Origin: Prauserella alba
Lineage (GTDB): Bacteria > Actinomycetota > Actinomycetes > Mycobacteriales > Pseudonocardiaceae
Assembly: GCF_024171735.1 (NCBI RefSeq)
Contig: NZ_JAMTCH010000003.1
Span: forward strand, 1,104,841 to 1,168,840
Direction: 5' to 3'
Length of the DNA stretch: 64,000 bases
Positions 1-64,000 of this stretch are shown here, in pieces. How positions within the stretch are numbered: the stretch's first letter is position 1; each line of letters begins with the position of its first letter. Position numbers and translations under genes: made by a program. Under the pieces are notes generated by a model that did not search any database, had not been told where the DNA came from, and was given only the letters and a program-made list of their open reading frames with translations.

Positions 1-417
1 CGGGTCGGGTCGGCTCCGGTACTCGGCGCGACCAACCACATGGCGGTGCAGATCGGCGAGAAGAAGGCCAAGGAGCTCACGTTGCTCTGCCGCCGCTACA
101 GCGCGCAGCAGGCGCTGCAGATGGGACTGATCAACGAGGTCGTCGACGTCACCGGCGGTGATGACCAGGTCGCCGCCCTCGAACGCCGGGTCGGCGAGTG
201 GATCGGTGAGCTCAAGGCACTGAGCCCGCTGTACCTGGAGATCAGCAAGGTCAGCTCGAACCTGTGGTGGAACACCGGCCAGGACTCGATGTCCAGCGGT
301 CTCGCCATGCTCACGCAGGCCGTCGGCAGCGACGACATGCGGGAGGGTGCGCGGGCGTTCGTCGAGAAGCGGCGCCCGGAGTTCCCGCCGCCCGGCACCG
401 GAACACGGAGGTCGTGA
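1..417 (+). CDS. Enoyl-CoA hydratase/isomerase (crotonase) family protein, 5' truncated
   Basis: The reading frame is open from the first base, so only the last 138 residues are seen; the N-terminal half with the oxyanion hole and usual acid/base glutamates lies outside the window. The visible part has the crotonase second half: a GATNHMAVQIGEKKAKEL helix, LCRRYSAQQALQMGLINEVV (the usual 'A.eA...GLVn.Vv' segment) and the trimer-locking tail ending FVEKRRPEF. The style resembles the MenB/naphthoate-synthase-like branch, but that is a guess from half a protein. Its TGA overlaps the ATG of the ligase that follows (ATGA), so it is translationally coupled to the operon running to 4727. Confidence 0.85.
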   Translation, partial: RVGSAPVLGATNHMAVQIGEKKAKELTLLCRRYSAQQALQMGLINEVVDVTGGDDQVAALERRVGEWIGELKALSPLYLEISKVSSNLWWNTGQDSMSSGLAMLTQAVGSDDMREGARAFVEKRRPEFPPPGTGTRRS

Positions 418-2069
418 TGCCGCGACGGTTCTACACGGAACTGCGCCCGACGTTCCCGGACCGCGGGCTGTGGGCGCTGCCGACGGTGCTGCGGCACTGG
501 GCGGAGACCACCCCGGACCGGGTCTTCCTGGACACACCCGAGGAATCGGCCACGTGGACCTATGCCGGCACCCTCGCCGCCGCCGAACGGATCGGCCGCG
601 CGCTGCTCGCGGCGGGCACCGCGCCGGGCGACCGCGTGGTGATCATGGCCGCCAACTCGTCGCGGTTCGTCCGCAGCTGGCTGGGCACCGCGGTCGCCGG
701 ACTCGTCGAGGTGCCCATCAACACCGCCTACGAGCACGACTTCCTCGCCCACCAGGTGCGGACCGTCGAGGCGCGCATCGCCGTCATCGACGACGTGCAC
801 GCCGAGCGGTTCGCCGCCGTGGCCGAGGCCGCTGCCGACATCACGCGCTTCTACGTCATCGACACCGGCTCCCGTGATGCCGCGCTGGCCACGCTGCGCG
901 GCGCGGGCTGGGAGGCCGAACCGTGGGAGGTCCTCGAGGAGGGCGCAGCCACCGAGCTGCCCGACGTGGCGCCGGGCGACCTGGCGTCGGTGTTCTTCAC
1001 CTCCGGTACCACCGGGCCGTCGAAGGGCGTCGCGATGCCGCACGGCCAGATGTACTTCTTCGGCGACGAATGCGTGTCGTTGACGCGCCTGACCGCCGAC
1101 GACGCGTGGATGACGGTTACGCCGCTGTTCCACGGGAACGCCCAGTTCATGGCGGTGTACCCGGCGCTGGTGGCGGGTGCGCGGGCGGTGGTGCGGTCGC
1201 GGTTCAGCGCCAGCAACTGGATCGACCAGATCCGCGAGAGCCGCGCCACGGTCACCAACTTCATCGGCGTCATGATGGACTTCTTGTCGAAGCAACCGCC
1301 GCGACCGGACGACGCCGACAACGTACTGCGGTGCGTCTTCGCCGCGCCGACCGCCGCGTCGCTGGTCGACGAGTTCCGGAGCCGCTACGGCATCGAGGCG
1401 TTCGTCGAGGTGTTCGGCCTCACCGAGACCTCGGCGCCGATCCTCTCGCCCTACGGCGAGGACCGCCCTGCCGGTGCCGCGGGCCTGGCCGCCGACGAGT
1501 GGTTCGACGTGCGGCTGGTCGACCCGGACACCGACGAGGAGGTCGGCACCGACGAGGTCGGCGAGCTGGTCGTGCGCCCGCGGGTGCCGTGGATCTGCAG
1601 CATGGGCTACTTCAACATGCCGGATCGCACCGTCGAGGCCTGGCGGAACCTGTGGTTCCACACCGGCGACGCGCTCAAGCGGGACGCCGACGGCTGGTTC
1701 TACTTCGTCGACCGGTTCAAGGACGCCCTGCGCCGCCGCGGCGAGAACATCAGCTCCTACGAGGTGGAGACGGCGCTGCTGAGCCATCCTGCGGTGCTGG
1801 AATGTGCCGTCATCGCCGTTCCCGCGGACGCCGAGGCCGGCGAGGACGAGGTGATGGCGTACCTCATCACCGAGGAGCCGGTGAGTGCGGAGGAGATCTG
1901 GGACTGGTGCGGCAGCAAGGTGCCCGCCTTCGCGGTGCCGCGGTTCCTGCGGTTCGTCGACGAGCTGCCGAAGACGCCGAGTCAGCGGGTACAGAAGGCG
2001 AAGTTGCGCGAACTGGGCATCACGCCGGACACCGTCGACCGCACCGCGCTCGCCGCGACGGCGGGCTGA
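417..2069 (+). CDS. AMP-dependent acyl-CoA synthetase/ligase
   Basis: 550-residue member of the adenylate-forming (ANL) family, expected to activate a carboxylic acid to its CoA thioester through an acyl-AMP. The P-loop-like motif FFTSGTTGPSKG lies near residue 192, FGLTETSAP supplies the second ATP motif, HTGD the hinge aspartate region, and the C-terminal lid ends with PKTPSQRVQKAK, with a lysine in the usual catalytic position. The frame extends upstream, but the ATG at 417 overlaps the TGA of the preceding crotonase and matches the usual N-terminus of the family. It resembles CaiC-type ligases. With the lyase, MaoC hydratase and dehydrogenase downstream it probably supplies the CoA ester for this operon; the substrate is unknown. 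Confidence 0.9.
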   Translation: MPRRFYTELRPTFPDRGLWALPTVLRHWAETTPDRVFLDTPEESATWTYAGTLAAAERIGRALLAAGTAPGDRVVIMAANSSRFVRSWLGTAVAGLVEVPINTAYEHDFLAHQVRTVEARIAVIDDVHAERFAAVAEAAADITRFYVIDTGSRDAALATLRGAGWEAEPWEVLEEGAATELPDVAPGDLASVFFTSGTTGPSKGVAMPHGQMYFFGDECVSLTRLTADDAWMTVTPLFHGNAQFMAVYPALVAGARAVVRSRFSASNWIDQIRESRATVTNFIGVMMDFLSKQPPRPDDADNVLRCVFAAPTAASLVDEFRSRYGIEAFVEVFGLTETSAPILSPYGEDRPAGAAGLAADEWFDVRLVDPDTDEEVGTDEVGELVVRPRVPWICSMGYFNMPDRTVEAWRNLWFHTGDALKRDADGWFYFVDRFKDALRRRGENISSYEVETALLSHPAVLECAVIAVPADAEAGEDEVMAYLITEEPVSAEEIWDWCGSKVPAFAVPRFLRFVDELPKTPSQRVQKAKLRELGITPDTVDRTALAATAG

Positions 2070-2087
2070 GCGGAAAGGGAACCACCG

Positions 2088-3005
2088 ATGCATCCCTATC
2101 GATCCGTGCTGTTCGTGCCCGCGCACAAGCCGGAATGGGTCACGAAGGCGATCGCGAGCGGCGCCGACGCCGTCGTCCTCGATCTCGAGGACTCCGTGCC
2201 CGCTGACCGCAAAGCCGAGGCCCGCGGCCTCGTCGCCGGCACGATCGGCCGGGTTCGGGAGGCCGGTCACGAGGCCGGGCTGTTCGTGCGGCCGAACGCG
2301 CTGGACACGGGGCTGGCGGGCGCGGACCTCGAGGCCGCCGTGTGCCCGGGGCTGACCGGGCTGTTCGTGCCCAAGGTGCGTGACCGGGACGACGTCCTGC
2401 GGTGGGAGACGCTGGTCGACTGGTTCGAACTCCGCAATCGCTCCGGCAGCGGCCCCGGCACCGGTGCCGGGGCGGACTCCGGTCTCGAGCTGATCGTGCC
2501 GGTCGAGACGGTCGAGGCGATCCAGAACTGCCGGGAGATCGCGGGCGCCTCGCCGCGCGTGGGCGCGATGATCGGACCGACGGCCGAGCATGCCGACATC
2601 GCCCGCGCCGTCGGTTACCGGTGGAGCCGCGAGGGCACCGAGACGCTGTATCTGCGGAGCCGCGTACTGCTGGCCTGTCGCGAGCACGGCCTGCACGCGC
2701 TGACCGGACTGTGGGAGGAGCTGTCCGATCTGGACGGCCTGAAGGCGTTCGCGGACTACGGACTGCAGCTCGGATTCCGCGGCCAGATCGCCATTCACCC
2801 CTCGCACGTGGCCACGATCAACGAGGTGTTCTCGCCGACCGCGGACGAGATCGAGTTCCGCGAGGGCCTCGTCGCGGCGTTCGAGGAGGCGGCGACGCGG
2901 GGCGACGGCGCGGTGCGCTACCGCGGCATCCACATCGACAAGGCGCACGCCGACACCGCGCGGGAGTGGCTCGCCCACGCCCGCCGCGTGACCGGCCGTG
3001 CGTGA
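2088..3005 (+). CDS. HpcH/HpaI aldolase/CitE-type CoA-ester lyase
   Basis: 305 residues, the normal length for stand-alone CitE-like lyases (citramalyl-CoA, malyl-CoA or related beta-hydroxyacyl-CoA lyases). The N-terminal strand LFVPAHKPEWVTKAIASGADAVVLDLEDSV carries the family's first barrel strand and the LDLEDSV acidic motif; LIVPVETVEAI contributes the second metal-binding glutamate, and GQIAIHPSHV is the conserved late motif. It starts 18 bp after the ligase stop behind a GAAAGGGA ribosome site. A lyase-MaoC-dehydrogenase order is also found in the mycobacterial Rv2498c-Rv2499c-Rv2500c (citE-maoC-fadE19) leucine-catabolism locus, so a branched-chain C5/C6 CoA ester is plausible, by inference only. 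Confidence 0.88.
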   Translation: MHPYRSVLFVPAHKPEWVTKAIASGADAVVLDLEDSVPADRKAEARGLVAGTIGRVREAGHEAGLFVRPNALDTGLAGADLEAAVCPGLTGLFVPKVRDRDDVLRWETLVDWFELRNRSGSGPGTGAGADSGLELIVPVETVEAIQNCREIAGASPRVGAMIGPTAEHADIARAVGYRWSREGTETLYLRSRVLLACREHGLHALTGLWEELSDLDGLKAFADYGLQLGFRGQIAIHPSHVATINEVFSPTADEIEFREGLVAAFEEAATRGDGAVRYRGIHIDKAHADTAREWLAHARRVTGRA

Positions 3006-3032
3006 GCATCCACCGAGCGCAGGGAGCCGACC

Positions 3033-3491
3033 ATGCCGGGTCTGTACTTCGAGGAACTCGTCGAGGGCGAGGTCTACGACCACCCGATGACGCGCACGGT
3101 GACCGAGATGGACAACGTCCTGTTCACCTCGCTCACCATGAACCCGCAGCCACTGCACCTGGACGAGGAGTTCGCCAAGACCACGATCCACGGCCACCGG
3201 CTGGTCAACAGCCTGTTCACGATGGCGCTGGTCGGCGGGATGATCGTCTACGACCTGACCTACGGCACCACGCTGGGCAACCTCGGTTACGAGAAGGTCG
3301 AGTTCCCGAACCCGGTGTTCCACGGCGACACGATCCGCGCGAGCAGCACGGTCCTGCGCAAGCGTGAGTCGGCCTCACGCCCGGAGGCCGGCATCGTCTG
3401 GTTCGAACACCGCGGCATCAACCAGCGCGACGAGGTCGTCTGCCTGTGCGAACGCGCCGGCATGATGATGAAACGCCCTGCCGAGGCGTGA
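3033..3491 (+). CDS. MaoC-like hot-dog dehydratase
   Basis: 152 residues, a single hot-dog domain of the MaoC/R-hydratase group, close in style to mesaconyl-CoA/beta-methylmalyl-CoA hydratases. The central segment [20 protein letters not shown] contains the conserved NP-x-P-L-H-x-D signature with the Asp and His that activate water. Expected role: reversible hydration of an enoyl-CoA whose 3-hydroxy product the neighbouring CitE-type lyase could cleave. A GCAGGGAG ribosome site precedes ATG 3033, and it lies 27 bp after the lyase in the same operon. Confidence 0.9.
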
Positions 3492-3560
3492 ATCGTCCAC
3501 TTCGGACTTACCACCGGCCGCGGTATCGGGGAACGCGGCAGCCCGGCTCAGGAGGCCATG

Positions 3561-4727
3561 ATGGGATTCGGTTACGACGAGACGCACGAGGACATCCGGA
3601 AGGCGGTGCAGCAGCTGTGCGGCCGCTTCGGTGACGAGTACTGGGCCGCACACGACCGGTCGCACGAGTTCCCGTGGGAGTTCTACCGGGCGGTCGTGGC
3701 CGGCGGGTGGCTCGGACTGACCGTGCCCGAGGAGTACGGCGGCGGCGGCCTCGGCGTGACGGAGGCGGCCATCGTCGAACAGGAGATCTCCGCCTCCGGC
3801 GCGGGCATGAACGGCTGCAGCAGCGTCCACATCGGAATCTTCGGCTTCGAACCGCTGATCCGGCACGGCAGCGAGGAACTGAAGAAACGGTTCCTGCCGC
3901 GGCTGGTCGACGGAGACCTGCACACCTCGTTCGCGGTGACCGAACCGGACGCCGGAACCGACACGCTGAACCTGTCGACCACGGCGCGCAAGGTCCACGG
4001 CGGCTTCCGCGTGTCGGGCAAGAAGGTGTGGATCACCAAGGCCCAGGAGGCCGAGCGGATGATGCTGCTCTGCCGCACCTCACCGCGGGAGGAGGGCTCG
4101 GGCCGCACCCGCGGGCTGACGCTCATGTTCGCCGAGGTCGATCGGGACCACGTCGACATCAAGCCCATCCCGAAGCTCGGCCGCAACGCCGTCGACACCA
4201 ACGAACTGTTCATCGACGAACTGTTCGTCGCCGACGAGGACGTCATCGGCGAGGTCGGCGAGGGATTCACGGCGATACTGGCGGGGTTGAACGCCGAGCG
4301 GGTCCTGTCGGCCAACGCCGCGATCGGACTCGGCCGCGCGGCGCTCGCTCGCGCGTGCAAGTACGCAGGTGAGCGGGTCGTGTTCGGCAGGCCGATCGGC
4401 AAGAACCAGCTCATCTCGGGCCAGCTCGCCGAGGCGAAGATCAAGCTCGACGCCGCCGACCTGATGTGCAAGCAGGCCGCGTGGATGATCGACAACGACA
4501 TCCCGTGCGGCAAGGAGGCCAACGAGGCGAAGTACCTCTCCGCCGAGGCGGGGTTCCACGCCGCCGACGTGGCGATCAGCGTCCACGGCGGCTACGGCTT
4601 CGCGCAGGAGTACCACGTCGAACGCTACTTCCGGGAGGCGCGGCTGATGCGGATCGCGCCGATCAGCCAGGAGATGGTGCTCAACTACGTCGCCGAACAC
4701 GTCCTGGGCCTGCCCCGCAGCTACTGA
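3561..4727 (+). CDS. Acyl-CoA dehydrogenase
   Basis: 388 residues; full-length FAD-dependent acyl-CoA dehydrogenase with FAVTEPDAGTD (substrate/FAD loop), VWITKAQEAERM, RVVFGRPIGKNQ and the C-terminal VHGGYGFAQEYHVERYFREARL. The common YEG-T/S catalytic glutamate segment near the C-terminus is replaced by IAPISQEM, so the base may instead come from the AQEYHVE helix, as in isovaleryl-/long-chain-type enzymes (inference). Two adjacent ATGs (3558, 3561) follow AGGAGG at 3550-3555; the second has the more normal 5-nt spacing and was chosen. Last gene of the operon; it is followed by strong hairpins. Confidence 0.9.
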   Translation: MGFGYDETHEDIRKAVQQLCGRFGDEYWAAHDRSHEFPWEFYRAVVAGGWLGLTVPEEYGGGGLGVTEAAIVEQEISASGAGMNGCSSVHIGIFGFEPLIRHGSEELKKRFLPRLVDGDLHTSFAVTEPDAGTDTLNLSTTARKVHGGFRVSGKKVWITKAQEAERMMLLCRTSPREEGSGRTRGLTLMFAEVDRDHVDIKPIPKLGRNAVDTNELFIDELFVADEDVIGEVGEGFTAILAGLNAERVLSANAAIGLGRAALARACKYAGERVVFGRPIGKNQLISGQLAEAKIKLDAADLMCKQAAWMIDNDIPCGKEANEAKYLSAEAGFHAADVAISVHGGYGFAQEYHVERYFREARLMRIAPISQEMVLNYVAEHVLGLPRSY

Positions 4728-4732
4728 GACTC

Positions 4733-4769
4733 CCGCCCGCCGGCCCGCGGTCACCGCGCCGGCGGGCGG
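4733..4769. terminator. Hairpin terminator after the 1-4727 operon
   Basis: Perfect 11-bp inverted repeat CCGCCCGCCGG / CCGGCGGGCGG, with a nested 5-bp stem CGCGG/CCGCG in the loop. It starts 6 bp after the dehydrogenase stop and lies between convergent genes, so it can act on both strands. There is no T tract, as is usual at this G+C content. Confidence 0.7.
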
Positions 4770-4785
4770 AGACCGGAGACGGAAG

Positions 4786-4814
4786 GGCCGCCGATCCGCT
4801 GTGGATCGGCGGCC
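4786..4814. terminator. Second hairpin between convergent operons
   Basis: Perfect 12-bp stem GGCCGCCGATCC / GGATCGGCGGCC with a 5-nt loop, 17 bp from the first hairpin and 41 bp from the end of the minus-strand crotonase. It most probably terminates the minus-strand transcript. Confidence 0.7.
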
Positions 4815-4855
4815 TCCTGGGTGTGCGATGCGTCGTCCGCGCTCGTGCCGGTCGG

Positions 4856-5638
4856 CTACTCGCCCTTCCACACGGGCTTGCGCTTCTCGGCGAAGGCGGT
4901 CGCGCCCTCCTGGGCGTCGGCCGACTTCCGCACCGGGTCGAGGAACTCGTTCTGCCTGCCGAACTTCTCGTCGAGCGGCCAGTCGGCGGAGCGGACGAGC
5001 ACCTGCTTGGAGGCTGCCAACGCCAGGGGCGCGTTCTCGGCGACGGTGTCGGCGAGAACCAGTGCCCCGTCGAGGGCCCCGCCGGCGCCGGTGAGCGTGT
5101 TGACGAGCCGGGCATCGGCGGCTTCCGTGGCCGGCCACATCCGGCCGGTGAACACGAGTTCCATGGCGAGGTGGTACGGGATCCGCTCCTGCAGCCGCAG
5201 CAGTCCGCCCGCACCGGCGGTCAGCCCGCGCTTGACCTCCGGCAGCCCGAACGTCGCCTCGTCGGAGGCGACGACGAGATCGCACGCGAGCACAATCTCG
5301 AACCCGCCGCCCAGCGCATACCCTTCGACGGCGGCGATGAGCGGCTTCGTCGGCGGCCGCTGCACCAGGCCCGCGAACCCGCGGCCCTCGACGATGGGGA
5401 CCTCGCCGCGGGCGAACCCCTTCAGATCCATGCCCGCGGAGAACGTGCCGCCCGCGCCGGTGACGACGCCGACCGACAGGTCGGGCCTGCGATCCAGCTC
5501 GTCCACGGCTTCGGCGATCTGCCGTGCCATCGCCAGCGACACGGCGTTCTTCGCCTTCGGCCGGTTCATCGTCAGCACGAGCACGCGGCCGCGCTCGGCC
5601 ACCCGGAGTTCCGGCTCGTCGGTCACGGAATCGGTCAC
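4856..5638 (-). CDS. Enoyl-CoA hydratase (crotonase family)
   Basis: 260 residues with the full crotonase fold. AGMDLKGF and AVEGYALGGGFEIVLACD form the oxyanion-hole region, and both glutamates of classical enoyl-CoA hydratase are kept (GGGFE and FGLPEVKRG), so true hydration of a trans-2-enoyl-CoA is expected. The C-terminus FAEKRKPVWKGE is the usual ending. GTG 5638 was chosen because TGGAG stands 6 nt upstream on the minus strand; the frame also allows GTG 5650, which has no ribosome site. It is the last gene of a minus-strand group with the SDR and thiolase upstream, the three standard steps after acyl-CoA dehydrogenation. A tandem repeat fills the gap to the SDR. Confidence 0.9.
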   Translation of the reverse strand: MTDSVTDEPELRVAERGRVLVLTMNRPKAKNAVSLAMARQIAEAVDELDRRPDLSVGVVTGAGGTFSAGMDLKGFARGEVPIVEGRGFAGLVQRPPTKPLIAAVEGYALGGGFEIVLACDLVVASDEATFGLPEVKRGLTAGAGGLLRLQERIPYHLAMELVFTGRMWPATEAADARLVNTLTGAGGALDGALVLADTVAENAPLALAASKQVLVRSADWPLDEKFGRQNEFLDPVRKSADAQEGATAFAEKRKPVWKGE

Positions 5639-5700
5639 TGCACGCTCCACAGGTGTTCGGCGCCGGCCCTGCCGGCTGGGCAGCTCAACACGGGGTCCAT

Positions 5701-5780
5701 CAACACGGTGTCGATCAGCGCTGGGTCGGTCAACACGGTGTCGATCAGCGCTGGGTCGGTCAACGCTGGTCGATCAGCGC
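5701..5780 (-). repeat. 30-bp tandem repeat at the 3' end of the SDR gene
   Basis: Two identical 30-bp units (5701-5730 and 5731-5760) followed by a degenerate third (5761-5780) that runs into the last codons of the SDR. On the minus strand each unit contains GCGCTGATCGAC, the same string that carries the SDR stop codon (TGA at 5776-5774). The array is thus seeded by the gene's 3' end and fills most of the gap to the next gene. Confidence 0.9.
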
Positions 5781-6532
5781 GGTGCCATGCGAATGGCGCC
5801 GTCGAGGCGGATCGTCTCGCCGTTCAGCATGGGATTGTCGATGATCTGTTCCGCCAGCTGAGCGTACTCGGCGGGGACCCCGAGCCTGCTGGGATGCGGG
5901 ATCGTCGTGCCGAGCGAGTCGCGGACCTCCTCGGGCAGGCGCGCCAGGATCGGCGTGTCGAACAAGCCCGGGGCGATCGTCGTGACGCGGATTTGCTTGG
6001 ACGCCAGGTCCCGCGCCGCGACGAGGGTCATCCCGACGATGCCCGCCTTCGACGAGGCGTACGGAAGCTGTCCGATCTGGCCCTCGTAGGCCGCGACGGA
6101 CGCGGTGAGTATGCACACGCCGCGCTCCCCGTCGACCGGCTCGTTGCGGGCCATCCGCGCGGCGGCGAACCGGAGGACGTTGAAGGTGCCGTAGAGGTTG
6201 GTCTTGACGACGGTGTCGAACATGTCCATCGACCCGGGGTTGCCGTCGCGGTCGACCAGCCGTAGCGCGCCACCGCGTCCGGCACAATGCACGACGGCGC
6301 GCAGCGGGGCCGCTGCGACGGCGGTGTCGATCGCGGCCTCCACCTGGTCGCCGTCGGTCACGTCGGCAGGTGCGAAGGTACCGCCGAGCTTGTCGGCGAC
6401 CGCCGCCCCGTCCGACGAGGGCAGGTCGAGCACCACCACGTGGGCGCCGCGGTCGGCCAGCCGGGTGGCGCTGGCCAGGCCGAGGCCGGAGGCGCCGCCG
6501 GTGACGACGGCGGAGCTGTCGGTGAGGTCCAC
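5774..6532 (-). CDS. SDR family 3-hydroxyacyl-CoA dehydrogenase (HSD10-like)
   Basis: 252 residues. VVTGGASGLG is the NAD-binding TGxxxGxG motif, VVHCAG replaces the NNAG motif, and YASSK is the catalytic Tyr-x3-Lys. The stretch ASVAAYEGQIGQLPYASSKAGIVGMTL is characteristic of type-2/HSD10-like 3-hydroxyacyl-CoA dehydrogenases, which oxidise 3-hydroxyacyl-CoA with NAD+. Start GTG 6532 was chosen because AGAAGGAGA lies just upstream and the family N-terminus fits; the longer frame to 6676 adds an unlikely 48-residue Pro/Arg-rich tail. It lies between thiolase and crotonase on the same strand and completes a beta-oxidation triad. Confidence 0.9.
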   Translation of the reverse strand: MDLTDSSAVVTGGASGLGLASATRLADRGAHVVVLDLPSSDGAAVADKLGGTFAPADVTDGDQVEAAIDTAVAAAPLRAVVHCAGRGGALRLVDRDGNPGSMDMFDTVVKTNLYGTFNVLRFAAARMARNEPVDGERGVCILTASVAAYEGQIGQLPYASSKAGIVGMTLVAARDLASKQIRVTTIAPGLFDTPILARLPEEVRDSLGTTIPHPSRLGVPAEYAQLAEQIIDNPMLNGETIRLDGAIRMAPR

Positions 6533-6629
6533 GGTTGTTCTCCTTCTCGCGTCCGGATCGCGGGTTCCGAAGCGGCGGGTCCCGGTCCCGACGCTCGGGA
6601 ACGCGGTGAGGGCCGGTGCCGCCGCGGGA

Positions 6630-7835
6630 TCAGACTCGTTCGACGATGGTGGCGTTGGCCATGCCGCCCGCCTCACACATGAGCTGCAGGCCGTAGCGGT
6701 GACCGCCGTCGTCGAGTGCGGACAGCATCGTCGTCATCAGCCGGGCACCGGAGGCGCCGAGCGGGTGCCCGAGGGCGATCGCCCCGCCGCGGGGGTTGAG
6801 TCGTGCCTCGTCGGCGCCCGAGCCGGCGAACTCCCGCAGCCAGGCCAGCGGAACGGGGGCGAACGCCTCGTTGAGTTCGACGTGGCCGATGTCGGCCAGA
6901 TCGACGCCGGAGCGCTCGAGAATGCGGTGCGTGGCCGGGATCGGGGCGGTGAGCATGAGCAACGGGTCGTCGCCGCAGGCGTGCATCGCGCGGATGCGGG
7001 CCCGTGGGGTGAGCCCCAGCTGCGCGCACTTCTCGGCGGTCATCAGCAGCAGCGCGCTCGCGCCGTCGGTGACCTGCGAGGAGTTGCCCGGCGTGATGTG
7101 CCAGCCGACGTCGGGGAAGCGGGCGCTCGCCGCGTCGGTGCGGAACGCCGGTTCGAGGGCGCCGAGCTTGTCGGCGGAGCTGTCCGGGCGGATCGTCTCG
7201 TCGTCGGTGACGGTGCCGTCGGGCGTGGCGACCGGGACGATCTCGCGGGTGAACGCACCCGCCTCGCGTGCCGCCGCCGCCCGGTGATGCGAGCGCGCCG
7301 AGTAGTCGTCGAGTTCGCCGCGGTCGAGCTTCCACTTCGCGGCGACCAGCTCGGCGGCCACGCCCTGGGAGACGAGGCCGGGGGAGTAGCGGTCGGCGAC
7401 GCCCTCGCCGTACGGATCGGCGTCGAGCCGTGCCGAACCCATGCGCACGCGGCTCATCGACTCGACACCGCCCGCGACCGCGATGTCGTAGGACCCGGCC
7501 ATGATGGCCTGCGCGGCGAAGTGCACGGCCTGCTGCCCGGAGCCGCACTTGCGGTCGATCGTGGTGGCGGGAACGTGCTCGGGCAAGCCCGCGGCGAGCC
7601 AGGCCATGCGGCCGGGCGTCGCTGATTGCTCGCCGACCTGTGAGACGCAGCCGATGAGGACGTCGTCGACGGTGGCCGGGTCGACGCCGGTGCGGCCGAG
7701 GAGCCCGGTGAGTGTCTGGGCCAGCAGGTCGACGGGGTGGACGCCGGCGAGTGCGCCGCCTGGTTTGCCCTTGCCCATCGGGGTGCGGACCGCGTCGACG
7801 ATGACGACGTCGCTGACTTCCCGCGCTGGAATCAT
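6630..7835 (-). CDS. Acetyl-CoA acetyltransferase (thiolase, FadA5-like)
   Basis: 401-residue degradative thiolase. The nucleophilic cysteine is Cys97 in TIDRKCGSGQQAVHFAAQ, the catalytic histidine is in ALGHPLGASGARL, and the second cysteine is in MCEAGGMANATIVERV; here one glycine of the usual CEGGG is alanine. The RKCGS-QQA-HFAAQ wording is that of the steroid side-chain thiolase FadA5 group, so cleavage of a 3-oxoacyl-CoA with a bulky or branched acyl group is plausible (inference). The ATG at 7835 has no ribosome site; the upstream AT-rich stretch suggests a leaderless mRNA. First gene of the minus-strand triad and divergent from the dehydrogenase at 8030. Confidence 0.92.
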   Translation of the reverse strand: MIPAREVSDVVIVDAVRTPMGKGKPGGALAGVHPVDLLAQTLTGLLGRTGVDPATVDDVLIGCVSQVGEQSATPGRMAWLAAGLPEHVPATTIDRKCGSGQQAVHFAAQAIMAGSYDIAVAGGVESMSRVRMGSARLDADPYGEGVADRYSPGLVSQGVAAELVAAKWKLDRGELDDYSARSHHRAAAAREAGAFTREIVPVATPDGTVTDDETIRPDSSADKLGALEPAFRTDAASARFPDVGWHITPGNSSQVTDGASALLLMTAEKCAQLGLTPRARIRAMHACGDDPLLMLTAPIPATHRILERSGVDLADIGHVELNEAFAPVPLAWLREFAGSGADEARLNPRGGAIALGHPLGASGARLMTTMLSALDDGGHRYGLQLMCEAGGMANATIVERV

Positions 7836-8029
7836 AGTAATTACTTATCATGATATGCATGTCTACGTCCATGATGGGCCTCGACGCGAGCACTCCGGAA
7901 ATCGGGAGTGCGCCGGGGGAATCGGGAGCACGTCGGCTTCCCGGCGGTTCCGGGGTGGTGTCATCCGGTCACCTGTTGACAACCGTGGTGGATAAACCAG
8001 GATAATGATTACAACCAAGGAGGTCGACG
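7836..8029. promoter_or_regulatory. Divergent promoter/operator region
   Basis: 194 bp between divergent genes. On the plus strand TTGACA (7976-7981) and GATAAT (8001-8006) are 19 bp apart, ahead of AAGGAGG (8017-8023). Two AT-rich islands stand out in this G+C-rich region: GTAATTACTTATCA at 7837-7850 and, on the other strand, GTAATCATTATCC (complement of 8000-8012). They share GTAAT-N2/3-TTATC and are candidate operator halves for a regulator controlling both directions. No regulator gene is adjacent. Confidence 0.5.
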
Positions 8030-9178
8030 ATGACCGATGACATCCGGGAGATCCGCCGGCTCGCCGCGCAGGTGGCCGCGGACATCTACGCCCCGATGGC
8101 CGACGAGCTGGACGCCGAGCGCAGGCCGTTGCCGGTCGAGGAGCGCAAACGCCTCGGCGAACTGGGCTTCCTGGGCATCGCCCTGCCCGAGGAGTTCGGC
8201 GGCTCCGGGGCGCCGATCAGCCATGCCCTGGCCGTCATCGAGGAACTCGGCAAGGTGTGCCGGCCCGCGGCGTTCCAGGTCTTCGAATCGAACACCGGCC
8301 CCGCGCAGGTGATCAACCATCTGGGCACCGAGCAGCAGCGGAGGCGCTGGCTGCCGGACATCGTCGCGGGCGAGAAGACGATGGCGGTCGCGATCTCCGA
8401 ACCGGACGCCGGGTCGGCGGCCACCGACATGCGCACCGCTGCGAAGCCCGTCGACGACACCTACGTCCTCAACGGCACCAAGCGGTGGATCTCCAACGGC
8501 GGCGAGGCCGACCTGTACCTGACCTACGCCCGGCTGTCCGACGCACCCGGGTCGAAGGGTATCGGCGGCATCGTGGTCGAGAAGACGGCCCCGGGACTGA
8601 GTTTCGGCGCTCAAGAGAAGTTGATGGGCTTCCGCGGCATCCCGTCGGCGGACGTCATCTTCGACGACGTCGTCGCGCCCGCCGACAACGTCGTGGTGCC
8701 CGCGGGCGGGTTCGGCAAGCTGTTCGGCGTCTTCTCCATCGAGCGACTCGGCAACACCACGATGAGTCTCGCCGTCGCGCAGGCCGCTCTCGACCGCACG
8801 AGAGCCTATGTGCAGGAACGTGAGCAGTTCGGCAAACCGCTGGTCGAGTTCCAGAGCGTGCAGACGAACCTCGCCGACATGGTGCTGCAGGTGGAAGCCG
8901 CTCGCGCGCTGCTGGAGAAGGCCGCCGACAGCGCGGGCACCGGCCTGCCCGACCCGTTCAAGGTCTCGCTCGCCAAGTGCACCGCCAACGAGATGGCCAA
9001 GCGGGTCACCGACCTGGGGATGCAACTGCACGGCGGCAATGGCTACACCGAGGAGTACGGCCTCGAACGGCTGCACCGCGATGCGCACGGCTGGGCCATC
9101 GCCGGCGGAACCCCGGCCATGCAGCGCACCCGCATCGTGTCCGAACTGCTCGGCCGCCGCTTCGACCAACGCGGCTGA
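8030..9178 (+). CDS. Acyl-CoA dehydrogenase
   Basis: 382 residues, full length. ISEPDAGSAATDMRTAAK is the substrate/FAD loop, EREQFGKPLVEFQ and MQLHGGNGYTEEYGLERLHRDA are the flavin-contacting helices. The usual YEG-T catalytic segment reads IAGGTPAMQR (about residue 358), so the canonical glutamate is a glycine, as in alpha-type subunits of hetero-oligomeric dehydrogenases; the base may be in GYTEEYGLE or in a partner. AAGGAGG precedes ATG 8030. A second dehydrogenase with an intact YEGA segment follows at 9287, so the pair may form an alpha2beta2 enzyme (inference). Confidence 0.9.
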   Translation: MTDDIREIRRLAAQVAADIYAPMADELDAERRPLPVEERKRLGELGFLGIALPEEFGGSGAPISHALAVIEELGKVCRPAAFQVFESNTGPAQVINHLGTEQQRRRWLPDIVAGEKTMAVAISEPDAGSAATDMRTAAKPVDDTYVLNGTKRWISNGGEADLYLTYARLSDAPGSKGIGGIVVEKTAPGLSFGAQEKLMGFRGIPSADVIFDDVVAPADNVVVPAGGFGKLFGVFSIERLGNTTMSLAVAQAALDRTRAYVQEREQFGKPLVEFQSVQTNLADMVLQVEAARALLEKAADSAGTGLPDPFKVSLAKCTANEMAKRVTDLGMQLHGGNGYTEEYGLERLHRDAHGWAIAGGTPAMQRTRIVSELLGRRFDQRG

Positions 9179-9286
9179 GGAACGTGTCGACGCCGTTCGC
9201 GTGGCGGCGCGGCCGGCGGTGCGAGCGGGCGGCAGCGACGCCGGCACCGCCCACCACACATGCGCACGAGTGAAAGGCGACAGACA

Positions 9287-10456
9287 GTGGCTTCTGAGCA
9301 GTTGTTCGACCTCTCCGACGGGCACCGCAGGATCCAGCGGGTGGCCCGGGACGTGGCCGCGGCGGTCGAACCGTTCGCCGCCGAGGCGGACGAGAGTTCC
9401 GGTGTGCACGAGCGGACCGCCGCCGTGCTCCGGGAATCGGGGCTGGCCCGGCAGGTCGTCCCCGCCGCCCACGGTGGGGAGTCCGAGACGCTCGACCCGT
9501 TGGCGATCGCCGTCGTCCGCGAGGCGCTGATGTACAGCTCGGCCCACCTGGACTCGCTGTTCGGGATGCAGGGCGTGGGCAGCTACTCGCTGTCGGTCGG
9601 CGGTTCGGAGGAGCTGAAGGCCGAATGGCTGCCGAAGGTGGCGGCGCTGGAGGCGATCGCCGGCCTGGCGCTGACCGAACCGGACGTCGGTTCGGACCTG
9701 CGCGCGATCACGACGACGATCGAACGCCGCGGCGGCGACCTCGTGGTACGCGGCCGCAAATCGTTCATCACCAACGGCGGAGCCGCATCGTTCTACTGCG
9801 TGCTCGGCCGGGAGGACGACGGCTACTCGATGGTGCTCGTGCCCGCGTCGTCGGCGGGACTGCGGGCCGAGCAGGGCGCCGACATCATCGCCCCGCACAT
9901 CCTGGGTGAGCTGACGTTCGACGACGTGGTCGTGCCGGAGGCCTGCCGGCTGGGCGAGCCCGGCAAGGCGTTCTCGCTGATGCTGCAGACCCTCGCCGTG
10001 TTCCGGGTGACCGTCGCCGGCTCGGGGGTCGGACTCGGGCAGGCCGCGGTGGACGAGGCGACCGCGCACGCCACGACGCGTACCCAGTTCGGCAGTCCGC
10101 TGCTGGAACTGGGCGCGGTGGGGCAGAACATCGCCTCCTCGTGGGCCGACGTCGAGAGCGCACGAGCGATGACCTACCGTGCCGCATCGCTGGCCCGCGC
10201 CGATCCGCTGTCGCATTTGGACTACTCGTCGATCGCGAAGGTCGTCGCCACCGAGGCGGCAGGCCGCGCGGCCGACCGCGCGGTGCAGAGCATGGGCCGG
10301 TTCGGCCTGGTGCGCGGATCGAAGATCGAACGGCTGTACCGCAACGCGCGCCCGCTGCGCGTGTACGAGGGCGCGACCGAGGTGCTGCTCGACTCGCTGG
10401 CCCGCAGGCTGGGCAAACAGGCCGCGAAGCAGCAGGCAGGGAAGAAGGTGTCCTGA
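9287..10456 (+). CDS. Acyl-CoA dehydrogenase
   Basis: 389 residues. LALTEPDVGSDLRAI, SFITNGGAASF, TRTQFGSPLLELG and the C-terminal RVYEGATEVLLDSLARRLG with the catalytic glutamate (about residue 361) identify an intact acyl-CoA dehydrogenase. Start GTG 9287 follows AAAGG with 9-nt spacing; an ATG at 9260 would add nine residues but has no ribosome site. 108 bp separate it from the preceding dehydrogenase, and its stop abuts the ATG of the SDR at 10457, so those two are co-translated. It is the candidate catalytic partner of the gene at 8030. Confidence 0.9.
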   Translation: MASEQLFDLSDGHRRIQRVARDVAAAVEPFAAEADESSGVHERTAAVLRESGLARQVVPAAHGGESETLDPLAIAVVREALMYSSAHLDSLFGMQGVGSYSLSVGGSEELKAEWLPKVAALEAIAGLALTEPDVGSDLRAITTTIERRGGDLVVRGRKSFITNGGAASFYCVLGREDDGYSMVLVPASSAGLRAEQGADIIAPHILGELTFDDVVVPEACRLGEPGKAFSLMLQTLAVFRVTVAGSGVGLGQAAVDEATAHATTRTQFGSPLLELGAVGQNIASSWADVESARAMTYRAASLARADPLSHLDYSSIAKVVATEAAGRAADRAVQSMGRFGLVRGSKIERLYRNARPLRVYEGATEVLLDSLARRLGKQAAKQQAGKKVS

Positions 10457-11206
10457 ATGGACTTCGGACTCGACGGCGCCGTCGTGCTCGTCACCGGTGC
10501 GAGTCGCGGCCTGGGCGCGGCCATGGCGACGACGCTCGCCGAGGAGGGAGCCACGGTCGTCGCAGCCGCACGCAGCGAGGACGCGCTCGCCGAGGTCGCC
10601 GAACGGGGGCAGGGGCGGATCACGGCGGAGGCCGTCGACATGCGGGACGAGGACGCCGTGACGGCCCTCGTCGAGACCGTGGTCGCGCGTCACGGCCGGA
10701 TCGACGCGCTGGTCAACAACGCGGGCATCGCACCGGCGGGAGCGTTCGCCGACCAGGATCCGGGCGTGTGGAAGGAGACGATGGCGGTCAACGTGATCGC
10801 GCCGATGCTGCTGGCCCAGGCAGCGGGCAGGCATATGATCGCACGGGGGAGCGGCAGGATCGTCAACATCGCCTCCACCACGGGCGTACGCGGCAAACCG
10901 CACCTGGTCGGCTATTCGACGTCGAAGGGTGCCGTCGTGCGGATGACCGAGTCCCTGGCCGCCGAGTGGGCGGACAAGGGGGTGCAGGTCAACTGCATCG
11001 CCCCGGGGGCCTTCGCGACCGACGCGCAGAGCGCCGTGCTCGAATCGCCCGACCTGCTCGCCCGGCGGGTCAAGAGGATCCCCGCGGGCCGCATGGCCGA
11101 TGCGGAGGAACTGATGCCGTTGCTGTGCCTGCTCGTGTCCGCCCGCTCGCCGTTCACCACGGGCTCGGTCTTCGTGGTCGACGGCGGGGAATCAGGAAAG
11201 TTGTGA
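10457..11206 (+). CDS. SDR family oxidoreductase
   Basis: 249-residue classical short-chain dehydrogenase. TGASRGLG is the cofactor motif, NNAG stabilises the fold, IASTTG holds the catalytic serine region and YSTSK the Tyr-x3-Lys pair; FVVDGGESG is the usual C-terminal end. An arginine after the TGAS serine and AARSEDAL at the second strand suggest NADP(H) preference (inference). Starts immediately after the dehydrogenase stop. Probably oxidises or reduces a hydroxyacyl/ketoacyl intermediate of the same pathway. Confidence 0.88.
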   Translation: MDFGLDGAVVLVTGASRGLGAAMATTLAEEGATVVAAARSEDALAEVAERGQGRITAEAVDMRDEDAVTALVETVVARHGRIDALVNNAGIAPAGAFADQDPGVWKETMAVNVIAPMLLAQAAGRHMIARGSGRIVNIASTTGVRGKPHLVGYSTSKGAVVRMTESLAAEWADKGVQVNCIAPGAFATDAQSAVLESPDLLARRVKRIPAGRMADAEELMPLLCLLVSARSPFTTGSVFVVDGGESGKL

Positions 11207-11209
11207 GCC

Positions 11210-12013
11210 ATGATCATCGACGCGCACACGCACGTCTGGCCCGACACGATCGCCGCGGCGGCGCTCGCGGGTAACCGGCTGCCCGGGCTGACCGCCCGCG
11301 GCGACGGCACGGTCGGCGGCCTGACATCCACCATGACCGGCAGCGGCGTCGACATGAGCTGCTGTCTCGGTATCGCGGCCGAGGCGCGACATGTCGACTC
11401 GGTGAACCGGTTCGTCGCCGGGACGGCCAGCGACCGGCACTATCCCGTCGGCACGGTGCACGTGGACCTGCCGGTCGAGGAGAACCTGGCGAGCCTGCAC
11501 AGGCACGGCATCCGTGCCGTGAAGATCCATCCGCTGTTCCAGAACTACGGGCTCGACGATCCGCGGCTGTGGTCGATCCTGGAGGCGTTCGGCTCCGACA
11601 TCGCCGTGATCACCCACGTCGGCGCCGGTAGCTCCGACGCCCGTACCAACAGCCTGTCCAGCCCGAGGATGATCGCCGACATCGCGCGGCAGTTCCCCGG
11701 CCTGCGGCTGATGGCCTGCCACTTCGGCGGCTACAAGATCCTCGACGACGCCGAGGAGATGCTCTCCGGTGCCGACGTGGTGCTGGAGACGTCGTGGCCT
11801 CCGGGGCTGAACACGCTGCGTCCCGAACGGGTCCGCCGGCTGATCCGCAATCACGGCGCCGAGCGGATCGTCTTCGGTTCCGACTGGCCGATGGCCGATC
11901 CCGGCGACGAGATCGCCGCGATCGACGCTCTCGGACTCACCGACGACGAGACGAAATCGGTGCTCGGCGGCACCCTCGCCCGCGTGCTGGACCTCGAATC
12001 ACCGTGGCGCTGA
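11210..12013 (+). CDS. Amidohydrolase family (TIM-barrel) protein
   Basis: 267 residues of the amidohydrolase-2/ACMSD-like metal-dependent hydrolase or decarboxylase family. The N-terminal IIDAHTHVWPD gives the H-x-H metal motif (His6, His8); KIHPLFQNYG, ITHVGAG and MACHFGGYK supply further barrel residues, and FGSDWPMADP contains the conserved metal-binding aspartate. The reaction could be hydrolysis or decarboxylation of a ring-cleavage or cyclic CoA-pathway product; sequence alone does not decide. It begins 4 bp after the SDR stop. Its last 15 bp overlap the end of the convergent MFS gene. Confidence 0.85.
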   Translation: MIIDAHTHVWPDTIAAAALAGNRLPGLTARGDGTVGGLTSTMTGSGVDMSCCLGIAAEARHVDSVNRFVAGTASDRHYPVGTVHVDLPVEENLASLHRHGIRAVKIHPLFQNYGLDDPRLWSILEAFGSDIAVITHVGAGSSDARTNSLSSPRMIADIARQFPGLRLMACHFGGYKILDDAEEMLSGADVVLETSWPPGLNTLRPERVRRLIRNHGAERIVFGSDWPMADPGDEIAAIDALGLTDDETKSVLGGTLARVLDLESPWR

Positions 12014-13258
12014 GACCTCTGCGCGCCGCGAGCTCCGGCGGCGTGCCGCGAGGCGCGCGACCACGATCAGGGCCAGTCCGAGCAGCGTGAGTGCCGCTCC
12101 GGTCACGGTGGGGCTGCGCAAGCCGTGGCCGCCGGCGATGGCGGCACCGGCAAGGCTGACGCCGAGGGTGTTGCCCAGGTTGAACGCGGCGATGTTGGTT
12201 GCCGAAGCCAGCGTGGCCGCACCGGTGGCATGGCGAAGTACGCGTGCTTGCAGTCCTGGGACGGTGGCGAAACCGACCGCACCCAGCAGCGTCAGCATGA
12301 CCGCGGTGGGCAGGGGGAGGGCGGCGACCGAGCCGAGGCCGAGGATGACGGCGGGTAGCAGGATCGAGAGCACCAACACCGCGTTGTCGGGGTGCTTGTC
12401 GGCCGCCCGGCCTCCGATGAGGTTGCCCGCGAAGAGACCGACGCCGAAGAGCACCAGCAGCCACGGGATCGCCGAGGCGGAGTAGCCCGTGACGTCCCGC
12501 AGCAACGGTTCGACGTAGGTGAAGGTTCCGAACATGCCGCCGAACACCAGGGCGGTGGTCACCAACGACGTCAGTACCTGAGGTCCGGCAAGGGTGCGGA
12601 ACTGCCGGCCGATGGGGAGCTGGTTCTGCTCGGGCCGGGTCCGGGGCACCAGCGTGATCAGCCCGGCCAGGGCGACGAGGCCGACGAGGGAGATGAGCCA
12701 GAACACCGAGCGCCAGCCGAGCTGCTGGCCGACGAACGTTCCGGCAGGGACCCCGAGCACGTTGGCGATGGTCAGCCCGGCGAACAGCGCCGCAACGGCG
12801 GAGGCCTTCCGGTGCGCCGGCACCAGCGAGGCGGCCAGGACCGCGCCGATACCGAAGTAGCCGCCGTGAGCCAGGGCGGCGATGATCCGGCCGGTGAGCA
12901 TCACCTCGTAGTTCGGGGCCGATGCCGAGAGGGTGTTTCCCATGACGAAGAAGGCGAGGAGCAGCACCAGCGCGTACTTCGGCGGCCTGCGCATCAGAAG
13001 CGGGGTGATCACCACCGCACCGGGAACGACGGCCAGGGCGTAACCGCCCACCAGATGGCCCGCCTGGCTGACGGTGACGTCCAGGTCGGTGGCGACCTCT
13101 GTGAGCAGCCCGGCGATGACGAACTCGGTCAATCCGATGCCGAACCCGCCGATGCTCAGCGCCAGCAGTGCCGCGGCTGCCGTCCTCCTGTTCGCTGTGG
13201 CTTCGGAACCGGATGCCGCCGGCGCCGTCGGGGGAGTGGTGTTGTCCGTGTGTGTCAC
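11999..13258 (-). CDS. MFS transporter (DHA1, Cmx/CmlA-like)
   Basis: 419 residues with about 12 hydrophobic segments. LTEFVIAGLLTEVATDLDVTVSQAGHLVGGYALAVVPGAVVITPLLMR and TGRIIAALAHGGYFGIGAVLAASLVP are typical of the DHA1 drug:H+ antiporter family that includes chloramphenicol-resistance and AraJ-type exporters. Start GTG 13258 was chosen; the frame reaches 13330 but that extension is basic and implausible. The divergent XRE/MmyB-type gene at 13372 probably regulates it. The 3' end overlaps the convergent amidohydrolase gene. Substrate unknown. Confidence 0.87.
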   Translation of the reverse strand: MTHTDNTTPPTAPAASGSEATANRRTAAAALLALSIGGFGIGLTEFVIAGLLTEVATDLDVTVSQAGHLVGGYALAVVPGAVVITPLLMRRPPKYALVLLLAFFVMGNTLSASAPNYEVMLTGRIIAALAHGGYFGIGAVLAASLVPAHRKASAVAALFAGLTIANVLGVPAGTFVGQQLGWRSVFWLISLVGLVALAGLITLVPRTRPEQNQLPIGRQFRTLAGPQVLTSLVTTALVFGGMFGTFTYVEPLLRDVTGYSASAIPWLLVLFGVGLFAGNLIGGRAADKHPDNAVLVLSILLPAVILGLGSVAALPLPTAVMLTLLGAVGFATVPGLQARVLRHATGAATLASATNIAAFNLGNTLGVSLAGAAIAGGHGLRSPTVTGAALTLLGLALIVVARLAARRRSSRRAEVSAPR

Positions 13259-13371
13259 GACCCCACGGTCGCCCGCAGCGCGGCGAGGAGCCTTCCCGCT
13301 GTTGTGCCTACCCCTGAGAGGGGCAGTCACCGACCATGACGCCGCCGGGGAGCCTTGGGAGGATGGCGGCC

Positions 13372-14235
13372 ATGACGGTCCAGTGCGCTCGCCAGCCGGC
13401 CGGAGGGCAGGGGAAGCCGAACCCCATCGGGGACTTCCTGCGCGCTCACCGGGCCCGGATCACGCCCGACCAGGCGGGAATCCCGTCCTACGGCACCATC
13501 CGCCGCGTACCCGGACTCCGCAGGGAGGAACTCGCGCAGCTCGCCGGGGTCTCCGTCAACTACTACATCCGGCTGGAACAGGGCGAAGCCGTGAACCCCT
13601 CGTCCGGGATCATCACCGCGCTGGCACGCGCGCTGAACCTGGACGGCGACGCCACCGGCTACCTGCACAACATCGCCGGAACCGCCCAGCCCATCCAGGG
13701 CTCCAGCGCCGCCCGCGAGTCCGAAGCGGGGATGACGTTCACGTTCGACCGGCTCGTCGAACACATGCCCGGCACTGCCGCGATCGCGCTCTCGGCGACC
13801 AACGACGTCCTGGCCTGCAACCGGCCCGCCTACGAGCTGTTCTTCTCGCACCTGACCGACTCCGGCCCGTGGAACACCCACCGGCTGCTGTTCACCGATC
13901 CCGCCACCCGGGACCTGTATCGCCACTGGCGGGAGGAGGCCGCCCTCGCCGTCGCCTCCCTACGGTTCCACGCCGCGGCCGCACCCGGCGACACGGCGGT
14001 CACGGAGCTGGTCGGCGAACTGTGCGTGACCAGCAGCGAGTTCGCCGAACTCTGGGCCGAACACCCCGTACGCCGCTGCACCCGGGGCACCAAACACCTC
14101 CGGCATCCCGACCTCGGCGACCTCGATGTCGAGTACCAGGTACTCCACGCTCCCGACGGCGACGGGCGCCGTGTCCTCGTCCACACGGCCCCGCCCGGAA
14201 CCCCGGCAGCGGACACCCTGGGACTGCTGGCCTGA
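13372..14235 (+). CDS. XRE-family regulator with MmyB-like ligand-binding domain
   Basis: 287 residues. An N-terminal helix-turn-helix (about 15-75: GTIRRVPGLRREELAQLAGVSVNYYIRLEQG) is followed by a C-terminal MmyB-type PAS-like domain (about 110-275: ALSATNDVLACNRPAYELF, FHAAAAPGDTAVTELVGELCVTSSEFAELWAEH, HPDLGDLDVEYQVLHAPDGDGRRVLVHTAPPGTPAADTL). In the family this domain binds a small hydrophobic ligand. ATG 13372 has GGGAGG 9 nt upstream; ATGs at 13336 and 13363 are poorly spaced. Divergent from the MFS exporter, its likely target. It ends 43 bp before the convergent FadR-type gene. Confidence 0.88.
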   Translation: MTVQCARQPAGGQGKPNPIGDFLRAHRARITPDQAGIPSYGTIRRVPGLRREELAQLAGVSVNYYIRLEQGEAVNPSSGIITALARALNLDGDATGYLHNIAGTAQPIQGSSAARESEAGMTFTFDRLVEHMPGTAAIALSATNDVLACNRPAYELFFSHLTDSGPWNTHRLLFTDPATRDLYRHWREEAALAVASLRFHAAAAPGDTAVTELVGELCVTSSEFAELWAEHPVRRCTRGTKHLRHPDLGDLDVEYQVLHAPDGDGRRVLVHTAPPGTPAADTLGLLA

Positions 14236-14257
14236 CGGTGTTCCAGGGCGGGCGCCC

Positions 14258-14297
14258 GTCACGTCAGACGGGTCCAGGTCACGTCAGGTGGGTCCAG
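14258..14297 (-). repeat. 20-bp duplication of the FadR gene 3' end
   Basis: Two 20-bp units (14258-14277 and 14278-14297) differing at two positions. On the minus strand the first-read unit holds the last codons and TGA (14281-14279) of the FadR-type gene; the second copy lies just beyond the stop. Confidence 0.85.
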
Positions 14298-15022
14298 GTG
14301 ATCGGTGCGGCGAGGATGTCGGGGTACTTGCGTTCGGCGTACTTGACGTATTCGTCGATGTGGTGGGACATCGCCGCCGACGAGGCCTGCGGATCGCGCG
14401 TCGCGATCGCCTCGTAGATGCGCAGATGCGCCTTGTGCACGGCGGTGCGCCGCACCTTCGGATAGTCGATGCCGATCGCCGAGCCGTCGAGGATTCCCAG
14501 CAGCGCGTCGACGAGGTAACCGAACATGGCGTTGCCGCTGCCGTGGGCGATGATGTCGTGGAAGCGCTTGTTCTCGGCGAGGAACACGTGCTGGTCGTCG
14601 AGCTGGTCGTGCATCGTGTCGACACTGAGTTTGAGCTGGCCCAGTGCGTCGCCGTCGATGCGCTCGGCCGCCAGCTGCGCCATCATCGGCTCCAGGCCGG
14701 TGCGTGCCTCCGCGATCGTGCGGAACGGCGCGTTCTCGAACTGCAGCAACAGGGTCAGCGCCGTGGCCAGGCTGGAGGCGTCCGGCTGTTCCACCACGGG
14801 ACCGCCACCCGGACCGGGCCGCAGCGAGATCACGCCCTGCAATTCGAGGAAACGCAGCGACTCCCGGAGCGTGCCGCGCCCCACGGCGTACTCGTCGAGC
14901 ATCACCCGCTCCGGCGGCAACCGCTCGCCGACCGTGTTGCCGCGGTCGTGGATGTCGGCGACGATCCGCTGCGCGACGAGCATCGCCGTCTTGCGCGGCC
15001 GGAGCGGCGGCTGCGTCATCAC
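14279..15022 (-). CDS. FadR/GntR-family transcriptional regulator
   Basis: 247 residues. N-terminal winged helix (about 15-80: VAQRIVADIHDRGNTVGERLPPERVMLDEYAVGRGTLRESLRFLELQGVISLRPGPGGG) followed by an all-helical FCD ligand domain with ENKRFHDIIAHGSGNAMFGYLVDALL, a usual metal/ligand pocket segment, and a histidine in MSHHIDEYVKYA. It overlaps the CoA-transferase stop (GTGATGA), so both GTG 15022 and ATG 15019 are possible starts and translation is coupled. Probably regulates the CoA-transferase and itself through an acyl-CoA or carboxylate ligand. Confidence 0.9.
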   Translation of the reverse strand: MMTQPPLRPRKTAMLVAQRIVADIHDRGNTVGERLPPERVMLDEYAVGRGTLRESLRFLELQGVISLRPGPGGGPVVEQPDASSLATALTLLLQFENAPFRTIAEARTGLEPMMAQLAAERIDGDALGQLKLSVDTMHDQLDDQHVFLAENKRFHDIIAHGSGNAMFGYLVDALLGILDGSAIGIDYPKVRRTAVHKAHLRIYEAIATRDPQASSAAMSHHIDEYVKYAERKYPDILAAPITWTHLT

Positions 15023-16350
15023 GCCGCCCCGCTGGTCCTGCCGGCAGGTCCGGCGGCAGGGCCGGTGCCCGCCCCGGCGCCCGCGCCCGCCTCGGACGCC
15101 GCGCCCGGGCCGCGTGAGCCGGGCGCGCCGTCGACGGCGCCGATCACCCCGTCGGCCGACAGCGCGGTCAGCTCACCCGCCGGCATGCCCAGCTCGCCCG
15201 CCAGCACCTGCCCGGTGTGCTCACCGACCGTGGGCACTCCGTGATAGACGGGCCTGCCGGTGTCGCGCACGTGCAGGATCGGCCCCGGCATCATGGCGGG
15301 ACCGAGCGCCGTGCCCGCCAGATCGACCAGGGTGCGCTGCAGGAAGTGCGGATCGGCCGCGATGTCGCTCGCGTCGTTGACGGCTGCGGACACGACCTCG
15401 TGCTCGTCGAGGACCGCCAGCGCCTCGTCGCGGGACCGGGCACCGATCCACTCGCGCACGATCGTCTGCAGCGACTCGTTGTTGGCCATGCGTGCGGTGT
15501 TGGTGGCGTAGCGCTCGTCGGTCTTCAGCTCCGGCGTGCCCATGGCGTCGAACAAGCGCATCGCGATGGCCTGATTGGACGCGGCGATCGAGAGCCAGCC
15601 ACCGTCGCCGGCCTGATAGATCCCCCTGGGCGAGGCCGCGCCGGAGGCGTTGCCGTGCCGCTGCATGATCGTGCCGGAGGAGGTGTAGTTCAGCACCGCG
15701 TCGCCGAGGATGAACATCAGCGGCTCGTACAGTGCGACGTCGACCTCCGAGCCGTGGCCGGACAGCTCCCGTCGGTACAGCGCCATGGCCGTGCCGAACG
15801 CCGCCGAGATGCCGGCGATCGAATCGGCGAATCCGAACGGGGGCGCGGTGGGCGGTGTCTCCGGCCAGCCGTTGAGGAACGCGTAGCCGCTGGCGGTCTC
15901 GGCGACCGTGCCGAACCCCGGTCGTTCACGGTAGGGGCCGGTCTGGCCGAACCCGCTGACTCGCGTCATCACCAGGCGCGGATTGCGCGCGGCGAGGTCG
16001 TCGTAGCCCATGCCCCAGCTTTCGAGCCGTCCGGGACGGAAGTTCTCGATGAGGACGTCGGCCTCGTCGATCAGCCGTGTCACGACCTCGCGCCCACGCG
16101 GGGTCCGCAGATCGATGCCGACGGACCGTTTCCCGGAGTTGAGCCGCGCGAAGCCGATCGCGGTGCCGTTGTGGGCGGGCTGCCACTGCCGGGCGAAATC
16201 GCCGGCGGACGGGTCTTCGACCTTGACGACGTCGGCGCCGAAGTCGCGGAGCATGCGGCCGGTGGTCGGCGCCGCGTACATCGAGCCGAGTTCGATCACC
16301 CGTACACCGGCCAGCGGCCGCGCGTCGGAGGGGACGGTGTCCGTGGCCAT
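15019..16350 (-). CDS. CaiB/BaiF family III CoA-transferase-like protein
   Basis: 443 residues. LAGVRVIELGSMYAAPTTGRMLRDFGADVVKVEDPSAGDFAR, LNSGKRSVGIDLRTPRG, DVLIENFRPGRLESWGMGYDDL and HGSEVDVALYEPLM give the interlocked family III fold. The catalytic aspartate of the usual Y-D-L-x-x-Q segment appears as Gly147 in PGFGTVAETASG, so the acyl-aspartyl mechanism may not apply. The last ~40 residues are a Gly/Ala/Pro-rich tail absent from typical members. ATG 16350 follows AGAGGAGA; the frame runs further upstream without a ribosome site. Coupled to the FadR-type regulator. Confidence 0.87.
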   Translation of the reverse strand: MATDTVPSDARPLAGVRVIELGSMYAAPTTGRMLRDFGADVVKVEDPSAGDFARQWQPAHNGTAIGFARLNSGKRSVGIDLRTPRGREVVTRLIDEADVLIENFRPGRLESWGMGYDDLAARNPRLVMTRVSGFGQTGPYRERPGFGTVAETASGYAFLNGWPETPPTAPPFGFADSIAGISAAFGTAMALYRRELSGHGSEVDVALYEPLMFILGDAVLNYTSSGTIMQRHGNASGAASPRGIYQAGDGGWLSIAASNQAIAMRLFDAMGTPELKTDERYATNTARMANNESLQTIVREWIGARSRDEALAVLDEHEVVSAAVNDASDIAADPHFLQRTLVDLAGTALGPAMMPGPILHVRDTGRPVYHGVPTVGEHTGQVLAGELGMPAGELTALSADGVIGAVDGAPGSRGPGAASEAGAGAGAGTGPAAGPAGRTSGAA

Positions 16351-16485
16351 ATCGTCTCCTCTATGCGAATGGTGATGATAGATTAGCACAACGATACGCG
16401 GCCTGTGGGTGACACTGTCCAGGCTTCCCTGTCAGGTTCACCTGTAAGTCAGGTTCCCACCGGAGTGTCGGGGTCAACTATCCTG

Positions 16486-16499
16486 ATGATGAGCATCAT
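16486..16499. promoter_or_regulatory. Palindrome ATGATG-AG-CATCAT, candidate operator
   Basis: Perfect 6+2+6 dyad in the 278-bp divergent region between the CoA-transferase (starts 16350, minus) and the MFS pump (starts 16629, plus). A second dyad, CGTGG-T-CCACG, lies at about 16506-16516. Related GTGATGAT appears near the CoA-transferase start (about 16371). A GntR-type regulator encoded 1.3 kb away is a plausible binder; this is inference. Confidence 0.4.
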
Positions 16500-16628
16500 T
16501 GTCGAGCGTGGTCCACGACACTCGTCTTGCACGGTCGTGCCGGAATGTTGTCTACTCGATCGGCTGACATCGTTCGGCGCGCCCTCGTGTGGTGCGCCGG
16601 ACATCGAGTGAAACGGAGGACACCGGCC

Positions 16629-18050
16629 GTGGCCCGAACGTCCGCGCCGTGGCCCGTGGTCGCCGTGCTCGCCGCCTCGGGTATCGCCGTGTCCTTGATG
16701 CAGACACTGGCCGTGCCGCTGCTGCCCGAGTTCCCGCGCCTGCTCGGCACGACCCCGTCCAACGCCGCGTGGCTGATCACGATCACCCTGCTGACCGGCG
16801 CCGTCTGCGCGCCGGTACTCGGCAGGCTCGGCGACATGTACGGCAAGCGGCGGATGCTGCTCGTGGCACTCGGGTCGATGACCGCAGGCAGTGTGCTCGG
16901 TGCCGTGAGCAGCGAGTTCGCCGCCGTGCTCGCGGCGCGAGGGTTGCAGGGGGTCGCCATCGGCGTCATCCCGCTCGGCATCAGCATCATGCGTGACGAG
17001 TTACCGCCCGAACGGGTCGGTACCGGCATCGCCGTCATGAGCTCGACGCTGGGTGCGGGTGGTGCGATCGGCCTGCCCTTGACCGGGTTCGTCGCCGAGT
17101 ACGCCGACTGGCACTGGCTGTTCGCAGGCTCGGCCGTGTTCGGCGTACTGCAGCTCGTACTGGTGGTGCTGCTCGTGCCGGAATCGCCGGTGCGCAGTGG
17201 TGGCCGCTTCGATCTCGGCGGTGCGGTGGGGCTGTCGGCCGCGCTGCTGTGCCTGCTGCTGCCCGTGTCCCGGGGCAGCACCTGGGGCTGGGACAGTCCG
17301 GGGGTCCTGCTCCTGCTGGCCGCCGCCGTGGTGATCTTCGCGGGCTGGGGCTGGTACGAACTGCGGGTGCCCACCGGCCCGCTCGTCGACCTGCGGGTGT
17401 CGGCCCGGCCGGCCGTGTTGTTGACGAACGTCGCGTCCGTGCTCATCGGCGTGGCGATGTTCGCCTCGTTCATGGTCAGCGCCCAGATGCTGCAGGCGCC
17501 GGCGGGCACCGGCTACGGCTTCGACCTGTCACTGGTGGCCAGCGGCCTCGCGCTGCTGCCCGTCGGCGGCGCCATGGTCGCGTTCTCGCCGCTGTCGGCG
17601 GTCATCTCCCGCCGGTGGGGGCCGAAGGTGACGGTCGTGGCCGGCACGGCACTGCTGGCCGTGGGCAACCTGGCCCGGGTCGCCGTGCACGACGCGCTGG
17701 CGGCCGTGATCGTGGTGGTGACCGTCCCGGCGATCGGTGCGGCCCTCGCCTACGGTGCGGTGCCCGCGCTGATCATGCGTGCCGTTCCGCAGTCGGAGAC
17801 CGCGGCCGCCAACAGTCTCAACGCGCTGTGCCGGTCGATCGGCACGTCGAGCTGCAGTGCCGTCGTCGCCACGGTGACGGCGGGGATCGTCGTCCGGGTC
17901 GGGGGCGCGACGTACCCCGGTAAGACCGCCTACACCGTGATCTTCGTGATCGCAGGGGCGGCCGCCGCGGTCGCGGGTGCGATCGCGTTGCTGACACCCG
18001 CACCGCGGACGGCCGAACCCGCGGCGCAGGTGCCTGCCGCGGCGCGTTGA
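16629..18050 (+). CDS. MFS transporter (DHA2/EmrB-QacA-like)
   Basis: 473 residues, very hydrophobic, probably 12-14 membrane helices. PLLPEFPRLLGTTPSNAAWLITITLLTGAVCAPVLGRLGDMYGKRRMLLVAL includes the MFS motif A (GRLGDMYGKRR), and RGLQGVAIGVIPLGISIMRDELPPERVGTGIAVMSSTLGAGGAIGLPLTG is the drug-export motif C region. GTG 16629 has GGAGG 9 nt upstream and was preferred to earlier starts in the same frame. It may export a toxic acid or antibiotic; no substrate can be read from sequence. Confidence 0.88.
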   Translation: MARTSAPWPVVAVLAASGIAVSLMQTLAVPLLPEFPRLLGTTPSNAAWLITITLLTGAVCAPVLGRLGDMYGKRRMLLVALGSMTAGSVLGAVSSEFAAVLAARGLQGVAIGVIPLGISIMRDELPPERVGTGIAVMSSTLGAGGAIGLPLTGFVAEYADWHWLFAGSAVFGVLQLVLVVLLVPESPVRSGGRFDLGGAVGLSAALLCLLLPVSRGSTWGWDSPGVLLLLAAAVVIFAGWGWYELRVPTGPLVDLRVSARPAVLLTNVASVLIGVAMFASFMVSAQMLQAPAGTGYGFDLSLVASGLALLPVGGAMVAFSPLSAVISRRWGPKVTVVAGTALLAVGNLARVAVHDALAAVIVVVTVPAIGAALAYGAVPALIMRAVPQSETAAANSLNALCRSIGTSSCSAVVATVTAGIVVRVGGATYPGKTAYTVIFVIAGAAAAVAGAIALLTPAPRTAEPAAQVPAAAR

Positions 18051-18083
18051 CGCCGCGCCCCGCCGGCTCCCGCTCCAGGGTGG

Positions 18084-19094
18084 TCAGCCCCGTGCCGGCA
18101 GGGCCGCCGCGTTGGCGACCGACGGGATCGGAGCCCCGTCCCGCCAGGCGCGCAGGGCGTCGGCGGCGAGTCGCGAGTGTTCGACGATCACGTCGTCCGA
18201 GGCGCCGCCGATGTGCGGGGTGAGGGTGACGTTCGGCAGCGACAGGAGTGGGTGATCGGCCGGCAGCGGCTCCGCCCAGTACACGTCCAGGCCCGCACCG
18301 GCGAGGTGTCCGCTGCGCAACGCGTCGATCAGCGGCTGTTCCTCCACGACGGCGGCTCGGCCCGCGTTGACGAGGTACGCACCGCGCGGCATGGTGGCGA
18401 GCTGCTCGGCCCCGAGCAGCCCGATCGTCGACTCCATCAGCGGGACGTGCACCGTGACGACGTCGGACCCGGCGAGCAGCTCGTCGAGCGGCACGATCGC
18501 CGCGTCGTCGCCGAACGTGTCGGCAGGCAGGTAGGGGTCGTAGACGAGCACGCGCATGCCGAACGCCCGCGCCCTGGCCAGGACCCGGCGTCCCACGGCG
18601 CCGCCGCCGAGGATGCCGAGGGTGCGCCCGCGGAGGCTCAGGCCGCGGAATGCGCGGTAGGGCTCGAACACGTCGTCGCTCGTCCAGGCCCCGGTTCGCA
18701 GCCATGCCTCGGCGCGGGAGGTGTTGCGCAGCGCCGACAGCAGGAGCGAGAACGTCAGGTCCGCGGTGACGTCGGCGTTGCGGCCGGGGGTGGTGGCCAC
18801 GGGGATACCGCGCCTGCTGCACGCGTCGAGGTCGACGTTCACCGGCGCCGCGCGGCACGACACGGCGAGACCGAGGTTCCCGGCGAGCGCCAGCGACGGC
18901 TCGTCGAGCACGTCGAGTTCGCACACGACCGCGTCGGCCGCGGCGAGTTCGTCGTCGAGCCCGGCGTCGGCCAGCCGTCGTCCCGTGCCGGAGGGCGGGA
19001 CCACGGTGAGATCGAACTCGGCCGCCAGGTCCTCGGCGATGCGCTGGTCGAACGCGGCGGTGACGAGGACGCGCGGGGCGGGCGAAGTGGGCAT
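18084..19094 (-). CDS. D-isomer-specific 2-hydroxyacid dehydrogenase
   Basis: 336 residues of the phosphoglycerate-dehydrogenase-like family. The NAD-binding GILGGGAVGRRVLARA fits GxGxxG with a downstream acidic/Asp residue in VYDPYLP. The catalytic triad is visible: Arg in VNAGRAAVVEEQPL, Glu in DVYWAEPLPADHPL, and His in TPHIGGASDD. ATG 19094 overlaps the TGA of the FGGY kinase, so the two are co-translated. It probably oxidises or reduces a 2-hydroxyacid (possibly phosphorylated) made in the same sugar/polyol pathway. Confidence 0.9.
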   Translation of the reverse strand: MPTSPAPRVLVTAAFDQRIAEDLAAEFDLTVVPPSGTGRRLADAGLDDELAAADAVVCELDVLDEPSLALAGNLGLAVSCRAAPVNVDLDACSRRGIPVATTPGRNADVTADLTFSLLLSALRNTSRAEAWLRTGAWTSDDVFEPYRAFRGLSLRGRTLGILGGGAVGRRVLARARAFGMRVLVYDPYLPADTFGDDAAIVPLDELLAGSDVVTVHVPLMESTIGLLGAEQLATMPRGAYLVNAGRAAVVEEQPLIDALRSGHLAGAGLDVYWAEPLPADHPLLSLPNVTLTPHIGGASDDVIVEHSRLAADALRAWRDGAPIPSVANAAALPARG

Positions 19095-20635
19095 CAGACG
19101 GGTTCCTTGTGGGTGGGGGACGGGTGGTCGTCGCCGAGGGTGCGCAGGCCCCGCAGGGCGGGCCACTGTGGACGGATGGCGTCCCGGACGGCGACGAACG
19201 CGGCGAACCGGGTGTCGTAGGCGGTGCGCAGGCCGGGCTCGGGCCGGAACACGTCGAGCTCGCCGAGCAGCCGTGCGGCGGCCGTCGGCACATCGGTCCC
19301 GGTGACCGCGGCGAGTGCGTGGGCGGCGACCCCCCGCGCGCCGAGCTCGGCGGCCGAGGCGCGTTCGATCGTGCATCCGGTGATGGCGGCGAGGAGCTGG
19401 CACAGCAGTTCGCTGGTGGCCGCGCCGCCGCAGAGGCGCACGGTTCCGCCGACGCCGAGCGCCTCCTGGCACTCCCGCAGGCTGAAGGCGATCCCTTCGT
19501 ACACGGCCCGCAGCAGCTGGCCGGGCGTCGTCTCGGTGGACAGCCCCACCCAGCTCGCCGAGGCGTGCGGATCGGCGAACGGGGCGCGCTCACCGGCCTC
19601 GGCTCCGTAGGGCAGATACAGCACGCCGCCCGCACCCGCGGGGACCGCACGCGCCTCGGCCTCGACCGATGCCCAGCTCTCCGCTCCTCTGCCGAGCAGG
19701 CTGCGCACCCAGTCGAGGTTCGGGGTGCCCGACATCGGGCAGAGGCATTCGAGCACCGCTCCGTCCTGCCCGGTGGCCAGCGTGATGCCGACGTCGGTCC
19801 CGACGTCGGCTCTCGTCGCGTGCACGGTGCCGAGGAAGGCGGTCGTGCCGATGATCGCGTAGGTCTGGCCCGGGGTGCTCACGCCGAGTCCCACCCCGCC
19901 CGCTGCCGTGTCGACCAGGCCGGTCACGACGGGGATTCCCGCGGGCAGGCCCAATGTGTCGGCGGCGGCAGGGGTGAGTGGCCGGTGGGCGCCGGCCGGC
20001 GCGATGGGCGGCAGCAGCTCGGCGAACCTGCGGTGGCCCAGTGCGTCGACGAGGTCGGCGGAGTAGGTGCCCGTGGCCGTGTCCACATAGGTACGGGAGG
20101 CCTCGGACGCGTCGGTCGCCAGCACGCCGGTCAGCTGCAGTCGGATCCAGTCCTTGCAGTTCGCGTGGTGGCGTGCGCGGCCGAGCAGGTCCGGCCGCGT
20201 CGCCTCGAGTTCCTCCAGCAGCACCGGCAGTGCGCCGGGGAAGAGGGTGGAGCCGGTGGTGCGGCGGATAGCTGCCGCCCTTCCGTCGTGTTCCCAGGCG
20301 CGCACCCTGTCGGTGGCGCGGCCGTCGAGCCAGAGGATCGCGGGTCCCACGGGTTCGTGGTGTTCGTCGAGCAGCCACGCGCCGTCGCCCTGCCCGGTGA
20401 CGCCGGCGGCGGCGACGGCGACGTCGCCGGCCGCCTCGACGGCCTCCCGCACGGTGCGGACGACGGCGTGCCACAGCTCGGTCATCGATTGCTCCGCCTG
20501 TGCCGGGCCTGGCCTGGTGACCTCGACCGGGGTTCGGGCGGTGGCGAGTTCCGTGCCGTCGATGGCCAGCACGGTGGCCTTGACGGCCGTGGTTCCCGCG
20601 TCGATGCCGACCACGGCGACCGGGGGTTGACTCAT
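19094..20635 (-). CDS. FGGY-family carbohydrate kinase
   Basis: 513 residues, the usual FGGY kinase length. VGIDAGTTAVKATVLA is the N-terminal phosphate-binding motif; LWLDGRATD holds the conserved catalytic aspartate; VTGLVDTAAGGVGLGV and LCGGAATSELLCQLLAAITG form the ATP-site motifs. It phosphorylates a ketose or polyol; xylulose, erythritol or erythrulose, apulose and AI-2 kinases are all in this family and cannot be told apart here. ATG 20635 follows GGAGAG; earlier frame codons lack a site. Divergent from the polyol permease, with a SorC-type dyad between them. Confidence 0.9.
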   Translation of the reverse strand: MSQPPVAVVGIDAGTTAVKATVLAIDGTELATARTPVEVTRPGPAQAEQSMTELWHAVVRTVREAVEAAGDVAVAAAGVTGQGDGAWLLDEHHEPVGPAILWLDGRATDRVRAWEHDGRAAAIRRTTGSTLFPGALPVLLEELEATRPDLLGRARHHANCKDWIRLQLTGVLATDASEASRTYVDTATGTYSADLVDALGHRRFAELLPPIAPAGAHRPLTPAAADTLGLPAGIPVVTGLVDTAAGGVGLGVSTPGQTYAIIGTTAFLGTVHATRADVGTDVGITLATGQDGAVLECLCPMSGTPNLDWVRSLLGRGAESWASVEAEARAVPAGAGGVLYLPYGAEAGERAPFADPHASASWVGLSTETTPGQLLRAVYEGIAFSLRECQEALGVGGTVRLCGGAATSELLCQLLAAITGCTIERASAAELGARGVAAHALAAVTGTDVPTAAARLLGELDVFRPEPGLRTAYDTRFAAFVAVRDAIRPQWPALRGLRTLGDDHPSPTHKEPV

Positions 20636-20754
20636 CCGCTCTCCAGTGAACGCACTCGGCCGAACGCGTCCGGTCGAACGCGTTCCGGTTGAACCCACGT
20701 CGTGGACCCGCCGTGCGCACACATCGGGTGGATCCGATCCGCGAACCGGCGCCT

Positions 20755-20768
20755 TGAACATTGGTTCA
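20755..20768. promoter_or_regulatory. Candidate SorC operator 1 (TGAAC-N4-GTTCA)
   Basis: Perfect 5+4+5 dyad TGAACATTGGTTCA, 120 bp upstream of the FGGY kinase start on the divergent strand. The same arms and spacing recur at 20887 and, with one mismatch, at 22360. Confidence 0.6.
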
Positions 20769-20886
20769 CACGACTGTTCTGTGGTTCATCCACGCTACGA
20801 CGGCGAACTTCCCGTGGTCAACTCCTCGGGGTCACTTGACAGCGGCCCGCTCGGGGGTCACGCTGCCGATCGCAAGTGCACGGGAA

Positions 20887-20900
20887 TGAACAAATGTTCA
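20887..20900. promoter_or_regulatory. Candidate SorC operator 2 (TGAAC-N4-GTTCA)
   Basis: TGAACAAATGTTCA, part of a longer dyad ATGAACA-AA-TGTTCAT (20886-20901), 25 bp before the permease ATG; a repressor here would block the promoter or ribosome site. Confidence 0.6.
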
Positions 20901-20925
20901 TCCAGAGCTCAAAGGAGAGTTCGCG

Positions 20926-22233
20926 ATGGCAGAGGTGACCGGGGAACCACGCACGGGTTTCGCAGGCTGGCTGGAACGGCAGGGCATCGTCCGATCGCTG
21001 GCCTGGGGATACCTCGCGCTTCTGCTGTTCATGGTCGGTGACGGGATCGAACTCGGCTTCCTCGGGCCGTACCTGGAGTCCCGGGGGTTCGGGGCCGCCG
21101 GCGTCGCGACGCTGATCAGCGTTTACGGCGTCGTCGTCGCGATCGCCGCGTGGCTGGCCGGAGCGCTCGCCGAGGCGTGGGGCCCGCGGCGCGTGATGCT
21201 GATCGGCTTCGCCGTGTGGGTCGTGTTCGAGGTGATCTTCCTCGGATTCGGCGTCGTGGCGGGCAACTACGAGGTCATGCTGCTTTCCTACGGCGTCCGC
21301 GGGTTCGGGTATCCGTTCTTCGCGTACGGGTTCCTGGTCTGGGTCACCATGGACACGCCGAAGGCGGTGATCGGCAGGGCCGTCGGCTGGTACTGGTTCG
21401 CCTCCACCGCCGGGCTCGGCGTGCTCAGCTCCTACTTCGCCGGCGCGGTCATCCCGCTCGTCGGGGAGCTGGCGACGATGTGGCTGTCGCTGGCGTTCGT
21501 CGCGGCGGGTGGCGTGATCGTGCTCTTCCTCGTGCGCACCAGGCGGCACGAGGCCGAGGCCGGAGCGTGGGCGAATCTGCGGCAGGTCGCGCGGGGACTC
21601 ACGGTCGTGCGCAGCCACCCGAAGGTCGGCATCGGCGGCGTCGTGCGGATCATCAACACGCTGTGCTTCTACGCGTTCCCGGTGTTCCTCGCCTCGCACA
21701 TGGTCAACGACGTCGGCTTCTCCCTACCGCAGTGGCAGACGATCTGGGGCACCATGCTCTTCGCCAACATCATCGGCAACGTCCTGGCCGGGTATCTCGG
21801 CGACCGGATCGGCCCGGTGAACGTCGTGGCGTGGTTCGGCGGACTGGGCTGCGTGATCACCGTGCTCGCCATGTACTACCTGCCCGAGTGGTTCGGGCCC
21901 AATTTCCCCGTGGCGATGATCGCGGCGATCCTGCTCGGGCTCGCCATGGCTGCCTACGTGCCGCTGAGCGCGATCGTGCCGCTGCTGGCCCCGACGCAGA
22001 AGGCCGCAGCGGTCGCGATCCTGAACCTCGGTGCGGGGCTGAGCAACGCGACCGGCCCGCTGCTGGCCCGGGCCTTCCTGGGGCCGTTCGGGGTCGGCGG
22101 CATGATGTGGCTGCTCGCCGGGCTGTACGCCGTGGGGATCGCGCTCACCTTCGGCCTGCGCGCTCCGGAGGTCGAGCCGGTCGACGCCGCCACCTCGTCC
22201 TCGCCGGAACGGGACGGGGTGAGGACGTCGTGA
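20926..22233 (+). CDS. MFS polyol permease (RbtT/DalT-like)
   Basis: 435 residues, about 12 membrane helices. LAWGYLALLLFMVGDGIELGFLGPYLESRGF matches the start of the polyol permease family that includes Klebsiella ribitol (RbtT) and D-arabinitol (DalT) transporters. Further segments are ISVYGVVVAIAAWLAGALAEAWGPRRVMLIGF (MFS motif A variant) and GYPFFAYGFLVWVTMDTP. AAAGGAGAG precedes ATG 20926, and an SorC-type dyad lies just upstream. Its placement with an FGGY kinase and class II aldolase supports sugar-alcohol or ketose uptake. Confidence 0.88.
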   Translation: MAEVTGEPRTGFAGWLERQGIVRSLAWGYLALLLFMVGDGIELGFLGPYLESRGFGAAGVATLISVYGVVVAIAAWLAGALAEAWGPRRVMLIGFAVWVVFEVIFLGFGVVAGNYEVMLLSYGVRGFGYPFFAYGFLVWVTMDTPKAVIGRAVGWYWFASTAGLGVLSSYFAGAVIPLVGELATMWLSLAFVAAGGVIVLFLVRTRRHEAEAGAWANLRQVARGLTVVRSHPKVGIGGVVRIINTLCFYAFPVFLASHMVNDVGFSLPQWQTIWGTMLFANIIGNVLAGYLGDRIGPVNVVAWFGGLGCVITVLAMYYLPEWFGPNFPVAMIAAILLGLAMAAYVPLSAIVPLLAPTQKAAAVAILNLGAGLSNATGPLLARAFLGPFGVGGMMWLLAGLYAVGIALTFGLRAPEVEPVDAATSSSPERDGVRTS

Positions 22234-22359
22234 GCACGTGCCGACCGGGGCCCGCCTGCGGGCACGTCACCGCCGGCGGGGCGGTGCGACACGCGGCCGC
22301 TGCGGTCGACGGCAGTCGGGTGGACACGGCAGGATGACGTGAACGTACGGTCATTTACG

Positions 22360-22373
22360 AGAACGGATGTTCA
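22360..22373. promoter_or_regulatory. Candidate SorC operator 3 (AGAAC-N4-GTTCA)
   Basis: AGAACGGATGTTCA, one mismatch from the TGAAC-N4-GTTCA dyads near 20755 and 20887, ends 4 bp before the ATG of the SorC regulator; consistent with autoregulation. Confidence 0.5.
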
Positions 22374-22377
22374 CCGC

Positions 22378-23367
22378 ATGGAGTCGCGAGAACTGCAGGG
22401 CCGCGTCGCCCGGCTGCACTACCAGCACGGCATGACCCACCAGGAGATCGGCGACCTGCTCGGACTGTCGAGGGTGAAGGTGACCCGGCTGCTGGCCGAT
22501 GCGCGCCGCTCCGGGATCGTCGAGATCACGATCCACAGTTCGGCCAACCCGTTCGCCGATCTGGAGGCCGAGCTCGTCGGGCGGTTCGGGCTGCAACAGG
22601 TGTGGATCGCCCCGAGTTTCCCCGAGGAACGCCGCACCACCGAGTCGGTCGGCATGGCCGGTGCGGAGTGTCTGCGCGCGCTCGTGCCGACGTCGGGAAC
22701 CGTGGCCGTCGGGCTGTCGTCCAGCGTGGCCGCCATCGCCGCGCACGTGCACGCGGACCCGGCACCGGATCTCGGGTTCGTGCCGCTGGCGGGCAGTTGG
22801 GGCGGTATCTCCCGTGGCATGAACCCCCACGAGGTGGCGCTGCGGCTCGGTTCCGCCTTCGGCGCGCGGACCTACCACCTGCCGGCACCGATCCTGGCCT
22901 CGTCGCCCGACACGGCCGCCGCGTTCCGCTCCGACCCCGGAGTGCAGGAGACCATGCGGCGCGCCGCCGAAGCCGATCTGCTGATCGCGGGCGTCGGCGG
23001 AACGGAGCCGCGTGCCGGACTCCTCATCGACGAACTCGGCCGGTCCGAACAGCGGCAACTGGTGGCGGGCGGCGCCGTCGGCGACATCTCGGCCCGGTTC
23101 TTCGACGACGCCGGGCGGGCCGTCGCCGGTGACGTGGACGAGCGGGTGGTCGGGCTCTCGCTCGACCAGCTGTCGGCGATTCCGCACCGGGTGGCGGTCT
23201 CGTTCGGGCCGCACAAGGTGCGCGCGCTGGAGACCACGCTGCGCGCAGGCCTGATGAACATGGTGGTGACCGATGCCGAGACCGCGACCGCCCTCGTGGC
23301 CACGGCGGCGGGAGACCGGCGGCCGTCCGAGAACAGGGAATCCCAGTACAGAAGGAGCGGGGCATGA
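22378..23367 (+). CDS. SorC-family sugar-binding transcriptional regulator
   Basis: 329 residues. N-terminal helix-turn-helix GRVARLHYQHGMTHQEIGDLLGLSRVKVTRLLADARRSGIVEI followed by the SorC/DeoR-type effector domain (VGLSSSVAAIAAHV, LLIAGVGGTEPRAGLLIDELG, AVGDISARFFDDAGR, AVSFGPHKVRALETTLRAGLMNMVVTDAETATALV), which binds a phosphorylated sugar. ATG 22378 was chosen over GTG 22339 because a candidate operator covers 22360-22373 and the domain starts there. Stop overlaps the aldolase ATG (ATGA). Probable repressor of kinase, permease and itself. Confidence 0.9.
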   Translation: MESRELQGRVARLHYQHGMTHQEIGDLLGLSRVKVTRLLADARRSGIVEITIHSSANPFADLEAELVGRFGLQQVWIAPSFPEERRTTESVGMAGAECLRALVPTSGTVAVGLSSSVAAIAAHVHADPAPDLGFVPLAGSWGGISRGMNPHEVALRLGSAFGARTYHLPAPILASSPDTAAAFRSDPGVQETMRRAAEADLLIAGVGGTEPRAGLLIDELGRSEQRQLVAGGAVGDISARFFDDAGRAVAGDVDERVVGLSLDQLSAIPHRVAVSFGPHKVRALETTLRAGLMNMVVTDAETATALVATAAGDRRPSENRESQYRRSGA

Positions 23368-23999
23368 AGAAGGCGACCACGGTCGACGAACTGGTCGAGC
23401 AGCTCATCGACGTCGGCCGGATGGCCGTCGAACGCGGCCTCGTGCTCGCGAGCGGCGGCAACCTCTCCGCCCGGCTCCCCGGTTCCGGCGAATTCGTGGT
23501 GACCGCGTCCGGAACGTGGCTCGATCGGCTCGAACCCGGCGATTTCACCAGGATGGACCTCGACGGCGAGGTCGTCGGAGGGAACCGGTCACCGTCGAGC
23601 GAGTGGAAGCTGCACCAGCGCACCTACCGGGTGCGGGAGGACGTGAACGCCGTGGTGCACATCCACCCCCAGTACGCCGTGCTCGTGGACGCCCTCGGCC
23701 ATCCCGTCCGGCTGTTCACATTGGACCACGCGGTGTACGTCAGGTCGGTGGGCCGCACCGATTACCACCCCAACGGGTCCGACGAGCTGGCCGACACGGC
23801 CGCGGCCGAGGCCAAGGTCCACGACTGCGTGATCCTGGGCCACCACGGATGTTCGGCGACGGGGCCGGATGTGGGCATGGCGTTCCGCCGCGCCATGAAT
23901 CTGGAGGAAGCCGCCATCGCGACCTACCGGGCCCTGGCCGTCGGGGACACGGAGACGGCGTTCCCCGCCGAGGCCTACCACGCGTTGCACCACGCCTGA
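23364..23999 (+). CDS. Class II aldolase/adducin family protein
   Basis: 211 residues, the length of L-fuculose-phosphate/L-rhamnulose-phosphate aldolases and ribulose-5-phosphate 4-epimerases. ASGGNLSARL and VTASGTWLD bind the phosphate, SSEWKLHQ carries the acid/base glutamate (about residue 80), and zinc ligands are HIHPQYA (His98, His100) and HHGCSATGPD (about 160). Likely reaction: retro-aldol cleavage of the phosphorylated ketose made by the FGGY kinase into dihydroxyacetone phosphate or glycolaldehyde-type products. Co-translated with the SorC regulator; GAAGGAG precedes the ATG. Confidence 0.9.
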   Translation: MKKATTVDELVEQLIDVGRMAVERGLVLASGGNLSARLPGSGEFVVTASGTWLDRLEPGDFTRMDLDGEVVGGNRSPSSEWKLHQRTYRVREDVNAVVHIHPQYAVLVDALGHPVRLFTLDHAVYVRSVGRTDYHPNGSDELADTAAAEAKVHDCVILGHHGCSATGPDVGMAFRRAMNLEEAAIATYRALAVGDTETAFPAEAYHALHHA

Positions 24000-24068
24000 G
24001 CCGTCACGCGCGGACGGCACCCGGTCGGCGTCTGGCGGCGACCGGCGGGTGCCGGGCATGGTCGGCTG

Positions 24069-24099
24069 TGCCGTGCCCGGCGCCGGGCCGGGCACGGCA
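24069..24099. terminator. Hairpin after the aldolase gene
   Basis: Perfect 12-bp stem TGCCGTGCCCGG / CCGGGCACGGCA with a 7-nt loop, in the 147-bp gap between aldolase and SDR. Probably ends or attenuates the permease-regulator-aldolase transcript; no T tract. Confidence 0.65.
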
Positions 24100-24146
24100 G
24101 CAGACGCGGACGAGCCGGCACCTGCGTGCCGGGGGCGGGAGCGGAC

Positions 24147-24902
24147 ATGGCGACCTACGACGTGGCGAACCGGTCGGCGATCGTGACCGGTGCCGGCAGC
24201 GGCATCGGCCGTGCGGTGGCACGACTGCTGGCTGCGAACGGTGCGGCGGTCGTCGTCGCCGATCTCGACGGCGACTCCGCGCACGCCGTGGTGGGCGAGA
24301 TCGCCGACGCGGGCGGCGCGGCCACCCCGCTGGTGGGCGATGTGTCCGATGAGGACGTCCATGCCGAGGCCGTGACCGAAGCGGAGAAGCGCGCCCCGCT
24401 GCGGATCGCCGTGAACAACGCGGGCATCGGCGGAGCCGCCGCCGAGCTGGCCGAGTACCCGCTGGAGTCCTGGCACACCGTGCTGGCGGTGAACCTGGGC
24501 GGAGTCCTACACGGGCTGCAGGCGCAGATCCCCGCCATGGCCGCACACGGCGGGGGCAGCGTGGTGAACATGTCCTCGATGCTCGGCTCGGTCGGATTCC
24601 GCGGCCACGCCGCGTACGTGACGAGCAAACACGCGCTGCAGGGCCTGACCAGGAACGCGGCACTCGAATACGGCGCGCGGGGGATCCGCGTCAACGCCGT
24701 CGGTCCCGGTTTCGTCAACACGCCCGCCGTGGCCGGCGCACTCGACGAGGCGACGCAGCGTGAGCTCGCGGGCAGGCACGCGCTGGGACGACTCGCCGAG
24801 CCGGAGGAGGTGGCGCACCTCGTGGCGTTCCTGGCCAGTGACGCGGCAGGATTCGTCACCGGCAGCTACCACCTCGTCGACGGCGGTTACACCGCGAGCT
24901 GA
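24147..24902 (+). CDS. SDR family oxidoreductase
   Basis: 251 residues. VTGAGSGIG, NNAGIGG, NMSSMLGS and YVTSK are the four classical SDR motifs, and YHLVDGGYTAS is the typical end; DLDGDS after the second strand suggests NAD preference. ATG 24147 has GGGAG 5 nt upstream; an earlier GTG at 24126 is less likely. It follows the polyol cluster on the same strand but beyond a strong hairpin, so it may have its own promoter. A sugar-alcohol dehydrogenase role is attractive but unproven. Converges on the LysR gene 13 bp downstream. Confidence 0.88.
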   Translation: MATYDVANRSAIVTGAGSGIGRAVARLLAANGAAVVVADLDGDSAHAVVGEIADAGGAATPLVGDVSDEDVHAEAVTEAEKRAPLRIAVNNAGIGGAAAELAEYPLESWHTVLAVNLGGVLHGLQAQIPAMAAHGGGSVVNMSSMLGSVGFRGHAAYVTSKHALQGLTRNAALEYGARGIRVNAVGPGFVNTPAVAGALDEATQRELAGRHALGRLAEPEEVAHLVAFLASDAAGFVTGSYHLVDGGYTAS

Positions 24903-24915
24903 CACGGCGCCGGGC

Positions 24916-25854
24916 TCAGTCCGCGGTGACCCACCGCGCCCCGTCGGGCAGGTCGAGGTCGCGGGCGGAGGCGCCGAGCAGCGTGTCCCGCAATGCGCGG
25001 GCGGTGCGGGACAGCGGGCGGGCGGGATCGTGGACGAGCCGGATGTCGCGTTCCACCACCGGCCCTGCGGCGGCGGTGTGCTGCACGCCGGCGAAGCCCA
25101 TCATGGGCACCACGAGGGCCGGGACCATCGACACTCCCAGCCCTGCCGCCGTGAGGCCCGCGACCGCGCCGATGTTGCGCGCCTCGGTGACGGGCCCCAG
25201 TTCGACGCCGGTGTCGGCGAGGGTGCGGTCGACGTAGGTTCGGATGCTGGTGTCGCGGTCGAACGCGACGAACGGTTCGCCTGCCAGCTCGCCCCAGGTG
25301 ACCCGGTTGCGGCCGTGGAAGCGATGGCCGGGCGGGAACACGCAGACGAACCGGTCGACCGCGATGCGCGGAGCGCTGAGCCCGGACGGCACCGCCGGCG
25401 CCACGGTGACCGCCATGTCCGCCGTTCCTGCGACGACGTGCGCCAGCACCTCGTCCGCGAGTCCGTCGCGCACCGACACGGTCACCTCAGGCCGGTCTCG
25501 GCGGAAATCCGCCAGCGCCGGCGGCAGCATGCTCCCGGCCAGTGACGGCAGCGCGGCGACGGTGACCGAGCCGCGAGTGCCCGCGAGATACCCCTCGAAG
25601 TGGTTGAGCGCCGCGTCGAAGTCGGACAGCAGCCGGCGCGCGATCGCAAGGAACTCCGCGCCGTCCGGTGTCGGCACGACTCGCCGCGTGGTGCGCTCGA
25701 ACAATGAAACGCCCACGCGCCGCTCGAACTCCAGCACCGATCTGCTCAAAGAGGACTGTGCGATGTGGAGCTGACGGGCCGCCGCGCTGTAGCCGCCCGC
25801 GTCCGCCACGGCGACGATCGCACGCAGGTGCCGAATAGACAGGTCTATGCTCAT
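24916..25854 (-). CDS. LysR-family transcriptional regulator
   Basis: 312 residues. HTH at about 1-65 (IRHLRAIVAVADAGGYSAAARQLHIAQSSLSRSVLEFERRVGVSLFERTTRRVVPT) and a periplasmic-binding-like effector domain. ATG 25854 has no ribosome site and may be leaderless. Divergent from the CitMHS transporter with 95 bp between, the normal layout for LysR control of the adjacent transport/catabolic operon. The effector is probably an organic acid. Confidence 0.92.
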   Translation of the reverse strand: MSIDLSIRHLRAIVAVADAGGYSAAARQLHIAQSSLSRSVLEFERRVGVSLFERTTRRVVPTPDGAEFLAIARRLLSDFDAALNHFEGYLAGTRGSVTVAALPSLAGSMLPPALADFRRDRPEVTVSVRDGLADEVLAHVVAGTADMAVTVAPAVPSGLSAPRIAVDRFVCVFPPGHRFHGRNRVTWGELAGEPFVAFDRDTSIRTYVDRTLADTGVELGPVTEARNIGAVAGLTAAGLGVSMVPALVVPMMGFAGVQHTAAAGPVVERDIRLVHDPARPLSRTARALRDTLLGASARDLDLPDGARWVTAD

Positions 25855-25857
25855 GGG

Positions 25858-25882
25858 GCATCAATCTATCCGAAATCAATGC
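25858..25882. promoter_or_regulatory. Possible LysR binding site
   Basis: Imperfect dyad with outer arms GCAT/ATGC and inner AT matches, in an AT-rich patch just upstream of the LysR start and 68 bp before the CitMHS start. The layout fits a LysR T-N11-A type site but the symmetry is weak. Confidence 0.35.
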
Positions 25883-25949
25883 TGGACGTGGGGAAGGTGG
25901 CGACAGCAGACTCTCCGCAGATCCGAAACCGTGGAGAGGTCCTGGGACA

Positions 25950-27365
25950 ATGTTGTCTTGGCTGGGCTTTGCAACCGTCGGCGTCATCCTGGTGTTGTTG
26001 CTGACCAATCGGGTGGCCGCCGTCGTGGCACTCGCCGGCGTGCCGATCGTGGCCGCCTTCGTCGCGGGCTTCGGTCCGGCCGAGGTCGGTGAGTTCGCGG
26101 GAGCCGGCATCGCCGATGTCGCGGGCACCGCTGCGATGTTCGTGTTCGCCATCACCTTCTTCGGCGTGTTGCGGGACGCGGGCATGTTCGACCCGATCAT
26201 CGGCCGGATCGTCGGCTTCGCCGGTGACGCGCCCGCCACCGTGTGCGTGGCGACGACCGCGCTGGCGTGCGCCGTGCACCTCGACGGTGCCGGGGCGACG
26301 ACGTTCCTCATCACGATCCCCGCCATGCTGCCGGTCTTCGACGGGCTCGGTATGCGGCGCCTGCTGCTCGCCACCTGTGTCGGCCTGGGCGCGGGCGTGA
26401 TGAACCTGCTGCCGTGGGGCGGCCCGGCGTTGCGGGCCGCGAGCACCACCGGCGTTCCGGTCAACGACCTCTGGGTGCCGTTGATCCCCGCCCAGCTCGC
26501 GGGTGTCGTGACGGTGCTGGTGATCGCGTGGTGGCTCGGCAGGCGGGAGAGTAAGCGGATCACCGCGGAGGAGCCGGTCTCCGCCGCGGTGGCGAGTGGG
26601 CCGGAACCCCGCGCCGCGTCGCACCCGGCCGATCCCGGCGGTTCCGGGAGCGATTCCGGCGGTACCGGTGTCAGTACCGAGGCGGCAGGCGGTGGCACGT
26701 CCGAGGGCGACGACGCCACGGCAGGTGGCCTGCGCAGGCCGAGGCTGTTCTGGTTCAACATCGCACTGACCGCCGCGGTGATCGGCGGCCTCGTCGCCGG
26801 CCTCGCCTCCGCCGAAACGGTGTTCCTGGCCGGGCTGGTGCTCGCGCTGATCGTGAACTATCCCGGACTCCGGGCGCAGACCGAGCGCATCGAGGCGCAC
26901 GCGAAGGGCGCGATGCTCATGGTCACCACCCTGCTGGCCGCGGGCGTGTTCCTCGGCATTCTCGAAGCCACCGGCATGATCGAGGCGATGGCGACCGCGG
27001 CAGCCGGGGCCATCCCGGCCGGTGCCGCGCCCGCGCTGCCGTTGATCGTCGGTGTGCTCGGTGTGCCGCTGAGCCTGCTGTTCGGGCCCGACGCCTTCTA
27101 CTTCGGCGTGCTGCCGGTGCTGACCGGGGTCGGTGAACAGTTCGGCATCACCGGAACCGAACTGGCTCAGGCGGCCCTGCTCGGCCAGGAGACACTCGGG
27201 TTCCCGATCAGCCCGCTCACCGGGTCCTTCTACCTGCTCGTCGGGCTCGCCGGGGTGGAGATCGGCAAGCACATCCGCGCACTCATCGGGTGGGCGTGGC
27301 TGGCGAGCCTGGTGATGCTGGCCGTCGCGCTGGCCACGGGTGCGATTCCGGTGTGGGCGGCATGA
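25950..27365 (+). CDS. CitMHS-family citrate/organic acid:H+ or metal symporter
   Basis: 471 residues, about 12 membrane segments. ATTALACAVHLDGAGATTFLITIPAMLPVFDGLGMRRLLLATCVGLGAGVMNLLPWGGPALRA is the characteristic CitMHS core, and VLGVPLSLLFGPDAFYFGVLPVL is its C-terminal counterpart. A Gly/Ser/Thr-rich cytoplasmic loop (about 205-260) links the halves. It would import a di- or tricarboxylate such as citrate, often as a metal complex. Divergent from LysR; its TGA overlaps the ATG of the AtuA gene, so import and that protein are made together. Confidence 0.9.
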   Translation: MLSWLGFATVGVILVLLLTNRVAAVVALAGVPIVAAFVAGFGPAEVGEFAGAGIADVAGTAAMFVFAITFFGVLRDAGMFDPIIGRIVGFAGDAPATVCVATTALACAVHLDGAGATTFLITIPAMLPVFDGLGMRRLLLATCVGLGAGVMNLLPWGGPALRAASTTGVPVNDLWVPLIPAQLAGVVTVLVIAWWLGRRESKRITAEEPVSAAVASGPEPRAASHPADPGGSGSDSGGTGVSTEAAGGGTSEGDDATAGGLRRPRLFWFNIALTAAVIGGLVAGLASAETVFLAGLVLALIVNYPGLRAQTERIEAHAKGAMLMVTTLLAAGVFLGILEATGMIEAMATAAAGAIPAGAAPALPLIVGVLGVPLSLLFGPDAFYFGVLPVLTGVGEQFGITGTELAQAALLGQETLGFPISPLTGSFYLLVGLAGVEIGKHIRALIGWAWLASLVMLAVALATGAIPVWAA

Positions 27366-28729
27366 CGGCCGCGCGGACGGTGCGTCTGGGTGCGGGCGCG
27401 GGCTTCGCCGGAGACCGGATCGACCCGGCGGTGGAGCTCGCGCGTGAGGCCCGGCCGGACTACCTCGTGTTCGAATGTCTCGGCGAGCGCACCGTCGCGG
27501 CCGGACACGCCCGCAGGCTCACCGACCCGGACGCCGGTTTCGACCCACTGCTGGCGGCGCGGCTGCGTGCCGTGTTGCCGCACTGCCACGCCGCCGGGAC
27601 GACCGTCGTCACCAACTCGGGTGCGGCGAACCCGGAGGCCGCGGGCGACTGCGCGTCGCGCGTCGCCGGGGAGTCCGGGATCGACGCCCGGGTCGCCGTG
27701 GTCACCGGCGACGACGTGCTCGACCTCGTGAGAACCCTCGACCCGGTGGTGTGGGAGACGGGTACGCCGCTGTCGGAGGTGGGCGAGGAGCTCATCTCGG
27801 CCAACGCCTATCTCGGCGCCGAGGCCGTTGCCGACGCGGTCGCCTCGGGAGCGGATGTCGTGGTGACCGGCCGCGTCGCGGATCCGGCGCTGTACCTCGG
27901 CCCGCTCCGGTACGAGTTCGGCTGGGGCGCTGGGGACCACGAGCTGCTCGGCAAGGGCACGCTCGTCGGTCATCTGCTCGAATGCGCGGGCCAGCTCACG
28001 GGCGGCTACTTCGCCGATCCGATCACCAAACCCGTGCCGAATCCCGCGCGGCTCGGCTTCCCGTTCGCCGACGTGGGCGCGGACGGGGCCGCCGTGTTCG
28101 GCAAGCCGGACGGCTCGGGTGGCAGGCTCGATCGCCGGACGTGCGGTGAGCAACTGCTGTACGAAGTGGACGATCCGGCCGCCTACGTGACCCCGGACGT
28201 GGTCGCCGACTTCAGCGGCGTCACGTTCGCCGACACCGGGCCCGACCGGGTGACGGCGAGGGGGGCGACCGGCGGGCCGCGCCCCGACGGGCTCAAGGTG
28301 ACGCTCGGGTTCCGGGGAGGCTGGCTGGGCGAGGGGCAGCTGACGTACGCGGGGCCGCGTTGCCTCGACCGGGCTCGGCTGGCGGCCGACATCGTGTGCG
28401 AGCGGCTCGTCGCGGTGCACAGCCTGCCGGAGGACGCCGTCGAGGTCGAATACATCGGCGCGGGTGCGGCGCTGCGCGGACTCGCCCCCGCGGCCGATCC
28501 CGCCGAGGTCCGGCTGCGGGTGTCGGCGCGGGTGCCGTCCGCAGCGGCGGCCGACGCCGTCGGCTGGGAGGTGGAATCCCTCTACACCAACGGTCCCGCG
28601 GGCGGCGGGGGTGCGCGCAGCAGCGTGACGGAGGTCGTCGCGGTGCGGTCGTGCGTCGTGCCGCGCGCACAGGTGCGCCCGCGGGTGACGGTGATCGGGT
28701 CACGGCCGGCACGACGGGGTGCGCCGTGA
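27362..28729 (+). CDS. AtuA-like (DUF1446) acyclic terpene utilization family protein
   Basis: 455 residues. LGAGAGFAGDRIDPAVELAREARPDYLVFECLGERT, TNSGAANPEAAG, ADVVVTGRVADPALYLGPLRYEFGW and HLLECAGQLTGGYFADP are the recognisable DUF1446/AtuA motifs. The family is named from Pseudomonas citronellol/geraniol catabolism, but its reaction is not established. ATG 27362 overlaps the CitMHS stop. The C-terminal AtuA domain found fused in many homologues is here a separate gene at 28806. The link to an organic-acid transporter suggests a role in breaking down the imported acid. Confidence 0.82.
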   Translation: MTAARTVRLGAGAGFAGDRIDPAVELAREARPDYLVFECLGERTVAAGHARRLTDPDAGFDPLLAARLRAVLPHCHAAGTTVVTNSGAANPEAAGDCASRVAGESGIDARVAVVTGDDVLDLVRTLDPVVWETGTPLSEVGEELISANAYLGAEAVADAVASGADVVVTGRVADPALYLGPLRYEFGWGAGDHELLGKGTLVGHLLECAGQLTGGYFADPITKPVPNPARLGFPFADVGADGAAVFGKPDGSGGRLDRRTCGEQLLYEVDDPAAYVTPDVVADFSGVTFADTGPDRVTARGATGGPRPDGLKVTLGFRGGWLGEGQLTYAGPRCLDRARLAADIVCERLVAVHSLPEDAVEVEYIGAGAALRGLAPAADPAEVRLRVSARVPSAAAADAVGWEVESLYTNGPAGGGGARSSVTEVVAVRSCVVPRAQVRPRVTVIGSRPARRGAP

Positions 28730-28804
28730 CGACGAGAGCAGTGCTGACGGAAGCGGTGACGACGGGAGCGGTGCCGGCGTGGCCGTCGACGAGGGGAGCG
28801 GTGC
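28726..28804 (+). repeat. 30-bp-period tandem repeat at the AtuA 3' end
   Basis: Three copies of a ~19-bp core, GTGACGACGAGAGCAGTGC at 28726, GTGACGACGGGAGCGGTGC at 28756 and a variant ending at 28804, spaced about 30 bp. The first copy contains the AtuA stop (TGA 28727-28729); the last supplies the GAGGGGAG ribosome site of the next gene. Confidence 0.8.
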
Positions 28805-28805
28805 G

Positions 28806-29123
28806 ATGACGACGGTCGACGAGCTGGCCGACGTGCGGGCGGGCGACAAGGGCGACACGTTGATGCTCGCCGTGCTGCCACGCGACGACGCCGCGTTCGG
28901 TGTGCTCGACCGGCGGCTCACCGCCGACGTGGTGGCTGCTCACTTCGCACCGCTCGTCACCGGCGATGTCGGCAGGCGCGTCGTGCCCGGACTGCCCGCA
29001 CTGGTGTTCCGCCTGCCCGGGGTACTCGGCGGCGGCGTGACCGGTTCGACCGTGCTCGACGGCCACGGTAAGACGCTGAGCTACCACCTGTTGACGCTGG
29101 AACTCGGCCGACCGCCGGCATAA
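28806..29123 (+). CDS. AtuA C-terminal-domain-like small protein
   Basis: 105 residues. VDELADVRAGDKGDTLMLAVLPRD and LTADVVAAHFAPL resemble the ferredoxin-fold C-terminal domain that follows DUF1446 in AtuA proteins ('AtuA-like' domain). ATG 28806 follows GAGGGGAG; the frame runs further upstream through the repeat, with a low-complexity leader, and was not used. Probably acts in a complex with the 455-residue partner just upstream. Confidence 0.78.
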   Translation: MTTVDELADVRAGDKGDTLMLAVLPRDDAAFGVLDRRLTADVVAAHFAPLVTGDVGRRVVPGLPALVFRLPGVLGGGVTGSTVLDGHGKTLSYHLLTLELGRPPA

Positions 29124-29223
29124 GGCGGGCTTATACCGCCCTTGGTGATCACCGTCTACCGGTGCCGGCCGAGGCGTGTTTCGATCACGTTCCGGCGCTT
29201 CGGCGGAGAGGAACGGAAGACAC

Positions 29224-30666
29224 ATGGTCGTGTTACACGCGGCGGTCGCGATCGCCGCCGTCATCGCTCTGATCCTGGTGGTCAAGGTCGAGCCGGTCAT
29301 CGCGCTCGTCGTCGGATCACTCTATCTCGGATTGGCCTCGGGGCTCGGCTTCGAGAAGACGATCACCACCGTGGCCACCGGGTTCGGCGACATCATGGCC
29401 GAGGTCGGCCTGCTCATCGGGTTCGGCGTGCTGCTGGGAGGCTTGCTGCACGCGATGGGCGCGCTGCAGAAGGTCGTGGAGAAGCTGTTGCGGGCGTTGG
29501 GGCCCCGGCGACTGCCGTACGCGCTCGCCGTTGCCCTGAGCTCGGTCTTCCCGTCGATCTACGTCGACGTTCAGCTCGTGCTCGCCGCTCCGCTGGCTCG
29601 TTCCGCCGCACCCCACCTCGGGCGCAACGGCCTCCCGATGATGGCCGGTTCGCTGACCGCGGGAATCCTCATCGGCTACGTGTTCGTCGTGCCGGGGCTC
29701 GGCACCATCTCCATCGCCGGGCTGCTCGACGTGCCGCTCGGCACGATGCTGCTCTACGGCTTCGTACTCGGTCCGGTGACGGCGCTGCTGACCGTGTTCG
29801 TCTACGGCCGGCTGCTGGCCAGGGGCTTCTGGAACTCCGGCAAGGACGAAGTGGAGTCCACAACCGACACTCAGGGAGTTGCTCCCGGCGGTGGTCCGTG
29901 CGACGACACCCCGGCACCGGCACCGGCACCGGCTGCGGACGACGCCGACGGCGAGCGTGGCCCTGCGCCGGCCGGTGGGACGACCACCGCGGTGGCGCGG
30001 GAACGTGCGATGCCTCCGCTGGCCGTGTCACTGCTGCCCATCGTCGTGCCGCTGCTGCTCATCGCGGCCGGCGCGATCACCGAGGCGGCGGGTGTGAAGT
30101 CCGACGTGCTCGCGTTCCTCGGTGATCCGGTGTTCGCGCTGTTCGTCGGCCTCGTCGGGGCTTACGTCCTGGCACGCAGGACGCTCGGCGCCGACGCTGT
30201 CGGCGCGACGATGACGGCGGGATTCAACTCCACGGGGCAGATTCTGCTGGTCACCGGCGTAGGCGGATCGCTCGGCGCGGTCATCGGCGAGACGAACCTC
30301 GACGACGTGCTCTCCGGCATGTTCTCCGCGGGCGCCGGGGTGCCCGCGCTGGTGACGGTGCTGCTGGCGTGGCTCGTCGCCGCCGTGCTCCATCTGGCCA
30401 TCGGATCCATCGCGGTCGCCGGGATCGCCGCGGCCGGCATCCTGGCACCCATCATGGGCGGGCTGGGCATTCCGGCCGAGGTCCTCGCGCTGGCGATCGG
30501 CTCGGGCGCCTTGTTCGCGCTGCAGCTCAACAGCAACTTCTTCTGGATGTTCCAGAGCCTGCTCGGGGTGACCACGCGCGGTGCGCTGAAGGCGTTGACG
30601 TTCGTGACGTCGCTGGCTTCGGTCGTGTCGCTGGTGCTGGTGATGGTGCTGAGCGTGGTGGTCTGA
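29224..30666 (+). CDS. GntP-family gluconate/organic acid permease
   Basis: 480 residues, about 12-14 membrane segments. FGDIMAEVGLLIGFGVLLGGLLHAMGALQKVVEKLL, ALSSVFPSIYVDVQLVLAAPLARSAAPHLGRNGLPMMAGSLTAGILIGYVFVVPGLG and VTGVGGSLGAVIGETNLDDVL are the GntP signature stretches. A Pro/Ala/Asp-rich hydrophilic loop (about 215-260) is longer than usual. GntP members carry gluconate, fructuronate, serine or small hydroxyacids. ATG 29224 was chosen at the start of the first helix. Second transporter of the island, 100 bp after the AtuA pair. Confidence 0.88.
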   Translation: MVVLHAAVAIAAVIALILVVKVEPVIALVVGSLYLGLASGLGFEKTITTVATGFGDIMAEVGLLIGFGVLLGGLLHAMGALQKVVEKLLRALGPRRLPYALAVALSSVFPSIYVDVQLVLAAPLARSAAPHLGRNGLPMMAGSLTAGILIGYVFVVPGLGTISIAGLLDVPLGTMLLYGFVLGPVTALLTVFVYGRLLARGFWNSGKDEVESTTDTQGVAPGGGPCDDTPAPAPAPAADDADGERGPAPAGGTTTAVARERAMPPLAVSLLPIVVPLLLIAAGAITEAAGVKSDVLAFLGDPVFALFVGLVGAYVLARRTLGADAVGATMTAGFNSTGQILLVTGVGGSLGAVIGETNLDDVLSGMFSAGAGVPALVTVLLAWLVAAVLHLAIGSIAVAGIAAAGILAPIMGGLGIPAEVLALAIGSGALFALQLNSNFFWMFQSLLGVTTRGALKALTFVTSLASVVSLVLVMVLSVVV

Positions 30667-30777
30667 CGTGCCGGCGACCGACGACAGGGCGCGAGTCCGG
30701 TGCGACCCGGGCACGGTGGTACCCGGCCGCACCCCGGGTGCCGACACGAAGCAGGGCGGACAGCGAAAGGCGCAGGT

Positions 30778-31953
30778 ATGCAACCTCTCCGCGGCGTGAC
30801 CGTCGTGTCACTGGAACAGGCCATCGCCGCTCCGTACGCGAGCAGGCAGTTGGCGGACCTGGGCGCACGGGTGATCAAAGTGGAGCGTCCGGGCGTCGGG
30901 GATTTCGCCCGTGCCTACGATTCCAGGGTGCGGGGGCTGAGCTCACACTTCGTGTGGGTGAACCGCAACAAGGAATCCCTCACGCTCGACATCAAGGATC
31001 CGCGCGGGATGTCCGCGCTGTGCGCACTCATCGACGACGCCGACGTGTTCATCCAGAACCTGGCGCCCGGTGCGGCGGAGCGGGCCGGACTCGGCGCACC
31101 GGCCCTGCGACAGCGCGATCCGCGCCTCATCGTCTGCGACGTCTCCGGCTACGGCTCGCCCGGGCCCTACGAGACGCGCAAGGCCTACGACCTCATGGTC
31201 CAGAGCGAAGCGGGACTCGTGGCGGTCACCGGAACGCCGGAGGAGATGGCGAAGGTGGGGATCTCCGTGTCCGACATCGCCGCAGGCATGTACGCCTACA
31301 GCTCCGTGCTCGCGGCGCTGCTGGAACGCGGCAGGACGGGCCTGGGAACGCACATCGACGTCTCGATGCTGGAGTCCACGGTGGAGTGGATGGGGTTTCC
31401 GATGTACTACGCCTACGACGGCGCCGAGCCGCCGCCGCGCGCAGGCGCGGCGCACGCGACGATCTATCCGTACGGGCCGTTCACCGCCGGCGACGGCAAG
31501 GTGGTCATGATGGCCATCCAGAACGACCGCGAGTGGCGGCTGTTCTGCGAACGGTTCCTCGGGCGCGCCGAGCTGGCCGACCATCCGCAGTACGCCACCA
31601 ACGCCGACCGCAACGCCCACCGCGACGCCCTGGGCGCGATCGTCGCGGAGCGCTTCGCCGAGCTGTCCAGCGATGCGGCCATCGCCCTGTTGTCGGAGAT
31701 CCCTGTCGCCAACGCCCGAGTCAACAGCGTGAGCGAGGTATGGAACCACCCGCAACTGGCGGCCCGTGGCCGCTGGCACGAGGTGCCGACGCCGGCGGGG
31801 CCGGTCGCCTCGCCCGCGCCGCCCGGTCTCACCGATCCCGCACCGAGAATGGACCCCGTGCCCGCACTCGGGGAGCACACGCGCGAGATCCTGACCGGAC
31901 TCGGCCTGTCGGGCGACGAGATCGACGAGCTGGTCGCCGACGGTGTGGCATGA
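30778..31953 (+). CDS. CaiB/BaiF family III CoA-transferase
   Basis: 391 residues. LRGVTVVSLEQAIAAPYASRQLADLGARVIKVERPGVGDFAR, NRNKESLTLDIKDPRG and ETRKAYDLMVQSEAGLVAVTG, the last holding the catalytic aspartate (Asp138) that forms the acyl anhydride. It resembles succinyl-CoA:citramalate, mesaconate or itaconate CoA-transferases in length and layout. It sits 62 bp upstream of a CitE-type lyase; a transferase that activates a hydroxy-acid followed by a lyase is the logic of itaconate/citramalate dissimilation, although the matching hydratase is not adjacent. Confidence 0.9.
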   Translation: MQPLRGVTVVSLEQAIAAPYASRQLADLGARVIKVERPGVGDFARAYDSRVRGLSSHFVWVNRNKESLTLDIKDPRGMSALCALIDDADVFIQNLAPGAAERAGLGAPALRQRDPRLIVCDVSGYGSPGPYETRKAYDLMVQSEAGLVAVTGTPEEMAKVGISVSDIAAGMYAYSSVLAALLERGRTGLGTHIDVSMLESTVEWMGFPMYYAYDGAEPPPRAGAAHATIYPYGPFTAGDGKVVMMAIQNDREWRLFCERFLGRAELADHPQYATNADRNAHRDALGAIVAERFAELSSDAAIALLSEIPVANARVNSVSEVWNHPQLAARGRWHEVPTPAGPVASPAPPGLTDPAPRMDPVPALGEHTREILTGLGLSGDEIDELVADGVA

Positions 31954-32014
31954 GCGGCGGCTCGACGACGATGGAGACGACCAGGGTGGCCGACAGGCAG
32001 TGCGGAGGGCGGCG

Positions 32015-32842
32015 ATGAGCGAGGCCGGTAGGGGACCCACGGCGACCGCCGAGGCGGTGAGCTGGTTGTTCGTGCCCGCGTCCCGTCCCGAGCGGTTCGG
32101 CCGGGCCATCGGCGCGGGTGCCGACGTGGTGGTGATCGACCTCGAGGACGCGGTCGGTGCCGACGAGAAGGACACGGCTCGGGACAACCTGGTGCGGCAC
32201 TGGCCGGACACGGACCACGTCGTCGTGGTCCGTGTCAACGGCCTGCACACCGAGCACGGCGAGGCCGACCTGGCCGCATGCCGGAGCCTCGGCCCGGCCG
32301 CGGTGGTGCTGCCCAAGGCCGAGAGCGCCGGCGATGTCGCCGCCGCGGCCACGGCCGCAGGCACGCCGGTGCTGCCGCTCGTCGAGACCGCCCGGGGCCT
32401 GGTGGGCCTCGCCGGCATCACGGCCGCCGCCGACGTCGTGCGGCTGCTGTTCGGCAGCGTCGACCTCGCGCTCGATCTGGGCGTGAGCGCCGACGCCGCG
32501 CTCGACACCGCCCGCTCCGACCTCGTCCGCTGGTCCGCGGCGCACGGGCTGCCGCAACCGGTGGACGGCGTGAGTACCGCGATCCGCGACACAGATGCGG
32601 TGACCCGTTCCGCCGAACGGGCGCTCGCCTGGGGATTCGGCGGCAAGCTGTGCATCCACCCCACGCAGGTGCCGCTCGTGCACGCCGCGTTCGCACCCAC
32701 CGCCGAGGAGCTGGCGTGGGCCGAGCGTGTGCTGGCCGTCGAGTCCGAGGGCGCGGCGATGGTGGACGGTGAGATGATCGATCGTCCGGTCGTCGAACGT
32801 GCGCGGCGCGTCGCGTGGCGCGGGCGGCGGGACGGGCACTGA
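32015..32842 (+). CDS. HpcH/HpaI aldolase/CitE-type CoA-ester lyase
   Basis: 275 residues. SWLFVPASRPERFGRAIGAGADVVVIDLEDAVGADEKDTAR carries the first-strand and acidic metal motif, LPLVETARGLVGL the second metal-binding glutamate, RLLFGSVDLALDLG the third, and GGKLCIHPTQVPLVHAAFAPT the typical late loop. Likely cleaves a 3-hydroxyacyl-CoA such as citramalyl-CoA into acetyl-CoA (or propionyl-CoA) and an oxoacid. ATG 32015 follows GGAGGG. It is the second CitE-type lyase in the window and is shorter than the one at 2088. Confidence 0.88.
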   Translation: MSEAGRGPTATAEAVSWLFVPASRPERFGRAIGAGADVVVIDLEDAVGADEKDTARDNLVRHWPDTDHVVVVRVNGLHTEHGEADLAACRSLGPAAVVLPKAESAGDVAAAATAAGTPVLPLVETARGLVGLAGITAAADVVRLLFGSVDLALDLGVSADAALDTARSDLVRWSAAHGLPQPVDGVSTAIRDTDAVTRSAERALAWGFGGKLCIHPTQVPLVHAAFAPTAEELAWAERVLAVESEGAAMVDGEMIDRPVVERARRVAWRGRRDGH

Positions 32843-32864
32843 CGATCGGGGACGGGACGGCCAC

Positions 32865-33788
32865 GTGGACATCGCGCAGCTGCGGGACTTCATCAGCGTG
32901 GTCGAGGCAGGGAGCCTGTCCACGGCCGCGGGCAGGCTGCACGTGTCGCAGCCTGCACTGAGCCAGCGCATGACACAGCTGGAGTCCCGGCTGGGAGCGC
33001 AGTTGCTGGTCCGCGGCCCGCGGGGCGTGCGCCCGACGCCCACCGGCACCGCGCTCTATCGGGACGCCCAGCAGCTCGTGCGGCAGTTCGACCGGCTGGC
33101 CCGCGACGTCGCCGACCACCGTGACAACGTGCACGGACCGGTCGCGGTCGGCCTGCCGACCACGGTCGCCGCGCCGCTGGCACCCGCCCTGTTCGACTGG
33201 GTCAAGCACCACTACCCGGGCATCCACCTTCAGCTGTTCGAGTCGATGAGCGGTTATATCCACGAGCTGTTGTTGGCGGGCAGGCTCGATCTGGCCGCGG
33301 TGTTCCGTGAGGACGACGCTCCCCGGGCCGGTGAGGTGCCGTTGTACTCCGAGGAGCTCTACCTCGTCGGGCAGCCCGACCCGCCGCCTCCGTCCGACGA
33401 CGAGGTGGCCCTGTCCGACCTCCACGCCGTGCCACTCGTCACGCCCGGTGCGAACAGCCACCTGCGTGCGCTCATCGATCGCACCTTCGCCGCCGCCGGG
33501 CTACGGCCTGCCGTCGTCGGGGACGTGGAGTCGCTCGGCACGATGCTGCGGATCGCGGCAGGAGGGCAAGCCTGCACGATCCTGCCGCTGTCGGTCGTCG
33601 CCGGTCGTGGTGAGGTCCGGGGGCTCGGTGTTCGCCGCATCGTCGACCCGGGCCTGCGTCGACACGTGGCCGTCCGGACCACCACCGAAACCTACGAGCC
33701 GCGGGAGGCCGTGGTCGCGGTGCGCCGCGGCGTCGTGGAGGTCACCGAGCGGCTCGCGGCCCAGGGGCAGTGGCCGGGCATCCGGTGA
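32865..33788 (+). CDS. LysR-family transcriptional regulator
   Basis: 307 residues. HTH at about 1-60 (LRDFISVVEAGSLSTAAGRLHVSQPALSQRMTQLESRLGAQLLVRGPRGVRPTP) and an effector domain with PGANSHLRALIDRTFAAAGL. GTG 32865 was chosen by homology; the frame extends into the lyase gene. Same strand and 22 bp after the lyase, so it is co-transcribed with the genes it probably regulates. Confidence 0.9.
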   Translation: MDIAQLRDFISVVEAGSLSTAAGRLHVSQPALSQRMTQLESRLGAQLLVRGPRGVRPTPTGTALYRDAQQLVRQFDRLARDVADHRDNVHGPVAVGLPTTVAAPLAPALFDWVKHHYPGIHLQLFESMSGYIHELLLAGRLDLAAVFREDDAPRAGEVPLYSEELYLVGQPDPPPPSDDEVALSDLHAVPLVTPGANSHLRALIDRTFAAAGLRPAVVGDVESLGTMLRIAAGGQACTILPLSVVAGRGEVRGLGVRRIVDPGLRRHVAVRTTTETYEPREAVVAVRRGVVEVTERLAAQGQWPGIR

Positions 33789-33933
33789 ACCCGCGGCGGG
33801 CGCGAGTGGGTGGCAGGCCCGCAGGCCGGCTTCCGTCGCCGTGCGTCTGAGATCCGAGACTGTTCGTCGGTGTGACCTGTTCAGCGACGAGGCGGCGTGG
33901 TGCGACGCTGCCTGCCACCAAAGGAGGTGGCGG

Positions 33934-35418
33934 ATGGCGACCCAACAGCGACGGGACGAGGATCCCGAAGGCCACGACGCCGGAAGCGGCGGTGCCGACC
34001 GTGCCGGCGCCGGTGGTGGGCGCACGGGACGTGACGGCAGCGGCGGTGCCGGAGACGGGCCTGCCGGGAACGTCGCCGGAGACGGCGGCGACGTTCCCCG
34101 CGCCGAGCTTCCCGATGCCGACGGCGGCAGAAGCCGCGTGCCGATGTGGAAGTTCTTCGCTTACAGCGTCGTCGGCGCGTTCGTGTTCTTCGTCCCGGTG
34201 TCGATCGGCGGCGAGAGCTCGATCGTGCTGGACCACCTGGTCACCGCCGTCGAGACCGCGATACCGGGAGCGTTGCCGTATCTGATGCTGGCGATCATCC
34301 TCGCCGGCGCGGTGCATCCGTTCGCCTCCCGGACATGGAACCGGTCGGCGATGTCGGTGGCGTTCTCGATCGCCAAGGTGGCCGGGTTCGTCGTCGGCGG
34401 CATGCTGGTGTTCGACGTCGGACCGGCATGGCTGTTCGACGAGGACATGGGGCCGTTCCTGATGGACAGTCTCGTGATCCCGGTGGGCCTGCTGGTGCCG
34501 ATCGGGGCGGTGTTCCTCGCGCTGCTCGTCGGGTACGGCCTGCTCGAATTCATCGGCGTACTGCTGCGCCCCGTCATGCGGCCGGTGTGGCGCACCCCGG
34601 GGCGGTCGGCGATCGACGCGGTCGCCTCGTTCGTCGGCAGCTACTCGCTGGGCCTGCTGATCACCGACCGGGTGTACCGGCAGGGCAAGTACACCGGCCG
34701 CGAGGCCGCCATCATCGCGACCGGCTTCTCCACGGTCTCGGCGACGTTCATGGTCGTCGTCGCGTCCACTTTGGATCTCATGGGCAGCTGGAACACCTAT
34801 TTCTGGACCACCCTGGCGATCACGTTCGTGGTGACCGCCGTGACGGTACGGATCCCGCCGCTGTCCCGGATTCCCGACACCTGCGCCGACGGCGTGACCC
34901 CGCAGCCGGAACGGGACGCCGGTGGCCGCCGGTTCGCGAGCGCCTGGCAGGAGGCGCGTGCGACCGTGGCCGCGGCGCCGTCGCTGGGACGCAACATCGC
35001 CGTCAACTTCGCCTCCGGACTGCGGATGACCATGGCGATCCTGCCGTCGATCCTGTCGATCGGCCTGCTGGGCCTCGTTCTGGCGACCTACACGCCGCTG
35101 TTCGACTGGCTCGGCTACCTGTTCTACCCGTTCGCGTGGATCGCGCAGGCCCCGGAACCCCTGCTGATCGGCAAGGCCGCGGCGGTGGGCATCGCCGAGA
35201 TGTTCCTGCCGGCGCTGGTGGTCGCCGGATCGACGGCGGTGGTCAAGTTCATCGTGGCCGTGGTCTGCGTGTCCGAGATCGTGTTCTTCTCCGCCCTGGT
35301 GCCGTGCGTGCTGGCGACCGACATCCCGATCTCCGTGCCGCGGATGATCGTCATCTGGTTCGAGCGCGTGGCCCTGACACTCCTGCTCGCCACCCCGGTG
35401 GCGCTGTTGCTGTACTGA
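33934..35418 (+). CDS. YjiH-like membrane protein with nucleoside-recognition (GATE) domains
   Basis: 494 residues. A hydrophilic Gly/Asp/Ala-rich N-terminal tail (1-70) precedes about 10 membrane segments. KFFAYSVVGAFVFFVPVSIGGESSIVLDHLVTAV, VGSYSLGLLITDRVYRQGKYTGREAAIIATGFSTVSATFMVVVA and MILPSIL-like segments near residue 365 fit the YjiH family. Function is not known; a transport role is assumed. ATG 33934 follows AAAGGAGG. The gene's final codons seed a nine-copy tandem repeat. Confidence 0.82.
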   Translation: MATQQRRDEDPEGHDAGSGGADRAGAGGGRTGRDGSGGAGDGPAGNVAGDGGDVPRAELPDADGGRSRVPMWKFFAYSVVGAFVFFVPVSIGGESSIVLDHLVTAVETAIPGALPYLMLAIILAGAVHPFASRTWNRSAMSVAFSIAKVAGFVVGGMLVFDVGPAWLFDEDMGPFLMDSLVIPVGLLVPIGAVFLALLVGYGLLEFIGVLLRPVMRPVWRTPGRSAIDAVASFVGSYSLGLLITDRVYRQGKYTGREAAIIATGFSTVSATFMVVVASTLDLMGSWNTYFWTTLAITFVVTAVTVRIPPLSRIPDTCADGVTPQPERDAGGRRFASAWQEARATVAAAPSLGRNIAVNFASGLRMTMAILPSILSIGLLGLVLATYTPLFDWLGYLFYPFAWIAQAPEPLLIGKAAAVGIAEMFLPALVVAGSTAVVKFIVAVVCVSEIVFFSALVPCVLATDIPISVPRMIVIWFERVALTLLLATPVALLLY

Positions 35419-35532
35419 GCCTGCTGCATTGAGCCTGCTGCATTGAGCCTGCTGCATTGAGCCTGCCGTACTGAGCCTGCCGTACTGAGCCTGCCGTACT
35501 GAGTCTGCTGTACCGAGTCTGCTGTACTGGGC
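35407..35532 (+). repeat. 14-bp tandem repeat, nine copies, starting in the YjiH gene stop
   Basis: Nine head-to-tail 14-bp units based on CTGCTGCATTGAGC / CTGCCGTACTGAGC. The first overlaps the last codons and TGA (35416-35418) of the YjiH gene, and almost every unit carries its own TGA. Copies fall into homogenised subgroups (35421-35462 identical; 35463-35490 identical), a sign of repeated local duplication. No interspersed unique spacers, so not CRISPR. Confidence 0.95.
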
Positions 35533-35644
35533 CGGAGTCTTGGTTAATCGAAATTCGCGCTGCTTGACCCCTCTGTGCTGGGGTGTCAGGCTGGAACGTG
35601 TTTCATGTCGGACCGCTCGACGGAGCGCGGTTTCAGGAGGCAGC

Positions 35645-36682
35645 GTGGGTGCGGAGGTCGTCGTCGAAGGGCTGTCCAAGTCGTTCGGCAAGCAGCCGAT
35701 CTGGCGGGACGTGACGCTGACGCTGCCGCCGGGCGAGGTGTCGGTGCTGCTCGGCCCGTCGGGTACCGGCAAGTCGGTGTTCCTCAAGTCGATGATCGGC
35801 CTGCTCAAACCCGACCACGGCTCCTGCACGGTCGACGGCACCGACATCGTGCGCTGTTCGGAGCGCAGGCTCTACGACACCCGCAAGCTGTTCGGGGTGC
35901 TGTTCCAGGACGGTGCGCTGTTCGGGTCGATGAACCTCTTCGACAACGTCGCGTTCCCGTTGCGGGAGCACACCAAGAAGTCGGAAACCGAAGTGCGCCG
36001 CATCGTGCTGGAGAAGCTCGCGCTGACCGGGCTGGGCGGGGCCGAGGACAAGTTGCCCGGCGAGATCTCCGGCGGGATGCGCAAACGTGCCGGGCTTGCC
36101 CGCGCGCTGGTGCTCGACCCGGAGATCATCCTGTGCGACGAGCCGGACTCCGGCCTGGATCCGGTGCGCACCGCCTACATCTCGCAGCTGCTGGTGGACC
36201 TGAACGCGCAGATCGACGCGACGATCCTCATCGTCACCCACAACATCAACGTGGCACGCACCGTGCCGGACAACATCGGCATGCTGTTCCGCAAGGAACT
36301 CGTCATGTTCGGCCCGCGCGAGGTGCTGCTGACCTCCGACGAACCCGTCGTCGAACAGTTCCTCAACGGCCGGGTGCGTGGCCCGATCGGCATGAGCGAG
36401 GAGAAGGACACGGCGCAGATCGCCCGTGAGGAGGCCCACGCCGCCGCGGGCCACCACGACGGATCGGTCGACGACGTGCGCGGCGTCGTCCCGCAGCTGC
36501 AACCGACCCCCGGGTTGCCGCAACGGCAGGGGGCGCTCCGGCGCAAGGACCGGGTGATGTCGATCCTGCACACACTGCCTCCCGAGGCGCAGCGGAGTAT
36601 CACCGCGTCGCTGTCCGACGAGGACCGCGTCCGGTACGCCACCGATGGCGGCAGTGCGGCGGCCGGCGCGCCGCCGCGGTGA
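35645..36682 (+). CDS. Mce-transporter ATPase (MceG/Mkl-like ABC ATP-binding protein)
   Basis: 345 residues. Walker A GPSGTGKS (about 33-40), signature ISGGMRKR, Walker B IILCDEPDSGLDP and His-switch IVTHNIN are all intact. GVLFQDGALFGSMNLFDNVAFPLREHTKKSE is characteristic of the ATPase that powers Mce lipid importers in actinobacteria, and the ~90-residue C-terminal extension (DTAQIAREEAHAA...RVMSILHTLPPEAQRSI) is also typical. Start GTG 35645 with AGGAGG at 35635. No mce permease or substrate-binding genes are in the window; an orphan ATPase serving distant mce operons is normal in this group. Confidence 0.92.
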   Translation: MGAEVVVEGLSKSFGKQPIWRDVTLTLPPGEVSVLLGPSGTGKSVFLKSMIGLLKPDHGSCTVDGTDIVRCSERRLYDTRKLFGVLFQDGALFGSMNLFDNVAFPLREHTKKSETEVRRIVLEKLALTGLGGAEDKLPGEISGGMRKRAGLARALVLDPEIILCDEPDSGLDPVRTAYISQLLVDLNAQIDATILIVTHNINVARTVPDNIGMLFRKELVMFGPREVLLTSDEPVVEQFLNGRVRGPIGMSEEKDTAQIAREEAHAAAGHHDGSVDDVRGVVPQLQPTPGLPQRQGALRRKDRVMSILHTLPPEAQRSITASLSDEDRVRYATDGGSAAAGAPPR

Positions 36683-36744
36683 CGGCGCGTCGCCGGCGTG
36701 GCTGTGCGGGCCGGTGGGGCGGCGGGAACCGATACGTTGGAGGG

Positions 36745-37635
36745 GTGCAGACCGGTGAGACTTCCGCAGGATCCGTGATCCGTTTCCGAGGCCGGGCGAT
36801 GCGCAGGGACCGGCCGCTGGTCATGGCGATCGTGAACCGCACGCCGGACTCGTTCTACGACCGCGGCGCGACCTACGCCGCAGGCGAGGCACTGGCCGCG
36901 GCCGAGCGGGCGATCGCCGACGGTGCGGACATCATCGACGTGGGCGGGGTGAAGGCGGGGCCGGGCACCGACGTCGACGTGGATGAGGAGACGCGGCGCG
37001 TGGTGCCGTTCGTGGCGCAGCTGCGGCAGCGGTTCCCCGACGTGGTCATCAGCGTCGACACCTGGCGCCGGGAGGTCGGCAGGCTGGCGTGCGAGGAGGG
37101 CGCGGACCTGCTCAACGACACCTGGGCGGGCGCGGACCCGGGACTGGCGGAGGTCGCCGCCGAGTTCGGCGCCGGCTACGTCTGCTCCCACACCGGCGGC
37201 GCGGTTCCCCGTACGCGGCCGCATCGGGTGCACTATCCCGACGTCGTGGCCGACGTGATCGCCGAGGTGACGCGCCGCGCCGAGGATCTGGTCCGCGAGG
37301 GGGTTCCTGCCGAGGGGCTGTTGGTCGACCCCACGCACGACTTCGGTAAGAACACATGGCATTCGCTCGCGCTCACCCGCGATCTGGGACGGCTGGTCGA
37401 CACCGGGTGGCCGGTGCTGGTGGCGTTGTCCAACAAGGACTTCATCGGCGAGACGCTCGACCGGGCCGTGGGTGAGCGGTTGCCGGGCACACTCGCCGCG
37501 ACCGCGGTGTGCGCGTGGCAGGGTGCGGCCGTCTTCCGCGCGCACAACGTGGCCGAGACATGCCAGGCGCTCGACGTGGTGGCGGCGATCCGCGGTGACA
37601 AGCCGCCCGCCCGTGTGATCCGCGGGCTGGCGTGA
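36745..37635 (+). CDS. folP2: FolP2-type dihydropteroate synthase homologue
   Basis: About 296 residues. LVMAIVNRTPDSFYDRGATY, GADIIDVGGVKAGPGTDVDVDEETRRVVPFV, SVDTWRREVGRLACEEGADLLNDTWAG and a C-terminus ending VIRGLA match mycobacterial FolP2 closely. Pterin-binding residues are present, but in M. tuberculosis FolP2 is reported not to replace the true synthase FolP1, so the role is open. Start uncertain: GTG 36745 lies only 1 nt after GGAGG, GTG 36775 is an alternative, and the frame reaches a GTG overlapping the previous stop. Confidence 0.85.
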   Translation: MQTGETSAGSVIRFRGRAMRRDRPLVMAIVNRTPDSFYDRGATYAAGEALAAAERAIADGADIIDVGGVKAGPGTDVDVDEETRRVVPFVAQLRQRFPDVVISVDTWRREVGRLACEEGADLLNDTWAGADPGLAEVAAEFGAGYVCSHTGGAVPRTRPHRVHYPDVVADVIAEVTRRAEDLVREGVPAEGLLVDPTHDFGKNTWHSLALTRDLGRLVDTGWPVLVALSNKDFIGETLDRAVGERLPGTLAATAVCAWQGAAVFRAHNVAETCQALDVVAAIRGDKPPARVIRGLA

Positions 37636-37708
37636 TCGTCGAGAGCTGACGGACCCGCCCGCGAGCGGTACGGTGTCGGGTACGCGACGAGCCGACTGGA
37701 GGACGTCC

Positions 37709-40700
37709 ATGGGTGTGAGCGATTGGATCCGGTCGTGGCCGGTTTATCGTCAGCTCACGGGCGCCGACCGGCTCGGCAGGGGAGAGGCCGCGGCATCGCC
37801 GAACTCCCGTGAGCGCCGGCCCCGCACCGTCGATGCCGACCGGGTGGCGGGTTCGGTCTGCCCGTACTGCGCCGTCGGCTGCGCCCAGAACGTCTACGTC
37901 GGCAGCGACGACACCGGCGAGCACGTGCTGCAGATCGAGGGCAACCCGGACAGCCCGGTCTCGCGCGGGCGGTTGTGCCCGAAGGGCTCGGCCAGCAACC
38001 AGCTCGTCACCGGCGAGCACCGCGAGGACCGGGTGCTGTACCGGCCCGCATACGGCACCGAGTGGCAGGAGCTGGACCTGCCCACGGCGATGGACATGCT
38101 GGCCGACCGGGTGCTCGACGCGCGCCGCAAGGGCTGGCAGGAGGCCGACGCCGACGGCAAGCCGCTCCGGCGCACACAGGGCATCGCCAGCCTCGGAGGG
38201 GCGACGCTCGACAACGAAGAGAACTACCTGATCAAGAAGCTCTTCACGGCACTCGGCGCGGTGCAGATCGAGAACCAGGCGCGTATTTGACACTCCGCCA
38301 CGGTTCCCGGTCTGGGAGCCTCCTTCGGTCGCGGTGGCGCGACGGACTATCAGCAGGACCTGGCCAATGCCGACTGCGTCGTCATCATGGGCTCGAACAT
38401 GGCCGAGGCGCATCCGGTGGGCTTCCAGTGGGTCATGGAGGCGAAGGCGCGCGGCGCCAGGGTGCTGCACATCGACCCGCGATTCACGCGGACGAGCGCG
38501 CTCGCGGACAAGCACGTCCCGCTGCGGGCCGGCTCGGACATCGCATTCCTCGGCGGGGTGATCAACCACATCCTGTCGAACGACCTGGACTTCCGGGAGT
38601 ACGTGCAGGCCTACACGAACGCGCCGTTCCTGGTCAGTGAGGAGTTCGCCGACACGGAGGACCTCGACGGGCTGTTCTCGGGCTACGACCCCGAGACCGG
38701 CACGTACGACACGTCGACGTGGCAGTACGAGAACGGCCTGCCCGAGCACTCGGCCGAAGGCGACCGGCACCGGGAGCAGTCCGCGGGCGAGCAGCACGGC
38801 TCGGGCGGGCCGAAGCTCGAGAGCGGCACCGGGATCGCGACCGACGAGACGCTCCGGCACCCGCGCTGTGTGTTCCAGATCCTCAAGCGTCACTTCTCGC
38901 GGTACACGCCGGAGATGGTGGAGCGGATCTGCGGTGTCTCCCGCGAGGACTTCCTCGACGTGTGCCGGGCGTGGACGAGCGCGTCGGGACGGGAGCACAC
39001 GGCGGCGCTGGTCTACAGCGTCGGCTGGACGCAGCATTCGATGGGCGCCCAGTACATCCGCGCGGGCGCGATCATCCAGCTGCTGCTCGGCAACATCGGC
39101 AGGCCCGGCGGGGGAGTGCTGGCGCTGCGCGGGCACGCGAGCATCCAGGGCTCGACCGACATCCCGACCCTGTACAACCTGCTGCCGGGCTACCTGCCGA
39201 TGCCGGACGCCCGGCACGCGGGTAAACAGGACTACGTCGAGTCGATCCGCGGCACGCACCAGAAGGGGTACTGGCACAACGCGGACGACTACATCGTGTC
39301 GCTGCTCAAGGAATACTGGGGCGAGGCGGCGACGGCCGAGAACGACTACTGCTTCGGCCATCTGCCGCGCATCGACGGTGACCACGGCACCTACCGGACC
39401 GTGATGGACATGATCGACGGGAAGGTCTTCGGTTACTTCCTGCTCGGCCAGAACCCCGCCGTCGGCTCGGCACACGGGCGGCTGCAGCGACTCGGCATGG
39501 CCAACCTCGACTGGCTCGTCGTGCGCGACCTGACGATGATCGAGAGCGCCGAGTTCTGGCGCAACGCACCCGAGATCGAGACCGGCGAGATCGCCGCGGA
39601 GCGGTGCCGCACCGAGGTGTTCTTCTTCCCGGCCGCCTCACACGTGGAGAAGGAGGGCACGTTCACGCAGACGCAGCGGATGCTGCAGTGGCGTGACCGC
39701 GCCGTCGAGCCGCGTGGGGACCAGCGTTCGGAATTGTGGTTCATCTACCACCTGGGGCGGCTGCTGCAGCGCAAGGTCGCCGGGTCGACCGACGACCGCG
39801 ACCGGCCGCTGCAGGACCTGGCGTGGGATTACCGCACCGAGGGCGACGGCGAGTTTCCGGAACCCTCGGCCGACGACGTGCTGCGCCGCATCAACGGTGC
39901 GGACCTGACCACGGGCGAGCTCCTGGACAGCTACCTCCAGCTGCGTTCCGACGGGACGACGGCGGCGGGCTGCTGGATCTACAGCGGCGTCTACGCGGGC
40001 GGGGTCAACCGAGCCCGCAACCGCACCGCGCGGACCGAGCAGGACGAGACGGCACTCGAATGGGGTTGGGCGTGGCCCGCGAACCGGCGGGTGCTGTACA
40101 ACCGTGCCTCGGCCGACCCGCAGGGCAGGCCGTGGAGCGAACGCAAGAAACTCGTCTGGTGGGACGCCGGGCGCGGCGAGTGGACCGGCCACGACGTGCC
40201 GGACTTCCCCAAGAACACCCCGCCCGGGTTCGAACCGGAGTACGGCGAGGCCGGGCCGGGCGCGCTCGCCGGTGACGACCCGTTCATCATGCAGGCCGAC
40301 GGCAAGGCGTGGTTGTTCGCGCCGAGCGGGGTGGTCGACGGCCCGCTGCCGACGCACTACGAACCGCACGAGTCGCCGATGCCGAACCTGCTCTACGGTC
40401 AGCAGGGCAGTCCGGCTCGCAAGGTGTACGCGCGCGGGGACAACCCGTCGAACCCCGCTCCGCCCGAGTCCGGCGGTGAGGTGTTCCCGTTCGTGTTCAC
40501 CGCGGCGCGGCTCACCGAACACCACACGGCCGGTGGCATGAGCAGGCAACTGGCGTACCTGTCCGAACTGCAGCCCGCGCTGTTCGTGGAGGTCTCGCCG
40601 CAGCTGGCGGCCGAACGCGGCCTGGCGAACCTCGACTGGGCACACGTGGTCACCAGCAGGGCCGCCGTCGACGCGCGAGTGATGGTCACCGAGCGCATGC

Positions 40701-41074
40701 GGCCGCTGCGACTCGACGGCCGGGTGGTGCACCAGGTGTGGATGCCGTACCACTGGGGGCCGAGCGGCAAGGTCGACGGCGACATCGTCAACGACCTGCT
40801 CGGTGTGGTGCTGGATCCGAACACGCTGATCCAGGAGAGCAAGGTCGCCACGTGCGACATCCGGCCGGGCAGGCGCCCGCGCGGTCGTGAACTGCTGGAG
40901 TACCTCGCCGAGTACCGCAGGCGTGCGGGTGTGACGGTGGAGACCGGCACGCACGTCATGACGGCGGACACAACGGCTTCGGAGACGGCGGCTCCGGAGA
41001 CGACGGAACCGGAGACGACGGGACGGGACACGACCGCCGCACCGGACACGACCGATCGGGAGGAGGACGCATGA
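37709..41074 (+). CDS. Formate dehydrogenase catalytic (alpha) subunit, selenocysteine-containing
   Basis: 1121 residues when UGA at 38288-38290 is read as selenocysteine (Sec194). The frame continues uninterrupted across it: VQIENQARI-U-HSATVPGLGASFGRGGATDY is the classical formate dehydrogenase active-site segment in which Sec or Cys binds molybdenum or tungsten. A [4Fe-4S] site is formed by Cys51, Cys54, Cys58 and Cys90 (CPYCAVGC...CPKG); molybdopterin domains follow (GSNMAEAHPVGFQWVMEA, RHPRCVFQILKRHF, VYSVGWTQHSMGAQYIRAGAIIQLLLGNIG). No twin-arginine signal is visible, so the enzyme is probably cytoplasmic. The C-terminal 30 residues are Thr/Glu-rich repeats. GGAGGA precedes ATG 37709; its stop overlaps the next ATG. 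Confidence 0.93.
38288..38320 (+). promoter_or_regulatory. Selenocysteine codon and bacterial SECIS hairpin
   Basis: UGA 38288-38290 is followed 11 nt later by the stem GGTTCCC (38302-38308) / GGGAGCC (38314-38320), closing the loop GGTCT (38309-38313). Position and loop match the SelB-binding SECIS of E. coli fdhF, which has the same GGTCT loop text. The element lies inside the coding sequence, as in bacteria. Confidence 0.88.
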
Positions 41075-42000
41075 CCGTCTCGCGGGAGAGCTTCTACGGG
41101 CCGCTGGACGACGTCTCGGGCGACGCCGGGTACACCGAGCACCCGGAGCGGGTCGGATTCTTCACCGACACGTCGGTGTGCATCGGCTGCAAGGCGTGCG
41201 AGGTGGCGTGCAAGGAGTGGAACCTCCTGCCCGACGACGGGTTCGACCTGCTCGGCATGTCGTTCGACAACACCGGTGAGCTGAGCGCGAACTCGTGGCG
41301 GCACGTGGCGTTCATCGAACAGCCCGCACCGTTGCGGGAGTCGGCCGCTGCGCGAGAGGCGGATGCGGTCGACCTCGGGTTGCCGTCGTTCGACCTGCCC
41401 GGTGCCGGCACGGGTGAGGAGACCCGGACCGATTTCCGGTGGCTGATGAGTTCGGACGTGTGCAAACACTGCACGCACGCCGGATGCCTCGACGTCTGCC
41501 CGACCGGGGCGCTGTTCCGCACCGAGTTCGGGACGGTCGTGGTGCAGGACGACATCTGCAACGGTTGCGGCTACTGCGTGTCCGGCTGCCCGTACGGGGT
41601 GATCGACCGGCGGGAGGGCGACGGCAGGGCGTGGAAGTGCACCATGTGTTACGACCGGTTGAGCGACGGCATGGAACCGGCCTGCGCCAAGGCCTGCCCG
41701 ACCGATTCCATCCAGTTCGGACCGTTGGACGAGCTGCGCGAGCGGGCGCGGCAGCGAGTGGCGACGCTGCACGAGCGGGGTGTCACCGAGGCACGGTTGT
41801 ACGGCGAGGACCCGAACGACGGAGTCGGCGGTGACGGTGCGTTTTTCCTGCTGCTGGACGAACCCGAGGTGTACGGGCTGCCGCCGGACCCCGTCGTGCC
41901 GACCCGCGACGCGGGCTCGATGTGGGCGCGGGCCGGCGTGGCGGCTGCGGCGTTCGCCGCTGCGGCCGTGTCCGTCTTCTTCGGACGGAGCAGCCGATGA
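41071..42000 (+). CDS. Formate dehydrogenase iron-sulfur (beta) subunit
   Basis: 309 residues with four ferredoxin-type cysteine groups: CIGCKACEVACKEW, CKHCTHAGCLDVCPTGAL, CNGCGYCVSGCPYGV and CTMCYDRL...ACAKACPTDSI, so four [4Fe-4S] clusters in a wire from the catalytic subunit. A single C-terminal membrane helix (about 285-303, AGVAAAAFAAAAVSVFF) anchors it, as in FdnH/FdoH. ATG overlaps the alpha-subunit TGA and its own TGA overlaps the next ATG, giving tight stoichiometric coupling. Confidence 0.93.
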   Translation: MTVSRESFYGPLDDVSGDAGYTEHPERVGFFTDTSVCIGCKACEVACKEWNLLPDDGFDLLGMSFDNTGELSANSWRHVAFIEQPAPLRESAAAREADAVDLGLPSFDLPGAGTGEETRTDFRWLMSSDVCKHCTHAGCLDVCPTGALFRTEFGTVVVQDDICNGCGYCVSGCPYGVIDRREGDGRAWKCTMCYDRLSDGMEPACAKACPTDSIQFGPLDELRERARQRVATLHERGVTEARLYGEDPNDGVGGDGAFFLLLDEPEVYGLPPDPVVPTRDAGSMWARAGVAAAAFAAAAVSVFFGRSSR

Positions 42001-42977
42001 GCCGCTCGCTGGGCCGGGTGGCCGCCGGGGACACCGGTCGTGAGCAGCGGTCTCCGGGTGAGGAGGACTTCCGGTCGTACTACGGCAGGCGCGTACTCAA
42101 GGAACCGGTGTGGGAGTGGCTCGTACCGGCGTACCTGTTCGCGGGCGGGTTGTCGGCGGCGTGCGCCGAACTCGCGGCCGGGGCCGACCTGACGCGGCGG
42201 CCGCGGCTGCGGAAGGCCGCGAGACTCGGCGCGCTCGGCGGTCTCGCCACGAGCATGTACTTCCTGATCGCCGATCTGGGCAGGCCCGAACGCTTCCATC
42301 ACATGCTGCGCGTGGCGAAACCGAGTTCGCCGATGAGCGTCGGCACATGGATCCTCGTCGCCTACGGGCCCGGTGTCGGTGTCGCGGCGGCGGCTGAGCT
42401 CCTGCCCGCCCGGCTGCGGCGCAGGTGGCCCGGCAAGCTGATCGGCGCGCTGGCCCGCCCGGCGGGGCTGGCGTCGGCGGCGGTCGCGCCGGGCGTGGCC
42501 TCCTACACGGCGGTACTGCTGTCGCACACGGCCGTGCCGGCGTGGAACGAGGCCCGCGACCGGCTGCCGTTCGTGTTCACCGGTTCGGCCGCGGCCGCCG
42601 GCGGTGGGTTCGGCATGGTGTGCACGCCCGTCGACGAGGCCGAACCCGCGCGGAAACTCGCGGCGGTCGGTGCCGTCACAGAGCTGGTCACGTCGCGGCA
42701 GCTGGACGAGCGGCTGGGCGTCGTCAGCGAGGCGTACCGGACGGGCAAGGCGCACCGGTTGCGGCAGTGGTCGGAGTACCTGACCGCGGGCGGTGCACTG
42801 GGCAGTTTGCTGGCCGGCCGGAGTCGTGCCGCTGCGGTGACCTCGGGCCTGGCGCTGCTCGCCGGGAGTGCGTTGCAGCGGTTCGGCATCTTCGAGGCGG
42901 GCGTCCAGTCGACGAAGGACCCGAAGTACGTCGTCGTGCCGCAGCGTCGGCGGGTGGACCGGGGCGAGCAGGCCTGA
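41997..42977 (+). CDS. NrfD/PsrC-like membrane subunit of formate dehydrogenase
   Basis: 326 residues, about 8 membrane segments. PVWEWLVPAYLFAGGLSAACAELAAGADL and FLIADLGRPERFHHMLRVAKPSSPMSVGTWILVAYGP are classic NrfD/PolyS-reductase family text, including the LGRP turn and PMSxGxW. It would pass electrons from the beta subunit to the quinone pool in place of a cytochrome b gamma subunit. ATG 41997 overlaps the beta-subunit stop. No fdhD, fdhE or sel genes follow within this window. Confidence 0.9.
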   Translation: MSRSLGRVAAGDTGREQRSPGEEDFRSYYGRRVLKEPVWEWLVPAYLFAGGLSAACAELAAGADLTRRPRLRKAARLGALGGLATSMYFLIADLGRPERFHHMLRVAKPSSPMSVGTWILVAYGPGVGVAAAAELLPARLRRRWPGKLIGALARPAGLASAAVAPGVASYTAVLLSHTAVPAWNEARDRLPFVFTGSAAAAGGGFGMVCTPVDEAEPARKLAAVGAVTELVTSRQLDERLGVVSEAYRTGKAHRLRQWSEYLTAGGALGSLLAGRSRAAAVTSGLALLAGSALQRFGIFEAGVQSTKDPKYVVVPQRRRVDRGEQA

Positions 42978-43004
42978 GGCGTGGCCCGGTGTGCGCCGGG
43001 GGCG

Positions 43005-43418
43005 TCACTCGTCGAGGTCGATGCGGACGGTCGTCAGGTTCGTGCCGAGTGCCTTGACCATGCTGCTGTTCAGCCGTGGCAGGGTGCGCAGGCGGGCGTG
43101 GGCGTCGTCGTCGGGCAAGACGTGTGCGGTGCCGGAGTACCAGACCCCGCGCTGCCGGACCCGTACCCGCGGCTCGGCGATCAGGTTGCGCACATAGGCC
43201 GAGGCCGGGCCGTGGTCGGAGACGAACCAGAACCGTCCGCCCCGGATCGCTCCGCCGATGGGCGTGTGCCGGACACGACCGGTCCGATGCCCGGTCGTTT
43301 CGAGCAGCGCCTGTCCGGGCATACGGCCGACGATCCGGCGCATGACGGGGTTGACCACGCGATGCAGCCGGTTCGCGAACCGGAACCTGCGCGCGGAGCT
43401 GGGTCCGGGTGTGGACAT
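43005..43418 (-). CDS. DUF385-family F420H2-dependent (deazaflavin) oxidoreductase-like protein
   Basis: 137 residues. LLETTGHRTGRVRHTPIGGAIRGGRFWFVSDHGPASAYVRNLIAEPRVRVRQRG is the split-barrel core of the nitroreductase/deazaflavin-dependent group (Ddn-like). Family members use F420H2 to reduce quinones or nitro compounds. ATG 43418 follows AGGAGGG; longer frames upstream are not credible. Divergent from a TetR gene with dyads in between, so probably TetR-controlled. Converges with the FDH operon 27 bp away. Confidence 0.88.
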   Translation of the reverse strand: MSTPGPSSARRFRFANRLHRVVNPVMRRIVGRMPGQALLETTGHRTGRVRHTPIGGAIRGGRFWFVSDHGPASAYVRNLIAEPRVRVRQRGVWYSGTAHVLPDDDAHARLRTLPRLNSSMVKALGTNLTTVRIDLDE

Positions 43419-43493
43419 GGTCCCTCCTGTCGTACTCGCGGATCGGCACGTTGGCCCCGACGATTGACAGTACTGGCAGTCTCGACAGCGGCC

Positions 43494-43509
43494 CTCGAAA
43501 CTAGTCGAG
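43494..43509. promoter_or_regulatory. Dyad in the DUF385/TetR divergent region, candidate operator
   Basis: CTCGA-AACTAG-TCGAG (5+6+5) lies 21 bp before the TetR ATG; an 8-bp palindrome CAGTACTG is at about 43467-43474. Both are in the 111-bp divergent gap and are candidates for TetR binding. Confidence 0.45.
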
Positions 43510-43529
43510 ACCGATGGTACCGTCAAGAT

Positions 43530-44087
43530 ATGCGTGCACACACCGGGCGTCGCAGGAACGACGCGGCCAAGGCGGCGATCCTCGCCGCGGCCACCGACCT
43601 GCTGGCCGAGGGGCAGCCCGTGACACTGGGGGCGATCGCGGGCAGGGCTCAGGTCGGGAAGCAGACCATCTACCGCTGGTGGCCGTCGAAAGGGGCGGTC
43701 GTGCTCGAGGCGATGACCGAACGGGCGCGCAGTCTCGCGCCGACCGCGTCGACCGGATCTCTGGAAGGCGATCTGGAGGCGTTCGTCGCTGCGACCTTCA
43801 CCGCCGCCGGTACGCCCGAGTACGCCGCCACCCTGCGGGGGATCGTGTCCGAGGCGTTGCGCGACGAGCACGCCGCCGCGGTGCTCGCCGAGTTCACCGC
43901 CGACCGGCGCGAGCAGCTGTATCTGATCATCGAGCGATGGCTGCCGGACGTCGACGCCGACCTCGCCGTCGACCAGGTCTACGGCGTGCTGTGGTACCGC
44001 ATCCTGATCGGCCACGCCACGGTCGACGACGCCGCGGGCAGGCAGCTGGCCGCCACCATCGCGGCACAGCTCCGCGCGGCATCCTGA
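43530..44087 (+). CDS. TetR/AcrR-family transcriptional regulator
   Basis: 185 residues. HTH at about 10-55 (DAAKAAILAAATDLLAEGQPVTLGAIAGRAQVGKQTIYRWWPSKGAVVLEAM) and a C-terminal helical domain of the TetR_C_11-like type (LRGIVSEALRDEHAAAVLAEFTADRREQLYLIIERW). ATG 43530 has no clear ribosome site and may be leaderless. Probably represses the divergent DUF385 gene. Confidence 0.9.
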   Translation: MRAHTGRRRNDAAKAAILAAATDLLAEGQPVTLGAIAGRAQVGKQTIYRWWPSKGAVVLEAMTERARSLAPTASTGSLEGDLEAFVAATFTAAGTPEYAATLRGIVSEALRDEHAAAVLAEFTADRREQLYLIIERWLPDVDADLAVDQVYGVLWYRILIGHATVDDAAGRQLAATIAAQLRAAS

Positions 44088-44116
44088 GTCCCGGGCGCCC
44101 CCGAGTTCGGGGCCGT

Positions 44117-44242
44117 GTTGCATTCTCGGGAGTCCGTGTTGCGGATTCCGGGGAGTATGTTGTCGATTCCGGGGCGCGTGTCCCGCATTCAGGCTCCTGT
44201 GTTCTGCATTCGGGCACGCGTGTTCTTCCAGTCCGGTCGGCA
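44117..44242 (+). repeat. 21-bp degenerate tandem repeat, six copies
   Basis: Six 21-bp units beginning GTT/GTC at 44117, 44138, 44159, 44180, 44201 and 44222, with a further decayed copy upstream. In one frame they read as 7-residue repeats of V-x-x-S-G type (VADSGEY, VVDSGAR, VLHSGTR). This lies in the gap after the TetR stop and leads into the HNH remnant. Confidence 0.8.
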
Positions 44243-44460
44243 CGGCATTGCGACCACGACCACGACCAGCCTTGGGTCGCAGCGGGTGGTTCCACAGCGG
44301 CGGCGAACGGTGGTCCGCGGTGTCGGCGGCACCACCGGCTGAAGGACCAGCCCGGCTGGAGCGCTCGCTACGACCCCGTCCACGGTGTTACCCGGGTGAC
44401 GACACCACACGGGTCGACCTACACCGGCCGTCGCGAACCCGTCCTCGACCCGCGATCCCT
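44237..44460 (+). pseudogene. C-terminal remnant of a DUF222-HNH endonuclease
   Basis: One frame reads RHCDHDHDQPWVAAGGSTAAANGGPRCRRHHRLKDQPGW, then a YDP..GVTRVTTPHGSTYTGRREPVLDP tail. This is the HNH nuclease motif and C-terminal end of the DUF222-HNH proteins found in many copies in actinobacteria. No N-terminal part or start is present. Together with the repeats it fills the 385-bp gap between two convergent TetR genes; nothing else is seen there. Confidence 0.7.
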
Positions 44461-44472
44461 CGAGCCTGACTG

Positions 44473-45090
44473 TCACCGGCAGGTCGAGCCGAGCAGGAAG
44501 CCGACCAGGTTGTCGGTGAACTCGTCCAGTCCCGCTTGGACGGCTTCCTCCAGGTGCTGCGGGGTCGACAGGATGTGCGCGATCACCCCGCCGCACAGCG
44601 TGTCGAGCAGCAGCGTGACCGAGCTGTCGTCGGGCAGGTCCCCACGCCGGATGCCGCGCCGCACCATGGCGCGAGCCGCCTTCACCTGCGCCTGCCGCAG
44701 CTCGTCGCAGCGCTGCGCGAGGCCGGGGATCATCGGTGCCTCGAGCATCATCCGCAGCGCCGCCTGCCTGCTCGGCCCCGTGTACAGCTCGACCAGCTGC
44801 CGCGCCAGTGCCGTCAGGTCGCCGCGCAGCGAACCGGTGTCCGCGTCGACGACCGGCGCCACGTGCGCGGCCAGCGCATCCAGCAGCAGCCCTTCCTTCG
44901 TCTCCCAGCGCAGGTAGATCGACGCCTTGCCGACGCCCGCCTCCCTGGCGACCGACTCGACGCTGAAGCCCGCCCAGCCGGCCTCGCCGAACACGGCGAC
45001 GGCGGCCAGCGCGATCCGCCGGTCGACCTCCGGGTCGCGGGGCCGGCCCATGCTCGCGTGCGCGCGGTCGTGATCCGAGGGTGCCGACAT
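44473..45090 (-). CDS. TetR/AcrR-family transcriptional regulator
   Basis: 205 residues. HTH at about 20-65 (IALAAVAVFGEAGWAGFSVESVAREAGVGKASIYLRWETKEGLLLDAL) and a C-terminal domain of the TetR_C_16-like kind (TGPSRQAALRMMLEAPMIPGLAQRCDELRQAQVKAARAMVRRGIRRGDL). ATG 45090 was preferred over a TTG at 45108. It lies 34 bp after the thiolase-like/crotonase gene on the same strand and may regulate that operon. Confidence 0.9.
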   Translation of the reverse strand: MSAPSDHDRAHASMGRPRDPEVDRRIALAAVAVFGEAGWAGFSVESVAREAGVGKASIYLRWETKEGLLLDALAAHVAPVVDADTGSLRGDLTALARQLVELYTGPSRQAALRMMLEAPMIPGLAQRCDELRQAQVKAARAMVRRGIRRGDLPDDSSVTLLLDTLCGGVIAHILSTPQHLEEAVQAGLDEFTDNLVGFLLGSTCR

Positions 45091-45124
45091 CGTGGGATCC
45101 CCGATCAATGAGGTGGACGCGGGG

Positions 45125-47509
45125 TCAGCGGTTCTTCCACTGCGGCTCCCGTTTCTGGGTGAACGCCACGATGCCTTCCATCGTGTCCTCGGCGACCAAC
45201 AGATCGTCCATCACCGACGACGGGTGGTTCACCGCAGCGACCGTGTCCGCGATGCCCGCGGTCTCGGCCATGAACTGCAGCGACGCGCGTACCGATGTCG
45301 GGGATCCGGCGAGGATCTCCGCGGCCACCTCGCGTGCGCCGTCGACCGCGCCGCCCGCGTCGACCACGCGGTTCACGAGCCCGTGGCGCTGCGCGTCGTG
45401 GGCGTCGAGACGCTTGCCGGTCAGGATCATCTCGTTGGCCAGCTTCGGCGGGATCGTCCGCGGCAGCCGCACGAGGCCGCCCGCCGCGGCGATGAGCCCG
45501 ACCTTGACCTCGCTCAGTGCGAACCGGGCGGCCTCGTCGGCGACGACGACGTGGCACGCCATCGCGATCTCCAGGCCGCCGCCCATGGCGTAGCCGTTCA
45601 CGGCCGCGATCACCGGCTTCGGCAGGTGCTCGCGATGTGTGAGGCCCGCGAACCCGTTCTTCGGCGCCCACGGCAGATTGCCGGACGCGGTGTAGCTCAG
45701 GTCGTTGCCCGCCGAGAACGCCTTGTCGCCGGCGCCCGTCAGGATCGCGACCCACAGGTCCGGATCGGCGAAGTAGGCGTCGAAGATCTCGTCGAGCTCG
45801 GTGTTGGCGTCCGGATGCAGGCTGTTGCGGGCCTCCGGCCGGTTGATCGTGACCTCGAGGACGTGGCCCTCGCGCCGGACGAGCACGTGCTCGTACGACT
45901 CGCGCAGCGCCGGGGTGCGGGGCGGGTGGAACTCGTTCATCCGCTCCTCGGTGAGTGTGACCCGGTTGCCGTACCCGAACGAGCGTGCGTAGACGCGGGT
46001 GCCCACCGGATCGCCGGTCGTGAGCAGGTCGAGCAGCTCGTCGTCGCCGCGTTCGGTGCCCGCGACGAACCGGGTGCCGTCGGCCTCCAGCCGGCCCACG
46101 ACGACACCCCTCGGCGGGCCCGAACGGCCGTGGACGGCGGTGAACGTCTCGATCGTCGCCCAGCCGTCGGCGTACCGCGTGTGGCCGGGCTTGTCGGCGG
46201 AGTCCAGTTCGGACTGCAGCCGCGTGCTGTCGTCGGGCCGCCACGGCGACGGCGCCGTCGAGTAGACGCCGACCGAGTACTTGCTCAGCATGCCGCCGTT
46301 GGCGCCCACCAGGCCGTACTCACCGGGCCGCCCGCGCAGCAGCGTCACGGCCTCGGCGATCGCGTGCATGGAGTAGTTGTTGCCGGCACCGCCGAAGAAC
46401 GGCAGCCCCCCGGTGAGCGTCAGCCCGCGCGGGTCGTCGGGAGCGAGTCCGAGCCCGTCGCAGAGCGCGAACACGGCAACGGGGAAGCAGCTGTAGAGGT
46501 CGAACGCGGCCACGTCGGCGAGCCCGATTCCCGCGACGTCGAGCGCGTGCCGCACGGCCGCGACGGCGGCCGGGTACGCCGACAGGTCGGCCCGGTCGAC
46601 GAGCGCCTGTTCGCGCAGGTCCGCCTGGCCGTGCAGGAACACCCACTTCTCGCGCGGCACGCCCAGCCGCCGCGCCGCCGCCACCGACATCATCAGCACG
46701 GCGGCGCCCTGGTTGACCTTGTCGCGTGAGACCACGTAGCGCGGGTACGGATCGGCGATCATCCGGTTCGAATCGGTGACCGTCGTCAGCTCGTCGGCCG
46801 AACGTTCGACCGGCGCCGCCGCGTACGGGTTGCGCGCCGCGACGGCCGTGAACGGGGCGAACAGCTCGCCCATGGCGCGGGCGTACTCCTCGCGCGTGGC
46901 CTTCAGCCTGCCGCGGCGCGCGTTCTCGAACAGCGCGTACTGGCCCGCCGGGTCGGCCAGCCCCGCTGCGAGGAGCTCCTGGGTCATCAGGCCCTGCAGG
47001 CCGCGGCCGCGGTCGTCGAGTTGCCCGCCGACGTGTTCGGTGAAGTCGGGCTTGTCCGGCGCCGATGCGAGATGCTGCGCCGTCGAGATCGCCTCCGAAC
47101 CGAACAGCAGGGCCACCTCGGCCTCACCCGCGGCGATCGTGGCGGCGAACTCGTTCACCAGGTGCTGCGGCCCGTGACCGCCGACGACGTCGAGGATCGC
47201 CCGGCGCGGATCCGCGCCGACCCGGCTCGCGACCGATCGCGGATAGTTGTCCGAACTGCCCAGCGGCGGGAAGGCACCGGGGGTCGAGTGCTCGAACTGG
47301 CGCATCGCGGCCGCGGTGTCCACGGCCGCCGCCACCGCCGCGGCGTCCGCGCCCGTGTCCGCCAGCGCGGTGCCGGCGGCCTCGGCCGCCAGGTCGACCG
47401 CCGAGAGCCGGCGGTACCCCTCGTCGTCGATGCGTTCGGCGGACTGGCCCACGCCGACCAGCACGGGCGTGCGGGGATCGAGATCGTCGACGGTGCGGGT
47501 GGTGGTCAT
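45125..47509 (-). CDS. Thiolase-like protein fused in frame to an enoyl-CoA hydratase
   Basis: 794 residues with no stop between two domains. Residues 1-520 are a thiolase-like protein of the ~500-residue 'acetyl-CoA acetyltransferase' group; the nucleophilic-cysteine position reads VVGGHGPQHLV (110-118), so it lacks that cysteine, as in SCP2-thiolase/Ltp2-type aldolases. GNNYSMHAIAE and VGANGGMLSKYSVGVYST are typical. Residues ~535-794 are a crotonase with AMGGGLE and ALSEVKVG glutamates intact. An internal ATG (45940, codon 524) with GAGGAG upstream could also make the crotonase alone. ATG 47509 overlaps the upstream stop. Confidence 0.85.
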   Translation of the reverse strand: MTTTRTVDDLDPRTPVLVGVGQSAERIDDEGYRRLSAVDLAAEAAGTALADTGADAAAVAAAVDTAAAMRQFEHSTPGAFPPLGSSDNYPRSVASRVGADPRRAILDVVGGHGPQHLVNEFAATIAAGEAEVALLFGSEAISTAQHLASAPDKPDFTEHVGGQLDDRGRGLQGLMTQELLAAGLADPAGQYALFENARRGRLKATREEYARAMGELFAPFTAVAARNPYAAAPVERSADELTTVTDSNRMIADPYPRYVVSRDKVNQGAAVLMMSVAAARRLGVPREKWVFLHGQADLREQALVDRADLSAYPAAVAAVRHALDVAGIGLADVAAFDLYSCFPVAVFALCDGLGLAPDDPRGLTLTGGLPFFGGAGNNYSMHAIAEAVTLLRGRPGEYGLVGANGGMLSKYSVGVYSTAPSPWRPDDSTRLQSELDSADKPGHTRYADGWATIETFTAVHGRSGPPRGVVVGRLEADGTRFVAGTERGDDELLDLLTTGDPVGTRVYARSFGYGNRVTLTEERMNEFHPPRTPALRESYEHVLVRREGHVLEVTINRPEARNSLHPDANTELDEIFDAYFADPDLWVAILTGAGDKAFSAGNDLSYTASGNLPWAPKNGFAGLTHREHLPKPVIAAVNGYAMGGGLEIAMACHVVVADEAARFALSEVKVGLIAAAGGLVRLPRTIPPKLANEMILTGKRLDAHDAQRHGLVNRVVDAGGAVDGAREVAAEILAGSPTSVRASLQFMAETAGIADTVAAVNHPSSVMDDLLVAEDTMEGIVAFTQKREPQWKNR

Positions 47510-48636
47510 GTCGTGCTCCTTGCGGTGGTCGACGTGGCCGGTGCGGCGAGCCCGACCCGCGCGGCCGGTGACGCCGGTGCGCCGCCGGAGTCGCCGTGCC
47601 ACACCAGCCTGCCTTCGGCGACGAGATGCTCGAGGTGCGATTCGGTCTCGGCGAGCGCGCTGATGCGCATGTGCCCGACCTCGTCCCACGGGCGGGACCA
47701 CGTCAGGTGCGTCGCGACCTGCCACGGGGTCGGCGTGCCCAGGCCGGCCACGACGTCCACGATCTCCTGGCAGCGGCTCTCGTGGTGCTCGGCCAGCAGC
47801 CGGGCGCGCTCCCCGAGCCCACGGAAGCGGTACTCGTGCGCAGGCAGTGCGTCGTGGTCGTCGAAGTCCTTGGTGCGCGCGAGCGAGGTGAGGAAATCCG
47901 CCAATGGCGAGCCGGTACCGCCCGGGTACAGCCCGATGTTCGGGGTGATGCGCGGCAACACGTGGTCGCCGGTGAACAACAGTCGCTCGTCGACCTCCTG
48001 CACACACAGGTGGCCGGGCGTGTGTCCCGGTGTCCACACCGCACGCAGTGTCCGACCGGCCAGCGGGACGAGGTCCCCGTCCTCCAGCAGCACGTCCGGA
48101 TCGGCCATCGCCGTGGCTTCCGGGTCCCGCGCGTCGAACGGACCGCCGAGCGCGTGGGCGTCCTGCTCGGGCGCGCCCCGGTCCCGCAGCCATGCGGTGA
48201 GCGTGCCGTACGCGCCGAGGGCACCGGACATGCGCTGGGGCAGCGTGTCCCGCTCCGCGGGGTGCATCGCGATCCAGGCGCCGGAGGCCTCGCGGAGACG
48301 TTCGGACAGGCCGTGGTGGTCGGGGTGGACGTGTGTGACGACGATGCCGGTCACATCGGCGGCCGCGGTACCCGCCTCGGCGAGCCCGGCCCGCAGCGCA
48401 TCCCAACCCTCCTGCGAATCCCAGCCCGGGTCGACGACGAGCAGCCCGCCGTCTCCCTCGACGAGGTAACTGAGCGTGTACCGCAGCGGGTTGTGGGGGA
48501 TCGGCACCGGCACCGACCAGATCCCGCCGGACACTCGCTCGACCGGGGGCGGCGTGCGTTCCTGCCACGCGGTCCACTGGGCGGTGCCGAGGACCGTGAC
48601 GCCCTCGGGTGGGTGGTGTCGGCTCGGGTCCGTCAA
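47506..48636 (-). CDS. Metallo-beta-lactamase-fold hydrolase
   Basis: 376 residues. THVHPDHHG (about 100-108) is the HxHxDH zinc motif; GHTPGH and FTGDHVLP complete the binuclear site. The C-terminal extension (HESRCQEIVDVVAGLGTPTPWQVATHLTW...ISALAETESHLEHLVAEGRLVW) is a winged-helix-like MBL-associated domain seen in RNase-like and acyl-CoA-pathway hydrolases. No ATG or GTG fits; TTG 48636, behind GGTGAG, is the best start. Stop overlaps the ATG of the thiolase-crotonase gene. May hydrolyse a CoA thioester or lactone in that pathway (inference). Confidence 0.85.
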   Translation of the reverse strand: MTDPSRHHPPEGVTVLGTAQWTAWQERTPPPVERVSGGIWSVPVPIPHNPLRYTLSYLVEGDGGLLVVDPGWDSQEGWDALRAGLAEAGTAAADVTGIVVTHVHPDHHGLSERLREASGAWIAMHPAERDTLPQRMSGALGAYGTLTAWLRDRGAPEQDAHALGGPFDARDPEATAMADPDVLLEDGDLVPLAGRTLRAVWTPGHTPGHLCVQEVDERLLFTGDHVLPRITPNIGLYPGGTGSPLADFLTSLARTKDFDDHDALPAHEYRFRGLGERARLLAEHHESRCQEIVDVVAGLGTPTPWQVATHLTWSRPWDEVGHMRISALAETESHLEHLVAEGRLVWHGDSGGAPASPAARVGLAAPATSTTARSTT

Positions 48637-48808
48637 CGCTGACTCACCGGCTTTCCTAGACGGTTGTCGTCCACAAGTGCCGGACCGAACGTATCCCGCG
48701 GTGTCGGCGCGCCTCAACGAGTGTTAGATCACGTCCTTTCACGCGTGGCGCACCCCTCGGTGCGTACGGTGCGAGCAGACACGGAGGAGAGAGGGGAAAC
48801 CGGGGGAA

Positions 48809-49492
48809 ATGTCCGGTATCGGGAACGACAGCGTCGGCTCACGGGCCGGTGGGGTGGACGGCGCCGGCAGCGATCCGGCCGACGAGCCGGAGGCGGCCGA
48901 GGGGCCAGGTGGTCACGTCGACGGCAGGCTGCGGACCGTCACCGGCTGGGTGCTGACGATCGGCGGGCTGCTCGGCCTGGCGGCCGCGTTCGTGCTGACG
49001 CTCGAGAAACTCGCGCTGCTGGAGAATCCGGACTACCGGCCGAGTTGCACCCTCGACGCCACGGTGTCCTGCACCTCGGTGATGCAGAGCGACCAGGCCG
49101 CCGCGTTCGGTTTCCCCAACCCGCTGCTCGGGCTCGCCGCGTTCCCCGTCGTGGTCACCGTGGGCGTGGCCGTGCTGGCTCGCGCACGACTGCCGCGGTG
49201 GTTCTGGCTCGGCATGCAGGCGGGCACGTTGTTCGGCGTCGGTTTCGTGCATTGGCTGATCACCCAGAGCCTGTACGAGATCGGAGCACTGTGCCCGTAC
49301 TGCCTCGTGGTGTGGGCCGTGACCATCCCGGTCTTCTGGTACACCACCGCCCACAACGTCGCGGCCGGACATCTGCCCGGGGTCACCGCACGGCCGGTAC
49401 GCCACCACGTGTGGGGGCTGGCGCTGTGGCTCGCGCTCGTCCTGTTCCTGGTCGTGCAGCGGTTCTGGGACTACTTCTCGGGCATGCTGTGA
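48809..49492 (+). CDS. Vitamin K epoxide reductase (VKOR) family protein
   Basis: 227 residues: Gly/Asp-rich N-terminus, then about five membrane helices. SCTLDATVSCTSVM contains the shuttle cysteine pair and LCPYCLV (Cys162, Cys165) the active-site CXXC facing quinone. In actinobacteria VKOR re-oxidises a DsbA-like protein for extracytoplasmic disulfide formation. ATG 48809 follows a G-rich GGGGGAA site. No DsbA-like gene is adjacent. Confidence 0.92.
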   Translation: MSGIGNDSVGSRAGGVDGAGSDPADEPEAAEGPGGHVDGRLRTVTGWVLTIGGLLGLAAAFVLTLEKLALLENPDYRPSCTLDATVSCTSVMQSDQAAAFGFPNPLLGLAAFPVVVTVGVAVLARARLPRWFWLGMQAGTLFGVGFVHWLITQSLYEIGALCPYCLVVWAVTIPVFWYTTAHNVAAGHLPGVTARPVRHHVWGLALWLALVLFLVVQRFWDYFSGML

Positions 49493-49552
49493 GCGCGCGC
49501 TCCGCTGCGGCCCCGGGCGCCGGCCACGGCCGGTCGTGGCCGAGGGCAGGCC

Positions 49553-50119
49553 ATGGGTGACGCCGAGCCCGCCGCGGCGGACCGGAACCGGTGGAACGAG
49601 CGGTACGCCGCGCGGCGGCCCTCGTTCGACCCGCACCCGCTCGTCGCATCCGCGGTGGCCGCGGGCCTGCCCGGCGGGCCGGTGCTGGAACTCGCGGGCG
49701 GCCGGTCGGGGAGTGCACTCGCGCTGGCCGCCGAGGGCCGCGCGGTGACCGTCGTCGACGTCTCCGACGTGGCATTGGCCCAGCTGCGCGACGAGGCCGT
49801 ACGGCGCGGGCTGGGGCCGCGCGTCGACTGCGTGTGCGCCGACGCGGCGCGCCTGCTCGCCGGCGGAGCACACGCCGGACGGTGGGCGCTCGTGCTCGCC
49901 ACCCGTTTCTGGGACGAGCCGGCGTTCGCCGCCGCTGCGTCCGCCGTCGCCCCCGGCGGTCTCCTCGCCTGGGAGGCGCTGCGGCAGGACGAGGCGCCTG
50001 CGCGTCGGTACCGCATTCGGCACGGTGGCCTGTCGGCCCGCCTGCCCGCGGGGTTCACGGTGCTGGCCGAGTGGGCGACCGACCCCACGACACGGCTGCT
50101 CGCCCGTGCACCGGGCTGA
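49553..50119 (+). CDS. Class I SAM-dependent methyltransferase
   Basis: 188 residues. RNRWNERYAARRPSFDPHPL is the usual start of a tellurite-resistance/thiopurine-type methyltransferase subgroup; VLELAGGRSGSALALAAEG is the SAM-binding loop, with AGG in place of GCG, and VVDVSDVALAQL the post-II acidic region. ATG 49553 has a GGCAGG-type site. Substrate unknown. 60 bp after VKOR on the same strand. Confidence 0.85.
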   Translation: MGDAEPAAADRNRWNERYAARRPSFDPHPLVASAVAAGLPGGPVLELAGGRSGSALALAAEGRAVTVVDVSDVALAQLRDEAVRRGLGPRVDCVCADAARLLAGGAHAGRWALVLATRFWDEPAFAAAASAVAPGGLLAWEALRQDEAPARRYRIRHGGLSARLPAGFTVLAEWATDPTTRLLARAPG

Positions 50120-50140
50120 GCAACGTGTCGGCGGCCGTGG

Positions 50141-50926
50141 TCAGTCGCGCAGCTTGGCGCGCAGCCGGTCGACGTCGGCCTCGGCGAAACCGTGGGTGTG
50201 CAGGTACGGACGTATCCCGCCGTGCCGGGTGTCGACGGCCCGGAGGAACCGTTCCATCGACTCGGCGCGGGGCCGGTGCTCGTCGATCGTCTTGCGGTCG
50301 ATGTCCTCGCGGTAGGTCTCGGAGCCGCGCAGCCTGCTGATGATCGCCTCGATCCGGTGTGCCGTCGCCGCGTAGTCGGCGGCGATCGCGTCCCGGTCGA
50401 CGCCGGCGATCTCGAGCGCGAACGCCGTCACCACGCCCGTGCGGTCCTTGCCGGCGGCACAGTGCACGAGCGCGGCGCCCGGCGCGTCGGCGATCGCCCG
50501 CAACGCGCCCACGATGCTGTCCGGACGGTGGGCGACGTATCCGAGGTAGTGCGCGACGACGCGGTCGGGTTCACCGTCCGGTCCGGCGTCGTCGGACCGG
50601 TTGCGGGCCAGCAGTGCGTCGTCACCGCCGTCGGGCAGCAGCGAGTGGTGCACGTGCCGCACCCGCGAGTACGCGCGCAGCGGTCCCGGTCCCTCGGCGT
50701 CGATCTCGTGGGCCGTGCGCAGGTCGACGACCGTGTCGAGGCCGATCGTGTCCACCAGCAGGCCGAGGTCGGCCGACGAGAGGTCCTGCAGGTTGTCGGC
50801 GCGCAGCAGCCGGTTGCCGGCGGTCGCCGCGCCGTCGGAGGTCGGGATGCCGCCGACGTCGCGGATGTTGACCGCGCCGTCCAGCTCGAGCCAGTGGATG
50901 TGGTGAGGGTTCGCCAGATGCGTCAC
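50141..50926 (-). CDS. Tyrosine-protein phosphatase (PtpB/MptpB-like)
   Basis: 261 residues. The P-loop HCAAGKDRTG (about 153-162) with nucleophilic cysteine and arginine, plus NIRDVGGIPTSDG and LLRADNLQDLSSADL, match the MptpB/DUF4248-like phosphatases of actinobacteria, which dephosphorylate phosphotyrosine and phosphoinositides. GTG 50926 begins 31 bp after the acyl-CoA ligase stop; earlier codons would overlap that gene. Probably co-transcribed with the ligase. Confidence 0.9.
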   Translation of the reverse strand: MTHLANPHHIHWLELDGAVNIRDVGGIPTSDGAATAGNRLLRADNLQDLSSADLGLLVDTIGLDTVVDLRTAHEIDAEGPGPLRAYSRVRHVHHSLLPDGGDDALLARNRSDDAGPDGEPDRVVAHYLGYVAHRPDSIVGALRAIADAPGAALVHCAAGKDRTGVVTAFALEIAGVDRDAIAADYAATAHRIEAIISRLRGSETYREDIDRKTIDEHRPRAESMERFLRAVDTRHGGIRPYLHTHGFAEADVDRLRAKLRD

Positions 50927-50957
50927 GTCCGCCAGTCTTCCAGAACGCGAGCGGCGT

Positions 50958-52595
50958 TCATACCGATTCGATCGGCAGCGCCCCGGAGTCCCGCTCGGCA
51001 CGCAGCGTGGTCTTGAGTACCTTCCCGCTCGGATTGCGCGGCAACGACGGCACGACGGCGAGCCGCCGCGGCCGCTTGTAGCGGGCCAGCCGCTGGGTGC
51101 ACCATTCCTCCAGCTCCGCGGCCGTGGGCGGGTCGCCGTCCTCGCGTGGCGCGAGGACGGCCAGCGGCGTCTCGCCCCACTTCTCGTCCGCCATGCCGAT
51201 CAGTGCGACCTCGGCGATCTTCGGGTGTCCCGCCAGGACGTCCTCCACCTCGGCGCAGTAGATGTTCTCGCCGCCCGAGATGATCATGTCCTTCTTCCGG
51301 TCGACGACGTAGAAGTAACCGTCCTCGTCCTGCCGGACCAGGTCGCCGGAGTGGAACCAGCCGCCGCGGAACACCTCCGCCGTCTCGGCAGGCTTGTTCC
51401 AGTACTCCTTCATCACCATCGGGCTGCGGTAGACGATCTCGCCGACCTCGCCGCGCGGGACGTCGTTCATGTCGTCGTCCACCACCCGCACCTCGACGCC
51501 CAGCATCGGCGTGCCCACCGAGCCGATCTTGCGCAGCGAGTCCTCGCCCCGCAGCAGCGTGGTGATCGGACTGCACTCGGTCTGCCCGAACGCGGTGGAC
51601 AGTTCCGCCTGCGGGAACTTCTCCATGATCGTGCGCAGCAGCGTCGTCGAGGCAGGCGCCGCGCCCCAGGAAATCTTCCTCAGCTGCGACAGATCGCGGC
51701 GGTCGATGTCGGGCACCGACACGATCGCCTGCCACTGCGCGGGAACCAGGAACACCGACGACACGCGCTCGCGTTCGAACGTGTCCAGCGTCGCCACCGG
51801 ATCGAACCTGCCCGACGGGGACAGCACGGTGCGCCCGCCCATCAGCAGGGTCGGCAGCAACCCGGACATGCCCGCGATGTGGAACAGGGGAGCGGCGGCC
51901 ATCCACACGCGGTCGTCGCCGGTGATCCCGACCGTCGCCATGTTGCAGAACGCGTGCATGACCAGGTTGAAGTGCGTCAGCACGGCGCCCTTCGGTTTCC
52001 CGGTGGTGCCGGAGGTGTACATGATGAACGCCGGCTCGTGCTCGTCGACCCGCACCTCGTCGAATTCCGGCGACGCGGTCCCGAGGGCGTCCTCGTAGTC
52101 GGCCGCGCCCGGCACGGATCCGGCGGCGTCGCCGTCGCCGTAGACGAGGCACACGGGCGGATCGGTGAGCTCGCCCGCCGCCTGCGCATAGGTCTCGGCC
52201 AGCGGCGCGTGGACGACGGCCGCCGCGGCGCCGCTGTCGCCGAGCACGTAGGCGATCTCCCCGGCCGCGAGGCGGAAGTTGACCGGTACGCAGATGCCCC
52301 CGACGCGCGTGGCGGCGAAGAACGCCTCGACCACTTCGAGCGTGTTCAGGCCCAGCACGGCGATCCGGTCGCCGTGCCCGACGCCGCGGTCGCGCAGTGC
52401 GTTGGCGAGTCTGCTCACCCGCGCGTCGAGCTCGCGGTAGGTGCGCACCGTGGTGCCGAAGACGAACGCAGGGTGGTCGCCGATCGTGCGGGCGTGCCGG
52501 GCGAGCTGGTCGCCCATCGTCATGCCGCGGCCCAGCATGCGCGGGATCTCGGCCGGCCGGCGTGGATCGGGGGTGACTGCAGACGGTGCGGACAT
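50958..52595 (-). CDS. Long-chain-type acyl-CoA synthetase (FadD-like)
   Basis: 545 residues. MYTSGTTGKPKGAVLTH (about 190) is the ATP-binding motif, AFGQTECSP the second motif, WFHSGDLVRQDEDGYFYVVDRKKDMIISGGENIY the hinge and fatty-acyl signature, and PRNPSGKVLKTTLR the catalytic lysine segment. Start ATG 52595 has GCGAGG 6 nt upstream; ATG 52610 is an alternative that adds five residues. Followed by the phosphatase gene. Confidence 0.9.
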   Translation of the reverse strand: MSAPSAVTPDPRRPAEIPRMLGRGMTMGDQLARHARTIGDHPAFVFGTTVRTYRELDARVSRLANALRDRGVGHGDRIAVLGLNTLEVVEAFFAATRVGGICVPVNFRLAAGEIAYVLGDSGAAAAVVHAPLAETYAQAAGELTDPPVCLVYGDGDAAGSVPGAADYEDALGTASPEFDEVRVDEHEPAFIMYTSGTTGKPKGAVLTHFNLVMHAFCNMATVGITGDDRVWMAAAPLFHIAGMSGLLPTLLMGGRTVLSPSGRFDPVATLDTFERERVSSVFLVPAQWQAIVSVPDIDRRDLSQLRKISWGAAPASTTLLRTIMEKFPQAELSTAFGQTECSPITTLLRGEDSLRKIGSVGTPMLGVEVRVVDDDMNDVPRGEVGEIVYRSPMVMKEYWNKPAETAEVFRGGWFHSGDLVRQDEDGYFYVVDRKKDMIISGGENIYCAEVEDVLAGHPKIAEVALIGMADEKWGETPLAVLAPREDGDPPTAAELEEWCTQRLARYKRPRRLAVVPSLPRNPSGKVLKTTLRAERDSGALPIESV

Positions 52596-52718
52596 CGTGG
52601 ACCTCGCCATCCTCGGGAGTGGCCGTCGTCGACGGTCACCGACGGTGCCGCCGGTCGTAGCGTGTGACCGGCGCCATAGTCGCCCGCCGCGCCACTCGCG
52701 GTCAAGCAGCTGAGTTAA

Positions 52719-53474
52719 TCACCGTTCGCCGTAGAGCAACGCGCGTGCGGCGGATTTCCATACCTCGACGTGGCGATCCGCCGCCGGATCACGCGACTCG
52801 AAGGCGTACGGCAGGGCAGCGCCGCGCATGCTGGTGAACAGGAGTTCGCGCAGCTCGTCGTACCGTGGATGCTCGCGGACCCATGGGCCCCAGATCCGGT
52901 CGGTGACCGCCCTGATCGACTCGCGCAGTTGTCGTTCTGCGGGGCGCAGCGCGCTCGCGAGCGCCTCGTTGGTGCGCGCGGCGGTCCACAGTTCCACCGC
53001 GGCCCAGAAATGCGGTTCGTGGAACGTGGCCCACAGCAGCTCGATGCAGCGGTCGACGCGTTCCGGCCCCTCGGGATGACCCGCCAGCGCGTCGGACACC
53101 CGGATCTCGGTCTCCCGGAGCCTGCGGTTCGCGAGATGTTGCGCCGCGGCGACCAGCAGCCCGTCGCGGGAGGGGAAGTGGTGCAGCAGGCGTCCCCGTG
53201 ACACCCCCGCCCTGGCCTGGATCGCCAGGGTCGACGCGCCCGCGTATCCGCTGTCGACGAGACAGTCGACGGCGGCGTTGAGGATCAGTTCGCGGCTGTC
53301 TGCGCTGCGTTCCTCCCGGCTGCGCGACTCCTTGAGACCGCGCGGTTCGCCGGGGCTTCTTGGTTCCTCCCGGCCGCGCGGCGCGGTGAGCGATCCGGCG
53401 TCGTGGCCGGAGGCGGTGGCCGGTGCCGGAACGCCGGCCGCTGCTCCGTCCGGAGGGCGCGCACGATCGGTCAT
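52719..53474 (-). CDS. TetR-family transcriptional regulator
   Basis: 251 residues. The DNA-binding domain is preceded by an unusual ~60-residue charged leader with Arg-Glu-Pro repeats ([21 protein letters not shown]). [54 protein letters not shown] 53474 lies 105 bp from the divergent acyl-CoA ligase start, making that gene and the following operon the likely targets. Confidence 0.9.
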
Positions 53475-53579
53475 GTTCGCAGCGTAAGCCCCCTCGTCCC
53501 ATCGGAACAGTCGGCATTGACTGCTACCGGTGCCACAGGGCAGGCTCACGGCAACGTCCCGGTTCGAGGAGGAGCCGTC

Positions 53580-55115
53580 ATGTATCCGGGTACCTTCGCC
53601 GCCACCCAACCGGACAAGCCGGCCGTGATCATGGCGGGCTCGGGTGACCGGTTGACCTACGCCGAACTCGACGATCGGTCGATCCGCCTGGCGAATGCCT
53701 TGCGCGCGGCCGGATTCCGCAGCGGCGACACGGTCGCGCTACTCAGCGACAACTCGCTCCGCGCCTACGAGGTGTACTGGGCCGCGGTGCGCTCCGGCCT
53801 CTACATCACCGCCGTCAACAGCCATCTCACCGCCGACGAGATCGCCTACATCCTGGCCGACTCCGGGGCGAAGGCGCTGGTCGTGTCGGCCCCGCTGGGC
53901 GAGCTCGTCACGCAGGTGGCCGAGCGCGTCGACGTACCGCTGCGGCTGGCCTACGGCGGGACCGCCACGGGTTACGACGACTACGACGCCGCGCTGGCCG
54001 CGGCCTCGCCAGCACGGCCGGACGACCGGCCCGCGGGCGCGGACCTGCTCTATTCGTCCGGCACCACGGGCAGGCCGAAGGGCATCAAGGTGACCCTGCC
54101 CGAACGGCAGATCGACGAACCCGGGAATCCGCTACTGCCGCTGGTGCAGCTGATGTACGGCTTCGACGACACCATCACGTACCTTTCGCCTGCGCCGGTG
54201 TACCACGCGGCGCCGCTGCGGTACGGGGCGTGCGTGCACGCGGTCGGCGGCACACTCGTGATGATGGAGAAGTTCGAGCCGGAGGCCGCGCTGCGTGCGA
54301 TCGAGACGTACGGCGTGACGCACAGCCAGTGGGTGCCGACGATGTTCGTGCGGATGCTGAAACTGCCCGACGAGACTCGCGGCCGGTACGACCTGTCCAG
54401 TCATCGGGTCGCGATCCACGCCGCCGCGCCGTGCCCGGTCGAGGTCAAGCAGGCGATGATCGCGTGGTGGGGGCCGATCCTCCACGAGTACTACGCCTCC
54501 ACCGAAGGTGCCGGGATCACGTTCATCTCGCCGCAGGAATGGCTCGAACGGCCCGGGTCGGTGGGCCGGGCCGGACTCGGGGTCGTCCGCATCTGCGACG
54601 ACGAGGGCGCCGAACTGCCGGCGGGTGAGATCGGCACCGTCTACTTCGAACGCGACGAGGTGTCGTTCACCTACCACAACGAGCCGGACAAGACGCGCGC
54701 CGCGCAGCACCCCGACCATCCGAACTGGGCCACCAGCGGCGACGTCGGATACGTCGATGCCGAGGGGTACCTGTATCTCACCGACCGCAAGGCGTTCATG
54801 ATCATCTCGGGCGGGGTGAACATCTACCCGCAAGAGGTCGAGGACGTGCTGACGCTGCATCCCGCCGTCTACGACGTCGCCGTCATCGGCGTGCCGGACG
54901 AGGAGATGGGCCAGCAGGTGAAAGCCGTCGTGCAACCGGCATCCACAGTGGACGCGGGACCGGAACTCGCCGACGAGCTGCTCGCCTACGTCCGGGAGCG
55001 GATCGCGCACTACAAGGCGCCGCAGACGGTCGACTTCATCGACGAACTGCCCCGCACGCCCACCGGCAAACTGGTCAAACACAAACTCACGGCGCGCTAC
55101 GCGGTCACGGGATGA
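53580..55115 (+). CDS. Acyl-CoA synthetase (AMP-binding)
   Basis: 511 residues. [14 protein letters not shown] (about 157) is the ATP motif, [11 protein letters not shown] the second motif, [37 protein letters not shown] the hinge, and [13 protein letters not shown] carries the catalytic lysine. It resembles bile-acid/steroid-type and short branched-acid FadD enzymes. GAGGAGG precedes ATG 53580. First gene of a plus-strand operon that reaches at least 57445 and probably 61888; divergent from a TetR gene. Confidence 0.92.
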
Positions 55116-55125
55116 GGGGAGCGCG

Positions 55126-56343
55126 ATGACGTCGGGGTTCCGCGAGCGGGTCCGCAGCTGGCTGGCCGAACACGCGCCGCGCGGTGACGAGCACGTCCCG
55201 GAGGCGAGCGAGAGCGCGCCGACCGAGCAGCAGCTCGCGGCGGCGAAACGGTTCCAGGCCGCGCTGTTCGACGCGGGCCTTGCCGGGCTGACCTGGCCCG
55301 TCGACTACGGCGGCCAGGGGCTGACGGCGGCCGAACAGCAGATCTTCGACGAGGAGGCCGCGGCCTACGACCTGCCCACGGGCGTGTTCCTGATCAGCAT
55401 GGGCATGTGTGGGCCCACCCTGGTCGACCTCGGCACACCCGAGCAGAAGACGCGGTACCTGCCGCCGTTGTTGCGGGGCGAGGAGATCTGGTGCCAGCTG
55501 TTCTCCGAGCCCGGCGCCGGATCGGACGTGGCGAGCCTGCAGACCCGCGCCGTCGGCGACGGCGCCGGCGACTGGATCGTGACCGGCCAGAAGGTCTGGA
55601 CCTCGGGTGCGCAGTACGCCGACTTCGGTGCCCTGCTGGCCCGCACGAATCCCGACGAGGTCAAGCACCGGGGCCTGACGATGTTCGTCGTCGACATGCG
55701 TGCTCCCGGCGTCACCGTGCGGCCGCTGCGGGACATGACCGGCTCCGCGCCGTTCAACGAGGTGTACTTCGACGAGGTGCGGATCCCCGCCGACGCGGTG
55801 ATCGGTGAGGTCGACGCCGGGTGGGCCGCGGCGGTGACGATGCTCGGGCACGAGCGCGTGTCGATCGGTGGTTCGGTGCGGCGCCGCTACGACCCGATGA
55901 CGTTCGCCAGCCTGCGTGACGAGGCACGCGCCAGGGGAGTGGCCGGCGATCCGGTCGTCCGCGGTGAGCTCGCGCAGCTCTACGCAGCCGAGCGGAAGCT
56001 GGCGCTGCTGAACGCCCGGTTGCGGCAGCAGAGCGATGCCGGTCTCCCGCCGGGTGCGCGCGGGTCGGTGGCGAAGCTCGCGGGTGCGCAGGTGCTGTGG
56101 CAGGCGGTGCGGGTGGCGAGCCTCGTGGCCGGCCCCCGCGTCACCGCGTGGGACCCCGGTGATCCGGCAGGCGACGCGCTCGCGCTGGCGATCAACGCGA
56201 CCCCCGCCTCCAGCATCGCGGGCGGCACCAACCAGATCCAGCGCGGCATCATCGGCGACCGCGTGCTGGGGCTGCCGAAGGAACCCCAGGCCGACCGCGA
56301 CGTGCCGTTCCGTGAACTGCGCGTCGGTACCCAGGCGAGGTGA
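55126..56343 (+). CDS. Acyl-CoA dehydrogenase (alpha-type subunit)
   Basis: 405 residues. FSEPGAGSDVASLQTRAV, VWTSGAQYADFGALLAR and APFNEVYFDEVRIPADAVIGEVDAGW are typical of FadE-type dehydrogenases. The usual YEGT segment reads SIAGGTNQIQRGIIGDRVLGLP (about 363-384), so the canonical glutamate is a glycine. This, and the immediately following shorter dehydrogenase, fit the alpha2beta2 dehydrogenases of mycobacterial steroid side-chain degradation (FadE28-FadE29 type). ATG 55126 is 10 bp after the ligase stop. Confidence 0.92.
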   Translation: MTSGFRERVRSWLAEHAPRGDEHVPEASESAPTEQQLAAAKRFQAALFDAGLAGLTWPVDYGGQGLTAAEQQIFDEEAAAYDLPTGVFLISMGMCGPTLVDLGTPEQKTRYLPPLLRGEEIWCQLFSEPGAGSDVASLQTRAVGDGAGDWIVTGQKVWTSGAQYADFGALLARTNPDEVKHRGLTMFVVDMRAPGVTVRPLRDMTGSAPFNEVYFDEVRIPADAVIGEVDAGWAAAVTMLGHERVSIGGSVRRRYDPMTFASLRDEARARGVAGDPVVRGELAQLYAAERKLALLNARLRQQSDAGLPPGARGSVAKLAGAQVLWQAVRVASLVAGPRVTAWDPGDPAGDALALAINATPASSIAGGTNQIQRGIIGDRVLGLPKEPQADRDVPFRELRVGTQAR

Positions 56344-56350
56344 ACCGGCG

Positions 56351-57445
56351 ATGCGGCTGATACTCGACGAGGAGCAGAGCAGGCTCGCCGACAGCGTCCG
56401 GGCGCTGCTGGCCGACCACTGCCCGCCGCAGCGGGTCCGGGAGGTGATGGCCGACGAGGGTGCCGGTTTCGACCGTCTACTGTGGACACGGCTGGCCGCG
56501 CTCGGCGTGACCGGGCTGCTCGTGCCCGAGGAGTCCGGTGGCGCGGGCGCCGGGCACGTCGAACGCGGTGTCGTGCTGGCCGAACTGGGCGCGGCGCTGG
56601 CGCCGGTGCCGTACCTGGCCTCCGCGGTGCTGGCGACCGACACCGTCGCGGCCCTCGGTGACGACGCGCTGGCCGAGGACCTGTTGCCGGGGATCGCGGC
56701 GGGACAGCAGACCGCCGCGGTGGCGGTGGCCGACAGCGGTGGCCGGTGGGGCTCGTCGGCCGACAGCGTGCAGGCGGCACGGGACGGCGGTCACTGGCGG
56801 CTCGCCGGGGAGGCGGCGTTCGTGGTCGACGGCCCGTCCGCCGACCGGGTTCTGGTGTACGCCGACCACGGCTGGTTCGTCGTCGACGGCGGAGCCGTGT
56901 CGTGGCGGCCGTCGCGCACACTCGACCCGACCCGGCCGATGGCGCGGGCCGAGTTCGCCGGGACCTCGGCGCGGCAGCTGCCGTGCGACGATCCCGCGGG
57001 CGTGCTGGAGGCGGTGTGGCACCGCGCCGCCGTGGCTCTCGCCGCGGAACAGCTCGGCGGTATGCGGCGGGTGCTCGCCGACACGGTCGAGTACGCGAAG
57101 GTGCGCGTGCAGTTCGGCAGGCCCATCGGATCGCAACAGGCCGTCAAACACGCGTGCGCCGACCTGTACGCCTCGTGCGAGCAGGCGGAAGCGGTGCTGT
57201 GGCACGCGGCGTGGACCGCCGACCACGACCCGGCGGCACTGCCCGAGGCGGCGGCGCTGGCGCAGGTCGTGCTCGGCCCGGCCGCCTTCGACACCGCCGC
57301 ATCCGGTCTGCAGCTGCACGGCGGGATCGGCTACACGTGGGAGCACGACGCGCACCTGTACTACAAGCGCGCCAAGACCTCCGAGTTGCTGCTCGGCACC
57401 CCCGCCGACCACCGTGCGCGGCTGGCCGACGCACTGTCCATCTGA
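56351..57445 (+). CDS. Acyl-CoA dehydrogenase (beta-type partner subunit)
   Basis: 364 residues, shorter than classical enzymes. N-terminal LDEEQSRLADSVRALLADHCPP, EESGGAGAGHVERGVVLAELGAALAPVPYLAS and C-terminal VQFGRPIGSQQAVKHACADLY, QLHGGIGYTWEHDAHLYYKRAKTSELLLG. The 'LEEQ..l' start and GYTWEHDAHLYYKRA end are typical of beta-type partners of heteromeric FadEs; Glu in GYTWEHD may serve as the base. It starts 8 bp after the alpha-type gene behind GAGGTGA. Confidence 0.9.
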   Translation: MRLILDEEQSRLADSVRALLADHCPPQRVREVMADEGAGFDRLLWTRLAALGVTGLLVPEESGGAGAGHVERGVVLAELGAALAPVPYLASAVLATDTVAALGDDALAEDLLPGIAAGQQTAAVAVADSGGRWGSSADSVQAARDGGHWRLAGEAAFVVDGPSADRVLVYADHGWFVVDGGAVSWRPSRTLDPTRPMARAEFAGTSARQLPCDDPAGVLEAVWHRAAVALAAEQLGGMRRVLADTVEYAKVRVQFGRPIGSQQAVKHACADLYASCEQAEAVLWHAAWTADHDPAALPEAAALAQVVLGPAAFDTAASGLQLHGGIGYTWEHDAHLYYKRAKTSELLLGTPADHRARLADALSI

Positions 57446-57465
57446 GACCGGCCGCCGCGCCGGTC
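57446..57465. terminator. Hairpin right after the beta-type dehydrogenase stop
   Basis: Perfect 7-bp stem GACCGGC / GCCGGTC with a 6-nt loop, beginning directly after the TGA. May attenuate read-through into the crotonase genes or protect the upstream mRNA. Confidence 0.4.
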
Positions 57466-57511
57466 GCAGGCAGGCGGCCGGCGCACGGTCGCCGAGAACG
57501 GAAGGAAATCC

Positions 57512-58294
57512 GTGGACGAACCGACCGTACTGGTGTCCCACAGCGACGCCGTCACGACGATCACGCTGAACCGCCCGCACCGCAAGAACGCGATCGACGC
57601 GGGGACGTGGCCGTTGCTGGCCGAACGATTGCGGGAGGCCGACGCCGACGAGCGGACCCGGGCCATCGTGCTGACCGGTGCCGGGGGCGACTTCTGCGCC
57701 GGTGCCGATCTGTCGGTGGAGTCCGGACTGCATCCGCTGCGGCGCATGCACCTGGTCAACCGCACGGCGATCACGCTGCACGAACTGGAGACGCCGACGA
57801 TCGCGCAGGTCGACGGCGTCGCCGTCGGCGCGGGCTGGAACCTCGCGCTCGGCTGCGACCTGGTCGCGGCCTCCGACCGCGCGCGCTTCAGCCAGATCTT
57901 CGCCAAACGCGGGCTGTCGCTCGACTTCGGCGGTTCCTGGCTGCTGCCCAAGCTCGTCGGTCTGCAGCAGGCGAAACGTATCGCGCTGCTGGCCGACTTC
58001 GTCGGCCCCGACGAGGCCGAGCGGCTCGGTCTGGTGACGTGGGTCAAGCCCGCGGACGAGCTGGCGGCGTTCGTCGGCGAGACGGCGGCCGCGCTGGCCG
58101 CGGGACCGCCCGTCGCGCTCGCCCAGACGAAGGCGCTGCTCGACGCGGGCGCCGACGCGACCTTGCGGGAGGCGTTGGAGAGCGAGGCCCGTGCCCAGGC
58201 GGTCAACTTCGGCACGACCGACACGCGCGCGGCGTTCGAGGCGTTCCGGAACAAGACCGAACCCGAGTTCACCGGCGAATGGGGAGGTCCGTGA
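57512..58294 (+). CDS. Enoyl-CoA hydratase/isomerase family protein (PaaG-like)
   Basis: 260 residues. GADLSVESGL and VDGVAVGAGWNLALGCDLVAASDRARFSQIFAKRGLSLDFGGSWLLPKLVG give the crotonase core, but neither hydratase glutamate is kept (GAGWN and FAKRG); an aspartate in LSLDFGG is in the place used by PaaG-type isomerases. An isomerase or ring-opening role is thus more likely than simple hydration. GTG 57512 follows GGAAGGAAA. Stop overlaps the GTG of the next crotonase. Confidence 0.88.
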   Translation: MDEPTVLVSHSDAVTTITLNRPHRKNAIDAGTWPLLAERLREADADERTRAIVLTGAGGDFCAGADLSVESGLHPLRRMHLVNRTAITLHELETPTIAQVDGVAVGAGWNLALGCDLVAASDRARFSQIFAKRGLSLDFGGSWLLPKLVGLQQAKRIALLADFVGPDEAERLGLVTWVKPADELAAFVGETAAALAAGPPVALAQTKALLDAGADATLREALESEARAQAVNFGTTDTRAAFEAFRNKTEPEFTGEWGGP

Positions 58295-59175
58295 CCGTGG
58301 GTGGGGATCCGACGGCAGGTGGCGGGGCGCCGCACGTCGTCCGGCAGGCTCCGGCGGACGCTGCTCCGGCGCCGGGGTCTCGGGTGTCGTACACGGTCCG
58401 GGACGGGGTCGCCGACGTCCGGCTCGACCGGCCGGACAAACGCAACGCGCTCGACCCGGCGATGTTCGCCGGCCTGGTGCAGGCGGGCGAACGGTTGCGG
58501 GACGACCCCGCGGTGCGCGCGGTCGTCCTGTCCGGAAACGGGCGGTCCTTCTGTGCGGGACTGGACGTGGCCGCGTTCGAGGCGATGACCACCGGGGAGC
58601 ACACGCGGCCCGAGGAAGCCGGGTCGTCCGCCGGACCGGCACGGTCGCTCGGCCAGCGGGCGGCCCACGTGTGGACCGAACTCGCCGTGCCCGTGATCGC
58701 CGCACTCCACGGCCACGCCTACGGCGGCGGCCTGCAGATCGCGCTGGGCGCCGACATCCGCCTGGCCGCGCCCGACACGCGGCTGTCGGTCATGGAGATC
58801 GCCTGGGGGCTCGTGCCCGACATGACCGGGACCCAGGTGCTGCCGGAACTGGTCGGCCGGGACGTGGCGATGGAACTGACGCTGACCGGCCGCGTCCTCG
58901 ACGGCGTGGAGGCGGCGCGACTCGGACTTCTCACCCGCGTCGAGGCCGACCCACTCACGGCGGCGCAGGCACTCGCCGCCGAGATCGCGGGGAAGAACCC
59001 CGACGCGGTCCGCGACGCCAAGCGTCTCGTCAACCTGGCAGGCCGAACCGGCCTGGCCGAGGGGTTCGCCGCCGAACAGGCCGCGATCCGGCGGCTCATC
59101 GGCAGCCCCAACCAGGTCGAGGCCGTCCATGCGCAGCAGTCGTCGCGCGCACCCCGTTTCACCGACCCGGTCTGA
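58291..59175 (+). CDS. Crotonase/enoyl-CoA hydratase family protein
   Basis: 294 residues, with a ~30-residue Gly/Ala/Pro N-terminal leader. FCAGLDVAAFEAM and HGHAYGGGLQIALGADIRLAAPDTRLSVMEIAWGLVPDMTGT place it in a crotonase subgroup with glutamine in the first glutamate position (GGGLQ) and the second glutamate kept (MEIAWG). GGGGAGG at 58281 fits GTG 58297 (9 nt) or GTG 58291 (overlapping the previous TGA). Co-translated with the PaaG-like gene. Confidence 0.88.
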   Translation: MTVGGDPTAGGGAPHVVRQAPADAAPAPGSRVSYTVRDGVADVRLDRPDKRNALDPAMFAGLVQAGERLRDDPAVRAVVLSGNGRSFCAGLDVAAFEAMTTGEHTRPEEAGSSAGPARSLGQRAAHVWTELAVPVIAALHGHAYGGGLQIALGADIRLAAPDTRLSVMEIAWGLVPDMTGTQVLPELVGRDVAMELTLTGRVLDGVEAARLGLLTRVEADPLTAAQALAAEIAGKNPDAVRDAKRLVNLAGRTGLAEGFAAEQAAIRRLIGSPNQVEAVHAQQSSRAPRFTDPV

Positions 59176-59189
59176 GGCGAAGGAGTGCC

Positions 59190-60470
59190 ATGGATTTCGC
59201 GTTGCCCGAGCGACTGCACCGCCTCCTGGGCGAACTCGACGAGTTCATCGCGGCGGAGATCGCGCCCCTGCAGCACAGCGACGACAACGAGCGATTCTTC
59301 GACCACCGCCGTGAGTTCGCCCGCACCGACCTGGCCGGTGGCGGGACACCCAACCCGGAGTGGGAGGAGCTGCTGGCCGAGATGGTGCGGCGCGCCGACC
59401 GCGCAGGCTGGTTCCGCTACGGCCTGCCGAAGGAGGTGGGCGGCAGCGGCGGATCCACTCTGGACATGGCCGTCATCAGGGAGCACCTCGCGGCCACCGG
59501 CCTGGGGCTGCACAACGACCTGCAGAACGAGTCCTCGGTCGTGGGGAATCTCCCGCTGGTGCACCTGCTGCTCGAGTTCGGGACCGACGCACAGCGGGAG
59601 ACGTTCCTCGAGGCGAGTATCACCGGTGAGGCACGGATCGGGTTCGGCCTGACCGAACCGGACCACGGCAGCGACGCCACGTGGCTCGAGACGACGGCCG
59701 TCCGGGACGGTGACAGCGGGAACGGCACGGCGAGTGGGGGATGGGTCCTCAACGGACGGAAGCGGTTCAACACCGGCCTGCACACGGCCACCCACGACGT
59801 GATCTTCGCGCGCACCTCGGGGGAGGACGGCTCGGCCCACGGCATCACGGCGTTCATCGTCCCGACCGACACGCCGGGTTTCTCGGTCGACTTCCACTGG
59901 TGGACGTTCACCATGCCCACCGATCACGCCGAGGTGACGCTCCGCGACGTGCGCGTTCCCGCCGACGCGGTGTTCGGCGAGGTTGGCGAGGGGCTCGCGC
60001 TGGCACAGCATTTCGTGCACGAGAACCGCATCCGGCAGGCGGCCTCCAGCGTCGGTGCGGCCCAGTACTGCATCGACGCCAGTGTCGCCTACGCGCGGGA
60101 GCGGGTGGCGTTCGGCAAACCCCTCGCGTCCCGGCAGGCGATCCAGTGGCCGCTCGTCGAACTGCAGACCGACGCCGAACTGGTGCGCACGCTGGTGTAC
60201 AAGACGGCGTGGGAGCTCGACCGGACGCCCGCGGCCGAGGTCAGCGACAAGGTGTCGATGTGCAACTACCGGGCGAACCGACTGGTGTGTGAGGCCGCCG
60301 ACCGGGCGATGCAGGTGCACGGCGGCCTCGGCTACACGCGGCACACGCCGTTCGAGCACATCTACCGCCACCACCGGCGGTACCGCATCACCGAGGGATC
60401 CGAGGAGGTGCAGATGCGCAAGGTCGCCGGCTATCTGTTCGGGTACGCGGGGCCGCGCAGCCGCCGATGA
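59190..60470 (+). CDS. Acyl-CoA dehydrogenase (ACAD10/11- or LvaC-like context)
   Basis: 426 residues. FGLTEPDHGSDATWLET, FNTGLHTATHDVIFARTSG, FTMPTDHAEVTLRDVRVP and GGLGYTRHTPFEHIYRHHRRYRITEGSEEVQMRKV, with the catalytic glutamate at about residue 402. The TMPTDH-type loop and overall text resemble the ACDH partners of APH-like kinases. AGGAG precedes ATG 59190; its stop overlaps the start of a kinase gene (ATGA). In Pseudomonas levulinate catabolism a kinase and an ACDH remove a 4-hydroxyl group by phosphorylation and elimination; the same chemistry is possible here. Confidence 0.9.
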   Translation: MDFALPERLHRLLGELDEFIAAEIAPLQHSDDNERFFDHRREFARTDLAGGGTPNPEWEELLAEMVRRADRAGWFRYGLPKEVGGSGGSTLDMAVIREHLAATGLGLHNDLQNESSVVGNLPLVHLLLEFGTDAQRETFLEASITGEARIGFGLTEPDHGSDATWLETTAVRDGDSGNGTASGGWVLNGRKRFNTGLHTATHDVIFARTSGEDGSAHGITAFIVPTDTPGFSVDFHWWTFTMPTDHAEVTLRDVRVPADAVFGEVGEGLALAQHFVHENRIRQAASSVGAAQYCIDASVAYARERVAFGKPLASRQAIQWPLVELQTDAELVRTLVYKTAWELDRTPAAEVSDKVSMCNYRANRLVCEAADRAMQVHGGLGYTRHTPFEHIYRHHRRYRITEGSEEVQMRKVAGYLFGYAGPRSRR

Positions 60471-61888
60471 CCCAGGAGGAACCGGCCGACCGGCTGGCGC
60501 TGGCCGACCGGCTGTCGCTCCGCCTCGGCGGGCTCTGGGGTGAGGACGTGCAGGTCGGCGAGCCGCAACGGTTGTCGACCGGTGCCAGCCGCGAGACCTG
60601 GTCGTTCGAGGCCACCACACCCGGCGCCGAGCCGGTGCGGCTCGTGCTGCGCCGCGACCCGCCGGGGCAGCACGACCCGGAGACGATGGCGAGGGAAGCC
60701 GCCGTGCTGCCTGCGGCGCGGCGACGGGGAGTGCCGGTACCGGCACTGATCGACCACGGCAGTGGCGGCGAGTCGGACACCGGGGACGGCGCCACCGGAC
60801 TCGGCGCGCCGTACCTGATCACCGGCCACGTCGACGGCGAGACGATCCCGCGGCGGCTGCTGCGCGGCGAGGACTACGCCGGGGCTCGTGCCGGGCTGGC
60901 GACCGAACTGGGCCGGGTGCTGGCACGGATCCATCGCATTCCGGCCGACGAGGTTCCGGGGTTACCGGCACCGGATCCCCTCGACTGGCTCATCGAACAC
61001 TACGACGCGCTCGACGAACCGCTGCCCACCGTCGAGATCGCCCTGCGGTGGCTGCACCGCCACCGGCCCGCGCCCACCGGGGACACCGTGGTGCACGGCG
61101 ACTTCCGCAACGGCAACCTCATCGTCGGCCCCGACGGGCTCCGCGCGGTGCTGGACTGGGAACTGGCGCACCGCGGCGACCCGATGGAGGATCTCGGCTG
61201 GCTGTGCGTCAAGGCGTGGCGGTTCGGCGCCCCCGACCCGGTCGGGGGTTTCGGATCACGGGCGCAGCTGCTCGACGGCTACGCCGAGGTCGCGGGCTTC
61301 CGGCCGGACGAGCAGACCCTGCACTGGTGGGAGGTCTACGGCACGGCCAAGTGGGCGGTGGTGTGCGGGATGCAGGCCCGGCGGCACCTCTCGGGGAGCG
61401 TCCGGTCGGTCGAACTCGCCACCGTGGGACGCCGGGTGTGCGAACAGGAGCACGACCTGCTGCTCGCGCTGGGCGTGGAACCGGTCGAGGGCGATCCGGT
61501 GACCGCGCCCCGGGAACCGGAGCTGCACGGCAGGCCGACCGCGTCCGAACTCCTCGAGGCGGTGCGCGAGCACCTCGGCGCCGCCGGCTCGTATCACGCC
61601 AGGGTCGCCGCGAACGCGCTCGGCATGGTGCAGCGCGAGCTCGCGGTCGGTGCCGCGCAACAGGAGCGGCACGAGCGCAGACTGGCCGAGCTCGGCGTGC
61701 CCGACTCCCGCGCCTTCGCCGCGGCGCTCCGTCGCGGCGACCTGGACACGGCCGACGAGGCGGTACTCGACGTCGTCCGCAGGGACGTCGCCGACCGCCT
61801 CGCCGTGGCCAACCCCCGCTACCGCGACCGGCCGCGACGCGGGCTGCGGGCCGTGCCGGCGACGTTTCCCCGCGCGCGGTCCGGGTAG
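60467..61888 (+). CDS. APH-family phosphotransferase fused to a DUF6285-like domain
   Basis: 473 residues. The kinase domain (about 1-340) has VVHGDFRNGNLIVGPDGLRAVLDWELAHRGDPMEDLGWLC, holding the catalytic HGDxxxxN and DWE motifs of aminoglycoside-phosphotransferase-like kinases. A separate C-terminal helical domain (about 351-460: GRPTASELLEAVREHLGAAGSYHARVAANALGMVQRELA...AFAAALRRGD...VRRDVADRLAVANPRY) resembles DUF6285, usually a stand-alone small gene next to such kinases. Likely phosphorylates a hydroxyacyl-CoA. Co-translated with the ACDH upstream. Confidence 0.85.
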   Translation: MTQEEPADRLALADRLSLRLGGLWGEDVQVGEPQRLSTGASRETWSFEATTPGAEPVRLVLRRDPPGQHDPETMAREAAVLPAARRRGVPVPALIDHGSGGESDTGDGATGLGAPYLITGHVDGETIPRRLLRGEDYAGARAGLATELGRVLARIHRIPADEVPGLPAPDPLDWLIEHYDALDEPLPTVEIALRWLHRHRPAPTGDTVVHGDFRNGNLIVGPDGLRAVLDWELAHRGDPMEDLGWLCVKAWRFGAPDPVGGFGSRAQLLDGYAEVAGFRPDEQTLHWWEVYGTAKWAVVCGMQARRHLSGSVRSVELATVGRRVCEQEHDLLLALGVEPVEGDPVTAPREPELHGRPTASELLEAVREHLGAAGSYHARVAANALGMVQRELAVGAAQQERHERRLAELGVPDSRAFAAALRRGDLDTADEAVLDVVRRDVADRLAVANPRYRDRPRRGLRAVPATFPRARSG

Positions 61889-61928
61889 CACTCGAACGGA
61901 AAGCACCTGTCGCGAGGAGGTGGGAGCG

Positions 61929-62339
61929 ATGCCCGGACGCCGGGAGCTGCCCAGCACGGTGCGTCGATCGTCCGAGAAGGCACAGCGCACGTGGATCAAG
62001 GCGCACGACTCGGCCGTCGAGGAGTACGGCGAGGGCCCACGCGCCCACCGCACGGCGTTCGCCGCACTGAAACGCGGCTACGAGAAGGTCGGCGATCGCT
62101 GGAGGGCCAAGCGCGACCACGGGCCCTCGGACACCCAGGCCGAGCGGGGCGGCGCAGGAAGGAAGCAGTACGCGACAGCCGGTGGCGTCGACGCGCGGGC
62201 GGCCAAACGGCACCTGTACGAGCGCGCCAAGCAGCTCGACATCCGCGGCCGTTCCTCGATGACCAAACAGCAGCTCGTCAACGCGCTGCAGCGGGCGAGC
62301 AGGCGCCGCACCGCCCGCTCGCGCGACCGTTCGGACTGA
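61929..62339 (+). CDS. ChaB domain protein with C-terminal Rho_N-like domain
   Basis: 136 residues. LPSTVRRSSEKAQRTWIKAHDSAVEEYGEGPRAHRTAFAALKRGYEKVGDRW is a ChaB domain; the C-terminal HLYERAKQLDIRGRSSMTKQQLVNALQRASRR is a Rho_N/SAP-like nucleic-acid-binding helix pair followed by a basic tail. GGAGGTGGGAG precedes ATG 61929. It converges on LigPol/LigC genes, and a DNA-associated role is plausible; function is not established. Confidence 0.85.
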   Translation: MPGRRELPSTVRRSSEKAQRTWIKAHDSAVEEYGEGPRAHRTAFAALKRGYEKVGDRWRAKRDHGPSDTQAERGGAGRKQYATAGGVDARAAKRHLYERAKQLDIRGRSSMTKQQLVNALQRASRRRTARSRDRSD

Positions 62340-62371
62340 CCCTCCGGCTCACGCGGTGGTCTCCGCTCCGA

Positions 62372-63403
62372 TCAGGTCTTCTTCGCCCTGCTCGGTGCCA
62401 CTCGTGGGGGTTCGCCGGGCTGTTTGGGATACACCGGCGGCCACGGCGCGTCCATCAGGCCCGCCGCCAGGTCCCGCCGCGACATCTCCAGCAGCGGTTC
62501 GAGGGACTGGAGCCGCTCACCGATGCCCGCCCACGGGTCGCCGCGCTCGGCCAGCAGGCCGGGAACGGTGGCGATCGTGAGTTCACGCGGATCGACGTCG
62601 GCCAGCTCGTCCCAGGTGATCGGCGCCGACACGCGAGCGCCGGCGACCGGGCGGACGCACCACGCGCCGAACACCGTCTTGTGCGGTGCGTTCTGATTGA
62701 AGTCGACGAACACGCGCGCCCCGCGTTCCTCCTTCCACCACTGCGCGGTGATCAGCTGTGGATGGCGCCGTTCCAGTTCGCGCGCCAGGGCGACGGCGGC
62801 GGCGCGCACGGCGTAGCTGTCCCACCGCGGCTCCAGGCGCACGTACAGGTGCAGTCCGCGCGAGCCCGTCGTCTTGATGACCGGTTCGATGCCGAGTTCG
62901 CCGAGCAGCGCACGCGCCCGCACGGCCGCCTCCCGCACCTGGGAGAACGTGACCCCGGGGGACGGGTCGAGGTCGATCCGCAACTCGTCGGCCACCTCGG
63001 GAACCGCGGCGAGGTAGGGCCAGACGTGGAAGCCCAGACACCCCAGGTTGACCGCCCACAGCACGTGCGCCAGGTCGGCGGCCACGAGCGCGTCGCTGGT
63101 CGTACCGTTCGGCGTCGCCACCACGGTCGTGGTGAGCCAGTCCGGAACCGAGGTCGGCACCCGCTTCTGGAACCACGATTTCCCGCCTGCACCGTTCGGA
63201 TAGCGCTCCATGAGCAACGGCCTGCCGCCGAGCGTGGCCAGCAACGGCCCGGCCACCGCCTCGTAGTAGCGCACCAGGTCGAGTTTCGTCTCGCCGCGCT
63301 CGGCGAAGAAGACCTTGCCCGGACTGGAGATCGTGACCGGGGTGTGGCGCCCGTCCGGTCCCGGCACCTCGAGCGTCACGGAGTCCTTCGCCGCCGGGCT
63401 CAT
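62372..63403 (-). CDS. LigD-type polymerase/primase domain protein (LigPol)
   Basis: 343 residues, a stand-alone archaeo-eukaryotic-primase-type polymerase as in bacterial non-homologous end joining. SSPGKVFFAERGETKLDLVRYYEAVAGPLL, LMERYPNGAGGKSWFQKRVP, LRIDLDPSPGVTF (metal-binding Asp-x-Asp), IKTTGSRGLHLYVRLEPRW and VFVDFNQNAPHKTVFGAW are diagnostic. It fills short gaps and adds ribonucleotides at breaks. ATG 63403 overlaps the TGA of the ligase gene, so the two are co-translated, matching the Rv3730c/Rv3731 (LigC) arrangement. Confidence 0.92.
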   Translation of the reverse strand: MSPAAKDSVTLEVPGPDGRHTPVTISSPGKVFFAERGETKLDLVRYYEAVAGPLLATLGGRPLLMERYPNGAGGKSWFQKRVPTSVPDWLTTTVVATPNGTTSDALVAADLAHVLWAVNLGCLGFHVWPYLAAVPEVADELRIDLDPSPGVTFSQVREAAVRARALLGELGIEPVIKTTGSRGLHLYVRLEPRWDSYAVRAAAVALARELERRHPQLITAQWWKEERGARVFVDFNQNAPHKTVFGAWCVRPVAGARVSAPITWDELADVDPRELTIATVPGLLAERGDPWAGIGERLQSLEPLLEMSRRDLAAGLMDAPWPPVYPKQPGEPPRVAPSRAKKT

Positions 63404-64000
63404 GCCGGGGTCGCCTCGTCGAACAGCGCCGTCAGCTCGGCGGGCGGCACTTCCTCCAGCTGGGAGTAGGTGCACGACGCCGGGTCGCGGTCGTCCCGGA
63501 ACCGCACCAGTCTGCCGCCGTGCCGGAACCGGCCCGCCTGGAGGTGCTCGTACCGCACCTCGGCGACCCGTTCGATGCGCAGCGGCTCCCACGAGAGGTC
63601 CTTGCCTGCGCTCCACCTGCTCTGCCCGCCCGGCATGCGGCCACCGTGGGCGGCCTGCGCCGCCGGATCCGCCCAGTCGCGCCACGGATGCCCTTCGAGC
63701 GCCCCTGACCGGAGCGGTTCCAGCTCACCGGCCAGTTCCCGCCTGCGTGCGGCGGTGAAACTGCTCGCCACGCCGACGTGATGCAGTCTGCCCGCCTCGT
63801 CGTGGAGCCCCAGCAGCAACGAGCCGACGCCCTCGCCGTCGGAGTGCCAGCGGAATCCGGCCACCACGCAGTCGGCCGTGCGTTCGTGTTTGACCTTGCG
63901 CATCGTCCGCTTGTCCTGCCGGTACGGATCGTCGGCCGCCTTGACCATGACCCCGTCGAACCCGGCGCCCTCGAACCGGGTGAACCAGTCCTCGGCGACG
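63400..64000 (-). CDS. ligC: ATP-dependent DNA ligase (LigC-like), C-terminal part
   Basis: Coding continues past the window's right edge; about 200 C-terminal residues are seen. FTRFEGAGFDGVMVKAADDPY is ligase motif IV, MRKVKHERTADCVVAGFRWHSDG motif V with the second catalytic lysine region, and the remainder is the OB-fold (GSLLLGLHDEAGRLHHVGVAS) ending SWEPLRIERVAEVRYEHLQ...FRHGGRLVRFRDDRDP. The nucleotidyl-lysine motif I lies outside. Pairing with LigPol suggests break repair or back-up base-excision repair. Confidence 0.9.
   Translation of the reverse strand, partial: VAEDWFTRFEGAGFDGVMVKAADDPYRQDKRTMRKVKHERTADCVVAGFRWHSDGEGVGSLLLGLHDEAGRLHHVGVASSFTAARRRELAGELEPLRSGALEGHPWRDWADPAAQAAHGGRMPGGQSRWSAGKDLSWEPLRIERVAEVRYEHLQAGRFRHGGRLVRFRDDRDPASCTYSQLEEVPPAELTALFDEATPA

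Follow-up and report, generated by a model that had tools for sequence, protein, structure and literature searches.

A predicted selenocysteine formate dehydrogenase in Prauserella alba with a conserved in-frame UGA and a covarying SECIS hairpin

The gene fdhA, located in the window (the whole 64,000-nucleotide stretch of Prauserella alba DNA analysed here), almost certainly encodes a selenocysteine-containing, molybdopterin-dependent formate dehydrogenase. Evidence from the gene, its relatives and the genome strongly supports predicted selenocysteine (Sec) insertion at codon 194. The reading frame is intact and the UGA is conserved; the UGA is followed by a covarying hairpin that is broken in relatives with a cysteine codon, and all four sel genes are present in the genome. 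fdhA is also the first of three overlapping genes.

The fdhA frame and its neighbours

The frame opens with an ATG, reaches TGA at codon 194, remains open for another 927 codons and next stops at the terminal TGA (41072-41074), with formate dehydrogenase matches on either side of codon 194. The codon occupies the active-site position in the context NQARI-U-HSATVPGLG. An earlier note on this DNA had described the TGA as the sole interruption of a 1121-codon frame at that position, and both the frame and the homologue alignment bear it out. The note had also expected a standard gene call to split the gene. The plain ORF list indeed divides it into 205 aa (37673-38290) and 895 aa (38387-41074), but NCBI has a curated full-length model, NF041513. 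The matter is relevant to annotation in that a caller unaware of Sec cuts one respiratory enzyme into two.

FdhA, encoded at G000:C1:1142549-1145911 of the genome, scored 1880.6 bits against NF041513 (formate_DH_Act, the curated NCBIfam model for actinobacterial formate dehydrogenase; cut-off 1400) and 941 bits against TIGR01553, above the cut-off of 814.2 for the alpha subunit of formate dehydrogenase N. The Pfam domains Molybdopterin, Molybdop_Fe4S4 and Molydop_binding were identified in the protein. Among PDB entries its best-scoring relatives are two formate dehydrogenase chains, 1h0h_A and, from E. coli FDH-N, 1kqf_A, and the fold can be regarded as settled given these relatives; codon 194 lies opposite an unusual residue (X) in both chains. 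The closest named copies among the matches listed are from Prauserella isguenensis (93%) and P. rugosa (89%). A profile search showed that FdhD is also encoded in the genome. Inspection by eye of the N-terminus of FdhA and of 16 relatives revealed no twin-arginine-like segment, which suggests that FdhA may face the cytoplasm.

fdhA, fdhB and an NrfD-type gene lie on the same strand with successive 4-base overlaps, the start of the third gene having been set by choice at its ATG. FdhB has a hydrophobic C-terminal segment by eye, and its score of 191.3 bits against TIGR01582 (FDH-beta) falls under the cut-off of 334.7 for the E. coli-type beta subunit. The third gene matched NrfD families only in Pfam, with no cytochrome b556-type gamma subunit identified, and had no NCBIfam match at E 0.001; its product is probably the quinone-side anchor. 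Among the 80 named fdhA loci, which are the best 80 of at least 594 confirmed, an FdhB match was present in 79 and an NrfD match in 72, and the eight loci lacking the latter all stop no more than 230 bases beyond their last match. At one locus (L102) FdhB and NrfD are upstream of fdhA rather than downstream. The upstream dihydropteroate synthase and ABC ATPase genes were examined as possible members of the operon and discounted: dihydropteroate synthase was matched in only 2 of the same best 80 loci, both titled Prauserella, although many of the loci are short upstream.

Table 1. Positions of fdhA, its signals and the associated genes (window positions, except for tRNA-Sec, which is given on the genome).
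Feature	Position	Strand	Remarks
Dihydropteroate synthase	36679-37635		directly upstream of fdhA; TIGR01496 273.3 bits
fdhA, formate dehydrogenase alpha subunit	37709..41074	+	1121 residues with TGA 38288 read through; Sec194 (predicted)
In-frame TGA, predicted Sec codon (codon 194)	38288..38290	+	aligns with Sec of E. coli FdnG and FdhF
Putative SECIS hairpin GGTTCCC-GGTCT-GGGAGCC	38302..38320	+	loop GGTCT 38309-38313; six conserved pairs 38303-38308 / 38314-38319
fdhB, 4Fe-4S electron transfer subunit	41071..42000	+	309 aa; Fer4_11 86.9 bits
NrfD-type integral membrane subunit	41997..42977	+	PF03916 NrfD 58.5 bits; PF14589 NrfD_2 43.9 bits
tRNA-Sec (selC)	G000:C1:1843650-1843740		Rfam 73.1 bits, cut-off 47; one in genome

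A hairpin 3' of the UGA

The hairpin lies directly 3' of the UGA and has G-U in its loop, as is characteristic of the bacterial-type SECIS. The distance from the T of the TGA to the start of the loop is 21 bases. The seven-pair stem-loop proposed in the earlier note holds in its location and in its fdhF-like loop, but the outermost pair is not conserved, being standard in just 44 of 93 distinct TGA sequences. The Rfam model SECIS_3 matched positions 38285-38343 with 33.3 bits (E 8.8e-5), below its gathering score of 63. The 23-nt hairpin has a folding energy of -12.6 kcal/mol (z -2.95), equalled by none of 200 shuffles; the fold energy of the wider 48-nt stretch around it is not unusual (z -0.28; 65 of 200 shuffles as good). 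The real support for the predicted element is comparative and does not come from folding energy.

For this comparison we used 110 loci, namely the best 80 of at least 594 and 30 from a search of 297 genomes of the host's family; the set includes the window's own copy, and some species may occur twice. Codon 194 is TGA in 109 of the 110 and TGC in one (L100), and the titles of the TGA loci include Prauserella, Amycolatopsis, Mycobacterium, Streptomyces, Micromonospora and Nocardioides. Five further same-genus copies (L104-L108) and three Prauserella-titled ones (L023, L024 and L049), two sets that may share species, all have TGA, making a sequencing error at this codon, a doubt raised in the earlier note, very unlikely. 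All six pairs can form in 108 of the 109 TGA loci. Collapsed to 93 distinct TGA sequences of 90 bases, the set shows every one of the inner six pairs in at least 92. At the first and second codon positions most hairpin columns are invariant, and the wobble bases of CCC, GGT and CTG are identical in all 93. The most variable pair, between the wobble positions of a Val and a Gly codon (CG 43, TA 39, TG 8, GT 2, GC 1), is nevertheless formed in every sequence, and compensatory change there is clear.

Covariation was evaluated on the seven-pair structure against 500 shuffles, using 29 sequences hand-picked for variety from 59 distinct ones. The score of 0.258 was reached by no shuffle, and slid registers of the hairpin gave at most 0.125. 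Neither the proportion of paired cells (92.1%) nor the number of cells altered on both sides (15) was reached by any shuffle, and the eight further pair types were reached by 4 of 500; two pairs showed change on both sides, a figure matched by 168 of 500 and not unusual.

Two observations concern individual TGA copies. The copy in genome G206 (L138) has the loop AGTTT rather than GGTCT or AGTCT, with its six pairs intact. Another assembly (G257; 83% complete, 5% contamination) contains two different TGA fdhA copies, L142 and L151, both with six pairs.

We also searched the genome for other elements of this kind. A SECIS model (R1), covering SECIS of this type and applied to 150 of 12733 first-look candidates, returned one strong match, the one in the window (E 1.6e-16), the next having E 1.24. 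The pattern TGA + 18 bases + RGTCTG occurs at 14 genome sites, compared with 19 for the reversed-pattern control. Only the window's site has the six-pair stem, the other 13 showing 0-3 consecutive pairs outward from the loop.

Sec machinery and cysteine-coding relatives

The earlier note had predicted a complete Sec pathway and had held that the absence of selB or tRNA-Sec from the genome would speak against the idea. Both were found in the 5.61-Mb genome (99.93% complete), where tRNA-Sec, SelA, SelB and SelD each exceed the curated cut-off. The four loci form a single cluster roughly 0.7 Mb from fdhA (about G000:C1:1840.5-1844.8 kb), with selB, selA and selC on one strand and selD on the opposite one. 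ARAGORN called tRNA-SeC with anticodon tca at the selC locus. Profile searches gave 421.7 bits for SelA (cut-off 267.9) and 384.9 bits for SelD (cut-off 125). SelB, with frame neighbours included, was narrowly over its cut-off of 242.25 at 243.1 bits; as a 590-aa stretch cut from the 814-aa ORF it scored 249.7 bits, and this stretch contains the GTPase, SelB beta-barrel and C-terminal SelB-wing_3 domains. By eye, SelD (L004 1600-2661) seems to have Cys rather than Sec near its N-terminus (GGGCACK). Among 14 well-known control genomes, SelA was matched at E 1e-60 in E. coli alone, while SelB and SelD were over cut-off in two genomes each and tRNA-Sec in five. Besides the hairpin, fdhA presents two further features of a selenoprotein gene, a UGA aligned with known Sec and a genome containing selA, selB, selC and selD.

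In the 297 genomes of the host's family, FdhA was matched at E 1e-50 in 177 and SelA at E 1e-60 in 198. Both occurred in 165 genomes, FdhA alone in 12, SelA alone in 33 and neither in 87 (Fisher p 8e-34, kinship ignored); these counts rest on protein matches, codon 194 having been read in a minority of the 165. The 33 genomes with SelA alone may encode selenoproteins of other kinds, or a formate dehydrogenase unlike this one. We opened 17 loci, from the 12 FdhA-only genomes and from four SelA-positive ones for contrast, and found TGA in nine and TGC in eight. All four contrast genomes have TGA. Eight of the 12 FdhA-only genomes, with assemblies 90-100% complete, have TGC at codon 194. The other four (G195, G206, G215 and G257; five loci) have TGA and all six pairs; these assemblies are 82-83% complete, and SelA was likely missed in them owing to this incompleteness.

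The comparison with Cys-type FdhA called for in the earlier note covered nine TGC copies, L100 and these eight, none with an intact hairpin. Each forms three to five of the six pairs, leaving one to three broken, none has the loop GGTCT, and all use other codons and encode other residues across the hairpin region. Eight of the nine come from genomes without a SelA match, and the genome of L100 lay outside the SelA search. With the stem disrupted in copies that have a Cys codon, and SelA not found in the eight genomes tested, the TGA and TGC relatives form a neat natural control of SECIS function in bacteria of high GC content.

Mechanism, rival readings and known systems

From knowledge of the families, on which SelB delivery, Sec-metal ligation and the electron path are modelled, we infer Sec insertion in the cell together with the substrate, metal, electron path and direction. 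SelA, SelD and selC, encoded elsewhere in the genome, would produce the charged tRNA, and SelB with Sec-tRNA(Sec), recruited by the hairpin, would meet the ribosome at UGA 194, where Sec would be inserted with no stop. The Sec would ligate the active-site metal of the molybdopterin cofactor. Formate would be oxidized to CO2 at FdhA, and the electrons would pass from its [4Fe-4S] cluster through FdhB and the NrfD-type membrane subunit to the quinone pool. A broader picture, tentative and on balance rather doubtful, is that the complex, anchored by the NrfD-type subunit, faces the cytoplasm and not, as in E. coli, the periplasm; it would link formate oxidation to quinone reduction on the inside, or act as a CO2 reductase, in aerobes that would use selenium chiefly for it.

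Seen in isolation, a sequencing error at a Cys codon, or a fresh nonsense mutation in a dying pseudogene, would look just like this lone stop within a long frame. Such an origin is vanishingly improbable when TGA stands at the same codon across genera in 109 of the 110 loci (best 80 of at least 594, plus 30), the hairpin is conserved and the frame is intact beyond the TGA. Some UGA readthrough occurs in bacteria, and the evidence here is that of gene sequence, so the UGA might be imagined as being read by a near-cognate tRNA, such as that for Trp or Cys, or as acting as a regulated stop, with no Sec involved. The UGA, however, sits at the unusual-residue position of solved homologues, tRNA-Sec (anticodon tca), SelA, SelB and SelD are all present, and the hairpin is broken in the Cys copies; we consider this alternative very improbable.

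The hairpin itself might be a mere by-product of the conserved protein sequence VPGLG, a view favoured by the fixation of most columns at codon positions 1 and 2 and by a 48-nt fold no better than shuffles. It hardly accommodates the third positions of the TGA copies, which are fixed or co-varying in 93 of 93 sequences, nor the nine Cys copies with their other codons and residues there, and we judge it highly unlikely. Insertion of Sec at codon 194, guided by the hairpin, is the reading that we retain; the case is real, well supported and ordinary.

E. coli offers a comparison for both the protein and the hairpin. FdnG (PDB 1kqf) aligned over residues 42-341 and 349-1008 of 1015, with the Sec at the identical position. 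FdnG is exported by Tat, whereas a twin-arginine-like N-terminus was not seen here by eye, and the membrane subunit here is of the NrfD type, unlike that of E. coli formate dehydrogenase N. In E. coli K-12 fdhF (read from NC_000913) GGTCT stands at the identical +21 offset from the UGA, and fdnG has AGTCT where the hairpin here has GGTCT. The fdhF SECIS differs in stem sequence, and the six-pair stem here is without a bulged base. A bulged U is contained in the fdhF stem.

As the earlier note had recognized, the class is not new: Sec formate dehydrogenases are already known in Actinobacteria, both in print and in the curated NCBI family. Residues 6-1072 of FdhA match positions 2-1067 of the 1067 in NF041513, with no difference seen at the model level. 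In PMC7176365, Actinomycetospora chiangmaiensis DSM 45062 (Pseudonocardiaceae) is described as having a membrane-bound Sec-FDH (FDH1), which we liken by description to the system here, consisting of a 1078-residue Sec-FdhA with beta and gamma subunits. The same source reports SelA, SelB and SelD in the proteome and selenite-dependent formate removal in culture, formate accumulation being almost negligible with selenite; as three Sec-FDH systems are encoded in that genome, the effect of selenium cannot be ascribed to FDH1 alone. SelA and SelB are listed there in the FDH1 cluster, in contrast to the distant sel genes here. Two further papers present the same kind of Sec formate dehydrogenase in Amycolatopsis mediterranei (PMC4048454) and Corynebacterium aurimucosum (PMC2830990), the former describing A. 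orientalis as lacking the enzyme as well as the sel genes. The Sec-FDH-O of Streptomyces incarnatus with its selABCD (PMC4498112) likewise combines an in-frame UGA, a SECIS and sel genes.
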